Assembly (NCBI GenBank): GCA_027067775.1
Contig: JAMOVK010000060.1
Coordinates: 1-45,165, forward strand
Length of the DNA stretch: 45,165 nucleotides
Direction of reading: 5' to 3'
DNA from: Deltaproteobacteria bacterium
Lineage (GTDB): Bacteria; Desulfobacterota; Dissulfuribacteria; Dissulfuribacterales; QOAL01
The notes under the pieces were generated by a model. The model did not search any database. It saw only the letters and a list, made by a program, of their open reading frames with translations, and was not told the origin of the DNA. Positions 1 through 45,165 of this stretch are shown here, in pieces (position 1 is the first letter of the stretch; every line of letters begins with the position of its first letter). Both the position numbers and the translations under genes were made by a program.

Positions 1-1
1 T

Positions 2-766
2 TTAAGGCTCAAGGCATTTATTGGCGTGTTGGTAGTGACCTTGTTGGTCTTTATATTCTCGGGAGCATTATCTCAGTTGTCCATTGGAGACGTCTTTAAG
101 GTAACCCAGGATATCTGCCTGATGGGCCTTTCAGGAATGGGGCTTTTTATCTCTATTTTTCTTGGAACACAGATGTTAGCAACAGATATAGAACAAAAGA
201 CAGTACATCTTGTTCTGACAAAACCCATTCCACGCTGGTATTATCTTACTGGTAGGTACATTGGGCTGTGTTTTCTTACTTTAATGGCAACAGGCCTAGC
301 TTTTGCCATTCTTATGGCCTTTTTATATTATTTTCAGAAACATTTGCCTATATATCATGCTGGAGATATACATGTTTTAAATTATCTTCTGTTCTTTATT
401 GCCTTTGAGCTCAGGCTTTTTCTCATAACTTCAGTAGGCCTGTTTTTTAGTACCTTTTCAAGTTCGGGGCTTATTTCTTTCTTTTTCACATTTATAATTT
501 ATTTTATTGCCTCTAATCTTCAAAATGTCAAATTTATTCTAGAGAGTAATCTAGGAAAGCATATTTCTTCTGGACTCAAACTAATATTTGAGGCCAGTTA
601 CTGGGTTATTCCCAATTTATCGCTCCTCGATTTCAAAAGTGCCGCCGTTCATGGTTTAAATATTGAAGCATCTTCATATTTATTATCTCTTTCATATGGC
701 TTTTTATATAGTGTTGGCCTGGTTCTTTTATCTTGTTTTATATTTGAAAAACGGGAGTTCTTTTAG
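2..766 (+). CDS. ABC-2 type transporter permease, 5'-truncated by window edge
   Basis: The reading frame is open from the first bases of the window, so the N-terminus and the first membrane helix lie upstream; a GTG at 26 is probably internal. The visible 254 residues form about six hydrophobic helices. They include the cytoplasmic segment GTQMLATDIEQKTVHLVLTK followed by PRWYYLTGRYIG, which is typical of ABC-2 permeases: the region after TM2 with E-(K/R)-x-(G/T) and a P-[VIL]-[RS] turn. Family knowledge: such permeases dimerise and pair with a separate ATPase, presumably encoded upstream. The next gene starts 3 bases after the stop, so the two are co-transcribed. The location beside pilin genes suggests an exporter like PilHI of Myxococcus, which is needed for pilus assembly; that is inference. 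Confidence 0.8.
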   Translation, partial: LRLKAFIGVLVVTLLVFIFSGALSQLSIGDVFKVTQDICLMGLSGMGLFISIFLGTQMLATDIEQKTVHLVLTKPIPRWYYLTGRYIGLCFLTLMATGLAFAILMAFLYYFQKHLPIYHAGDIHVLNYLLFFIAFELRLFLITSVGLFFSTFSSSGLISFFFTFIIYFIASNLQNVKFILESNLGKHISSGLKLIFEASYWVIPNLSLLDFKSAAVHGLNIEASSYLLSLSYGFLYSVGLVLLSCFIFEKREFF

Positions 767-769
767 CTT

Positions 770-1570
770 ATGCGTTTTCTTGTTTTTGGATTACTGTGTT
801 TATTTTTTGCTGCTCAAATCAACTTATCAACGAGGCAAAGGTTTGAGAATCCAGCCAATATGGTATTCCCCCTGAAAGAGGCTGCGACAGTTGCCTCAGG
901 TGAGTTCACTGACTTGGCAAGTGATTACTATCTCTTTACAAGTGCTGTTCTTTATAGTTCAGAAGAACGAAAGGGCAGGGTAAAGAAATCCTGGGCAGTG
1001 GAAGCCCTGAAACTGGCAGCATATTTGGATCCTTATTATCAGGAAGTTTACTGGATGGCCGGGTCACTTTTACCTTGGGATGGCTATGCAGATCCTGCCT
1101 TAGAAATATTGGAAAAAGCTCCTAGGTATCTTCCTGATAACTGGCGTAACTTGATGAGTCTAGGAATTTTGTACTACATGTTCCAGAATGATAATGAAAA
1201 GGCTGCTGAATATTTCTCAGAGGCTGCCCAAAAGCCAGGAGCTCCCAAATACTTGAAATTTCTTGCCTCAAGACTTTATTATAAGGCAAATAAATTGGGT
1301 TTGGCTATCCTGTTTCTGCGAAATCAGTTGGACACCTGCACCGATAAGACGCTGTGCGAAAAAATAGAGAAAAGGCTTATTTGTCTGGAAAGTATAGATT
1401 ACTTGAATAAAAAGGTACAAGAATATGTTGCCCTTTTTGGATATTATCCGGAGAAAATAGAGGATTTAGAAATAGCTGGGCTTGTGACTTTTCCCCTTCC
1501 CGAACCATACGGCGGGAAATATTATCTTACAAAAGAAAAAAAGGTGTGGACAACAAGCAACATGCGATAA
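770..1570 (+). CDS. Membrane-anchored TPR-like protein, possibly pilus-associated
   Basis: This is a 266-residue protein whose N-terminus (residues 1-18) is a hydrophobic anchor or signal sequence. The middle (about 75-200) is helical with TPR-like spacing: AVEALKLAAYLDPYYQEVYW, then ALEILEKAPRYLPDNWRNL, then KAAEYFSEAAQKPGAPKYL. The C-terminus (about 220-260: FGYYPEKIEDLEIAGL, then PLPEPYGGKYYL) resembles the C-terminal segment of GspG-like pseudopilins, where a YP...L...G...P.DP.G..Y pattern is common. It starts 3 bases after the permease gene and is likely translationally coupled to it. No exact family was recognised. A role as accessory partner of the ABC exporter in pilus assembly (as for PilG of Myxococcus) is only inferred from position. 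Confidence 0.65.
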   Translation: MRFLVFGLLCLFFAAQINLSTRQRFENPANMVFPLKEAATVASGEFTDLASDYYLFTSAVLYSSEERKGRVKKSWAVEALKLAAYLDPYYQEVYWMAGSLLPWDGYADPALEILEKAPRYLPDNWRNLMSLGILYYMFQNDNEKAAEYFSEAAQKPGAPKYLKFLASRLYYKANKLGLAILFLRNQLDTCTDKTLCEKIEKRLICLESIDYLNKKVQEYVALFGYYPEKIEDLEIAGLVTFPLPEPYGGKYYLTKEKKVWTTSNMR

Positions 1571-1615
1571 AATGATACATGTACTTTCGCAATATGTTGA
1601 AATTCTAGTTATATT

Positions 1616-2035
1616 TTATTCTAGGTGAATTGTTGCTGAAAAGGTATCTGGCGGATCACTGCAGTCCAATCCCGTTATTACAACCCTGTCATTTTCATTT
1701 TGGACATCAATCTGAACCTGGCCCCGGGTAGCATTGCCTGATACGAAAGGCGCGCCCTCTCCGCAGGGGTTTCTATGATTTCTCCGTCCCAAGTTGGCAA
1801 TTAAGTCATTTTCAATACAGTCGTCACGTTCCTGGCAAATGGCCTTGGCAAATCTAACTGCTAGGTCAAAATTTTGGCGAACCATTTTGTTTTTCGTGCG
1901 GAGTGTGTAACTGTTGTAAAATGGTATTGCCACCGCTGCCAAAACAATGATAATAGCCACTACGATAAGTAGTTCCACCATGGAAAAGCCACGGGTTCCA
2001 CCGTGGCGAAGTAAGGTTGTTCTTGGTTTTTTCAA
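1616..2035 (-). CDS. Type IV prepilin-like protein (minor pilin/pseudopilin)
   Basis: The protein has 139 residues. A basic 17-residue leader ends in a prepilin peptidase site (RG/FSMVELLIV), with Glu at mature position 5, followed by a hydrophobic helix (VVAIIIVLAAVAIPFYNSY). The short globular part holds five cysteines (including AICQERDDC and LDCSDPP), which could form a disulfide loop as in many pilins. The start codon is TTG, supported by a GGAG about 8 bases upstream. It is the last of three consecutive prepilin genes on this strand, each separated by about 60-75 bases. Whether it is incorporated as a minor subunit or is a separate major pilin cannot be decided from sequence. Confidence 0.85.
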   Translation of the reverse strand: MKKPRTTLLRHGGTRGFSMVELLIVVAIIIVLAAVAIPFYNSYTLRTKNKMVRQNFDLAVRFAKAICQERDDCIENDLIANLGRRNHRNPCGEGAPFVSGNATRGQVQIDVQNENDRVVITGLDCSDPPDTFSATIHLE

Positions 2036-2110
2036 ATCTATACTCCAGTCATTTCAGGATTTGTCAAGTTAAGGCGACCGCAAATCTCATGCCAAATGAA
2101 ACTGAAGGGA

Positions 2111-2554
2111 TTACCAGAATCCATTGGGCCCTCTGTTGTTGTCTTGGTCAATCCATGGTTGCAGGTCTCCGGCTACTTTCGTTCCGGCTTTGGGGATTGC
2201 TTTAGCAACAAAATCCTGTCCAGAATTAGAAATGCTAACCTGATAATCGTAAAGTCTTTGGTTACCAGGTTTAAATGACTCGAGATAGTTGGTCTCAGTT
2301 CCTCCGCCACTTTTTGTCCATGTCCCCACATCAGAAAATGTGTAATTATCATCTGTTGGACCATATTTATTATTGACTGCATAGTATTGTTCTAAGGCAA
2401 GGGCCAGGCTTTGCAAATTGCTTTTAGCCTCGGCCCTTGCCGCTTTTTTCTGAGCCCCCAAGTAGTTTGGAATGGCAATGGCAGATAGAATACCGATTAC
2501 AATGATAACGATAAGTAATTCAATTAAAGTAAATCCTTGCTTTTCTTTCAACAT
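2111..2554 (-). CDS. Type IV prepilin, PilA/PilE-like
   Basis: The protein is 147 residues with a very short leader (MLKEKQG) cut before FTLIELLIVI. It has Glu5, the hydrophobic assembly helix and the common IPNYLGAQKKAARAEAKSNL extension. The globular part contains LALALEQYYAVNNKYG, typical of classical type IVa pilins and GspG-like proteins, and ends in a Trp- and Asp-rich tail (PWIDQDNN). The length is right for a structural pilin. It lies between two other prepilin genes on the same strand, and no good promoter of its own is seen in the 61-base gap upstream. It is either a major pilin or an alternative subunit to the gene at 2616-3146. Confidence 0.88.
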   Translation of the reverse strand: MLKEKQGFTLIELLIVIIVIGILSAIAIPNYLGAQKKAARAEAKSNLQSLALALEQYYAVNNKYGPTDDNYTFSDVGTWTKSGGGTETNYLESFKPGNQRLYDYQVSISNSGQDFVAKAIPKAGTKVAGDLQPWIDQDNNRGPNGFW

Positions 2555-2615
2555 TCTGCTTATCCAGCCTTATCAACTTTCAGGGGTTATCCACAGGGCA
2601 TTGCCTTGCAGTAAT

Positions 2616-3146
2616 TTATTCAATGGAAACACTGTCATTAAACAGCACATTTCCACTTTGATCTTTTCCAATTATCCTGACTGTCCGGGCATTGGTGAGG
2701 CATAGCGTTATCTGTCCATTGCCAGCGTTTGAGGTGCAGTTAGCTCCACCAGTGCCATCAAAGACCATATAGAGGTCTGATGCCCCCCAAGGTCCTCTGA
2801 GTGTACCACCAGCCTTGGTCTTCATGGCAGCGGCCCACCTGGTTACTACACCTGTGGCTGCTGTGTCCAGGGTTGCAGAATCAACAAGGGTATCATCCGC
2901 ATTGTCAATGTCACCATCGCCATCCATATCTACTAAGCCATGCTCGCCTCTTGCTACGGTATCCATCCAGTGGGCGAGCTCGGCTTTAGCGCTAGCACAG
3001 CCTTCCTCAATGGCCCGTCTTTTTGCCTTTTCCTGCATTCCAAGATAGTTTGGAATTGCTATAGCTGCCAAAATACCAATGAGTGCCACCACAATCATTA
3101 GTTCTATTAGTGTAAATCCTTTTTCAAGGGGTAATTTGTTATGCAT
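2616..3146 (-). CDS. Type IV prepilin with EF-hand-like loop
   Basis: The start chosen is the ATG at 3146, which has an AGGAGG 5 bases upstream, rather than an upstream in-frame codon at 3272. This gives 176 residues. The leader MHNKLPLEKG is cleaved before FTLIELMIVV (Glu5 present), followed by IPNYLGMQEKAKRRAIEEG as in PilA-type pilins. Residues 73-84 (DMDGDGDIDNAD) match the spacing of a 12-residue EF-hand or dockerin calcium loop: Asp at 1, 3, 5, 7, 9 and 12, Gly at 6, Ile at 8. Two cysteines lie in the C-terminal third (residues about 140-155: NCTSNAGN...LCLTN). A sigma-54 type promoter lies just upstream, as for pilA of Geobacter and Myxococcus, so this is probably the regulated, highly expressed pilin of the locus. 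Confidence 0.88.
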   Translation of the reverse strand: MHNKLPLEKGFTLIELMIVVALIGILAAIAIPNYLGMQEKAKRRAIEEGCASAKAELAHWMDTVARGEHGLVDMDGDGDIDNADDTLVDSATLDTAATGVVTRWAAAMKTKAGGTLRGPWGASDLYMVFDGTGGANCTSNAGNGQITLCLTNARTVRIIGKDQSGNVLFNDSVSIE

Positions 3147-3182
3147 TTTTTCCTCCTGACCTTTTAGTTTTTTGTTTATTAT

Positions 3183-3198
3183 CGCATTTATTGTGCCA
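3183..3198 (-). promoter_or_regulatory. Sigma-54 (-24/-12) promoter of the pilin gene
   Basis: Read on the - strand the sequence is TGGCACAATAAATGC. It has the full -24 hexamer TGGCAC and a -12 GC at the exact spacing required by RpoN. The predicted start, about 12 bases downstream (near 3172), gives a roughly 25-base leader containing the AGGAGG of the prepilin gene at 2616-3146. Pilin promoters of this class need an enhancer-binding activator such as PilR; no such gene is inside the window. Confidence 0.75.
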
Positions 3199-3311
3199 TT
3201 CTTCAGTGCACATAAAATGGTAAAACATGGATAGAAAGCGGTTTGCAAATTACTTTTGAAAAGTTTTGACAATTTTTGTCAGGAGCAATTTAAAATTAGA
3301 CATATTTTTGT

Positions 3312-3635
3312 TCATTTAAGAGATTCTGTTTTTGATGTAAAACAAAACGAATTAACAATATTGTTTTTCTTCTCATTAATAACCAATCTGATTTTGCCCT
3401 TACATTTGTTTTTCTGTTGTCTGATTTTGTTTTTTATCAAGGTCGTGACTCTATATATTTTAACACCTTGGTCAGTAGCAATAACTAGATGACCGTCATG
3501 GTTAATTTTTAATAACGATCTTTCTATTGTAACAGTGTTCCCATCTTCATCTCCAGCAGCCAGAAAAGCATTTGATGCAGCTGTAAAAATTAGTAAAAGG
3601 CCAACGGCTGATATGAGAAGTATTAATTTTTTCAT
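3312..3635 (-). CDS. Small secreted protein at the PilY2 position
   Basis: The protein is 107 residues with a clear signal peptide (MKKLILLISAVGLLLIFTAA, then SNAFLA). The mature part holds one compact segment, ERSLLKINHDGHLVIATDQG followed by VKIYRV, and then a Lys- and Asn-rich tail. The ATG has an AGAGGTG ribosome site and lies 25 bases after pilY1, so it belongs to the minor-pilin operon. In Pseudomonas aeruginosa the gene directly after pilY1 is pilY2, also a small exported protein. The position matches, but I see no sequence feature that proves homology. The Lys-rich tail runs into AT-rich DNA and may be poorly conserved. Confidence 0.6.
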   Translation of the reverse strand: MKKLILLISAVGLLLIFTAASNAFLAAGDEDGNTVTIERSLLKINHDGHLVIATDQGVKIYRVTTLIKNKIRQQKNKCKGKIRLVINEKKNNIVNSFCFTSKTESLK

Positions 3636-3660
3636 TGAATCACCTCTGAACTTCTAGATT

Positions 3661-6600
3661 TTATTTTATTACCTCATGCCATTCGATTACTTTGATATTA
3701 AAAGGTTCCTGCTGGATATTTGATGTTCCGTTTTCTCCCAATCCTACAAGTTTGTTACCTACACTCACAAAACCGCCAGCACGTCCTGAACGTATGATTA
3801 TCTTAGGTGGTGAAGGAATAGATTCTCCAACCGACATGTAGCGGTCTGTCAAATCATACGCCGCATTACCGCCAGCATCGTTTAAAAGGTTATAATTATA
3901 AGCTGAGACCCCGGTACAATATTTTAGTGCATAAATTCGGGCTAGACCCTGTGGCCTGCAGGGGTCATCAATAACTGGTGTGAAACCTGTAGCATATACC
4001 ACCTTGCTGAACAGTAGAGGTGTTGACAGGATTTTTTCTCCTTTATGATTACTTCCATCGGATATTTCATTCAATTTTATATACCAACCATAGGTAGAAA
4101 AGAGTTTTTGAAGCATTTCATCTCTTTCTGATGGCATAAGAGTGGAATTTGTATCAAGTTCATCATTTGTAGCATTAAATAAATATGACTCATTGAGTGT
4201 TAGACCTTCTGGTGGATCTAAAAAGGCGTAAAGACGATTATGCACAGATGTGGAATTGGGCTTTTCTCTGTCTCCGGTTCCAACAAAAAGGAAATAGTTA
4301 TAAAAACTCCGATTTGTCTCGTTGGCATCAAGGTCTTGGTGATGATTACCATTAAGATCTTCATAGTATCCACAGTTGCCAACAACTGTAACTGTTGGAG
4401 AATAAAACATTTTTCTTCCCGTGTCGGTTGCATTAACAGAACCTCCAGTATCGCCGCTTGCCGCAGTAAAACCAGGATTTGCCTGGAATATCAGCCGAAT
4501 TTCCCAATTAGCGTCATCTGATGCAGAATCAGAATCAGGTGCATATGATATTTTCCATACCTGTCCTCCAAGATCCCCAAAGAATATGTGGCGCAACTTA
4601 CCATGTCTGTTTTTTATGATTGTGGGGTCAGCCGGTATGGCGTATTTCATTTTATTCAAAATGGAAGTGGTATTACTCGAATAGGTGAAGGATTTGATGA
4701 GTTCTGGAGTAAAATTGGTAACAGAATCAAGGTCAATGATATAAAGTCCACGTCCAAACGAATCATTGCCTGGATTTTCCTTGTCTTCTTCTACCTCATA
4801 TCCTGCTCCAAAAATACCAACAACTTTGGTTTCGCTAGAAGAGGCCCGAAGTCTTGTCAACTGAATTCTTGACCAGGTCTGCCCAAGTTCGGAAAATTCT
4901 GGCTTGGTATTATCGATATACCACTTCAGTTGCCATTGTGCAGGGTCGGGATTACTAATGTCTAGGGCATAGTAACTCCTTCCTCCTCGTCTTAAACCAA
5001 AAATCAAAGTACCTGGTACTATTTTCCCATTATCATCAAAGGTAAAATGTTGTGTAATCTGACCATCTACAAAGAAAAGAGGATTTTTTACACCAGAGCT
5101 TTCAGGCAAATCTTTTAGTTTTGTTAATAGATTACCGGGAATAAAGCTGCATATTTCTGTGCCATCGATGTCAGAAAAAACATGAAGCATCCCATCGTTT
5201 CCGCCAATCACGATTAGATTTTTATTTTCATTTTCATATGTAATTATAGCAGGGGAGGAATGAATGAAGCTGCCAAGAGGCCAGGCTCTGCGTTCAATCG
5301 GCAAATGAAAGCTGGTACCGTCTTCATCATATGTATATCCATAGATGTAGTTGATTAATTTGTATTTTTCAGAATCGTTTGTCAGTCCAAGTTTGCTGTA
5401 TGTAATATTGTCAGGCAGAAATTGAGTAATAGTTCCATTATTTTCTAAAATATATATCTTTCTAAAAGAATATGGATCGCTTAAACTTGCATTTTGTAGG
5501 GCTTCCTTGAGAATGCTGCCGGCTCCCCCTTTTTCTACCTCTCCTCCATCTGATTCGTTACTCCAAAAAGACGAAGATGTGCTATAAAAATTACCTTGAC
5601 AGTCAACAGCGGGATGCCCGTTTCGATCTGTGATTACCCACTCAGCTTCTCTGCGGCCTGGACAATCGGTCCTCACCATCTTTTTCAATTTGTATTTTTT
5701 TAGGTTACCTGCCCAACGTTCGTTTTTGGGTTTGAAAAAGGCCATGTAGAGCCACTCACCACTTTGTGTCTTGTTAGATGTATCGACTGATATCACGGGT
5801 GCCACGTAAGATGAACTTTTTACAATCAAGAGTCCCAGGGCATAGAATGCATTTACAAGTTGCATTTTGTTATAAGCGGCAAGAAAGAGCCCCCCGCCAT
5901 CGGATGCAGCGTCCTGCATTATTGGTGCTGCTAGTACAAACCCCAGCATGTGACTTATTATATTGTCAAAAGAATCTTCTGGATGGGTGATGATAGATCT
6001 GTCTCTGAAACTGTGGCTAAACATGAATCTGGCTACATCATCAAAATAATCCTCTGGTGGATATGTATATTGATAGGGATCTTCTGTCCATCCGTCTCCA
6101 TCCTCATCTGTGAAGGTTTTGCCCAAAATTCTACTCCAGTCGTTATCTGCCGAAGGGTATCCATCGGATATCACAATTACATAATTTTTGGCACATTCGG
6201 GTAAGACGTTTGCCTTTTGTTCAAAATGCTTAAATATATCTTGCAATGCTTCACCTAAAGGCGTTCCACCGTATGGTTCAAATTGGTTTATATAGGTTGT
6301 GATATTTTGTCTCAATTGTTCGTCACTTAAGGAGGGATCAAAAGGCTGCCATATTTTTGCTCCATTGCCAGTGGTTGGTGTACTAAAACTGGCTAAAGCC
6401 CAATTGATTTTACCCTTGGTTTGTTCAATCACGTAAAGTATAGCATCGCGCACCACATCTAGACGCCTTTGCATTTTGTAACCCTGGGTAACCTCTTCAT
6501 TAGTAATATATTGATATCTGTCTATTTTAAATCCTTTTTTTGTTTTGGAACCATCTGAAGTAAACTCCAATATGAGTTTGTCTGCTCCACTCATGTTATA

Positions 6601-7659
6601 GGGTCCGATCCAGAAATCGCTTCCTTTATTTCCGGACAAAGAATCGATTTTGTTGCTGGGTTTAATTTCGTTCTTATATATTTTCAAAAAGTCGTGGTTC
6701 TTTTGTGTGCGGAATGAAACAAAATGAAATCTTACTTGATTGGCATCTGCTGGTTCTATGTCCCAGCTTTGACTATGATTATTGGGATAATTGGCTGGAT
6801 AGTTGGCAGATTCTATATTGTCCACAAATACGGTATGCCATTCTGCATTAGGATAGGTGCGCACCTTCCAGGTTCTGTATGCCTCGTCAGTTGAGTCCTG
6901 TGTGTACAGATTGTAGACCATTTGCATATTGATCCAGTTACCTGGAATAAAGAAGTAAATATATTGGTCTCCATCTTCGACCAAATTATGATCCGATGCA
7001 TTATTACCTATGCCCTCGAATCCGCTAAAATACCAACCTGGAGCGTTCAAAAGTCCTCCGAATCCTTTATCTGTCATGGTACCGTCCGGATTTTTTTGCC
7101 AATTATGTAGTTTTATGCTCCTGTCATAGGGCAGTTCTTCTCCATCCAGCAGAATGGTTCCGTTTGCATCAAGTGTTATTCTTCTATTAGCTTCGTTGCC
7201 ATCACAGGCATAAAGATTTCCTTCCCTGTCTATACAGGTGTTCGTTTCTATGACATCATTGGTATACCAAACATAGTCAGGATCCCCTGCATCTCCCGTA
7301 AAGGTGGTTCCATCGGATAGTACACGGACTCTAATTTTCCCTTTTATAAGAAGTATTTCATTTCTGGGATATTTGCGAGAATCGGGATAGAAATAGTTGC
7401 TGGTTCCGCATCCACCCGCTATCTTATCACAATCTCCTAGGTCGGATGCCCAGTTGTAATAGGCTCCATAATCAATGGTATGCTCGTAGACTCCAAAATC
7501 CATGCTACCAGATGTGTCAAAGAGGATTGCTACGTTGGGTTTTATCGTGTTTTGATAAATATCTGTATCAAGCGCCAATGCCTTTTTTGGAAAAAAAACA
7601 ACCAAAAATAGATATATAAAAAAGCAAAACCATAGCCGTTGTTTACTGTTTTTTTGCAT
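3661..7659 (-). CDS. pilY1: PilY1-like type IV pilus tip protein with inserted CUB domain
   Basis: The protein has 1332 residues. A signal peptide runs from residue 1 to about 29 (ends KKALA). A von Willebrand A fold begins at PNVAILFDTSGSM (MIDAS DTSGS, 48-52) and resumes only near residue 395 with RRLDVVRDAILYV; the MIDAS Thr lies in GGTPLGEAL (464-472) and the Asp in VISDG (496-500). The intervening segment contains a CUB-like domain at about 278-386 (IESANYPANYP, then LILEFTSDGSK). DEDGDGWTED (518-527) looks like a calcium loop. The C-terminal half is the PilY1 beta-propeller (IVIGGNDGMLHVF at 816-828; RRGGRSYYALD at 890-900; FFGDLGGQVWKI at 1026-1037). PilY1 sits at the pilus tip and affects adhesion, surface sensing and retraction. 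The start is fixed by an AGGAGG 9 bases upstream. Confidence 0.93.
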   Translation of the reverse strand: MQKNSKQRLWFCFFIYLFLVVFFPKKALALDTDIYQNTIKPNVAILFDTSGSMDFGVYEHTIDYGAYYNWASDLGDCDKIAGGCGTSNYFYPDSRKYPRNEILLIKGKIRVRVLSDGTTFTGDAGDPDYVWYTNDVIETNTCIDREGNLYACDGNEANRRITLDANGTILLDGEELPYDRSIKLHNWQKNPDGTMTDKGFGGLLNAPGWYFSGFEGIGNNASDHNLVEDGDQYIYFFIPGNWINMQMVYNLYTQDSTDEAYRTWKVRTYPNAEWHTVFVDNIESANYPANYPNNHSQSWDIEPADANQVRFHFVSFRTQKNHDFLKIYKNEIKPSNKIDSLSGNKGSDFWIGPYNMSGADKLILEFTSDGSKTKKGFKIDRYQYITNEEVTQGYKMQRRLDVVRDAILYVIEQTKGKINWALASFSTPTTGNGAKIWQPFDPSLSDEQLRQNITTYINQFEPYGGTPLGEALQDIFKHFEQKANVLPECAKNYVIVISDGYPSADNDWSRILGKTFTDEDGDGWTEDPYQYTYPPEDYFDDVARFMFSHSFRDRSIITHPEDSFDNIISHMLGFVLAAPIMQDAASDGGGLFLAAYNKMQLVNAFYALGLLIVKSSSYVAPVISVDTSNKTQSGEWLYMAFFKPKNERWAGNLKKYKLKKMVRTDCPGRREAEWVITDRNGHPAVDCQGNFYSTSSSFWSNESDGGEVEKGGAGSILKEALQNASLSDPYSFRKIYILENNGTITQFLPDNITYSKLGLTNDSEKYKLINYIYGYTYDEDGTSFHLPIERRAWPLGSFIHSSPAIITYENENKNLIVIGGNDGMLHVFSDIDGTEICSFIPGNLLTKLKDLPESSGVKNPLFFVDGQITQHFTFDDNGKIVPGTLIFGLRRGGRSYYALDISNPDPAQWQLKWYIDNTKPEFSELGQTWSRIQLTRLRASSSETKVVGIFGAGYEVEEDKENPGNDSFGRGLYIIDLDSVTNFTPELIKSFTYSSNTTSILNKMKYAIPADPTIIKNRHGKLRHIFFGDLGGQVWKISYAPDSDSASDDANWEIRLIFQANPGFTAASGDTGGSVNATDTGRKMFYSPTVTVVGNCGYYEDLNGNHHQDLDANETNRSFYNYFLFVGTGDREKPNSTSVHNRLYAFLDPPEGLTLNESYLFNATNDELDTNSTLMPSERDEMLQKLFSTYGWYIKLNEISDGSNHKGEKILSTPLLFSKVVYATGFTPVIDDPCRPQGLARIYALKYCTGVSAYNYNLLNDAGGNAAYDLTDRYMSVGESIPSPPKIIIRSGRAGGFVSVGNKLVGLGENGTSNIQQEPFNIKVIEWHEVIK

Positions 7660-7671
7660 TTGCTGATCCTC

Positions 7672-8136
7672 CTACTTTTCAAGTTGAGGGCCTAGCTTGT
7701 ATACAAGTGTATTTACTGCACTAGTTCCCTTATTTAGGCTCGGCAGAGGATATCTGGTTTCAACTGTGAAAAAATATTTATTAAAAGATTCAGCAGAATA
7801 TCCTGGTATATTATTAGATGTTTCATAATGATGGAAAATGATAATTGATTTGCAGACTGGGTCACTGTTATCCTGTTTGGTAGAATTACCTTCATAGATT
7901 TTGTTTCTTTTTGTAATGTCTGATATGTTTATGTTTTGATCGTCTGATACTCTTACTCTTTCAAATTGATTTGATGATTCTGCTATAAAAAAGTTGCGAA
8001 CTATATCTTTATAGTTTGATGATATGTTAATTTCTGTTTTCGTTACTTGGTAAAGACATATAGCTAGAGCGGCGATTGCAGTCAAAATAAGTAAAGATGC
8101 TATTAAAGCAAATCCGTTATCTTTCATAATATACAT
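7672..8136 (-). CDS. pilX: PilX-like minor pilin
   Basis: The start chosen is the ATG at 8136, right after the TAA of pilV, with GAGAG as ribosome site; a TTG at 8160 would overlap pilV and lengthen the leader. This gives 154 residues. The N-terminal motif DNG/FALIASLLILTAIAALAI lacks Glu5, as is usual for the PilX/GspK class of tip subunits. It is followed by helix VTKTEINISSNYKDIVRNFF and AESSNQFERVRV, close to the PilX pattern in which A-E-x-x-x occurs after the hydrophobic helix. In the family, PilX, PilV, PilW and FimU/T form the priming complex that carries PilY1; gene order here is consistent with this. Confidence 0.82.
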   Translation of the reverse strand: MYIMKDNGFALIASLLILTAIAALAICLYQVTKTEINISSNYKDIVRNFFIAESSNQFERVRVSDDQNINISDITKRNKIYEGNSTKQDNSDPVCKSIIIFHHYETSNNIPGYSAESFNKYFFTVETRYPLPSLNKGTSAVNTLVYKLGPQLEK

Positions 8137-8137
8137 A

Positions 8138-8551
8138 TTATTCTCTCTTTTTTCTTGCAAAGAATGTTAATTGATATGGTTCATTGTCTTCATTCCATGC
8201 AACATCTAGTTGTATTTTTTTATATATAATAGTTGTATTAGATGTTGTGGATGTATTACTATCTGATATTATGTATGTACAATTTGTTGAAAATCCATTT
8301 TCTAAATATGTAGTTGGTCCATGTATACCTGGTGATAAGTCTACGGATTCATATGAAGAATTGATAAGTCTATCTAGTTGTCTTTGAGCTATTATTACAG
8401 CTTGAGTGTATTGTCTAGAAAATGTTGTTCCACGAATACTACTTCCAAAAAGGGATATATAACCAAGTATGCCAATAGCTAAGACAAATAGAGCTAAGAT
8501 TATTTCTATAAGTGAAAAACCTTCTGATTTGAAAATTACTTTAGCGAACAT
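8138..8551 (-). CDS. pilV: PilV-like minor pilin
   Basis: The protein has 137 residues. The prepilin site is SEG/FSLIEIILALFVLAIGILG, which with the following LF and the QAVIIAQRQLDRLI helix is characteristic of PilV/GspI-type minor pilins. The C-terminal half (TIIYKKIQLDVAWNE) fits the PilV beta-sheet strand ending in W. It starts 5 bases after pilW and ends 1 base before the preferred pilX start, so translation is probably coupled. Base composition is strongly AT-rich compared with the housekeeping genes of this window. Confidence 0.85.
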   Translation of the reverse strand: MFAKVIFKSEGFSLIEIILALFVLAIGILGYISLFGSSIRGTTFSRQYTQAVIIAQRQLDRLINSSYESVDLSPGIHGPTTYLENGFSTNCTYIISDSNTSTTSNTTIIYKKIQLDVAWNEDNEPYQLTFFARKKRE

Positions 8552-8556
8552 TTATA

Positions 8557-9522
8557 TTAATCCTTATAGGTCAAATTTCTAGGAATAACAGTTGTTGTGA
8601 GAAGTAAACGATGAAAATGGTCATTATACGGACCAAAGGTCTGGTCAGCCATAATATATGTAGCTTTGTCCGTAAAATCTGGATCTGGATTCTTGGTCTT
8701 GGCTAGAATAAAAATTTTAAAGCCCTTAACTTGCATTATCTCTTGATCTGTTAATGTATTCTGCCATTCGCTACTTTCTATTACGCCATTGTTATTCGTA
8801 TCTAGTGCTATCTGTAATTGAAACGCTTCGATATTATCTGCAATATCGTTATTGGCAGATGATGGAGCAATATTGTGGTCTATTCTTAGATTATTATCCA
8901 CAATATGGATATAATTTGATGTCAAAAGGTAGCATTCGTCATCTATGCTCGCATGATGTCTGCCCGTAAATGTTAACGTGTTTCCCGCTAAGTTTAAAAG
9001 TTTCTGATTTTCTTGATAGGGGTTCGGATAAATGTAGATATTATATTTTTGGTATTTTGTAGCATTTGTACTTAATCTTGAAGTATCATCTAGGATGACC
9101 GTATTTTCGTCAATAACATTTGTAATTTTACCGATATAACGTGATGCATATGTTATGGCGATAGCATCTGATCTGGCATCGGTGGTCGTATTAGAAGAAA
9201 TGCCTGGCTTAAAAAATATCAGTTTCGATGAAAAATCTATCCCGAAAGATGAATCAGGTACTTCTAATTCATAGTATTGAGTCCCTTCTGGATGATTCGT
9301 TTCATAAAGTTTTTTAGAGCCAAAGCCGACCAATCTTAGACTTCGGGTTATAGTATCAACAGCAATTCTTGCATTCATTTGCATCTCTAATATGTCCTGA
9401 TTGACATTGAAAGTTCTGTAATTAGAGCGGTAAGCGATATATAGACCGGTAGCTAATAGTGTGCTCACTACAAAGGCAACCAAGAACTCTACCAGGGTGA
9501 AACCTTTATCTGTTTTTATCAT
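8557..9522 (-). CDS. pilW: PilW-like minor pilin
   Basis: The protein has 321 residues, the normal size for PilW. The N-terminus DKG/FTLVEFLVAFVVSTLLATG is a prepilin site with Glu5. It is followed by QDILEMQMNARIAVDTITRS and LRLVGF, the conserved PilW/GspJ helix with N-A-R and R-L-x-G. The rest is a beta-rich domain with a polar pattern (DTNNNGVIESSEW, near residue 245) that resembles a calcium-binding loop. Its role is the same priming complex as PilV/PilX. It begins 2 bases after the fimT/gspH gene. Confidence 0.87.
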   Translation of the reverse strand: MIKTDKGFTLVEFLVAFVVSTLLATGLYIAYRSNYRTFNVNQDILEMQMNARIAVDTITRSLRLVGFGSKKLYETNHPEGTQYYELEVPDSSFGIDFSSKLIFFKPGISSNTTTDARSDAIAITYASRYIGKITNVIDENTVILDDTSRLSTNATKYQKYNIYIYPNPYQENQKLLNLAGNTLTFTGRHHASIDDECYLLTSNYIHIVDNNLRIDHNIAPSSANNDIADNIEAFQLQIALDTNNNGVIESSEWQNTLTDQEIMQVKGFKIFILAKTKNPDPDFTDKATYIMADQTFGPYNDHFHRLLLTTTVIPRNLTYKD

Positions 9523-9524
9523 AG

Positions 9525-9992
9525 TTACTGTACCTTTATTCTTCCTGATCTATTGGTGATTACAGATCGAGAGATGGTACCTAGACTTATAATAATATGA
9601 CCATTACTACTTGATCCCAGGGGACTAAAAGTTACACATCCGCCACTATAAGAAAATCCCAATCGGACTCGTGTACTATTGTCCGCTTCTTCATCCACTT
9701 CTTTTATGCCTGTTATATAAAGTCCTGATCCTGTTTTGATTTGATAGGAGTGATTACCTGTTTTGCATAAAAGTACTTTTTCGTCTCTTTTTACAGCTTC
9801 AGATCTTGCAGATCTTAAGTCGGCTGCTACTTGAAATGCAGCAGATCTCACTCTATTTTCCGGTGAATTCCATCCACTAAATGCAATAAAAGCACCTATT
9901 GATATTAAAACTAGAATCACAAATAGTTCTATTAGGGAAAAACCATCGTTGTTGTTCATAAAATTTTTTAAAATTTTTAATAAAAATCCCAC
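9525..9992 (-). CDS. GspH/FimT-family minor pilin
   Basis: The protein has 155 residues from a GTG at 9992; an internal ATG at 9959 would give the shorter leader MNNNDG, and neither has a strong ribosome site. The processing site NDG/FSLIELFVILVLISIGAF has Glu5. It is followed by ENRVRSAAFQVAADLRSARSE and AVKRDEKVLL, the diagnostic GspH/FimT/FimU motif (L..AR.EA..R...V.L). The C-terminus GRIKVQ is close to the usual G-R-x-R end. It is the first gene of the minor-pilin operon and corresponds to fimU/fimT of Pseudomonas. Confidence 0.86.
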   Translation of the reverse strand: MGFLLKILKNFMNNNDGFSLIELFVILVLISIGAFIAFSGWNSPENRVRSAAFQVAADLRSARSEAVKRDEKVLLCKTGNHSYQIKTGSGLYITGIKEVDEEADNSTRVRLGFSYSGGCVTFSPLGSSSNGHIIISLGTISRSVITNRSGRIKVQ

Positions 9993-10416
9993 GATACTTT
10001 ACATATTAATTGCTAATCTTTTATATCGGTAATATCTAAAACAAAAATTAATTTTGGCTTTTATCTAGTTATTGCAAACTGTTACAGGAAATTATCAAGT
10101 AACTGCTTAACCACACGAAGCTGGCATAAAGCAACTTTTCTTTTAGAAGTTGTTCCGTATGATTGATGCAAATAAATAATGGTTATGCCTGCTATTTTGC
10201 GTGACTTTTTACTATCTTCTTTTATGTGATTTATCATGGGAATTACGAAGAAATCGGGCAAAATGATTAAAAACTTTCCATAAAAATAACCAACCTGAAA
10301 GTTTTAAGGGGGTGTTACGCCTAGCAATTTGTTTTTTTCAAATAATTCAACAGTTGGCACTGAAGGTGCATCTGATTTTGACAATGTGAGGTTTTAGTTG
10401 GCTCCAGTCCAAGGAC
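9993..10416. other. 424-base AT-rich intergenic region between divergent fimT and comEC
   Basis: This is the only gene-free stretch above 300 bases. It must hold the promoter of the - strand minor-pilin operon and the + strand comEC promoter. I see no open frame with coding character. A TATAAA lies on the - strand around 10020-10025 but without a convincing -35 partner. A GCAACTT/AAGTTG inverted repeat (10132-10152) is short. The one clear element is the sigma-54-like site at 10354-10371, listed separately. Confidence 0.7.
10354..10371 (+). promoter_or_regulatory. Possible sigma-54 promoter upstream of comEC
   Basis: The sequence TTGGCACTGAAGGTGCAT has a full TGGCAC -24 element and GTGCA at -12 with correct GG-to-GC spacing. 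It deviates from the consensus at two positions (T for G after TGGCAC, G for the first T of TTGC). The predicted start would be near 10382, shortly before either comEC start codon. If real, comEC would be read by the same sigma factor as the pilin gene. Confidence 0.5.
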
Positions 10417-10452
10417 TTGGACCTGCCTCGGGGGCTCAAGATTAGGGATCTG

Positions 10453-12975
10453 ATGGAAAACAAGGTCTTACAGGCTCTGCCCACAGTGCCTTTAGCCATC
10501 TTTTTACTGCCATTTGCAGCAGGCATATCTTTCCAAAAGGGTCTGTATGGCCTGGGCTACATGGATATTTTTGCCTTGTGCTGCCTCATTCTAGTCTGCT
10601 TTATTATTTTTTCTCTACCTCTATTTAATCTTCAAGAGGCGAGACGCCACAGGTCAAAGTGGTTTGCGGCTAGGCGTTTTCTTGTCCTGTTAGGTGCTTT
10701 CATGCTCTTTTTTGGGGCTGGCATCATCCATTTTGCTAATACGTATGAGTTCCTTGCAGGTAGCCAGGCAGGACTCCTGGAGCTGGCTGAACAGGGTGGC
10801 AGGGTGAAATTGATAGGATATGTAAAAAGCGTAGCGCTGCCACGAGGTAATTCAGATGCCAGGGCCATGGTATTTGTAAAATATGTTGACATCCATGGCA
10901 CTGATTCTGCTATTTCCCAATCAGTAGTTGTTACATTTAAGAATCTTTCATGGGACCAGTTGAGACCGGGCCAAAGGCTTGTTTTTAAAGCAAGGCTTTA
11001 CAGGATACGCAACTTTGGCACTCCTGGAAGTTTCGATTACGAAAACTGGTGGGCACTAAGAGGGATATCGGTAAGAGCCGTATGTTCATCTCCCCTTGAC
11101 GTCTTGTTCCTGCAAGATTCATCGGTTCAGCCAGGGTTAGTTGCCACAGTTTTTTTAGCAGTCGAACAGCTAAGGATGAAAATCATCAAAAATTTGCTCG
11201 GATCTTTGCCACCCCGGGCATCATCTGTTGCAATTGCCCTGCTTACTGGTTCCAGGGCCTGGTTTTCACAAGACCAAAAAATGCTCTATTCTTCTGCAGG
11301 CATTGGTCATCTCTTTGCAGTTTCCGGCCTTCATATGGCAATGATGGCTGGTCTGTCCGTTTTCCTGGTGGGGTTTGTAGGACGTAGCATCCCTTGGTTA
11401 CTCTTAAGGGTAAATATGATAAAGATCTCATGGATCATGGCTGTTTTTTCGTGTTTGTTCTACTGCGCCTTGGCAGGAGGTTCTCCTTCAAGTCTCAGGG
11501 CATTCATCATGATTGCATCTTTGGCCTTCTGCTTCATCTCTGGCAGGAAGTCATGTCTTGAGGCAGGACTTTTTCTTGCAGCATGGCTGCTTCTTTTAAA
11601 AACTCCCTTTTATCTTTTTGATGTTTCCTTTCAGCTGTCATTCACAGTGGTCTTTTTCCTTATTTTTTGGGGCAGGTATTTCAGTCAAACCGTACCCTTT
11701 GCCAAAGGACCTGTATGGACCTTTGCCTTGGTGTGCCTTTTGGCTTTTGCCGCATCCTCACCTCTCGTGGTTTTCTATTTTCACAGGCTCAATCCATTTG
11801 CTATCTTTTTGAACCTGCTGTGTATCCCAATTGCCCAATTCCTGGTTCTTCCCAATCTGTTTTTGGCCTCCTTTTTTTCACTGGTGGCACCCAGCCTGGG
11901 CAGCGCATGCTTTACCTTGGTGTCCCTTGGCATTTCAGCGATGAACAGGCTTGCTGTCTTTTTCACAGACCCATTGTGGATGAATCATTTTGTTTTACCT
12001 CCAAGGCCCTGGGAGTTGTTTATCATGATCCTTTTGTTTTTTCTTGCTCCTTTGGCTTGGAGATCAGGAAAGTTGGGATGTGCCTTTGTCTTTTTTGCGG
12101 TCTTGCTGGTCTGTGGACATCTTTTCCAGGACCATCTAAAGAATCACAGAAAAGGGATTACGCTGCATGTTTTGGATGTGGGCCAGGGGCTTTGTCAGGT
12201 GCTGGAGCTTCCAAAGGGCCAGGTTCTTGTGGCAGATACAGGCGGTTTCAAAGGGTCCCGCTTTGATGTTGGAGATCGTGTAGTCGCCCCATATCTCAGA
12301 AGGCTCGGTATCCGATATATAGACATCCTTGCCATCTCCCATCCAGATACGGATCATATAGGAGGAGCCTTGTCTCTGGTGAGGCAGTTTAAGATTGGCC
12401 AGGTATGGGTGAACAATGTTGGAGGTGGTTCAGGCACTCAACTGTTTAATGAATTTTTGGCTCTAGTCCATCGCAGGAATATACCAGTAAGAGCATTTGA
12501 AAAGACAAGCAGCGTCAGGTTGCAGGGGAGGGTTGTTGTTGAGTGTTTCGTCGCCAAAAAGAAACAGTATTTGTCAAAAAACGACATGGGGCTTGTCTTT
12601 AGGGTGATACATCCAGGTGGCAACATGCTTTTGCCAGGAGACATACAAAAGAGAAGGGAAATGGCACTCCTGATGGCTGGTGCAGAACTTAGATCCCAGG
12701 TAATTGTGGTTCCACATCACGGGGCCAAGGGTTCAAGCAGTTACAGTTTCTTGCAGAGCGTCTGTCCCAATGTTGCAGTTGTCAGTTGCGGTTATAAAAA
12801 TCCATTTCACCATCCTGCTCCGGCAGTTCTCCAGCGCTATAGGAGCCTTGGTGTAAAGGTCTTGAGAACAGATGTGGATGGGACAATAGACATAAAAATA
12901 GCCGGAAACCATAAAATTAAAGTTTCCGGCTATTATCGAAAGGGTGATTTGCTTTTTAATCCAGAAAGTATTTGA
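10453..12975 (+). CDS. comEC: ComEC/Rec2 DNA internalisation channel
   Basis: The start chosen is the ATG at 10453 with AGGGA upstream (840 residues); a TTG at 10417 would add 12 residues. Order of parts: N-terminal membrane helices and a DUF4131-like OB region (about residues 20-210), the Competence domain with many membrane helices (about 235-540, with LLTGSRAWFSQDQ and FAVSGLHMAMMAG), and a C-terminal metallo-beta-lactamase fold (from LHVLDVGQG, HPDTDH near 630-635, LPGDIQ, VVPHHGAKGSSS). Family role: it carries single-stranded DNA across the inner membrane during transformation, after pilus-driven uptake. All three parts are present, so the gene looks intact. The stop overlaps the end of the convergent sigma gene by 20 bases. 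Confidence 0.93.
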   Translation: MENKVLQALPTVPLAIFLLPFAAGISFQKGLYGLGYMDIFALCCLILVCFIIFSLPLFNLQEARRHRSKWFAARRFLVLLGAFMLFFGAGIIHFANTYEFLAGSQAGLLELAEQGGRVKLIGYVKSVALPRGNSDARAMVFVKYVDIHGTDSAISQSVVVTFKNLSWDQLRPGQRLVFKARLYRIRNFGTPGSFDYENWWALRGISVRAVCSSPLDVLFLQDSSVQPGLVATVFLAVEQLRMKIIKNLLGSLPPRASSVAIALLTGSRAWFSQDQKMLYSSAGIGHLFAVSGLHMAMMAGLSVFLVGFVGRSIPWLLLRVNMIKISWIMAVFSCLFYCALAGGSPSSLRAFIMIASLAFCFISGRKSCLEAGLFLAAWLLLLKTPFYLFDVSFQLSFTVVFFLIFWGRYFSQTVPFAKGPVWTFALVCLLAFAASSPLVVFYFHRLNPFAIFLNLLCIPIAQFLVLPNLFLASFFSLVAPSLGSACFTLVSLGISAMNRLAVFFTDPLWMNHFVLPPRPWELFIMILLFFLAPLAWRSGKLGCAFVFFAVLLVCGHLFQDHLKNHRKGITLHVLDVGQGLCQVLELPKGQVLVADTGGFKGSRFDVGDRVVAPYLRRLGIRYIDILAISHPDTDHIGGALSLVRQFKIGQVWVNNVGGGSGTQLFNEFLALVHRRNIPVRAFEKTSSVRLQGRVVVECFVAKKKQYLSKNDMGLVFRVIHPGGNMLLPGDIQKRREMALLMAGAELRSQVIVVPHHGAKGSSSYSFLQSVCPNVAVVSCGYKNPFHHPAPAVLQRYRSLGVKVLRTDVDGTIDIKIAGNHKIKVSGYYRKGDLLFNPESI
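12893..12934 (-). terminator. Rho-independent terminator of the sigma gene, inside comEC
   Basis: ATAGCCGGAAAC (12898-12909) and GTTTCCGGCTAT (12922-12933) form a perfect 12-base inverted repeat (13 pairs with the flanking A-T) around a 12-base AT-rich loop. On the - strand the stem is followed by TTTTAT. It starts about 20 bases past the sigma-gene stop codon. The same bases encode the last 30 or so residues of ComEC on the + strand, where no T-run follows the stem. Confidence 0.78.
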
Positions 12976-14338
12976 GTTTTTCTCGTCTGCTTGAATGTCT
13001 CAGACGGTTAAGTGCCTTTTTTTCTATCTGCCTTATTCTTTCTCTTGAGACATTGAAGCGTTTGCCAATCTCTTCAAGGGTGTATTCTGAATCTTCCCCA
13101 ATGCCAAAACGCAGCCGTATGATTTTTTCCTCTCTGGGGCTCAATGTTGCAAGAATGCTCTTTATGCGTTCTGTAAGTTCCCTTTCTCTAACACTTTCAT
13201 AGGGAGAGACCGCGTCCTTGTTCTCTATGAAATCTCCAAGGGTGCTGTCTTCATCTCCTACAGGGGTCTCAAGAGAGACGGGTTCTCTGGAGGCCTCAAG
13301 AATGGAAAGGATCTTTTCCATGGGAAGCCCGGTCCGTTCAGAGATTTCAGCAGGTGTGGGTTCCCTGCCAAGTTCTTTTAACATGGCATAGAATGCCTTG
13401 AAAAATTGGCTTCTAAGCTCGAGAAAATGCACAGGAAGTCTGATGGTCCTGGTTTTATCCAAGATGGCGCGGGTTATGGCCTGTCTTATCCACCAGCTTG
13501 CATAGGTGGAAAATTTGTTCCCCTTGGTATAATCAAAACGGAAAACTGCCCTCATAAGGCCAAGGTTACCTTCCTGAATCAGATCTGCCAGAGAAAGCCC
13601 CTGGTGCATGTAGCGCTTGGCTATGCTGACAACCAACCTCAGGTTGGCATTAATCATCTCGTCCTTGGCCGTTTCTACCTTGCGCTGTTGGATTCTAACA
13701 AGCTTCCATAGTTCTTGGATAGACTGGTCTTCCGAATAGGTGCTGGCTATGCTCTTGACCGTTTCTGCCAGGTAATTTAGATGTTGCTTTTTGGGCTTTA
13801 GGGTCGGATCCCTTCTTTTCCACTGACGAATTTTTTCCCTTAGCGCCTCCATCTCAGAGCTGGTGGATGGATGTTCCATGATTGCTGAGATGATGGTGTT
13901 AAAGCCGGTACGGATAATCTTGCTTAGTTCCTCTTCCCTTTCAGGGGTGAGAAGTTCGTACCTGCCCATCTCTCTGAGATAGGTGGTGGTAATTTCTTCC
14001 GAGTCGGTGTACTCACCAGAATCAAGGACCACCTGTTGCTTGGGTTCCTGGGAGGTCTTAGGAGAAATCTTGGCAGTTTTAGACTCGTTTACATTTTGTG
14101 ATGAGACTTGTTCCTTAAATGCAATGGCGTCACTCAGACTGCCTCCTATTACCTCTATGTTGTTCTGACAGAGGACATCAAAGATTTCTTCCAGTTTTTC
14201 AGGATCTTTAATGTCGTCCGGTATAATTTCATTGAGTGTTTCGTAGGATAGAGAACCGTTGTGTCCAGCTTCAAGGAGCTGGTCCATGTAACCGTTTGTT
14301 TCTCCAGTGTTGTCCTTTCTCATGGTTTTAGGGGCCAT
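12956..14338 (-). CDS. Sigma-70 family RNA polymerase sigma factor (RpoD/RpoS class)
   Basis: The protein has 460 residues. Parts: region 1.1-like (about 17-66, DQLLEAGHNGSLSYETLNEI), region 1.2 (about 110-145, TTTYLREMGRYELLTPEREE), a short non-conserved segment, region 2 (224-302, with LIQEGNLGLMRAVFRFDY and the -10 contacts STYASWWIRQAITRAI), region 3 (305-385), and region 4 with the helix-turn-helix LEEIGKRFNVSRERIRQIEK (421-440). Region 1.1 points to a primary (group 1) factor. The total length and the TRTIRLPVH end of region 2.4 also fit group 2 (RpoS-like) factors. A second rpoD elsewhere would settle which it is. The dnaG gene usually linked to rpoD is absent here, although rpsU lies divergently 281 bases away. 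Confidence 0.9.
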   Translation of the reverse strand: MAPKTMRKDNTGETNGYMDQLLEAGHNGSLSYETLNEIIPDDIKDPEKLEEIFDVLCQNNIEVIGGSLSDAIAFKEQVSSQNVNESKTAKISPKTSQEPKQQVVLDSGEYTDSEEITTTYLREMGRYELLTPEREEELSKIIRTGFNTIISAIMEHPSTSSEMEALREKIRQWKRRDPTLKPKKQHLNYLAETVKSIASTYSEDQSIQELWKLVRIQQRKVETAKDEMINANLRLVVSIAKRYMHQGLSLADLIQEGNLGLMRAVFRFDYTKGNKFSTYASWWIRQAITRAILDKTRTIRLPVHFLELRSQFFKAFYAMLKELGREPTPAEISERTGLPMEKILSILEASREPVSLETPVGDEDSTLGDFIENKDAVSPYESVRERELTERIKSILATLSPREEKIIRLRFGIGEDSEYTLEEIGKRFNVSRERIRQIEKKALNRLRHSSRREKLKYFLD

Positions 14339-14559
14339 ATTGGCTAAACCTCGCCTTACACGTTTAATGAGTTGTTCATATACAGCGAAAACATCCTATT
14401 ATAAAAAATAATTTATCTATAAGCAAGGAATTTTTCTTCAATTTTTGGTAGATACGACCGCTGGTAAGCTTTTTAAATTTTAAGCGAAAAATAGACACTT
14501 TTTTGGAAAAGGCAAGGGTCTTTAATGTAATCTTTTGAAAAATTTATAGCTTGATTCCC

Positions 14560-14587
14560 TTGACTTTTCCTTGCTTCCATATATTAT
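14560..14587 (+). promoter_or_regulatory. Sigma-70 promoter of rpsU
   Basis: The -35 TTGACT (14560-14565) and -10 TATTAT (14582-14587) are separated by 16 bases. The predicted start near 14594 leaves a short leader with a G-rich ribosome site before the TTG start of rpsU at 14620. Confidence 0.65.
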
Positions 14588-14619
14588 TGGCTGACTATTC
14601 AAAGAAAGGGGGGATTCCC

Positions 14620-14817
14620 TTGGCCATCGTCGTTGAAGTCCAGGATAACCTGGAGAAGGCGCTAAAGCTGCTGAAAAAGAAGATGCAGCTTGACGGGCTT
14701 CAGCGAGAGCTTAAAAACAGGCGCTTTTATGAAAAACCAAGTGTAAAAAGGCGCAGAAAAGCTCAGGAAGCTGAACGCAGGCGTAGAAAGGCAAGCAGAA
14801 GAAGAAAAAGATACTAA
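14620..14817 (+). CDS. rpsU: 30S ribosomal protein S21
   Basis: The start chosen is the TTG at 14620, preceded by AAAGGGGGGA; the open frame extends upstream to 14551, but those residues do not match the family and would overlap the promoter. This gives 65 residues beginning (M)AIVVEVQDNLEKALKLLKKK, with RELKNRRFYEKPSVKRRRKA and an extremely basic tail (RRRRKASRRRKRY), the usual S21 pattern and length. S21 binds near the 3' end of 16S rRNA and helps initiation. It is monocistronic here: a terminator follows within 60 bases. Confidence 0.93.
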   Translation: MAIVVEVQDNLEKALKLLKKKMQLDGLQRELKNRRFYEKPSVKRRRKAQEAERRRRKASRRRKRY

Positions 14818-14850
14818 AAAGTTCACAGCTGAAATCAATTATGATCAGGA

Positions 14851-14876
14851 AAGGGGCTACTTATGCCCCTTTTTTA
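14851..14876 (+). terminator. Rho-independent terminator after rpsU
   Basis: AAGGGGC (14851-14857) pairs with GCCCCTT (14865-14871) around a 7-base loop and is followed by a T-run to 14875. It overlaps the 3' end of the convergent yihY gene. On the - strand only three Ts follow the stem, so termination there would be weaker. Confidence 0.8.
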
Positions 14877-16240
14877 CTGGCTTCTTCAGATCCTGATGTA
14901 CAGTTTGAAAATTCATCCAATCCTTCAACAGCCCTGTAATAGAAACTGGCAGTCAGTTTTTCGCCAAGACTTTTGGGTTCCTTGGGGCTTCCGCAAAGGG
15001 CGTCGAATATCATGGCATTCTTTATTCCCCTTTTTGAAATGGCAGGTAAAAATTCCTCAACCCTGTCGGTGCGTTTTAAGAGATTTGCTTCAAGCAGTTT
15101 TCCAATCACCTGGTCAACCTCTGGCAAAGGTTTTTTGAGTTTTTCAGATAATATATCAGGAGTTACCGGTTTCCCCTTGTCAAAATAGTGATAGGCAACA
15201 TGTAAGATGTCTATGGCCAGGGCCAGTTTTTCTACCGGGCTCAAGATCTTTTTCATAGGGTTTAGTCTTTTAAAATTTTGTACGGCGTATGAGGTTTCAG
15301 CACCTATCAGAAATATTATCCAGCCTATATAGACCCAAAACAGAAAAAGTGGCAGGGTGGCAAAAGAGCCGTATATTGCATTGTACCTGGCAACGCCTAT
15401 CTGGAGCTTTATATAAACGGTCTGAGCAAGTATCCAGCCAATGCCTCCAATTAGTCCGCCAATTGTGGCTGGCCACCACCTTACCCATGTATTTGGCATG
15501 AATCTGTAAAGGATGGTAAATGTGCCAATGATCATGAGAAGGGGTAATAGTTTAAAGATGATGGGCAGAAGCCAGGAAATCTTCAACAGGTTTGTCATCT
15601 TTTCGATAAAGGCCTTGCTCTGGTTGGCTGTTATGGCCCAGAAGGCGATGTTGATGGAAAGGGGCATAAGCACTATAAGGCCAATATAATCAATGATCTT
15701 TCTGCCTATATCCCTGGATTTTTTTGTTTCCCAAATGGTGTTCATTGCCTCTTCTATATGGGTCATTAGTGAGACAACGGTAAGCAGGGAGGCAACAATG
15801 CCCAGCCAGCCAAGGGCGGCAAAGTTTGTCTTGTCCACATAGTCAAAGATTTTGTCTATGGCCACTTTCAGGTGTTTGGTTGACTGGGAGTGAAGCTCCA
15901 ACGCGGTGGCATTGATACTGGAACTGTTTGTATCTGTAAACCCTTTGTGTTCTGATAGCGCCTCCATCTCTTCCAGCATTCTGTATGCAGCCTGTTTCAT
16001 ATAGTTGTCTGCTCCAAGCCCCTTCACAAGGGCTGTGCCCATTGCCAGCACAGGGACCAGAGAAAGGATGACCGTATATGTCAGGGCGCTTGCCCTGAGT
16101 TCCAGACCATGTTTGGCAAAACCGGAAAACACAAGGCACAGTATCCTGAGGATGTTTTTTATCGTTGTCTCGATCCCTTCTCTTTCATCTGATGGATCGT
16201 CCTGCCATATCCAGTATCTGAAGCTTTTAATCCAGGCCAT
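14861..16240 (-). CDS. YihY/BrkB family inner membrane protein
   Basis: The start chosen is the ATG at 16240 behind AGAGGAG (459 residues); the longer frame to 16261 begins with TTG. Six membrane helices span about residues 35-320. The hallmark ELRASALTYTVILSLVPVLA follows the first helix, with MTHIEEAMNTIWETKKSRD and GFIGGIGWIL-like segments (GGLIGGIGWILAQTVYIK) and YGSFATLPLFLFWVYIGWII. The C-terminal 100 or so residues form a soluble, winged-helix-like extension (KPVTPDILSEKLKKPLPEVD). The family was once called RNase BN, but that activity belongs to another protein; the function is not established. It is not in an obvious operon. Confidence 0.88.
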   Translation of the reverse strand: MAWIKSFRYWIWQDDPSDEREGIETTIKNILRILCLVFSGFAKHGLELRASALTYTVILSLVPVLAMGTALVKGLGADNYMKQAAYRMLEEMEALSEHKGFTDTNSSSINATALELHSQSTKHLKVAIDKIFDYVDKTNFAALGWLGIVASLLTVVSLMTHIEEAMNTIWETKKSRDIGRKIIDYIGLIVLMPLSINIAFWAITANQSKAFIEKMTNLLKISWLLPIIFKLLPLLMIIGTFTILYRFMPNTWVRWWPATIGGLIGGIGWILAQTVYIKLQIGVARYNAIYGSFATLPLFLFWVYIGWIIFLIGAETSYAVQNFKRLNPMKKILSPVEKLALAIDILHVAYHYFDKGKPVTPDILSEKLKKPLPEVDQVIGKLLEANLLKRTDRVEEFLPAISKRGIKNAMIFDALCGSPKEPKSLGEKLTASFYYRAVEGLDEFSNCTSGSEEASKKGA

Positions 16241-16361
16241 TTTTCTCCTCTGAAAAGCCAAGCGCCAATGCTGCTTTTTGTGTTATTTTTGGTATGTTAT
16301 GTCCCATGCTTGTTTATAAATACTCAAGGTTTTAAGGGCAAGATCTTGTTAGGGTCAATCT

Positions 16362-17633
16362 ATGAATAAAATGGCATCTCTTTGTTTTCTTCACGCAGCG
16401 GATCTGCATCTTGGTTCCGCCTTCAAGGGGCTCAGGGCGGTTAATCCCGGTGCGGCATCGTCCATGATTCAGGCAACTTACAAGGCCTTTGACAATCTTC
16501 TACAGATAGCCATTGAGAGACAGGTGGATTTTGTACTGTTGGCCGGGGACTTGGTGGACATGGATGATAAAAATCTAAGGGCCCTTTTGCATCTTCAGCA
16601 AGGTTTTAGGCGATTACAAGATCATGGAATCAGGGTGTACATAGTCCATGGAAATCACGATCCCATTGGGGTCATCTCCAATGCCATAGATTTTCCTAAA
16701 AATGTTTTTGTCTTTCCACATACAAGGGGGGAATGGCTTTCAATAGAAAACAGAAGCGGCATTCCTGCCAATATCTGGGGTATGAGTTTTAAGAGCAGAT
16801 CAGAACGACGAAATCTGGCCAGAATGGTGCCCAAGGATTGTCCTGAAGGTCTCAGGATAGGATTGCTACACTGTACGGTAGGCTCAGCCCAGGGACACAG
16901 TCCCTATGCATCCTGCAACCTTTCGGATTTAAAGAAAGGCCCATGCCACTACTGGGCCCTCGGACACATTCATCAAAAAGGGGTTTTGTCCTCGGATCCC
17001 TTTGTTGTTTATTCTGGAAATATCCAGGGTAGAAGCTTTAAGGAGCAGGGTAGGCGGGGGTGTTTTATTGTAGAGGTGAACAGGGATCTGGATCTGGTGC
17101 CCACCTTCACGGAAACAGACGTGGCAAGGTGGGTTGAGCTGGCAGTGGATGTCACAGATCTTTCCAGTATATCCCAGCTTATGGATAGGTTGTATGGGGC
17201 AATGGAGGGCCTGGTATCTGGATCCGGCAACCGAGCGCTGGTGTGCAGGTTTAGGCTTGAGGGAATATGCCGTTTCTATGACAGGATCTATTCACAGGAT
17301 CATTTGGAGGAAATTTCCAAAGAGATTGCCCACGGTTTTGAAAACTGGGATCCTATTGTAATAGTTGCAGGAGTGGAAAATCAGACCATTCCCGCAACAG
17401 ACATTGAAAAGAGAAAGGCTGCCGAGGATCTTGTAGCCTATGTTCTCAGACAGGCCGATGAACTCGAGCTGGATCCAGCAAATCTTACTGGTCCTGGCGG
17501 ACCTTTGGCCCAGCTTTTTCAAAACAGGAGATTTTCAAGGTTTAAAATAGGCCTTGATGAAAAGGAGATAAGACAGATTGTCCTTTCTGCCCAGCATCTC
17601 CTTCTCCATCTTCTGGAGAATCCTGAAAAATGA
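16362..17633 (+). CDS. YhaO/SbcD-like metallophosphoesterase (DNA repair exonuclease family)
   Basis: The protein has 423 residues. Calcineurin-like motifs are intact: D14-x-H16 (AADLHLGS), G62-D63-x-x-D66 (AGDLVDMD), GNHD at 97-100, LLHCTVG near 170 and ALGHIHQKG near 205. It lacks the size and capping domain of classical SbcD and matches the shorter YhaO type of Bacillus. The family is Mn-dependent and acts on DNA ends with an SMC-like ATPase partner. The next gene overlaps by 4 bases (ATGA) and encodes that partner. The C-terminal 150 residues are not recognised as a separate domain. Confidence 0.88.
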   Translation: MNKMASLCFLHAADLHLGSAFKGLRAVNPGAASSMIQATYKAFDNLLQIAIERQVDFVLLAGDLVDMDDKNLRALLHLQQGFRRLQDHGIRVYIVHGNHDPIGVISNAIDFPKNVFVFPHTRGEWLSIENRSGIPANIWGMSFKSRSERRNLARMVPKDCPEGLRIGLLHCTVGSAQGHSPYASCNLSDLKKGPCHYWALGHIHQKGVLSSDPFVVYSGNIQGRSFKEQGRRGCFIVEVNRDLDLVPTFTETDVARWVELAVDVTDLSSISQLMDRLYGAMEGLVSGSGNRALVCRFRLEGICRFYDRIYSQDHLEEISKEIAHGFENWDPIVIVAGVENQTIPATDIEKRKAAEDLVAYVLRQADELELDPANLTGPGGPLAQLFQNRRFSRFKIGLDEKEIRQIVLSAQHLLLHLLENPEK

Positions 17634-20600
17634 GGATTGAAAAGATAGAAATAGATGCCTTTGGAGCACTGAAAGATAGAAATTACGGTTCCTTGCCTGC
17701 CGGTCTGAATGTCTTTTTAGGAAATAACGAGGCAGGCAAATCCACGATTTTGGCCTTTGTCAGGGCCATGTTTTTCGGTTTTCCTGACAGGAGAAAAAAT
17801 AGATCAAGTTACGAGCCGTTGGAACCCGGTGTCTTTGGCGGCCGCCTTGTTATTGTTTCTGAGGATGGTAAGAGGCTTACAGTAGAGCGAAAAAGGAATT
17901 TTGATGGCATGAGAAGCCAGCGTCCGTTATTCAGGCTATACGATGAAAATGGACAGCTGCTGCCTGATTCATCCCTTCAGGTCTATTTTGGAAGCATCTC
18001 GAGACCCCTTTACGAAAACGTATTCGGGTTCAGTCTTGATGAACTTCAGGTGCTTGATAGTCTTAGCGGATCAGAGATTAGAGATGCCATCTATGGTGCC
18101 AGTTTTGGGACAGCGCTTCTTGCTGTTCCGGCTGCAAGAAAAAGGCTTGAAAAGGACCTGGGCGGGCTTTTTAAACCCTCTGGTCAAAATCAGGAGATAA
18201 ACAGACTGCTGGTAGAGCTCGATGCTACCAAGGCCAGGATTGCGGTGGCAAAGGGCCAGCTTGAAAAGTACCAAAGGTGTGTTCGCGTAATAAATGAGAC
18301 AGAAGACTCTATCAACAGAGTAGAATCCAGACTTAGACACACTGAAAAAGAACTCCAGTGTCTTAGGCAGATTGTATCATGCTGGAATGAATACAGGGAA
18401 CTTATCGGCTTAAAGGAGCAGATAGAGGCGTTAAAGAGACAGCTTGGTGATAGGATCCCTTCAAACAGGGAGCTTTGGCAGGCAAGGGTCCTGGATAAGG
18501 AGGTGTCAGAAGCCTCAACGCTTCTTATAGAAAAAAGGGCAGAACACGTACACCTGTTAGCTCGATTGGAAGGGATCCGTGTCAATGAAGGATTTTTAAA
18601 AAGATCTAAACAGATACAGCAGCTTCTGGCCAAAAGACACCATTTTTCACATCTTGAACAGGAAATCCTAAAAAGAGGACAGGAACTCGAGGACCTTAAC
18701 GGTGAGCTCCACGATGGCTTTGTAGTTCTTGGCGGAGACTGGAGCGAGGATAAAGTCAGTCAGGTTGATACCGGAGCTGCTGTTCGTTCCGCCTTACAGG
18801 CCTTTAGAAAGGCCTTTGATGAAATATCTACCAACCTTGTCCTACTTGACAGGGAAAGCGGGGTAAGACAACAAGATCTCAAGAGGCTTGAAGAAGAACT
18901 GGACAGGCTGTGTGAGAAGGTCAAGGTCTTAAATGGTAAGCTGGAGCATGTTGACAGGGAAATTCTTGACGAGGCTGTGCAGGATCTTGCAAGGGCAGAA
19001 ATTGCCTTTAAAGAGCTGACAGAAGTGGAACAGGAAGTAGCGGTGTTTTATGACAAGGTTGTTTCCAAGGCCAAAGGGCTTGGGCTTAACAATATTTCCC
19101 TAGAAAAGCTTTCGGGTCTTGACTTTAAGGGGCTTTTGAAAAGGGCTTGGGAACTTTTTGATGATTTTGCTGATAAAAGGCAAAGATACAGGCTACTTGG
19201 CCAGCGTCACTACTATGAGAACGAAGACCTTCTGCGCTTGAACGACCGTTTGGAATGCAAAAAAAAGGAGTTTTCAGACCTCGAAAACAGATTTCTCCTT
19301 TCAGATGATGAGATACGGGAACTTTCTGCCCTTGCGAGTTCTTTATCCGGTGCCATTCCCCAAAGACCCCAGATAGGGGCATCTTTGAATTCCATGGACA
19401 TGGAGAAAAAGGGGCTTGAAAAAAAGCTAAGGACTGTAGAGCGGGTTGTATCTTTATGGTCTGCAATGGAAAAGGCCGTCATGGCTTTGTATCCATTGGG
19501 CTTGAGTCTGATTATTTTACCATTTGTGCCTGGTTTTTACGGTTATGGGAACTGGCTGTTTATTGCCGCAGGGGTCTTTGTGTTTCTGACCACCCCTTTG
19601 ATCTCAAGATGGTGCAAAAAACAAAAAAACGGGTATGCGTCAAAGAGGCAAGAGCTAATAAAGGAAAAGGTGCATTTGGAACATCACGGCGATGCTCTGG
19701 CAGATGAGCTTCAGAGAATAGAAAAGGGGCTCAAAAGGCTGTCTGCCCTAGCAGGTATAGATGAAGAGGTGCTTTTGACAGACTTTAGCAAGGCAGCAAA
19801 TATGGCACAGTCTTATCAGTCTTTTTTGGAGGAGAAAAACGCTGTTTACAACGAGATAAGAGGGCTTGAAGATCTTGTTTTTGAAAGGAGAAATGCCGTT
19901 AAGGCGATAGAAGCTCACAGAGCCAAGCTTAAAGGTTGTTTGGACAGCATAGAAAGGAGTTGGAAAGAGCTTTTTCAAGGCATTGGCTTTCAAGCTGTTC
20001 CCGAGCTTAAGGACTTTCATGTATTTTCAAAGGACCTTGAAGGGTTGTGGCTTAACATAACAGCATTTTCCGGGATAGATGAAAGGCGGGTGCACAAAAA
20101 GGAGACCCTGGAGGAGTTACTAAGCAGGCTTGCCCATAATGTGGGATTATCCAAAGAGGATATCTCAGGCCTGACTTTGGATCAGCGGATTTTTAAGATT
20201 AAGGACAGTCTGAAAAGTCTTATGAGCTGTCTCGACGAGCTGGAACAGACCGAAAGACAGCAGACACGTGTTAAACAGGAAAGATCAAGGCTCTTGGCTG
20301 CAGTCCAGGATATTCTTACTAAAAGAGAAGGACTTTTGGCTGAAAAAAATCGTGTTCTTGAAGACTGGCTCCAATTTCTAAAAGACACGGATATGCCTTG
20401 TTCTGGCAATGAGGAACCCGGAGATATACTTGAGCTCTTTGTAATGGTTGACAGGCAGAAACAGCTTTTGCTGAAGAGGCATCGCCTGGAAAAGGGGTTA
20501 GGGGAGCTAAAAGGTCAGCTAGGTGATGCCCGCATGAAAGTGAAGGAAATTTTGCATGAGCTTTGTCCTGATTTTGAGTTTGACTCCTTGGGGCAGGCTG

Positions 20601-21571
20601 TTGATTACCTAGTAGGGCTTTTAGAACAGGAAAACCAAAAGGCGGAAGAGGCACAGCAAATCCGGAGAGAAAGGGCCTACTTGGAAAATGAGATTGTAGA
20701 GCTGGAAAAAAGGATCAGGGAGGCACAGGACAGGCTCAGGCAGTTGTTTGAGAATCTGTCTGTTTCAACCCTGGACGAACTTGAAGGACTGTTACGTAAG
20801 GCAGTGGAACTGGAAAAGAAGGAGGTCCGACTGAACGAGTTGTTGCTGGCCATTTCTTCACAGTTTCACATTGAACCAGAATGGGACAGGGTTGTTGCTC
20901 TTTTTTCTAAAAGATCCTTTCATGACATGGAGGTGGATGTTAAAGAGCTTGAGCGCACAGAAGAGGAGCTTCTGAAGGAAAGGGACAGGCTTTACAAGGA
21001 GCGGGCCGAGGCGGTCCAGGCCCTAAAAGGACTTGTCAGCTCTACGGAACACCAGGAGCTTCTGGCCAAGTATGAGATGTTAAGGGCTGGTCTCAAAGAG
21101 CTTGCCCTAAAGTGGTCCATGTTGGCTTTGGCAAAGACTCTGCTTGAAGAGGCTACCAGGAGGTTTGAACAGGAGAATCAGCCCAAGGTTCTTTCCGAGG
21201 CTTCTAGACATTTTATGCGAATAACCAAAGGCAGATACCAGGGCATTCTGCCAGATCAAGGACATGGATTTGTGGCTATTTCAAGTTCTGGTCGCCGTTA
21301 CAGTCCTGATAAGTTGAGTAGGGGGACTGCCGAACTGCTTTATCTCTGTCTGCGTTTTGGGGTAATATCGGCATGTGAGCCAGGTCCCGAGACTATTCCC
21401 GTGCTTATGGATGATATATTTGTAAACTTTGATCCCGAGAGAATGGAGCTTGCGGCCAAGGCAGTGGCACAGCTGGCTGAAAAACGGCAGGTCCTCTTCT
21501 TTACATGTCATCCCCATGTGGCATCTGTTTTGACTAACGTTGCGCACCAGGCAAAACTTGTGAATATGTAG
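17630..21571 (+). CDS. YhaN-like SMC/Rad50-type AAA ATPase with a central membrane segment
   Basis: The protein has 1313 residues. Walker A is GNNEAGKST (31-39), and an AAA_27-type N-terminal lobe continues to about 180. Two long coiled-coil stretches follow (about 190-600 and 680-1190). The ABC signature LSRGTAELLYLCLRF lies near 1228, Walker B VLMDDIFVNFD near 1258 and the His switch FFTCHPH near 1292. Between the coiled coils lies a hydrophobic pair of segments (about 615-665: LGLSLIILPFVPGFYGYG, NWLFIAAGVFVFLT) instead of the CxxC zinc hook of Rad50/SbcC. This is known for the YhaN family and suggests membrane tethering at the coiled-coil apex. It is coupled to the nuclease gene by the ATGA overlap. 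Confidence 0.88.
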   Translation: MRIEKIEIDAFGALKDRNYGSLPAGLNVFLGNNEAGKSTILAFVRAMFFGFPDRRKNRSSYEPLEPGVFGGRLVIVSEDGKRLTVERKRNFDGMRSQRPLFRLYDENGQLLPDSSLQVYFGSISRPLYENVFGFSLDELQVLDSLSGSEIRDAIYGASFGTALLAVPAARKRLEKDLGGLFKPSGQNQEINRLLVELDATKARIAVAKGQLEKYQRCVRVINETEDSINRVESRLRHTEKELQCLRQIVSCWNEYRELIGLKEQIEALKRQLGDRIPSNRELWQARVLDKEVSEASTLLIEKRAEHVHLLARLEGIRVNEGFLKRSKQIQQLLAKRHHFSHLEQEILKRGQELEDLNGELHDGFVVLGGDWSEDKVSQVDTGAAVRSALQAFRKAFDEISTNLVLLDRESGVRQQDLKRLEEELDRLCEKVKVLNGKLEHVDREILDEAVQDLARAEIAFKELTEVEQEVAVFYDKVVSKAKGLGLNNISLEKLSGLDFKGLLKRAWELFDDFADKRQRYRLLGQRHYYENEDLLRLNDRLECKKKEFSDLENRFLLSDDEIRELSALASSLSGAIPQRPQIGASLNSMDMEKKGLEKKLRTVERVVSLWSAMEKAVMALYPLGLSLIILPFVPGFYGYGNWLFIAAGVFVFLTTPLISRWCKKQKNGYASKRQELIKEKVHLEHHGDALADELQRIEKGLKRLSALAGIDEEVLLTDFSKAANMAQSYQSFLEEKNAVYNEIRGLEDLVFERRNAVKAIEAHRAKLKGCLDSIERSWKELFQGIGFQAVPELKDFHVFSKDLEGLWLNITAFSGIDERRVHKKETLEELLSRLAHNVGLSKEDISGLTLDQRIFKIKDSLKSLMSCLDELEQTERQQTRVKQERSRLLAAVQDILTKREGLLAEKNRVLEDWLQFLKDTDMPCSGNEEPGDILELFVMVDRQKQLLLKRHRLEKGLGELKGQLGDARMKVKEILHELCPDFEFDSLGQAVDYLVGLLEQENQKAEEAQQIRRERAYLENEIVELEKRIREAQDRLRQLFENLSVSTLDELEGLLRKAVELEKKEVRLNELLLAISSQFHIEPEWDRVVALFSKRSFHDMEVDVKELERTEEELLKERDRLYKERAEAVQALKGLVSSTEHQELLAKYEMLRAGLKELALKWSMLALAKTLLEEATRRFEQENQPKVLSEASRHFMRITKGRYQGILPDQGHGFVAISSSGRRYSPDKLSRGTAELLYLCLRFGVISACEPGPETIPVLMDDIFVNFDPERMELAAKAVAQLAEKRQVLFFTCHPHVASVLTNVAHQAKLVNM

Positions 21572-21599
21572 GATCGATAAAGCCATATATGAGGAAAAG

Positions 21600-22976
21600 A
21601 TGGATAAAAACACACTCCTTGCTTTAGACAAGAGACTTATTTGGCATCCTTATACCCAGATGAAAGATTTTGAAAAAAGGGATCTTCTTTTTATAGATCG
21701 CGGGGAAGGGGTGTATCTATTTGACAAAGACGGCAAGAGATACTTTGATACCATATCTTCATGGTGGTGCATAATTCACGGGCACAATCATCCGTTAATA
21801 ATGGAAAAAATACGCAAGCAGCTTGGCAGGCTGGATCAGGTTCAGTTTGCCGGTACCACTCACGAAGGTCCCATCCTGCTGGCAAACAGGCTTGAAGGAA
21901 TGTTGCCCCAGCCCTTAAAAAGATTCTTTTTTTCTGACAACGGTTCAACAGCTGTTGAGGTGGCCCTAAAGATGTCTTTCCAGTACTGGAAAAACAAGGG
22001 CATAGAAGGAAGGGAGTTTTTTGTGTCCCTAGAACGGGGCTATCATGGAGACACCCTTGGAACCATGAGCCTTGGTGGTGTGCCAGCCTTTGAAGGGCCT
22101 TTTTCCCCCTTGACCTTTGATTCCATGCGTGTGCCAGCCCCTTACTGTTACAGGTGTCCTGTTGACCCGGATAATTATAGTCCGGAATCTGGCAGAAAGT
22201 GCAGCCTTGAATGTTTCAGGCTCCTTGAAGAAAGGGTTAACGACAGGGCGGACAGAATCTGTGCCATAATTGTTGAGCCTCTGCTTATGGGAGCAGGAGG
22301 CATGCTTGTCTATCCACCTGAATATCTAAAGAGGCTCAGGGAGCTTTGTGACAGGACAGGCGCTCATCTTATCCTTGATGAGGTTGCCACAGGGTTTGGG
22401 CGCACTGGAAAGATGTTTGCCTTTGAACATGCACGGATCTGCCCTGATTTTCTGTGTCTTTCAAAGGGAATAACTGGCGGAACCCTTCCGCTTGCAGTTA
22501 CCGTTACAAACGAGGAGGTCTTTCAGGCCTTTTACGCAGACTACACAGAGGGAAAGACCTTTTTTCATGGCCATACCTTTACTGCCAATCCTATCTGTGC
22601 GGCGTCAGCCCTTGGAAGCCTTGACGTTTTTGAGCAAGAGGATGTCATGGCCAGGCTTCCAGAAAGGGTTTCTTTCCTTCAAGATGAAAAATCAAGGCTG
22701 CTTGATGTTCCAATGGTGGGAGATGTCAGGGGTATAGGTATGGTTGCGGCCTTTGAGCTTGTAAGGGATAAAGAGACCAGAGCGCCCTTTGACCCTGCCC
22801 TTAGGGTTGGCTGGAAGGTATATCTAAAGGGCCTGGAGAAGGGGTTGGTGCTAAGACCCCTTTTGGATGTCATTTACCTGTTTTTGCCTCTATGCACCAC
22901 AAAGGGACAGATATCGCGCCTTCTTGAAGATACGGCAGATACCATTTCAAAGGTCGCCAAGAAAATCGGGTATTAG
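21600..22976 (+). CDS. bioA: Adenosylmethionine-8-amino-7-oxononanoate aminotransferase
   Basis: The protein has 458 residues. It is a PLP fold-type I class III aminotransferase: HPYTQMKDF and SSWWCIIHGHNHP near the N-terminus, DNGSTAVEVALKM (the PLP phosphate site), ERGYHGDTLGTMS, LILDEVATGFGRTG, and the Schiff-base Lys289 in LSKGITGGTLPLAV. The Trp-rich SSWW motif and the YHG segment are specific to BioA rather than ornithine or GABA aminotransferases. It converts KAPA to DAPA using SAM as amino donor in biotin synthesis. The start has GAGGAAAAG just upstream. bioB follows after 3 bases; bioF, bioD and bioC are not in this window. Confidence 0.94.
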   Translation: MDKNTLLALDKRLIWHPYTQMKDFEKRDLLFIDRGEGVYLFDKDGKRYFDTISSWWCIIHGHNHPLIMEKIRKQLGRLDQVQFAGTTHEGPILLANRLEGMLPQPLKRFFFSDNGSTAVEVALKMSFQYWKNKGIEGREFFVSLERGYHGDTLGTMSLGGVPAFEGPFSPLTFDSMRVPAPYCYRCPVDPDNYSPESGRKCSLECFRLLEERVNDRADRICAIIVEPLLMGAGGMLVYPPEYLKRLRELCDRTGAHLILDEVATGFGRTGKMFAFEHARICPDFLCLSKGITGGTLPLAVTVTNEEVFQAFYADYTEGKTFFHGHTFTANPICAASALGSLDVFEQEDVMARLPERVSFLQDEKSRLLDVPMVGDVRGIGMVAAFELVRDKETRAPFDPALRVGWKVYLKGLEKGLVLRPLLDVIYLFLPLCTTKGQISRLLEDTADTISKVAKKIGY

Positions 22977-22979
22977 GTT

Positions 22980-23924
22980 TTGCCAGAGAAAGAAATGGAT
23001 GCGCCAAGCTACGAATATTTAAAGGGACTATCCCTGTCACAGCTTATGGATCTGGCCCTTGCTACCAAGCTGGACCATAGGGGCACACGTTTTGGCCTCT
23101 GTACCATTACAAATGCAAGGAGCGGGGCATGTCCTGAGGACTGTTCCTTTTGTGCCCAAAGCGTTAGCTCCAGAGCGGAGGCTCCGGTTTATGCCCTTAA
23201 GGACCTGGATACCCTTTTGCATGAAGCAGAAACAGCCAAAAGGTCTGGAGCTGAAAGGTTTAGCATTGTCACAAGCGGTAAAGGACCGAGCCCTGCCCTG
23301 ATTGAGAAGATAGCGCAATACCTGGAGGAGATTGGCAGGAGGGTGGACATCAGGCTTTGTGCCTCGCTTGGAATAATATCCGTTGAGGGTTTGAAGGTGT
23401 TAAGAAAGGCAGGTCTTAGCAGGTATCATCACAATCTTGAGTCTTCAGCCGGGTTTTTTCCAAAGATTTGCACCACACATAGCTATCAGCAACGGATTGA
23501 AACTATAAAAAGTGCCAAAGAGGCAGGGCTTGAGGTGTGTGCAGGGGGAATAATCGGTCTTGGCGAATCCGAACAGGACCGCTATCTCATGGCAAAGGAT
23601 CTTGCAGAACTTGAGGTCCATTCCTGCCCTTTAAATATTCTTGTTCCAATCAAGGGTACGCCTCTTGAGAACAAGGAGCCTCTATCCTTGGTAGAAATAC
23701 TCAGAACCGTTGCCATGTGGAGGTTAATGCTTCCCAGGGCCGCAATTAGAATTGCAGGAGGCAGGGAAAAGGTATTAAAAGACATGCAGGCCATAGTCTT
23801 TATGGCTGGGGCAGATGCCATGCTCATTGGAGGTTATCTCACAACCAGGGGCAGGCCGCCTGAAAAAGACATACTGATGGCAAGGGAGTTAAAAATCTTA
23901 TGGAAGGCTCTCCGAAGCTCGTAA
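22980..23924 (+). CDS. bioB: Biotin synthase (radical SAM)
   Basis: The protein has 314 residues from TTG at 22980; an ATG at 22995 preceded by GAGAAAG is an equally possible start. The radical SAM cluster motif is C51-PED-C55-SF-C58. Other BioB features are ARSGACPEDCSFCAQS, YHHNLESSAGFFPKICTTHS (site of the auxiliary cluster and substrate), GGIIGLGE, and ISIAGGRE-like RIAGGREKVL. It inserts sulfur into dethiobiotin at an auxiliary [2Fe-2S] cluster. It forms a short bioAB operon. Its last 25 bases overlap the start of the chromate-transporter gene in another frame. Confidence 0.94.
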   Translation: MPEKEMDAPSYEYLKGLSLSQLMDLALATKLDHRGTRFGLCTITNARSGACPEDCSFCAQSVSSRAEAPVYALKDLDTLLHEAETAKRSGAERFSIVTSGKGPSPALIEKIAQYLEEIGRRVDIRLCASLGIISVEGLKVLRKAGLSRYHHNLESSAGFFPKICTTHSYQQRIETIKSAKEAGLEVCAGGIIGLGESEQDRYLMAKDLAELEVHSCPLNILVPIKGTPLENKEPLSLVEILRTVAMWRLMLPRAAIRIAGGREKVLKDMQAIVFMAGADAMLIGGYLTTRGRPPEKDILMARELKILWKALRSS

Positions 23925-25075
23925 AAATATTTTTTGCCTTTCTCCGTCTGGGCCTTACTGCCTTTGGGGGGCCGGCAATGGTTAGATACATAAAAGAGTT
24001 GGCATGCAAAAAGAACAGATGGGTCAAGCCAGAAGAATTTGACCATGGTATAGCACTGGTTCAGACAATCCCAGGGGCAACTGCCATGCAGGCTGCGGCC
24101 TATGCAGGGCTCAAGGCAAGGGGAGGGGCTGGGGCATTGGCAGCCTTCACCGGATTTGCCCTGCCTGCCTTTGGCCTTATGGTGGCCCTGGCCTGGGCAT
24201 ATCAAAAGGCCATGAACATGGATCTTGTGGTATCATGTTTCAACGGATTGAAGGTGGTGGTGGTTGCAATAGTGGCAAACGCTACCCTGGATTTTGGCAA
24301 GAAGATGATACGCGGCTGGCAAGACTTTCTTCTTATGGCCCTTGCTGCCATCTATCTTTTTTTTAAGGGGAGTCCAGTTATTGCAATAGTATTTTGCAGT
24401 GTTGGCGGTATCTTTTTATACACAAAGATTGTGGGTACGGATGTTGTAGGGTCCTCATTTAAAGATGCCCTTTCCTCCAAAGAGGCCCAGGCCACCATTA
24501 AATGGGCAGGGTTTGTCGCATTTGTTGCCCTTGTGGTCATGTTGATTCTGTTTGTTTTCAAGCCCTTTCTTTTCAATCTGGGGCTTCTCATGATGAAAAT
24601 AGACTTTTTTGCCTACGGTGGAGGCTATGCATCCCTGCCCCTTATGCTTCATGAGATAGTTGAAAAGCATGCCTTTCTTCCAAAGGCGGTTTTTATGGAT
24701 GGTATAGCTCTTGGTCAGGTCACTCCAGGGCCCATTGTAATTACGGCAGCCTTTGTGGGTTTTTTGCTAAGCGGCATCCTTGGCGCCGTGGTCTGTGCGT
24801 GGGCAATCTTTACTCCATCCCTGTTCATGCTTATGATTGCCAGTCCTTTTTTTGACAGCTTTAAGGAGTTTACAGTCTTTAAAAGGGCCATGCGCGGCGT
24901 TCTTGCCTCCTTTGTAGGGCTGCTTCTTGCTGTGTTTGTCAGTTTTTTTATGGCCATTAAGTGGGGCCCTGCACCAGTGCTGGTAGGTGGTGCTGCCTTT
25001 TTGGCCCTGTACAAGGGAATAGATATCCTGTGGGTGGTGCTTGCTGCAGCCGCCCTTTCTGTCTTTATTTTATAA
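23900..25075 (+). CDS. chrA: Chromate transporter (CHR family), two-domain form
   Basis: The protein has 391 residues with about ten to twelve membrane helices in two homologous halves. The N-terminal half has FLRLGLTAFGGPAMVRYIKE and LVQTIPGATAMQAAAYAG. The C-terminal half has FFAYGGGYASLPLMLHEIV and ALGQVTPGPIVITAAFVGF. Both carry the CHR signatures (FGGP; Q..PGP/PGA). The family exports chromate by proton antiport, but many members have not been tested. It overlaps bioB by 25 bases. The reason for linking to biotin synthesis is not evident. Confidence 0.9.
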   Translation: MEGSPKLVKIFFAFLRLGLTAFGGPAMVRYIKELACKKNRWVKPEEFDHGIALVQTIPGATAMQAAAYAGLKARGGAGALAAFTGFALPAFGLMVALAWAYQKAMNMDLVVSCFNGLKVVVVAIVANATLDFGKKMIRGWQDFLLMALAAIYLFFKGSPVIAIVFCSVGGIFLYTKIVGTDVVGSSFKDALSSKEAQATIKWAGFVAFVALVVMLILFVFKPFLFNLGLLMMKIDFFAYGGGYASLPLMLHEIVEKHAFLPKAVFMDGIALGQVTPGPIVITAAFVGFLLSGILGAVVCAWAIFTPSLFMLMIASPFFDSFKEFTVFKRAMRGVLASFVGLLLAVFVSFFMAIKWGPAPVLVGGAAFLALYKGIDILWVVLAAAALSVFIL

Positions 25076-25113
25076 AAAGACGTCTGTATGGCTGATAAGA
25101 TGAGTTATTGTCA

Positions 25114-25141
25114 TTGACTTCATTTTTTGCCTCTATTAAAT
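25114..25141 (+). promoter_or_regulatory. Probable promoter of tRNA-Leu
   Basis: The -35 TTGACT (25114-25119) is followed 16 bases later by TTAAAT (25136-25141). The predicted start lies about 20 bases ahead of the tRNA 5' end. The -10 is only a partial match. Confidence 0.45.
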
Positions 25142-25169
25142 TTCATCAGGCTGATTTTTAGGAAGAAGT

Positions 25170-25255
25170 GCGAGAGTGGCGGAATTGGTAGACGCACTGG
25201 ACTTAGGATCCAGCGGCCTTGCGCCGTGGGAGTTCGACTCTCCCCTCTCGCACCA
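25170..25255 (+). tRNA. tRNA-Leu, anticodon UAG
   Basis: This is an 86-base class II tRNA with encoded CCA. The acceptor GCGAGAG pairs with CTCTCGC. The anticodon stem CTGGA/TCCAG encloses CTTAGGA, with TAG at 25204-25206. A variable arm GCGGCCTTGCGCCGT lies between, and the T-arm contains GTTCGACTC. It reads CUA and other CUN codons. Confidence 0.97.
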
Positions 25256-25465
25256 TGAATTTTATGCCTGCCGGTGAAAATTTCACAGATCTTGGAGTCG
25301 TTGCAGCAAAGGATTCTTGAGGGGTTCGGCTTCCAAACTTTTCAGATCCGATTGGCAAAATTTCGATATGTATTTGACTAAGTCTAAAAAGATCAGTCTG
25401 AAAAAGGGTATTTTGGCCCAGCAGATAAACAAATCAATAAAAATTCAGGAAAGGTTTTTAGGATT

Positions 25466-26827
25466 ATGGAAATGAAAGTCAGTGTAGAAGATGTAAGCCC
25501 TGTGCAAAAGCGTCTTAAGGTGGAGATACCGGCCCAAAAGGTTGATGAACATATTAATCAGACTGTCAATCGCCTAAAAAAAAGTGTTACCATTCCCGGA
25601 TTCAGGAAGGGCAGGGTGCCCAAGAGCATTATTGAAAGGGAGTATGGTCCACAGATTAAATCAGAGGTACTCCAGTCTCTTATTGAAGAAACTATTGGAG
25701 AGGCAATCAAGCAGAGTAACGTGACCATGTTGCTTGAGCCACGGCTCGATTCATCATCCGAGATCGAGTCAGGAAAGCCTTTTGAATATTCAGTCCTGAT
25801 GGATATCCAGCCTGAGATTGAAGTGCCGGACTTTAGGAAATTTGAACTCGTCAGGCCCAAGATCGAAGTAACGGATGAAGAGCTGGAAGAACAGCTTGAG
25901 GCCTTGCGTAATCAGTTTGGATCCGTTGAGGTTGTTGACGAACGGCGGCCTTTGCAGGAGGGAGACATAGCTATAATCGATTATACTGCCTACATTGACG
26001 GAGAAGAGGTAGAAGAGCTGGCCAATGAAAACTATTTTATAGAGGTGGGAAAGGGTAACTTCAACGAGACCTTTGAAAAAGGGCTCATCGGTATGGAAAA
26101 GGACGAGGAAAGAGAAATAGAGGTTGACTATCCTGATGATGCTTTAAACACCTTGGTGGCAGGAAAGACGGTGAAGTACAAGGTGATTCTTAAAGATATC
26201 CAGAAACGGAATCTGCCTGAGCTTGATGATGAGTTTGCCCAGCGTTTCGGAATAGGTCTTGAGACAATTGAAGACCTGAAAAATAAGCTCAGGGAACACA
26301 TTCTCAAGGATAAGGAAGAGGCAGCCGAAAGCGTTCTTAGGAACCAGCTTTTTGACAAGCTTCTTGAAGGCACTGATTTCCCAGTTCCAGAAAGGCTTGT
26401 GGAAAAGAAATTAGATCAGATGATTGACAATATTGCAGGCCACATGCATGAACGCGGAGTGAATCTTGAGCAGGCAGGCATAGACGAAGAGCGTCTTCGT
26501 GAGAAGATGAGGGAGGACGCCATCCGTCAGGTAAAGACCGAACTCATCTTGGACAAGATTGCCGAGCAGGAAAAAGTGGAAATTCCAAGCGATGAGCTGA
26601 AAAAATACAACGATTATGTCGATGAACATTACAGGGAAATGAATGTAGACAAGGCCCAGTTCCAGGCAGCCGTTTTTGATTCCGTGTTGCCAAAGCTTAG
26701 GGCCAAGCAGACCATAGATTACATCCTTCAAAATGTGACCATTAAGGAGGAAGAAGAACCTGTTGTTCAGCAAGGCGGGACTGAATCTTCTGATGACAAG
26801 CCAAAGGACAGTAAAGATCAGGAATAA
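25466..26827 (+). CDS. tig: Trigger factor
   Basis: The protein has 453 residues. The N-terminal ribosome-binding domain carries the signature GFRKGRVPKSII at 45-56. The middle FKBP-type peptidyl-prolyl isomerase domain (about 155-240) has LQEGDIAIIDYTAYIDGEEV and FEKGLIGMEKDE. The helical C-terminal chaperone domain has two arms (about 255-430), and the tail is acidic and Ser/Asp-rich. It binds nascent chains at the ribosome exit. It is first in the order tig-clpP-clpX-lon, which is widely conserved; clpP starts 15 bases downstream. Confidence 0.96.
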   Translation: MEMKVSVEDVSPVQKRLKVEIPAQKVDEHINQTVNRLKKSVTIPGFRKGRVPKSIIEREYGPQIKSEVLQSLIEETIGEAIKQSNVTMLLEPRLDSSSEIESGKPFEYSVLMDIQPEIEVPDFRKFELVRPKIEVTDEELEEQLEALRNQFGSVEVVDERRPLQEGDIAIIDYTAYIDGEEVEELANENYFIEVGKGNFNETFEKGLIGMEKDEEREIEVDYPDDALNTLVAGKTVKYKVILKDIQKRNLPELDDEFAQRFGIGLETIEDLKNKLREHILKDKEEAAESVLRNQLFDKLLEGTDFPVPERLVEKKLDQMIDNIAGHMHERGVNLEQAGIDEERLREKMREDAIRQVKTELILDKIAEQEKVEIPSDELKKYNDYVDEHYREMNVDKAQFQAAVFDSVLPKLRAKQTIDYILQNVTIKEEEEPVVQQGGTESSDDKPKDSKDQE

Positions 26828-26842
26828 CAAGAGGATAAAAAC

Positions 26843-27445
26843 ATGCCGTTGATACCAATAGTTATTGAACAGAGTCCAAGGGGCGAACGCGCCTATGACA
26901 TCTATTCGCGTTTGCTCAAGGAGCGCATAATATTCTTGGGAGGAGCAGTTAACGACGAGGTGGCCAACCTGATCATAGCCCAGCTGCTCTTTCTCGAAGC
27001 CGAGGATCCCAACAGGGATATTACCCTGTATATAAACTCTCCAGGTGGTGTGGTAACGGCGGGGTTGGCCATTTACGACACTATGCAGTATATTAAGGCA
27101 GATGTGAGTACCCTGTGTCTGGGACAGGCGGCTTCCATGGGTGCCTTGTTGCTGGCAGCAGGAGCCCCGGGTAAGAGATTCGTATTACCCAATTCAAGGA
27201 TACTTATTCACCAGCCCATGGGTGGTTTCCAGGGTCAGGCGACCGATATAGACATTCATGCCAAAGAAATACTCAAGCTCAGACATAGGCTTAACGAGAT
27301 TCTTTCCAGTCATACTGGTCAGCCTCTGGAAAAGATCCAGGCAGATACGGAAAGGGACTACTTCATGGGCAGTAAGGAAGCATTGGAGTATGGTCTGGTA
27401 GACGAAATTCTTGAAAAGAGACCAGAGACCTCCAAGGAGGAATAA
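26843..27445 (+). CDS. clpP: ATP-dependent Clp protease proteolytic subunit
   Basis: The protein has 200 residues with a short propeptide expected. The catalytic triad is Ser98 ([11 protein letters not shown]), His123 (LIHQPMGG) and Asp172 (TERDYFMG). [20 protein letters not shown] forms the oxyanion and handle segments. It assembles as a double heptamer and is loaded by ClpX, encoded 6 bases downstream. Confidence 0.97.
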
Positions 27446-27451
27446 AAAGTC

Positions 27452-28717
27452 ATGTCGGGAAAAAAGGATGATTTTGACAAGGTTGGAGACCTGAGTTGTT
27501 CCTTTTGCGGAAAGGGGCAGGGCGAGGTCAGAAAGCTCATTGCCGGCCCCAATGTTTACATCTGTGACGAGTGCATCGATCTTTGCAATGACATCATTGC
27601 TGAAGACTATGACAACAGTGATGAAACATCGTCGACCTCTGCTGCCATACTCAAGCCTGCAGAGATAAAGGCCCTTTTGGATCAATATGTGATTGGCCAG
27701 GAACATGCCAAAAGGATTCTTTCAGTGGCTGTTCACAATCACTACAAAAGGATAGACTCCAATATGGCCATTGATGATGTGGAACTTCAAAAGAGCAATA
27801 TCATGCTCATAGGTCCTACGGGAAGCGGCAAGACTCTTCTTGCCCAGACCCTTGCAAAGATTCTAAACGTGCCCTTTACAATTGCCGATGCAACAACACT
27901 TACCGAGGCAGGTTATGTAGGAGAGGATGTTGAGAACATTATATTGAATCTTCTCCAGGCTGCGGATTACGATGTGGAGCTTGCAAGCCGCGGTATCGTT
28001 TACATAGACGAGATAGACAAGATTGCCAGAAAATCTGACAGTCCCTCCATTACAAGGGACGTGTCAGGAGAAGGTGTTCAGCAGGCCCTGCTAAAGATAA
28101 TAGAAGGGACCTTGGCAAACGTTCCTCCAAAGGGTGGCAGAAAACATCCCCAGCAGGAATTTGTCAAGATTGATACCACGAATATCCTTTTTATTGTAGG
28201 AGGAGCATTTGTTGGCCTTGATTCTATTATAAAGACCAGGCTTGGAAAGTACTCCATAGGTTTTGGAGCAAATGTCCATGGGGCCAGAGAGCTGAGTTAC
28301 AGCGAGATACTTAAAAATCTCGAGCCGGAAGATCTTATAAAGTATGGTCTTATTCCTGAACTGGTTGGCAGGATTCCAGTTGTTGCAACCCTTGAAGAAC
28401 TCACGGAAGACGATCTGGTGCGCATACTCCAGGAGCCCAAAAATGCCCTGGTGCGTCAGTTCCAGAAACTGTTTTCAATGGACAACATAGAGCTCCACTT
28501 TACTGACGGGGCGGTAAGGGCTATTGCCAGACAGGCCATCAAGCGTAAGACTGGTGCTAGGGGGCTAAGGGCCATTCTCGAGCGGGCCATGCTGGATGTG
28601 ATGTATGACCTGCCATCAAAGGAAGATGTGAAAGAATGCGTAATTAGTGAAGAAGTGATCTTGAACAAGGCCGAGCCCATACTTATATATGAAAATAAGA
28701 CGGCTGAGGCCTCTTGA
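27452..28717 (+). CDS. clpX: ATP-dependent Clp protease ATP-binding subunit ClpX
   Basis: The protein has 421 residues. The N-terminal zinc-binding domain has Cys16/19 and Cys38/41 (CSFC...CDEC). AAA+ motifs: Walker [14 protein letters not shown] near 121, Walker [11 protein letters not shown] near 186, the pore loop GYVGEDVE, and the sensor [11 protein letters not shown]. The ClpP-binding loop is SIGFGA in the normal position. It unfolds tagged substrates and feeds ClpP. It is in operon with tig and clpP. Confidence 0.97.
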
Positions 28718-28774
28718 AAAATTAAGAACTGAAGAAAACAAAAAAGAAAGCAGGTAGATAAGAATAGAGGTTTT

Positions 28775-31198
28775 ATGGATAAAAAAGATAGACTCCTGAC
28801 AGTTCCGCTTTTGCCACTTAGAGATATGGTGCTTTTCCCACAGATGGTGGCTCCACTTTTCATCGGACGAGAAAAGTCTGTTGAAGCCATCAAGAAGGCA
28901 ATGGAAGAAAATCAGGAGATTTTCCTTTCTGCCCAAAAGGATGCAAAGGTTGATGAGCCGGGCAGGAAAGATATCTACAGGATCGGAACATTAGGTACTA
29001 TTTTACAGCTGCTGCGTCTGCCAGATGGGACGGTCAAGGCCCTGATTGAGGGAAAGAGACGTGCGGAAATAAAGGAATTTGTATCAGATGACAATTTTTT
29101 TCTTGTTGAGGTAGAGTCCCTAGAAGAGCCAAAGGTATCTGGTCCAGAGGTGGATGCCCTGTGCAGGCTTACCATTTCTGCCTTTGACGAGTACTGCAAG
29201 CTCAATAAAAAGGTTCCGCCTGAAGTGGCGGTATCAATCTCGTCCATAAACGATCCTTCCAGGCTGGCCGATTCCATAGCGTCCCATGTTTCTTTAAAGG
29301 TCGCAGACAAGCAAGCGATTCTCGAGGCCCTTAATCCGGTCAAACGTCTTGAAAAGCTCTATACCTTCATGTCCACCGAGACCCAGATCGCAAAGGTGGA
29401 GCAGAGGATTAAGGAGCGAGTCAAGAAACAGATGGAGAAGAATCAGAAGGATTACTATCTGAACGAGCAGATCAGGGCCATTCAGAAGGAAATGGGCCAG
29501 AAGGATGATGCCCAAAGCGAGCTCAAAGAACTTGAAAAGAAGATCAAGAGAAAGAGACTGCCTAAGGAGGCAGCGGCGAAGGTCAGGCATGAGCTTAAAA
29601 AGCTCAAGCTCATGGCACCCATGTCTGCCGAGGCAACGGTTGTCCGAAATTACATAGATTGGATACTCGCCCTTCCCTGGTTTGAGCGTACCAAGGACAA
29701 CAACGACATTGAAAGGGCAGAGCAGATACTCGATGAAGATCACTATGGTCTTGAAAAGCCTAAGGAGAGAATTCTGGAATACCTGGCAGTGAAAAGCCTT
29801 TCCAAGAAGATGAAGGGGCCCATACTTTGTCTTGTAGGTCCCCCTGGGGTTGGAAAGACATCTCTTGCCAAGTCTGTCGCCAGGGCCCTGAATCGTAACT
29901 TTGTTAGGCTTTCACTTGGTGGTGTAAAGGACGAGGCAGAGATAAGGGGGCATAGGCGTACCTATATAGGTGCGCTTCCCGGCAAGATAATCCAGTCCAT
30001 GAAGAGGGCTAAGGCCATAAATCCGGTCTTTTGTCTGGATGAAGTGGATAAGATGAGCTCTGACTTCAGGGGTGATCCTGCATCAGCCCTGCTGGAAGTG
30101 CTAGACCCTGAGCAGAATTATGCCTTTAACGATCATTATCTGGATCTGGACTATGACCTTTCATCAGTAATGTTCATTACCACGGCAAATGCCCTTCATA
30201 CCATTCCCCTTCCTCTTCAGGACAGAATGGAGATTATAGAGCTTCCAGGTTACACCGAAGAGGAAAAGGTGGAGATAGCAAGGCGACATCTTATCCCACG
30301 GCAGCTGGAGGCACACGGGCTTACCAAGGAACAGCTGGAAATTTCTCCCAAGGCCTTGGAAGACATTATACATCTGTACACCAGGGAGGCAGGAGTCAGA
30401 AATCTTGAAAGGTGTATTGCCGCCCTTTGCAGAAAGGCTGCCAGGGAGATAGCCAAGCCTGGCAATGAAAAAAGGCTTATCAAGGTAACAAGGTCGTCTT
30501 TAAACAAATATCTTGGCGTACCCAAATACAGACACTCCCATACCGAGGAGCAGGATCTTATTGGCGTGGCAAACGGGCTGGCATGGACAGAAACAGGCGG
30601 GACGCTTCTCCAGATAGAGGTTGCTGTCATGCCTGGAAAGGGCAAGCTTACCATTACCGGAAAACTGGGAGATGTGATGCAGGAATCCGTACAGGCAGCC
30701 ATGAGCTATGTAAGGGCAAGGGCCCATCAGCTTGGCCTGCCAAAGGATTTTTACAAGATGGTGGATATCCATGTACACGTTCCGGAAGGAGCAATACCCA
30801 AGGATGGCCCTTCTGCTGGCATTACAATAGCAACGGCCTTGGTTTCGGCATTGTTGAAGGTTCCCGTGCGTCATGATCTTGCAATGACAGGCGAGATTAC
30901 CCTTAGAGGTCGAGTGTTGCCTATTGGCGGGCTTAAGGAGAAGCTTCTTGCTGCACGTCGGATGGATCTGGATACGTGTATAATTCCAAAGGCAAATGAA
31001 AAAGATCTTAAGGAGATCCAGCCCAAGATACTTAAGTCCTTAAATATCGTGTGTGTTGAACATATGGACGAGGTCCTAAAGACCGCCCTCGTAACTGGAG
31101 ATGAACTGAAGGACCTTTTTTCCGAGTTAAAGGAAATGGAGCCGCCAAACTGGTTCTCCAAGACGGAGATGCAGGATGGTGTGCCGGCTCCACATTAG
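28775..31198 (+). CDS. lon: ATP-dependent protease Lon
   Basis: The protein has 807 residues, a LonA architecture. The N-terminal substrate-recognition domain ([20 protein letters not shown]) runs to about 205, followed by a coiled coil. The AAA+ module has Walker [10 protein letters not shown] near 355 and [16 protein letters not shown]. The C-terminal Ser-Lys protease domain has Ser680 in PKDGPSAGI and Lys723 in [10 protein letters not shown]. It degrades misfolded and regulatory proteins. GAGG lies 7 bases before the ATG. It follows clpX after 57 bases with no terminator seen, so read-through is likely. Confidence 0.97.
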
Positions 31199-31310
31199 TT
31201 GCTATGGTTTTTTCAGTCATGGTCGTTTCCGCTGTTAAGGATCACGGCTTGTCATCCGAAAAGTGAGTTAAGACCAAGGGGATTTTTCATTGAGAGGAGG
31301 TCGAAAAGCC

Positions 31311-31820
31311 GTGGGAAAACAGTGGTTTGCAATAAAGACAAAGCCAAGGAAAGAGTTTTTTGCAAAGACAAACTTTGAAAACCAAAATTTCACGGTCTTT
31401 CTTCCTTCTACCGTTCGTATAACAAGACATGCCAGAAAGGTTAAAGAGGTTCTTTCTCCGCTTTTTCCTGGTTATCTTTTTCTTCATCTTTCCCCGTCAG
31501 AACAAAACTGGGTAACCATTTCCAGCACTTTTGGTGCAGTAGGCCCTGTCAGGTTTGGTAATTACTACCCGCCTGTGCCAGACTGGTTTATAGAAAACCT
31601 CAAGGCAAGGGCTGATGAAAACGGGATAATACAGGTAGGGATGAAGGAAAAGTATGGCTTTACTACCGGAGACAGGGTCAAACTCGAGGGCCCTAACCAG
31701 ACCATCATAGAGGGAATATTAAAGGCCATAGACGGCAAGGACCGTGCAATAATTCTGGTTGAGATGCTGAAGAGGCAGGTTGTTGCAAAGGTTCCCTTGT
31801 CAAAGCTTAGAGCTGCTTAA
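31311..31820 (+). CDS. NusG-paralogue transcription antiterminator (RfaH/UpxY-like)
   Basis: The start chosen is the GTG at 31311, 10 bases after AGGAGG (169 residues); the frame also opens at a TTG at 31290. An NGN domain spans about 4-100 (KQWFAIKTKPRKEFFAK, then PLFPGYLFLHL). A KOW-type domain follows at about 120-165 (FTTGDRVKLEGPNQTIIEG). True NusG sits with secE/rplK, so this is a specialised paralogue that would act at selected long operons, often polysaccharide or secretion genes. No such operon is adjacent, so its target is elsewhere or upstream of the window. Confidence 0.82.
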   Translation: MGKQWFAIKTKPRKEFFAKTNFENQNFTVFLPSTVRITRHARKVKEVLSPLFPGYLFLHLSPSEQNWVTISSTFGAVGPVRFGNYYPPVPDWFIENLKARADENGIIQVGMKEKYGFTTGDRVKLEGPNQTIIEGILKAIDGKDRAIILVEMLKRQVVAKVPLSKLRAA

Positions 31821-31844
31821 GATATTGGATGTATCATATCTTTC

Positions 31845-32510
31845 TTAATTATGCCAGCCTACAAAGTCGTCAACCTCTATCCTTGTAGTTCTAAATTGGT
31901 TTACAGGGGCTGATTCGTCCTCAAAACCTACTGATATTCCGCATACCAGTCTGAACTGGTCTGACACACCAAGGATTTGTTTAACTATGGAAGGGTATTC
32001 GGCAAGGGATGCCTGGATGCAGGTTGCAAGACCTTCGTTTGTACAGGCCAGTACCAGAGACTGGATAAATATTCCCATATCTACAAGAAATCCAGTGCCA
32101 AGGGCCCTGGGCACAAAGAGAAAGATGCCAGTTGGGGCACCGAAAAACTCGTAATTTCTCAGCCATGCCTTTCTTCTAGCATCCGTATCTCCTCTGTCTA
32201 TTCCTAGGGCAGAATAAAGGGCAAGACCACATTTGAACCGTCGTTCCTTGTAAGGGTTTTTCCACACTTCAGGATAGTAATCCATATCTGGTGGCTCTGT
32301 GAAATTCTTGGCCTTGGCCTCAAGAATGGCCCTGGTTATATTTTCCTTTGTCCTACCAGAAACAACTTCCACCTTCCACGGCTGGCAGTTGGCTCCTGAT
32401 GGAGACCATCGGGCAGCATCTAACACCCGCACAAGCATCTGTTTTTCAACTGGTCGCTTCAGAAATTTTCTAACAGACTTCCTCTTTCTTATGGCTTCGA
32501 TTGTATCCAT
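31845..32510 (-). CDS. Nitroreductase family FMN-dependent oxidoreductase
   Basis: The protein has 221 residues. FMN site residues lie in RKRKSVRKF (8-16) and RWSPSGANCQPWKVEVV (35-51). C-terminal features are GLATCIQASLAEYPSIVKQI and LVCGISVGFEDE. The domain is intact and typical in length for NfsB/NfnB-like dimeric enzymes that reduce nitro or quinone compounds with NAD(P)H; the natural substrate is unknown. It is convergent with the NusG-like gene and has AGGAT ahead of its ATG. Confidence 0.88.
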   Translation of the reverse strand: MDTIEAIRKRKSVRKFLKRPVEKQMLVRVLDAARWSPSGANCQPWKVEVVSGRTKENITRAILEAKAKNFTEPPDMDYYPEVWKNPYKERRFKCGLALYSALGIDRGDTDARRKAWLRNYEFFGAPTGIFLFVPRALGTGFLVDMGIFIQSLVLACTNEGLATCIQASLAEYPSIVKQILGVSDQFRLVCGISVGFEDESAPVNQFRTTRIEVDDFVGWHN

Positions 32511-32697
32511 AGACGATCCTAAACCCCTTGTGATTCTGGCTGTTATTTTTTACACTTCTTTGAATCAGAATGTTACAAAAAACGTTAGCCTTCTAATAAA
32601 TATTTGCTGGAGCGTCAAGTTTTTTGTTTACAATGTCAGCCATTTTATTTAATTAACAACTGGTTAGAGACAGTTAAATTCAAAAGGGGGATATGCC

Positions 32698-33438
32698 ATG
32701 AAAAAGGCTGTAACAGTTAAGCGACTGAGTCTTTTGATTATTATTTTCACCATCTTTGCACAGTCGGCTTACGCTTCTGGATACGAAAAGCAGCAGGCCC
32801 TGATAGACAGGGCTACCATCACATTTAAGAGCTTTATAGCAGATCCAAACATGACCTGGTTCCGCAACCATCTGTGCAGTGCCAAGGGAATCCTGATAGT
32901 TCCGCAACTTCTGAAAGGTGCCTTTATTTTTGGAGCAGAAGGGGGCACAGGTGTCCTTCTTGCCAGGGATCAGTATACGGGCAAGTGGAGTCAGCCGGCT
33001 TTCTATACCATTGGTTCTGTCTCTTTCGGTCTTCAGGCAGGGGCCCAATCGTCCCAGATTATCCTTATGATAATGACTGATAGCGGACTTGATGCCCTAC
33101 TTTCCACGTCTATAAAACTTGGTGCAGATGTGAGTATTGCCGCAGGACCTTATGGAGCCGGAGCAAAGGCCGAGACTGTTGACATATTGGCCTTTGCTAA
33201 GACAAAGGGAATCTTTGGAGGCATAAGCATAGAGGGGGCGATAATAACCCCGAAAGACTCATGGAACATTGCTTATTACAGAAAGAATGTACGACCGGTA
33301 GACATAATAATCAGGCGTATGGTTTCAAATCCGTATTCTGAAAAGTTGATTCAGGCAGTGACCCAGGCCTGTATTTCTGCAACAACCAAAAAGGATACCC
33401 TTGTTACTCCAGAGCCTTCGGCAACACAGACAAATTAA
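32698..33438 (+). CDS. SYLF-domain (Ysc84/DUF500) secreted protein
   Basis: The protein has 246 residues. The signal peptide ends AQSAYA near 29, without a lipobox Cys. The SYLF domain covers about 35-215: LCSAKGILIVPQLLKGAFIF, GAEGGTGVLLARD, YTIGSVSFGLQAGAQSSQII, and GADVSIAAGPYGAGAKA. The family binds phosphoinositide lipids in eukaryotes; bacterial secreted members are uncharacterised. A GGGGGAT ribosome site precedes the ATG. Confidence 0.88.
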   Translation: MKKAVTVKRLSLLIIIFTIFAQSAYASGYEKQQALIDRATITFKSFIADPNMTWFRNHLCSAKGILIVPQLLKGAFIFGAEGGTGVLLARDQYTGKWSQPAFYTIGSVSFGLQAGAQSSQIILMIMTDSGLDALLSTSIKLGADVSIAAGPYGAGAKAETVDILAFAKTKGIFGGISIEGAIITPKDSWNIAYYRKNVRPVDIIIRRMVSNPYSEKLIQAVTQACISATTKKDTLVTPEPSATQTN

Positions 33439-33462
33439 AAGGTCTTAAAATTCAATTCTTAC

Positions 33463-33488
33463 AGGCAGCCTCATTGATGAGGCTGCCT
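33463..33488. terminator. Strong hairpin between convergent genes
   Basis: AGGCAGCCTCAT and ATGAGGCTGCCT form a perfect 12-base inverted repeat with a 2-base centre. It lies 25 bases after the SYLF gene stop and 13 bases from the end of the convergent small gene. There is no T-run on either side, so it is a transcript-end stabiliser or an atypical bidirectional terminator rather than a textbook one. Confidence 0.55.
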
Positions 33489-33500
33489 AGTCCAGCTCCT

Positions 33501-33785
33501 TTATGAAAACCACTGTGAAAGTATCTCTGCAATCTTGAGGGCCTGTTTTTTGTTAGAGATATTAAACTTGCTCTGTGGCCTGAAGTATCCCCCCTGTTTT
33601 TTGTATCTGCGAATTGTGGCCTTTAAAGGGCCGTAATCGCCAGTTTTCTTGTCCATTTCTTGATATAAAAAGAGTATCGTTGTCCAGCTACCCCTGGTCA
33701 AGACCTCTTTTTTCAATTCTTTTACAAGTAGTCTTCCTTCTTCATCTTCATAGTTTATGGATATATCATCTATATTTTCTGCCAA
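33501..33785 (-). CDS. Conserved small protein of unknown function
   Basis: The protein has 94 residues from a TTG at 33785, firmly supported by AGGAGG (33792-33797) 6 bases upstream. It is rich in charged residues, has no signal or membrane segment and no cysteine. The central part TRGSWTTILFLYQEMDKKTG and the stretch RRYKKQGGYFRPQSKFNISN look like a compact conserved domain that I believe recurs in delta-proteobacteria, from memory only. The basic aromatic pattern could suit nucleic-acid binding, which is speculation. Confidence 0.7.
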   Translation of the reverse strand: MAENIDDISINYEDEEGRLLVKELKKEVLTRGSWTTILFLYQEMDKKTGDYGPLKATIRRYKKQGGYFRPQSKFNISNKKQALKIAEILSQWFS

Positions 33786-33933
33786 GATGCGCCTCCTTCT
33801 TTTGGGAAAAGATTTTAGTCTTCTTACACGTCACTGGCCTTTTCTTCAATGAAAATGTATCTGCTTATTGACTGTTTCGGGGCAGTGCTTATTGGTTTAT
33901 TGAATTAAATAAAAAACAAAAGGGAGGAAAGAA

Positions 33934-34263
33934 ATGGCTGAAAAATGTATCATACCTCAGGAATGGGAAAAATATTTTAATGAATTTTACAAAAAGATAA
34001 AAAACATGGATGAAAAGGTTGAAATAGAGATTGAGGCCCCCAGTGTATTTGATGAAGAAGAGGCAAAAGATCTACCTCTCCTTGGTCTAAGTTACGATCC
34101 AAAGGACAAGGTTTTTTCCGTAATGTGTGAAAATCTCGAACACCTGATTTATAAACCGCAAGAGATTTGTGTAGAAGAAACAGACGGTGCTGTGAGCCAG
34201 GTGAGGGTGGTTGATGGCACAGGTGCTGAGCACTTCATAAGGTTTTCCACTCCTGTTAAATAA
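33934..34263 (+). CDS. Small acidic protein, DUF5335-like
   Basis: The protein has 109 residues, is cytoplasmic-looking and acidic. The order IPQEWEKYFNEFYKKI, then VEIEIEAPSVF, LPLLGLSYDPKDKVFSVMCE and a C-terminal beta pattern (ETDGAVSQVRVVDGTG) resembles DUF5335 proteins as I recall them, which have P.. .W..F....F then LPL.G...D. Function is unknown in that family. A GGGAGG ribosome site precedes the ATG. A terminator follows, so it is monocistronic. Confidence 0.75.
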   Translation: MAEKCIIPQEWEKYFNEFYKKIKNMDEKVEIEIEAPSVFDEEEAKDLPLLGLSYDPKDKVFSVMCENLEHLIYKPQEICVEETDGAVSQVRVVDGTGAEHFIRFSTPVK

Positions 34264-34294
34264 TTATTTCAGGCAAATCAACAGCTTTGGATAT

Positions 34295-34322
34295 AAAGGG
34301 GCAGTTTCATCTGGCCCCTTTT
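34295..34322 (+). terminator. Rho-independent terminator, probably bidirectional
   Basis: AAAGGGGC (34295-34302) pairs with GCCCCTTT (34314-34321), with an inner CAG/CTG extension, followed by TTTTCGTTTTT. On the - strand the stem is followed by TTTATAT, so it can also end the methyltransferase transcript, whose stop codon at 34307 lies inside it. Confidence 0.75.
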
Positions 34323-34924
34323 CGTTTTTGGGCCACAAGAATCCAGCATTTTGGGGGAGGCTTCCTGTTGGAGTCAAAGTAGCTGCTTTTCAAAAGCAGG
34401 ATCTCAAAAAAGGGCTCCACCGCCGTGACTATATCCGTGGCACTCAGGCGCGGAGGCCCGTTTGCCTTGCTTTGTTCATCAGCGTTACCAATAAGGCTTA
34501 GCCAAAGTCCCTCTCTTTTAAGGTGATGGTAAACCCTGCTGGCGAACCGCTTTCTCGTCTTGAAGGTATCAAAGTGATGAAAACAGCCTCTATCAAATAC
34601 CAGGTCAAAGGGAAGTCCTGGGATATCCTGCTCCATAATATCCAGAAGCAAGAAGTTAACGTGTACGTCACGACTCCTGGCCTTTGATCTGGCTAATTCC
34701 AAGGCCCCTGGAGCTATCTCCGTAGCTGTGACCCTATGGCCTCTTTCAGCCATCAAAATGGCATTGTCTCCGGTTCCACACCCAATTTCCAGCACATTGT
34801 CATGTCTTGTTGCAAGGCTGTCTAAAATTTCCCTAAGATTTTTGTCAGGCCTGCCAATATCCCACGGGAGATTTCTGCTTTCGTAGCGCGATTGATAGCG
34901 TCTGATCTCTTCTTCACTTGCCAT
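34307..34924 (-). CDS. Class I SAM-dependent methyltransferase
   Basis: The protein has 205 residues. The Rossmann SAM site is VLEIGCGTGDNAILMAERG (about 44-62). Motif II acid is in VTATEIAPGALELAR, motif III in NFLLLDIMEQDI, and the post-motif is FDLVFDRGCFHHF. The N-terminus (YQSRYESRNLPWDIGRPDKN) resembles the TPMT/TehB-type pattern that closes over a small substrate. The substrate is unknown. It starts 1 base after the endonuclease V gene stop and is likely co-transcribed with it. Confidence 0.86.
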   Translation of the reverse strand: MASEEEIRRYQSRYESRNLPWDIGRPDKNLREILDSLATRHDNVLEIGCGTGDNAILMAERGHRVTATEIAPGALELARSKARSRDVHVNFLLLDIMEQDIPGLPFDLVFDRGCFHHFDTFKTRKRFASRVYHHLKREGLWLSLIGNADEQSKANGPPRLSATDIVTAVEPFFEILLLKSSYFDSNRKPPPKCWILVAQKRKGAR

Positions 34925-34925
34925 T

Positions 34926-35474
34926 TTATTCGACTTCTAACCCCACCATCTGCCGAAGCTTGCATCTTGCCAGACTGTGTGATTTTTTCATGGCATAGGG
35001 TATCCTAAAGGATCCACAAAGTCTTTGGACAACCTGTGCCGCCTGATCTAGATCAATGCCTGCCGCTGTTACATGCAACGGGTGCTTGCTCTTTCCTCTA
35101 TACACCCGTTTTACCAGCATTTCATCGGTTTTTTCCTGCATGGCAAAACCCTTTTTGGCCATTCCTATCACTGGAATCTTCTTGCCAATGGCATTGAAAA
35201 GATGGGCACCAAGGCCTGGATGCGCTGGCGACAACCATACATGGGCATCTATAAAGATCGTTTTCAGAGGCTCCTTAACCAGCCCGAGCACCTTCATGAT
35301 ACAGGGAAGCTCCCTTTTGTAGAATTTGCCCGGCTCGTATCGGGCAACTCCATTTCTAAAGGAAGTGTAACAGCTTATTATCTTTCCCGTGTCCTGTGGA
35401 TGGGTAGTGGTGGCAACGGTGACTGCCTTTTGTTTAAAGTAGGCTGCATCGACAAAGAGATAGGCTTTTACCAT
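34926..35474 (-). CDS. Compact endonuclease V-like protein
   Basis: The protein has 182 residues, about 40 shorter than Escherichia coli Nfi. Endonuclease V motifs align along its length: Asp9 (FVDAAYFKQKAV), RYEPG (45-49) in place of the PYIPG wedge, Glu55 (YKRELP), Asp76 (FIDAHVWLSP), Lys107/108 (VIGMAKKGF) and His166 near the C-terminus. These cover the metal-binding Asp, Glu, Asp of the family. The family nicks DNA near deaminated bases, especially inosine, and in some cases RNA. It starts 7 bases after the tRNA-Ala CCA end, and its ribosome site AGGGA begins with the terminal A of that CCA. The replaced wedge residues leave its specificity open. Confidence 0.78.
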   Translation of the reverse strand: MVKAYLFVDAAYFKQKAVTVATTTHPQDTGKIISCYTSFRNGVARYEPGKFYKRELPCIMKVLGLVKEPLKTIFIDAHVWLSPAHPGLGAHLFNAIGKKIPVIGMAKKGFAMQEKTDEMLVKRVYRGKSKHPLHVTAAGIDLDQAAQVVQRLCGSFRIPYAMKKSHSLARCKLRQMVGLEVE

Positions 35475-35481
35475 ATGTCCC

Positions 35482-35557
35482 TGGTGGAGATGGGGGGACT
35501 TGAACCCCCGACTTCCACGTTGCGAACGTGGCGCTCTCCCAGCTGAGCTACATCCCC
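35482..35557 (-). tRNA. tRNA-Ala, anticodon CGC
   Basis: This is a 76-base tRNA with encoded CCA on the - strand. The acceptor GGGGATG pairs with CATCTCC, including the G3-U70 pair that identifies alanine. The D-arm is GCTC/GAGC. The anticodon stem CCACG/CGTGG encloses TTCGCAA, giving CGC. The T-arm is GGGGG/CCCCC with TTCAAGT. It lies between rodA and the endonuclease V gene. Confidence 0.96.
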
Positions 35558-35568
35558 TTGATTTAAGA

Positions 35569-35596
35569 GTAAATATTTACAGGTAAATATTAACAG
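35569..35596. repeat. Tandem 14-base palindromic repeats ahead of tRNA-Ala
   Basis: GTAAATATTTACAG (35569-35582) is followed directly by GTAAATATTAACAG (35583-35596), with 13 of 14 bases the same. The core GTAAATATTTAC is a perfect palindrome. On the - strand the pair lies 12-39 bases upstream of the tRNA 5' end, over the likely -10 region, so it may be an operator or simply an AT-rich upstream element. Confidence 0.6.
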
Positions 35597-35599
35597 ATT

Positions 35600-36691
35600 T
35601 CAGCCTTGAAACAAGGAACGTCTTATTCGGACGTTCATTATAAGCCCTGCTCCAAGGAGTGTTGTTATTACAGAGGAACCGCCGTAACTGATAAGTGGCA
35701 AGGGTATGCCAACTACAGGCAGGAGTCCAAGGACCATGCATATGTTTATCAGCATCTGCCAAAATATCATGGCAGTAATGCCAAAGACAAGAAAAGAACC
35801 AAAACGGTCCCTTGTGTTTTGTGCAATGTTCAGACAACGAAGAAGAAATAAAAAGTAGGCAGCAATAAGCACTACTGCCCCGGCAAATCCCCACTCTTCA
35901 GACCAGATCGAAAAGGCAAAGTCTGTGTGGACCTCTGGCAAAAAGTTCAGCTGTGCCTGGGTGCCTTTCATAAAACCCTTTCCCAAAAGCTGTCCGGAAC
36001 CCACGGCTATCTTAGACTGTATGACATGCCATCCAGCGCCAAAGGGATCAGCATCCGGATTCAAAAAGATCTCCACTCTCTTTCGCTGATAGGGTTTCAT
36101 CAATTTCCATACCAGTGGAAACGCGCAAAGGACCGAGCCCAGGATTATGAGGAAAGATCCCCATTTTAACCTGGCAAACAAGACCAGGGAGCCATAGATT
36201 ATAAGAATGAGGAGTGCAGTACCAAGATCAGGCTGTTTGAAGATCAATAAAAAGGGCAGGGCAACCATCAGGGTGGGTTTTACAAGGTCTCTTAGCCCAA
36301 ATCGTTCCTTTTCCTCCTGGGCAAAATAGGCACTTATCACTATTGCCATAAGAAGTTTGGCAGGTTCAGAGGGCTGCAGGTTGAAAAACCCCAGGGATAT
36401 CCATCTCTGGGAGCCTGAGACGGATTTGCCAATAAACATCACCAGTATCAAGATGATGACGGTGAAGATATAGAGGTGAAGGGAGTATTTTGACAACTTG
36501 CGATAGTCAAAGCTCATGGCCCCGATCATCAAGCAGGTCCCTGCCACATACCACTGGAGCTGTTTCCACTGGAAGGGATAACCGGCAGCAGCACTGGCAC
36601 TCCACAGGTTTATGAACCCCAGGGCCATGATGAAAACCAGGCAGAGCAAAAATACGTAGTCGATTTCTTTTAAGATGCGTTTGTTAAGCAT
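35600..36691 (-). CDS. rodA: Rod shape-determining glycosyltransferase RodA
   Basis: The protein has 363 residues of the SEDS family with ten membrane helices. Hallmarks are GSQRWISLGFFNLQPSE (near 93-110), FKQPDLGTALL, and the C-terminal LISYGGSS. The catalytic-site Asp region NPDADPFGAGWHVIQSKIA is present. It polymerises lipid II with PBP2 during elongation and is the last gene of the mre-mrd operon, 8 bases after mrdA. Confidence 0.95.
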   Translation of the reverse strand: MLNKRILKEIDYVFLLCLVFIMALGFINLWSASAAAGYPFQWKQLQWYVAGTCLMIGAMSFDYRKLSKYSLHLYIFTVIILILVMFIGKSVSGSQRWISLGFFNLQPSEPAKLLMAIVISAYFAQEEKERFGLRDLVKPTLMVALPFLLIFKQPDLGTALLILIIYGSLVLFARLKWGSFLIILGSVLCAFPLVWKLMKPYQRKRVEIFLNPDADPFGAGWHVIQSKIAVGSGQLLGKGFMKGTQAQLNFLPEVHTDFAFSIWSEEWGFAGAVVLIAAYFLFLLRCLNIAQNTRDRFGSFLVFGITAMIFWQMLINICMVLGLLPVVGIPLPLISYGGSSVITTLLGAGLIMNVRIRRSLFQG

Positions 36692-36699
36692 ATCATTTC

Positions 36700-38559
36700 T
36701 TAGAGCTTACGCTGAAGAATTGTAGAAGGTTTGGGGGATCGGAGTTTTAGCCATCTTTCTATGACAGCCCTGGCAACCGGGGCTGCAGCAGAGCCTCCAT
36801 GTCCTCCATGTTCTATTATGACTGCCACTGCAATCTGCGGGTCATTGGCAGGTGCCATGGCCACAAAGAGTGCGTGATCCTGGTATTTCCAGGCCATCTT
36901 TTCGCTCTCCCTCCTTTTCATCTGCTTGATGACCTGGGCCGTTCCTGTCTTGCCAGCCACATGTATGCCCTCAATAAAACAGGTACGGGCAGTACCGTGT
37001 CTGTCTTCTGTCACTCCAACAAGGTCCTTTCTTATAAGAGCCAGGGTGCCGGTGTGTACAGGCACCTTGGCTTGGAGTACATGAGATGCATCAAGAACGT
37101 ACTGTGGCTTGAATAGCTTACCACCGTTACCGACAGCCGCTATCATTCTTGCAAGTTGCAGAGGGGTAACCAGCAGGAATCCTTGACCAATGGAATAGTT
37201 CAGGGTCTCTCCCTTTTGCCAGGGCTCCCTGAATCTTCGCCTTTTCCACTGTCTTGTAGGTACAAAGCCAGCCTTTTCACCAGGAAGATCTATGCCTGTC
37301 TTTTTGCCAAATCCAAAACCAAGGGCATACTTTGATATTCTGTCCACTCCCAGCTTGAGTCCCACATTGTAAAAATAGACATCGCACGACTGTACCAGGG
37401 CCTTGTACAGAGAGGTTTGGCCGTGTCCGCCTTTTTTCCAGCACCTGAATCTTCTTCTGCCCAGCTTTAGGGAACCATTGCAGAAAAAAGAGGTATAGGG
37501 AGTAATCGCCTTTTCTCTAAGTCCTGCAGCAGCCATGACTATCTTGAACGTGGATCCTGGTGCATACTGACCCTGTATGGCCTTATTTACCAGGGGAGTG
37601 AGCAAGGGATCGTTCAACTCCTTCCATTCCATTTTTGTAAGGCCTCTTGAAAATATCCTTGGATCAAACTTTGGGCTGCTGGCCATGGCAAGTATCTGGC
37701 CGTTTCTGGGGTCAAGGGCCACCAGTGCCCCTGACTTGCCAGAAAGGGCATCTTCAGCAGCAAGTTGAAGGTCCAGGTTGACTGTCAGCTGAATGTCCTT
37801 GCCTGGCATGGGTTTTTGCACCTTGAGCACCTTTATCATTCGGCCCTTGGCATCCACCTCTATCATCTTGTATCCGCTTCTGCCGGCAAGCTCCCTTTCA
37901 AACTTCAGTTCTATGCCCGATTTACCAACAAGGTCCCCTGGCACTGCATGGGGAAAGTTTCCACTTTTCAGTTGATCAAGGCTTACCTCTCCAAGGTAGC
38001 CAAGCAGGTGGGGTGCAACCGTTCCGTAAGGATATTGACGGGCAGGGGCGACCTCCACCACGACCCCAGGCAGTCGGTATAGGCGTGCCTCAACCCTGGC
38101 TATCTCTTGCCAGGAGGCGTTTCTCTTAACTATTACCGGCAGATATGAAGGCTGACCCTTTGCAGAGACGAGCCTCATCCTGATATCTGTGGCCGTTTCA
38201 TCAAGTAACTGAGATAGTTTGGAAATGAGGGATTCAACATCCTGAACGTCCTTGAGAACAACACCGATGTTGAAACTGGGCTGCACTCCAGCGATGAGTC
38301 TGCCTGAGCGGTCAAGGATGTTGCCCCGGTATGACTGCAGCCTGACATACTTGATGCTGTTTTTTTCAGAAAGTTCCTTGAATTCTGCCCCCCTGTAGAT
38401 CTGCAGGTACCATAGGCGTAAACAAAGAAATAGAAAGCAGCCAAACAGGATCAGGCCGCAGTAGGTACACATCTGCTGCTTTTCCTGATTGTCTCCGGAT
38501 TCAAAATGTTTTAAAAGCAGATTTGTATCTGGTGTCTTTATCTTAGTTTCCTTTTTCAT
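36700..38559 (-). CDS. mrdA: Penicillin-binding protein 2 (peptidoglycan transpeptidase)
   Basis: The start chosen is the ATG at 38559 (619 residues), overlapping the mreD end by 17 bases; an open frame continues to 38637 inside mreD, but MKKETKIK fits better. One membrane anchor lies near 30-50 (LILFGCFLFLCLRLW). The PBP dimerisation domain is at 55-220. Transpeptidase motifs are Ser336 (PGSTFK), S391-C-D393 and K537-T-G. It crosslinks cell-wall peptides in the elongasome with RodA and MreBCD. Confidence 0.94.
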   Translation of the reverse strand: MKKETKIKTPDTNLLLKHFESGDNQEKQQMCTYCGLILFGCFLFLCLRLWYLQIYRGAEFKELSEKNSIKYVRLQSYRGNILDRSGRLIAGVQPSFNIGVVLKDVQDVESLISKLSQLLDETATDIRMRLVSAKGQPSYLPVIVKRNASWQEIARVEARLYRLPGVVVEVAPARQYPYGTVAPHLLGYLGEVSLDQLKSGNFPHAVPGDLVGKSGIELKFERELAGRSGYKMIEVDAKGRMIKVLKVQKPMPGKDIQLTVNLDLQLAAEDALSGKSGALVALDPRNGQILAMASSPKFDPRIFSRGLTKMEWKELNDPLLTPLVNKAIQGQYAPGSTFKIVMAAAGLREKAITPYTSFFCNGSLKLGRRRFRCWKKGGHGQTSLYKALVQSCDVYFYNVGLKLGVDRISKYALGFGFGKKTGIDLPGEKAGFVPTRQWKRRRFREPWQKGETLNYSIGQGFLLVTPLQLARMIAAVGNGGKLFKPQYVLDASHVLQAKVPVHTGTLALIRKDLVGVTEDRHGTARTCFIEGIHVAGKTGTAQVIKQMKRRESEKMAWKYQDHALFVAMAPANDPQIAVAVIIEHGGHGGSAAAPVARAVIERWLKLRSPKPSTILQRKL

Positions 38560-39043
38560 GTCTGAATCTTGCCACCATGTCTGAAAGTAGGGCCAGACAT
38601 CTATTGCATGCCCAAAATACCACTGGTGCAATGACAAAGTTGATAACAGCTTGGATCAAACCCCAGGGCCAGAGGAGTTCGGGACTGCCACTGCCTGCAA
38701 GCTGGACAACAAGAATCTCTATAGAGATAAATCCGGTTATAAGATATGCCTGCAATTTTGACAGTTCAAGCATATTTACACGTATAAAATATACCGTGAA
38801 AAAGCCTATCAAGTATGCCAGTGGGAACAGGAAGAACTTCAGGCATGAAAAAAGACATGCCATTAGTCCGCAGATGGTAACTGCCAGCGTCCCGGGCCAG
38901 AAATCCTCCTTCAGCGATAACCAACAGATGAGGGCAGGTAACGGATCAATATGGAGAAAATAGAGGTTGCAGAATATGCACCACGTGCTCTCGAACAGCA
39001 AAGATACATAGGACAGGAAGAGAAAAACAAATATGGTTTTCAT
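38543..39043 (-). CDS. mreD: Rod shape-determining protein MreD
   Basis: The protein has 166 residues, nearly all hydrophobic with about five membrane helices, including CIFCNLYFLHIDPLPALICW and the conserved E/D and G-rich turn EDFWPGTLAVTICGL, as in MreD. It overlaps mreC by 4 bases and mrdA by 17. Assignment rests on the hydropathy pattern and on its place between mreC and mrdA. Confidence 0.88.
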   Translation of the reverse strand: MKTIFVFLFLSYVSLLFESTWCIFCNLYFLHIDPLPALICWLSLKEDFWPGTLAVTICGLMACLFSCLKFFLFPLAYLIGFFTVYFIRVNMLELSKLQAYLITGFISIEILVVQLAGSGSPELLWPWGLIQAVINFVIAPVVFWACNRCLALLSDMVARFRHEKGN

Positions 39044-39891
39044 TGTTTTTTGATCTTTGGAAGATGACTCTTCAGCACAAGCACTTCCTCTGTATCTTCG
39101 ATGCTGGCTGCAGGCTCAACTCCTATGAACTGAAAAAGATCAGATCTGTCCCCGGGTCCCACCAGTTTTACTTTGCCAAGAAGCAGGCCTTTTGGAAAGA
39201 TTCCATCAAGTCCCGAAGTAATGACAGTGTCCCCAACCTGAATGTCTATACCCTTTTTGACATAATCAAGTATGCAGCCCCTGGTTCCGTCTCCCTTCAG
39301 GATTCCCCTTGCACGGTTTCTCTGGACAATAGCTCCTATTCGGCTGTGATAGTCAGTTAAGAGCATTACCTTGCTGTAAGACATACTGGTCTCTATTATC
39401 CGACCGAGAAGACCTCCCTGGCACAGCACGGGCATATCTGCCTTTACGCCATCCCTTTTGCCAACATCAATAGTTACCACTGCCCTCCAGGGTGCTATAT
39501 CTGTTCCGATTACCCTGGCTACAACCGTTTTCCAGTCTGACGAATTTTTTATGTCCAGAAGCTGTCTTAGCCTGCGGTTTTCAATAAGGGCCTCTCTGTA
39601 AGAGGTTATTTCGTTTTCCAGCTGGGCAAGTTGTGCCTTCAGGACCTGATTTTCTTCCTTTACATTTTGGAGATCTATATAGGCCTCCCATATAAGGCGA
39701 AGCCTTGAAAATGGAACAGAAAGAAAAGACTGGATGCGGCCGTTGGTATCCTTCAGGACCATTTCTGCCGGAAGTATGACCCTTGTTTTGGTAAGGGCAG
39801 CCAGTGTAAGGATACCAGCCAGAAGCAGCAGAGTTGCTACAATCAGGACTTTTTTAATGCCTCTAGACTTCTTTTGGGGTTGATTAGCCAA
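39040..39891 (-). CDS. mreC: Rod shape-determining protein MreC
   Basis: The protein has 283 residues from a TTG at 39891; no better ATG is available and the ribosome site is weak. A basic N-terminal tail and one membrane helix (VLIVATLLLLAGILTLAAL, about 14-32) are followed by a coiled coil (ENQVLKAQLAQLENEITSYR). Then comes the periplasmic beta-domain, with ARVIGTDIAPWRAVVTIDVG and VGDTVITSGLDGIFPKGLLL, both typical of MreC. It couples MreB filaments to PBP2 and RodA. Confidence 0.93.
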   Translation of the reverse strand: MANQPQKKSRGIKKVLIVATLLLLAGILTLAALTKTRVILPAEMVLKDTNGRIQSFLSVPFSRLRLIWEAYIDLQNVKEENQVLKAQLAQLENEITSYREALIENRRLRQLLDIKNSSDWKTVVARVIGTDIAPWRAVVTIDVGKRDGVKADMPVLCQGGLLGRIIETSMSYSKVMLLTDYHSRIGAIVQRNRARGILKGDGTRGCILDYVKKGIDIQVGDTVITSGLDGIFPKGLLLGKVKLVGPGDRSDLFQFIGVEPAASIEDTEEVLVLKSHLPKIKKQ

Positions 39892-39909
39892 TTTTTGTTC
39901 GTATCAAGG

Positions 39910-40941
<1,032 letters not shown>

Positions 40942-41107
40942 TTATACTTTTCCTTCTTATGTAAAATTGTTAAAGTTGAAATCTATCCTAATCCATCAGC
41001 CAAGATCAAAAATAGGCTGCCAAAACCTAACAAAGAGGATGTGAAAAAGCAAGAAATATGGTTTTGGTCTTTTGATCCTGTTCTGCCGGATTTTGACAGG
41101 CCTGCTC

Positions 41108-41136
41108 TTGACATTACAGTTTCTGATTAGTAAAAA
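41108..41136 (+). promoter_or_regulatory. Sigma-70 promoter of the rpmH operon
   Basis: The -35 is a perfect TTGACA (41108-41113). After 17 bases TAAAAA (41131-41136) gives four of six -10 matches. The predicted start near 41143 leaves a leader of about 74 bases before rpmH. Another TTGACA at 41093 lacks a -10 at proper spacing. Confidence 0.55.
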
Positions 41137-41216
41137 TTTGAGGCTTCATTTTATTATGGGTTTAATCAGAGTTTGAGATCAGAAATCATTAATTATATCC
41201 AAGGAGTTGTTGTATA

Positions 41217-41351
41217 ATGAAACGGACTTTTCAGCCAAGCAACATTAAGAGAAAGCGGACGCACGGATTCAGAAAACGCATGAGCACAAAGGCAGGAAGA
41301 AAGGTTCTTGCAAGGCGCAGGTCAAGGGGAAGAAAGAGGCTCAGTGTATAG
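41217..41351 (+). CDS. rpmH: 50S ribosomal protein L34
   Basis: The frame encodes 44 residues beginning [20 protein letters not shown] and ending [12 protein letters not shown], the full L34 pattern. AAGGAG lies 11 bases before the ATG. It is the first gene of the rpmH-rnpA-yidD-yidC-jag-mnmE run. Its stop is 5 bases before the rnpA start. Confidence 0.97.
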
Positions 41352-41356
41352 ACAGC

Positions 41357-41788
41357 TTGAAGGGGTTGAAAAAGGGGAGATTTAAGCTTTCCAAGGCAGA
41401 AAGGATTTCAGCAGGTCAAGACTTTAACAGGATATTCAAAGAGGGAAAAAGGATAAGGTTTCCCGAATTTACGTTGGTTATAGCTGCCAATGACAAGCCA
41501 TTTTCAAGGATGGGGATCAGTGTTGGCAGGCGTTTTGGAAACGCTGTTAAGAGGAATAGAGCCAAAAGACTTTGCAGAGAGCTATTCAGGCTACAGAAGC
41601 CCGCCTTTCCTCAAGGATTTGATCTGGTATTTCTGCCCAGACAGGAGATTTTAGAGACTGGTTGGCAGAAGCTGCGCTGTAGAATGAATGAGGCAGGAAA
41701 GATAGTTGAAAAAAGATTTGCAGTCCAGACAAAAAATTTCTGTAAATCCGGTTGTAACAACAATTATCGGCCTGATCAGGGCCTATAA
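41357..41788 (+). CDS. rnpA: Ribonuclease P protein component
   Basis: The protein has 143 residues from TTG at 41357 (another TTG at 41366 with GAAGGGG upstream is possible). It has [20 protein letters not shown], the RNA-binding signature [19 protein letters not shown], and the usual VIAAND and LVFLPR strands. The C-terminal 25 residues overlap yidD and are not expected to be conserved. It assists tRNA 5' processing with the RNase P RNA, which is not in this window. Confidence 0.93.
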
Positions 41789-41960
41789 GTTTTTAATATC
41801 TCCATTGTTCCCGAATACCTGCCGGTTTCACCCCACCTGTTCAACCTATGCTATTGATGCCTTGTCCAGATACGGTCTTTTAAAAGGGTTGTTTCTTTCT
41901 GTCAAAAGGATCGTAAAATGTAATCCCTGGCATCCGGGAGGCTTTGATCCCCTTCCCTAA
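41706..41960 (+). CDS. yidD: Membrane protein insertion efficiency factor YidD
   Basis: The frame encodes 84 residues from a TTG at 41706. The family core begins near [20 protein letters not shown] and continues with [20 protein letters not shown] and [14 protein letters not shown]; the CNPW.PGG.DP end is diagnostic. The first 20 or so residues are unusual, so the real start may be a downstream non-ATG codon. It overlaps rnpA by up to 83 bases and ends 39 bases before the preferred yidC start. Confidence 0.9.
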
Positions 41961-41999
41961 CAGGTATTGTTCTTAACTTTTAAAGTATGGATGGAAAAT

Positions 42000-43673
42000 A
42001 TGGAAACGAGAGCTCTTCTGGCCATAGTTTTGTCAATTGCGGTACTTGCCGGATTTCAGTATTTTTTTGGCAGTCAGCTACAGAATGCTGCTCCTGGGGC
42101 TAATGCTACAAATGTAACAGGTTCGCATCACAGTCCAGCTGTTGCCCAAACAGGTAACAATTCTACAAGTCAGCCAGGCATTTCCAGACCAAAATCCAAG
42201 CCTGTCAAAAAGCTTGTCAAGCTACCCGAGGATATGGAGACCAAGGGAAAGGATGTAGTTGTTGATACCCCTCTTTTCCACGCTGTTCTTTCAGAAAATG
42301 GCGCCACGTTCAGACACTTTGTCCTGAAAAAGTACAGACAAGACATAGATGAAAATTCGCCCGGGGTGGACCTTGTCAATGTGTCACCTCCGCTTCTGCC
42401 CCTGGGAGTGAAAATTGTTAGCGGTGGCCCCATAGACCTCAGGAGCCGGTTTTTTAGGGCAGACAGATACAAGCTAGAACTCAAGGATGGAACAAGGCCC
42501 GTATCCGTGCATTTTGTTAGTCAACTTGGAGCAAACGCTACCCTTGTAAAGACTTACACCTTTTACCCAGACAAATATCTCATGGATTTTGACATGGAGA
42601 TAACAGGGGCAGATGCTGACAGATACACTGTTTTTCTCTATGAAAAACCTTACAATGCCTCCACCAGATACGTTTTTTCAGGGCCATCCTATTATGCTCA
42701 ATCAACCGGCCTGGAAGAAATCAGCCTTGATAAGCCGGGAGAAAGTCATGTATATAGCGGCGAGTTGGACTGGCTCAGCTATGGCGACAACTACTTTATG
42801 ACAGCCCTTGTAACAGCAGATCCGAAGGGGCCCTGGGATGTCCGCATCACCCTTTTAAATGACGAGAAACTGACAGAAAGCACTCTTTCTTCCAGGGTAC
42901 GGGGGCAGGTCCAGGGAAACGCCCTAACACTGTGCAAGATGAATATCTATATTGGTCCCAAGGAGATAGAGCGTCTCAAGAAGGTGGGGCACAACCTTTC
43001 CAAGGCGATAAATTTTGGCTGGTTTGATCCCATTGCCAAGCCCCTTCTCTATCTTCTCAACTTTATGTACAGGTACGTGCACAACTACGGCGTGTGCATA
43101 ATCCTGCTGACCATTTTGATAAAGCTCCTGTTCTGGCCTCTAGCGCATAAAAGTGCCCAGTCCATGAAGACCATGCAGAAACTCCAGCCAAAGCTGCAGA
43201 AGCTTAAGGAAAAGTATGGCGATGACAAGGAGAGGCTAAACAAGGAACTGATGCAGCTTTACAAGACCTACAAGGTCAACCCAATGAGTGGATGCCTGCC
43301 CATGTTGCTGCAGATTCCTGTCTTTTTTGCGCTTTACAAGGTCCTTCTTCAGGCCATTGAACTCAGGCATGCGCCGTTCATGCTCTGGATAAACGACCTG
43401 TCCGCCCCGGACAGGTTGATGATTCCTGGCGTAGAGATTCCTGTGGTGGGTGGGGTACCAGTCCTTACGCTTCTTATGGGAGCTTCCATGTACCTGCAGC
43501 AGAAGATGTCGCCATCGTCTCTGGATCCAACCCAGGCCAAGATGATGCAGCTGCTTCCGGTCGTATTCACATTCATGTTTATAAATTTTCCTTCAGGCCT
43601 GGTGTTGTACTGGCTGGTGAACAACATTCTGTCCATTATTCAACAATATTATGTCAACAAGTTTACTGATTAA
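42000..43673 (+). CDS. yidC: Membrane protein insertase YidC
   Basis: The start chosen is the ATG at 42000 (METRALLAIVLS, 557 residues), behind GGATGGAAAA; upstream in-frame starts at 41967 and 41991 are less likely. TM1 is at 5-22. A large periplasmic beta domain follows, about 75-335 (DTPLFHAVLSENGATFRHFV). Then come the conserved insertase helices from about 350 on (NYGVCIILLTILIKLLFWPL, with Lys/Arg in the groove region, and NPMSGCLPMLLQIPVFFALY). It inserts proteins in the inner membrane with or without SecYEG. Confidence 0.96.
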   Translation: METRALLAIVLSIAVLAGFQYFFGSQLQNAAPGANATNVTGSHHSPAVAQTGNNSTSQPGISRPKSKPVKKLVKLPEDMETKGKDVVVDTPLFHAVLSENGATFRHFVLKKYRQDIDENSPGVDLVNVSPPLLPLGVKIVSGGPIDLRSRFFRADRYKLELKDGTRPVSVHFVSQLGANATLVKTYTFYPDKYLMDFDMEITGADADRYTVFLYEKPYNASTRYVFSGPSYYAQSTGLEEISLDKPGESHVYSGELDWLSYGDNYFMTALVTADPKGPWDVRITLLNDEKLTESTLSSRVRGQVQGNALTLCKMNIYIGPKEIERLKKVGHNLSKAINFGWFDPIAKPLLYLLNFMYRYVHNYGVCIILLTILIKLLFWPLAHKSAQSMKTMQKLQPKLQKLKEKYGDDKERLNKELMQLYKTYKVNPMSGCLPMLLQIPVFFALYKVLLQAIELRHAPFMLWINDLSAPDRLMIPGVEIPVVGGVPVLTLLMGASMYLQQKMSPSSLDPTQAKMMQLLPVVFTFMFINFPSGLVLYWLVNNILSIIQQYYVNKFTD

Positions 43674-43701
43674 AGAAAAGGGTAAGGTTGGGGAAGCGCT
43701 T

Positions 43702-44535
43702 ATGAATCAGACAACAGCTGAAATTTTGGAGTTTGAAGACAAGACGGTTGACAAGGCCATTGAGGCAGCATGTCGTCATTTCAAGTGTGATAGGGAACAG
43801 TTAGAGATTGAAATAATAACTAGGGGCTCTACCGGTCTTTTTGGCCTTGGTGGCAAAAGGGCCAAGATAAAGGCCAGGCCCAAGAACGGTGCAGGGGATG
43901 AGGCTGTTGAAGACAGGGATGGTCTGGAAACGGGCCGCGAGGAAAGCGGGCAGACTGACTTGGCAGAGGTTGAAGCCGACAGCAGGCCTGTTTCCCAGCC
44001 AGAAAGTCGTGTATCTCATGCGCAGGAGCTGGACAGGGAAAGACTTGAGAAGTTTGTGGCCCTTGCATGCCAGATAACCAATGAGATACTGGAAAAAAGT
44101 GGACTTTCCGGAAAGGCTTATGTAGTGGAACAGACCTCAAAGCCCTTTGTAAATATTACAGGAGACGATCTTTCCCTAATCATAGGCAAGGACGGACAGA
44201 CACTTGATGCCCTGGAATATATTGTGAATCTGTCACTGAGAAGACATGATCCCAAGATAAATTACAGGGTCATGTTGGAAGCTGCCGGTTACAGGGAAAG
44301 GCGCAAGAAGAATTTGGTGGCTCTTGCCGAAAGACTTGCTGCCAAGGTTAAAAGGACAGGCAGGCCAGTCAGCCTTCAGCCAATGCCCGCAAGACAGAGA
44401 AGGATAGTCCATATGGCCCTTAAAGAGTTCAAGGGAATAAGGACCCACAGCTCCGGGCAAGGGGCAGGTCGTAAGGTGGTGATCACCCCTACAAGAAGAA
44501 AAAGGCATTCAGGCAGGAGAACAGGCTCGAGCTGA
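43702..44535 (+). CDS. jag: RNA-binding protein KhpB (Jag)
   Basis: The start chosen is the ATG at 43702 with GGGGAAG upstream (277 residues); the longer frame from 43651 overlaps yidC. The Jag_N domain is at about 1-55 (VDKAIEAACRHFKCDREQLE and GSTGLFGLGGKRAKI). An acidic linker follows, then the KH domain (about 150-215, SLIIGKDGQTLDALEYIVNL) and the R3H domain (about 220-265, RQRRIVHMALKEFKGIRTHS). It binds RNA and is linked to cell-elongation control in Gram-positives. Its place next to yidC is conserved. Confidence 0.93.
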   Translation: MNQTTAEILEFEDKTVDKAIEAACRHFKCDREQLEIEIITRGSTGLFGLGGKRAKIKARPKNGAGDEAVEDRDGLETGREESGQTDLAEVEADSRPVSQPESRVSHAQELDRERLEKFVALACQITNEILEKSGLSGKAYVVEQTSKPFVNITGDDLSLIIGKDGQTLDALEYIVNLSLRRHDPKINYRVMLEAAGYRERRKKNLVALAERLAAKVKRTGRPVSLQPMPARQRRIVHMALKEFKGIRTHSSGQGAGRKVVITPTRRKRHSGRRTGSS

Positions 44536-44628
44536 AAAATTTTTCTCCTTAAAAGGAAATTTTTCACTTATTGTTTGGTCGGTCATTAACAGGGATCTTT
44601 TATCTGACAGGGTGCTGCCACTTATCTG

Positions 44629-45165
44629 ATGGTTGTTATTCATAGGGATACCGACACCATTGCTGCAGTTGCCACTCCCTCAGGGCCAGGCGGGATTGGC
44701 ATTATCAGAATCTCCGGCAGCGACAGCCTGCCCATTTTAAAGGCCATATTTCGGCCCTCGAATCCAAACTGTTCCTTTAAATCCCACATGCTCTACCACG
44801 GTTTTATCACGGATCCAGACACGGGTCAGGAAATAGACGAAGCCCTGTGCGTTTACATGAAGGCACCAAAGACCTATACGAGACAGGACGTGGTCGAGAT
44901 ACAGTGCCATAGCGGTCCGGCAGTCATGGGGCTGATACTGGAGCTCTGTCTTGCAAGAGGGGCCAGACTGGCACTTCCCGGGGAGTTTACCAAAAGGGCC
45001 TTTCTAAGCGGAAGGATTGACCTGACACAGGCAGAGGCGTTAAACGACCTGGTAAATGCCCAGTCGTCCTGCCTGAGCCTCATGAGCGTGAAGGGTCTAA
45101 AGGGGGGGCTGGCAGAACGCATTGAGACGATAAGGCAGGGGCTTGTCTACTGCCTTTCGGCCCTA
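44629..45165 (+). CDS. mnmE: tRNA modification GTPase MnmE, 3'-truncated by window edge
   Basis: The frame encodes 179 residues from ATG at 44629 and runs off the window with no stop. The N-terminus DTDTIAAVATPSGPGGIGII and RISG is the MnmE folate-binding domain signature. It continues with KAPKTYTRQDVVEIQCHSGP (T..D.VE...HGG pattern) and GEFTKRAFLSGRIDLTQAEA. The GTPase domain and the C-terminal C.GK motif lie beyond the window. With MnmG it modifies U34 of certain tRNAs. Confidence 0.95.
   Translation, partial: MVVIHRDTDTIAAVATPSGPGGIGIIRISGSDSLPILKAIFRPSNPNCSFKSHMLYHGFITDPDTGQEIDEALCVYMKAPKTYTRQDVVEIQCHSGPAVMGLILELCLARGARLALPGEFTKRAFLSGRIDLTQAEALNDLVNAQSSCLSLMSVKGLKGGLAERIETIRQGLVYCLSAL

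Follow-up and report, generated by a model that had tools for sequence, protein, structure and literature searches.

PilY1 is considered to form the end of type IVa pili that makes contact with surfaces. A published model puts it on top of a FimU-PilW-PilV-PilX stack, its N-terminal domain farthest out, and the same paper lists the strong variation among PilY1 N-terminal domains as a question still to be answered (PMC13190605). When the inserted finger of ComC is deleted in Acinetobacter, adhesion, twitching and DNA uptake are affected just as they are by loss of the VWA domain or of ComC itself, and for this genus the exchange of tip cassettes at one chromosomal site has been described (PMC10374093). 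PilY1 of the Seep-SRB2 group, partners of ANME, has been reported to be conserved and expressed (PMC10553843). Among the papers searched, none speaks of PilY1 in connection with a CUB domain.

The window analysed here, which is the whole stretch of 45,165 nucleotides from contig JAMOVK010000060.1 (assembly GCA_027067775.1), comes from a deltaproteobacterium of the order Dissulfuribacterales, an organism that carries dsrA and is therefore probably sulfate-reducing. An earlier note, made from the sequence alone, had proposed that the von Willebrand A (VWA) domain of a PilY1-like protein encoded in the window is interrupted, between its MIDAS strand and its first helix, by an insert with a CUB pattern at residues 278-386. 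It named a Pfam profile search and a structure prediction as checks, and counted against itself the case in which the segment is an ordinary VWA loop of all PilY1 proteins.

The PilY1-like protein and its CUB segment

The gene and the parts of its product are the following.

3661..7659, minus strand: pilY1-like gene, 1332 aa (ORF; signal sequence, split VWA with CUB insert, C-terminal PilY1 beta-propeller)
7501..7539, minus strand: VWA strand beta1 with the MIDAS motif DTSGS, PNVAILFDTSGSM, residues 41-53 (sequence; conserved in the alignment)
6943..7482, minus strand: pre-CUB part of the VWA insert, enlarged, residues 60-239 (alignment, in which it is kept across CUB-type PilY1 proteins; poor model)
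6904..6942, minus strand: GNWINMQMVYNLY motif, residues 240-252 (alignments; counterpart of GNFLNW in other PilY1 proteins; the CUB domain comes after it)
6502..6837, minus strand: predicted CUB domain, residues 275-386 (Pfam CUB E=3.3e-13; AF2 pLDDT 87.6; VIA-align Z 10.9)
6385..6474, minus strand: VWA helix alpha1 and the following strand, MQRRLDVVRDAILYVIEQTKGKINWALASF, residues 396-425 (Pfam VWA 397-504; position)
6154..6270, minus strand: last MIDAS residues, T466 (GGTP) and D499 (SDGYP) (sequence and alignment)
3664..5802, minus strand: PilY1 C-terminal beta-propeller region, residues 620-1332 (Pfam T4P_PilY1 815-1075)

A Pfam scan of the whole protein returned T4P_PilY1 (PF05567) at residues 815-1075 (E=1.1e-12, 48 bits, cut-off 28.1), VWA (PF00092) at 397-504 (E=3.8e-5, 24.4 bits, just above the cut-off of 23.8) and CUB (PF00431) at 281-379 (E=6.6e-12; 46-50 bits across whole protein and segment), and it gave no domain match in the pre-CUB stretch of about 190 residues (60-239). 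The MIDAS set of the VWA domain is complete (D48, S50, S52, T466 and D499, from sequence and alignment). Acidic EF-hand-like loops were seen in the VWA domain (FTDEDGDGWTEDP, window 6076-6114) and in the propeller region (EDLNGNHHQDLDANE, window 4318-4362), and an ORF of 107 aa without a family match lies downstream of the gene (window 3312-3635).

When the CUB segment was searched alone, it matched the Pfam CUB model with E=3.3e-13 and 50.4 bits (curated cut-off 21.4), and a phmmer search of the PDB found cubilin (1.3e-12), together with C1s, neuropilin-2 and the MASPs; a profile search with four relatives led again to cubilin (2.3e-11), and the VWA part matched TRAP, weakly. The AF2 model of the segment (residues 269-390; pLDDT 87.6, pTM 0.83) contains nine strands, and the top Foldseek matches were the CUB domains of C1s, MAp19, MASP, enteropeptidase, Kremen and neuropilin. 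VIA-align superposed 106 residues of the model on CUB1 of C1s (1nzi_B) at 2.5 Å with a Z of 10.9, and nearly all of its best 50 rows were CUB-bearing proteins. A model of residues 31-626, built from only four sequences, had a pLDDT of 41 and the VWA domain was not folded in it; its most confident part was the CUB segment (271-390, ten-residue means 49 to 88), which Foldseek also matched to CUB structures.

A chance match to CUB was rejected on the E-value and the predicted fold, and residues 275-386 are, by sequence and predicted fold, a complete CUB domain. The pattern read by the earlier note was therefore borne out by both checks that it had named, since the profile search was clearly positive for the segment and the predicted fold is a CUB-type beta-sandwich. 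The motifs that it quoted (PNVAILFDTSGSM at 41-53, IESANYPANYP at 282-292, FLKIYKN and LILEFTSDGSK) all lie where it had put them, and helix alpha1, placed from about residue 395, was found from residue 396. As for the limits of the domain, the end at residue 386 stood, and the start had been set about three residues late, the predicted beta-sandwich beginning at about 275.

Along the protein, the MIDAS strand is followed by residues 60-239, by GNWINMQMVYNLY with its GNWINM, by the CUB segment at 275-386 and by helix alpha1 (MQRRLDVVRDAI) from residue 396. In other PilY1 proteins the GN motif, whose equivalence between proteins was judged by eye, leads directly into the helix, as in L011 (GNRLNY, GNRLNYDFSDQSMRLSVAKAAV) and L065 (GNFLNW, GNFLNWLTMSRMDVLRKVL), so that the CUB domain splits a stretch of PilY1 that is unbroken elsewhere. 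Two other PilY1 proteins, L010 (1056 aa) and L011 (1036 aa), lack both the CUB domain and the enlarged pre-CUB part; the segment is therefore not a standard VWA loop. That it could be an ordinary beta-rich loop of PilY1 VWA domains merely resembling CUB, the case that the earlier note had counted against itself, would agree with the divergent L004 and L008, which give no CUB match on their own, but it is extremely improbable, being refuted by the Pfam match (E=3.3e-13), by the CUB structures that head the fold search and by the absence of the segment from the insert-less L010 and L011.

Animal CUB domains are typically disulfide-bonded through four conserved cysteines, a feature that is not universal in PF00431. 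The CUB domain of the window's PilY1 contains no cysteine, and because the protein has none between residues 152 and 489, the disulfide-bonded arrangement typical of animals is absent from it. In the cbCUB subset the calcium ligands are Tyr17, Glu45, Asp53 and Asp98 (C1s numbering), and Y287, D323 and D369 of PilY1 presumably correspond to calcium ligands of C1s. Q319 aligns with Glu45 of C1s in the phmmer alignment, and the candidate calcium site is not fully canonical; the relatives L036 and L007 have Glu at the equivalent position in the alignment. Judged by its residues, calcium binding by this CUB domain is possible.

CUB-type PilY1 proteins and their chromosomal slot

Of the 20 homologous segments that were gathered, Pfam CUB recognises 15 at E<=0.1, some of them with scores below the curated cut-off; the other five escape the model, so that part of the CUB-type clade has drifted. 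All 20 segments keep Asp323, the Asp of DFLKIY. When the C-terminal region alone, without the insert, was used for a tree, the seven CUB and CUB-like PilY1 proteins included formed one clade (100/99), with the insert-less L010 and L011 nearest to it. This single clade fits one insertion event, and a PilY1 subfamily apparently acquired the CUB domain a single time, in its ancestor.

At the Pfam level a CUB domain in PilY1 is rare: of the phylum's 395 genomes scanned, 4 gave CUB matches, five in all and every one in a PilY1 ORF. A profile of the CUB domain plus its flanks matched in 7 of 395 genomes of the phylum, 7 of 193 of one class and 3 of 46 of the window's order. Five genomes of that class match Pfam CUB, three of them in PilY1 and two in S8 proteases that end in a CUB domain; a confinement of CUB to PilY1 in the phylum was rejected on this class scan. 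The two S8 subtilases with C-terminal CUB are encoded at L095 76-1878 (E 7e-21) and L096 1477-3255 (6e-18), and such bacterial proteases may be a source from which CUB sequence could be drawn in the class that they share with several CUB-type PilY1 proteins.

Upstream of pilY1, the window contains the following genes.

7672..8160, minus strand: PilX-like minor pilin (PilX_N E=4.7e-5, just under the cut-off)
8138..8551, minus strand: PilV-like minor pilin (TIGR02523 E=7e-11, below the cut-off; N_methyl)
8557..9522, minus strand: PilW minor pilin (PF16074 E=8e-11)
9525..9992, minus strand: FimU/GspH-like minor pilin (PF12019 E=2.3e-11)
10417..12975, plus strand: ComEC-like gene, marker of the operon slot (named from reading the sequence; 39-55% identical to the copies of genus mates)

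The operon has the order FimU/GspH-PilW-PilV-PilX-PilY1, with the minor pilins directly upstream of pilY1, and an identical FimU-to-PilY1 order was found in L003, L067 and L070 as far as the matches reach. Its neighbours are comEC, a sigma-70 gene and brkB. The genus mates G006 (L065) and G007 (L066) have a pilY1 operon of another type beside comEC and sigma-70; the sigma-70 gene of the window is 88-91% identical to those of genus mates, and ComEC is also closest to theirs (46-55% identity in the nearest four). PilY1 is closest to that of G053, a genome of another family (54% identity), and so is PilW (35% identity); the PilY1 proteins of genus mates give a partial alignment to the window's, about 22-33% over most of the length. 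In the C-terminal tree, the window's protein falls together with L003, G053 and G090 (100/100), which belong to other families, and away from L008, the divergent form of its own order.

Because the slot is shared with genus mates and the operon resembles those of other families, an in-place replacement of the cassette is suggested as the simplest reading, by which the species of the window would have exchanged its tip cassette while the site in the chromosome stayed the same. Vertical inheritance of the CUB-type operon, followed by its loss or replacement in genus mates and with no horizontal gain, is favoured by the divergent CUB-like PilY1 proteins of G033 and G045, two genomes of the order that belong to different families from the window's, but we consider it rather unlikely, given the grouping of the window's PilY1 away from L008, the occupation of the slot by another PilY1 type in genus mates, and the lack of a CUB-type PilY1 elsewhere in the window's genus and family among the genomes searched, 18 other family genomes included.

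The PilY1 that occupies the same slot in G006 (1765 aa, L065 3682-8976) shows no clear MIDAS in its N-terminus and contains, by eye, a PA14-like stretch; Pfam gave no match in its insert stretch, and a chance-level match only in the L066 counterpart. In the window, a pilin with a match to the ComP DUS receptor (E=2.9e-10) is encoded at 2111-2554, near the ComEC-like gene (10417-12975), which suggests a competence-related pilus locus.

Other inserted modules and the proposed role of the CUB domain

Other modules lie within the VWA domains of PilY1 proteins from the family and order of the window. Golvesin_C was found in L082 (6e-50) and L086 (3e-45), with two copies each, and in L087 (3e-27), and the PilY1 of L080 has a match just under the cut-off (3.9e-7); by eye, the two copies of L082 and L086 lie in two different VWA loops. 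A PPC-like beta-domain (DHDVFKIVL...AGTYYIDV) was seen in the VWA domains of several others (L074-L079 and L066), of which only L077 reaches Pfam PPC, with a weak match (0.0096). In the Golvesin- and PPC-type proteins the first module stands, by eye, before the GN-like motif QNFANWFSYYRRR, whereas the CUB domain stands after it; the modules thus do not enter the VWA at exactly the same point. Since the pre-CUB stretch is also enlarged and the VWA domains of sister species hold other modules, CUB is one of several options. It may be, although we advance this tentatively and hold it to be somewhat less probable than not, that bacteria in general insert exchangeable adhesion modules (CUB, Golvesin-C, PPC-like domains and fingers) at one place in PilY1, a docking site between the MIDAS strand and helix alpha1, with tip cassettes replaced in place between species and ligand binding coupled directly to the MIDAS as a mechanosensor. 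If so, pilus specificity, for instance towards a syntrophic partner, would evolve by exchange of modules and cassettes.

The reading that we prefer, with a probability of about 0.75 for the proposal as a whole, is that PilY1 is a type IVa pilus tip adhesin, predicted to stand atop FimU-PilW-PilV-PilX, whose CUB domain, placed between the MIDAS strand and helix alpha1, would go back to one insertion in the ancestor of its PilY1 subfamily. This domain would project from the VWA as an additional ligand-binding surface, with a protein or glycan of a surface, a matrix or a partner cell as candidate ligand, and the VWA and the propeller would retain their usual roles in pilus priming and force sensing. 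The whole minor-pilin/pilY1 operon may move as a cassette between lineages, by which a species could alter what its pili adhere to.

By analogy, the CUB domain is most likely a ligand-binding module at the predicted pilus tip. A passive spacer or stabiliser, which would extend or stiffen the VWA tip or lock the MIDAS for force sensing, is in our opinion unlikely: few residues are invariant across the clade, one Asp among them, and some members are strongly drifted, which a spacer would allow, but the VWA domains of sister species hold other beta-sandwich modules (Golvesin_C and PPC-like), as expected for changing specificity, and adhesion by Acinetobacter requires the finger inserted in the VWA of ComC (PMC10374093). 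Presumably a ligand-binding module, the CUB domain of PilY1 has solved relatives, a defined insertion point, and both insert-less relatives and relatives with other modules for comparison, making CUB-type PilY1 a testable system for changes of tip specificity and for the coupling of insert binding to VWA force sensing.

Comparison with known systems

The PilY1 of the window shares with the PilY1/PilC/ComC tip adhesins a signal sequence, an N-terminal VWA domain with MIDAS, a C-terminal beta-propeller and adjoining FimU-PilW-PilV-PilX genes, and differs from them in that its VWA domain is interrupted by the CUB domain and an enlarged pre-CUB stretch. CUB is a binding module familiar above all from animals, and the animal domains (C1s, MASP, neuropilin, cubilin and Kremen) agree with that of PilY1 in fold and sequence pattern (Z of about 10-11, identity of 17-26%), whereas the CUB domain of PilY1 lacks cysteines, has Gln for Glu45 of C1s and is embedded in another domain. 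The S8 proteases L095 and L096 also carry a bacterial CUB domain, and several CUB-type PilY1 proteins come from their class, although the CUB domain of the proteases lies at the C-terminus of a subtilase and is not inserted in a VWA domain.

Myxococcus PilY1.1 and PilY1.2 likewise combine a common C-terminal propeller with differing N-terminal modules, with horizontal spread suggested for some classes, but their DUF4114 replaces the VWA as the N-terminal domain; a term search of the text of that paper found no mention of an insertion (PMC13190605). ComC of Acinetobacter baumannii has, like the window's protein, a lineage-specific insertion into the VWA domain of a PilY1, which in ComC is a Tyr-rich protruding finger and not a CUB domain (PMC10374093). 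The CUB domain in the VWA of PilY1 is thus a fresh variant of a known practice, the customising of PilY1 with inserted modules.
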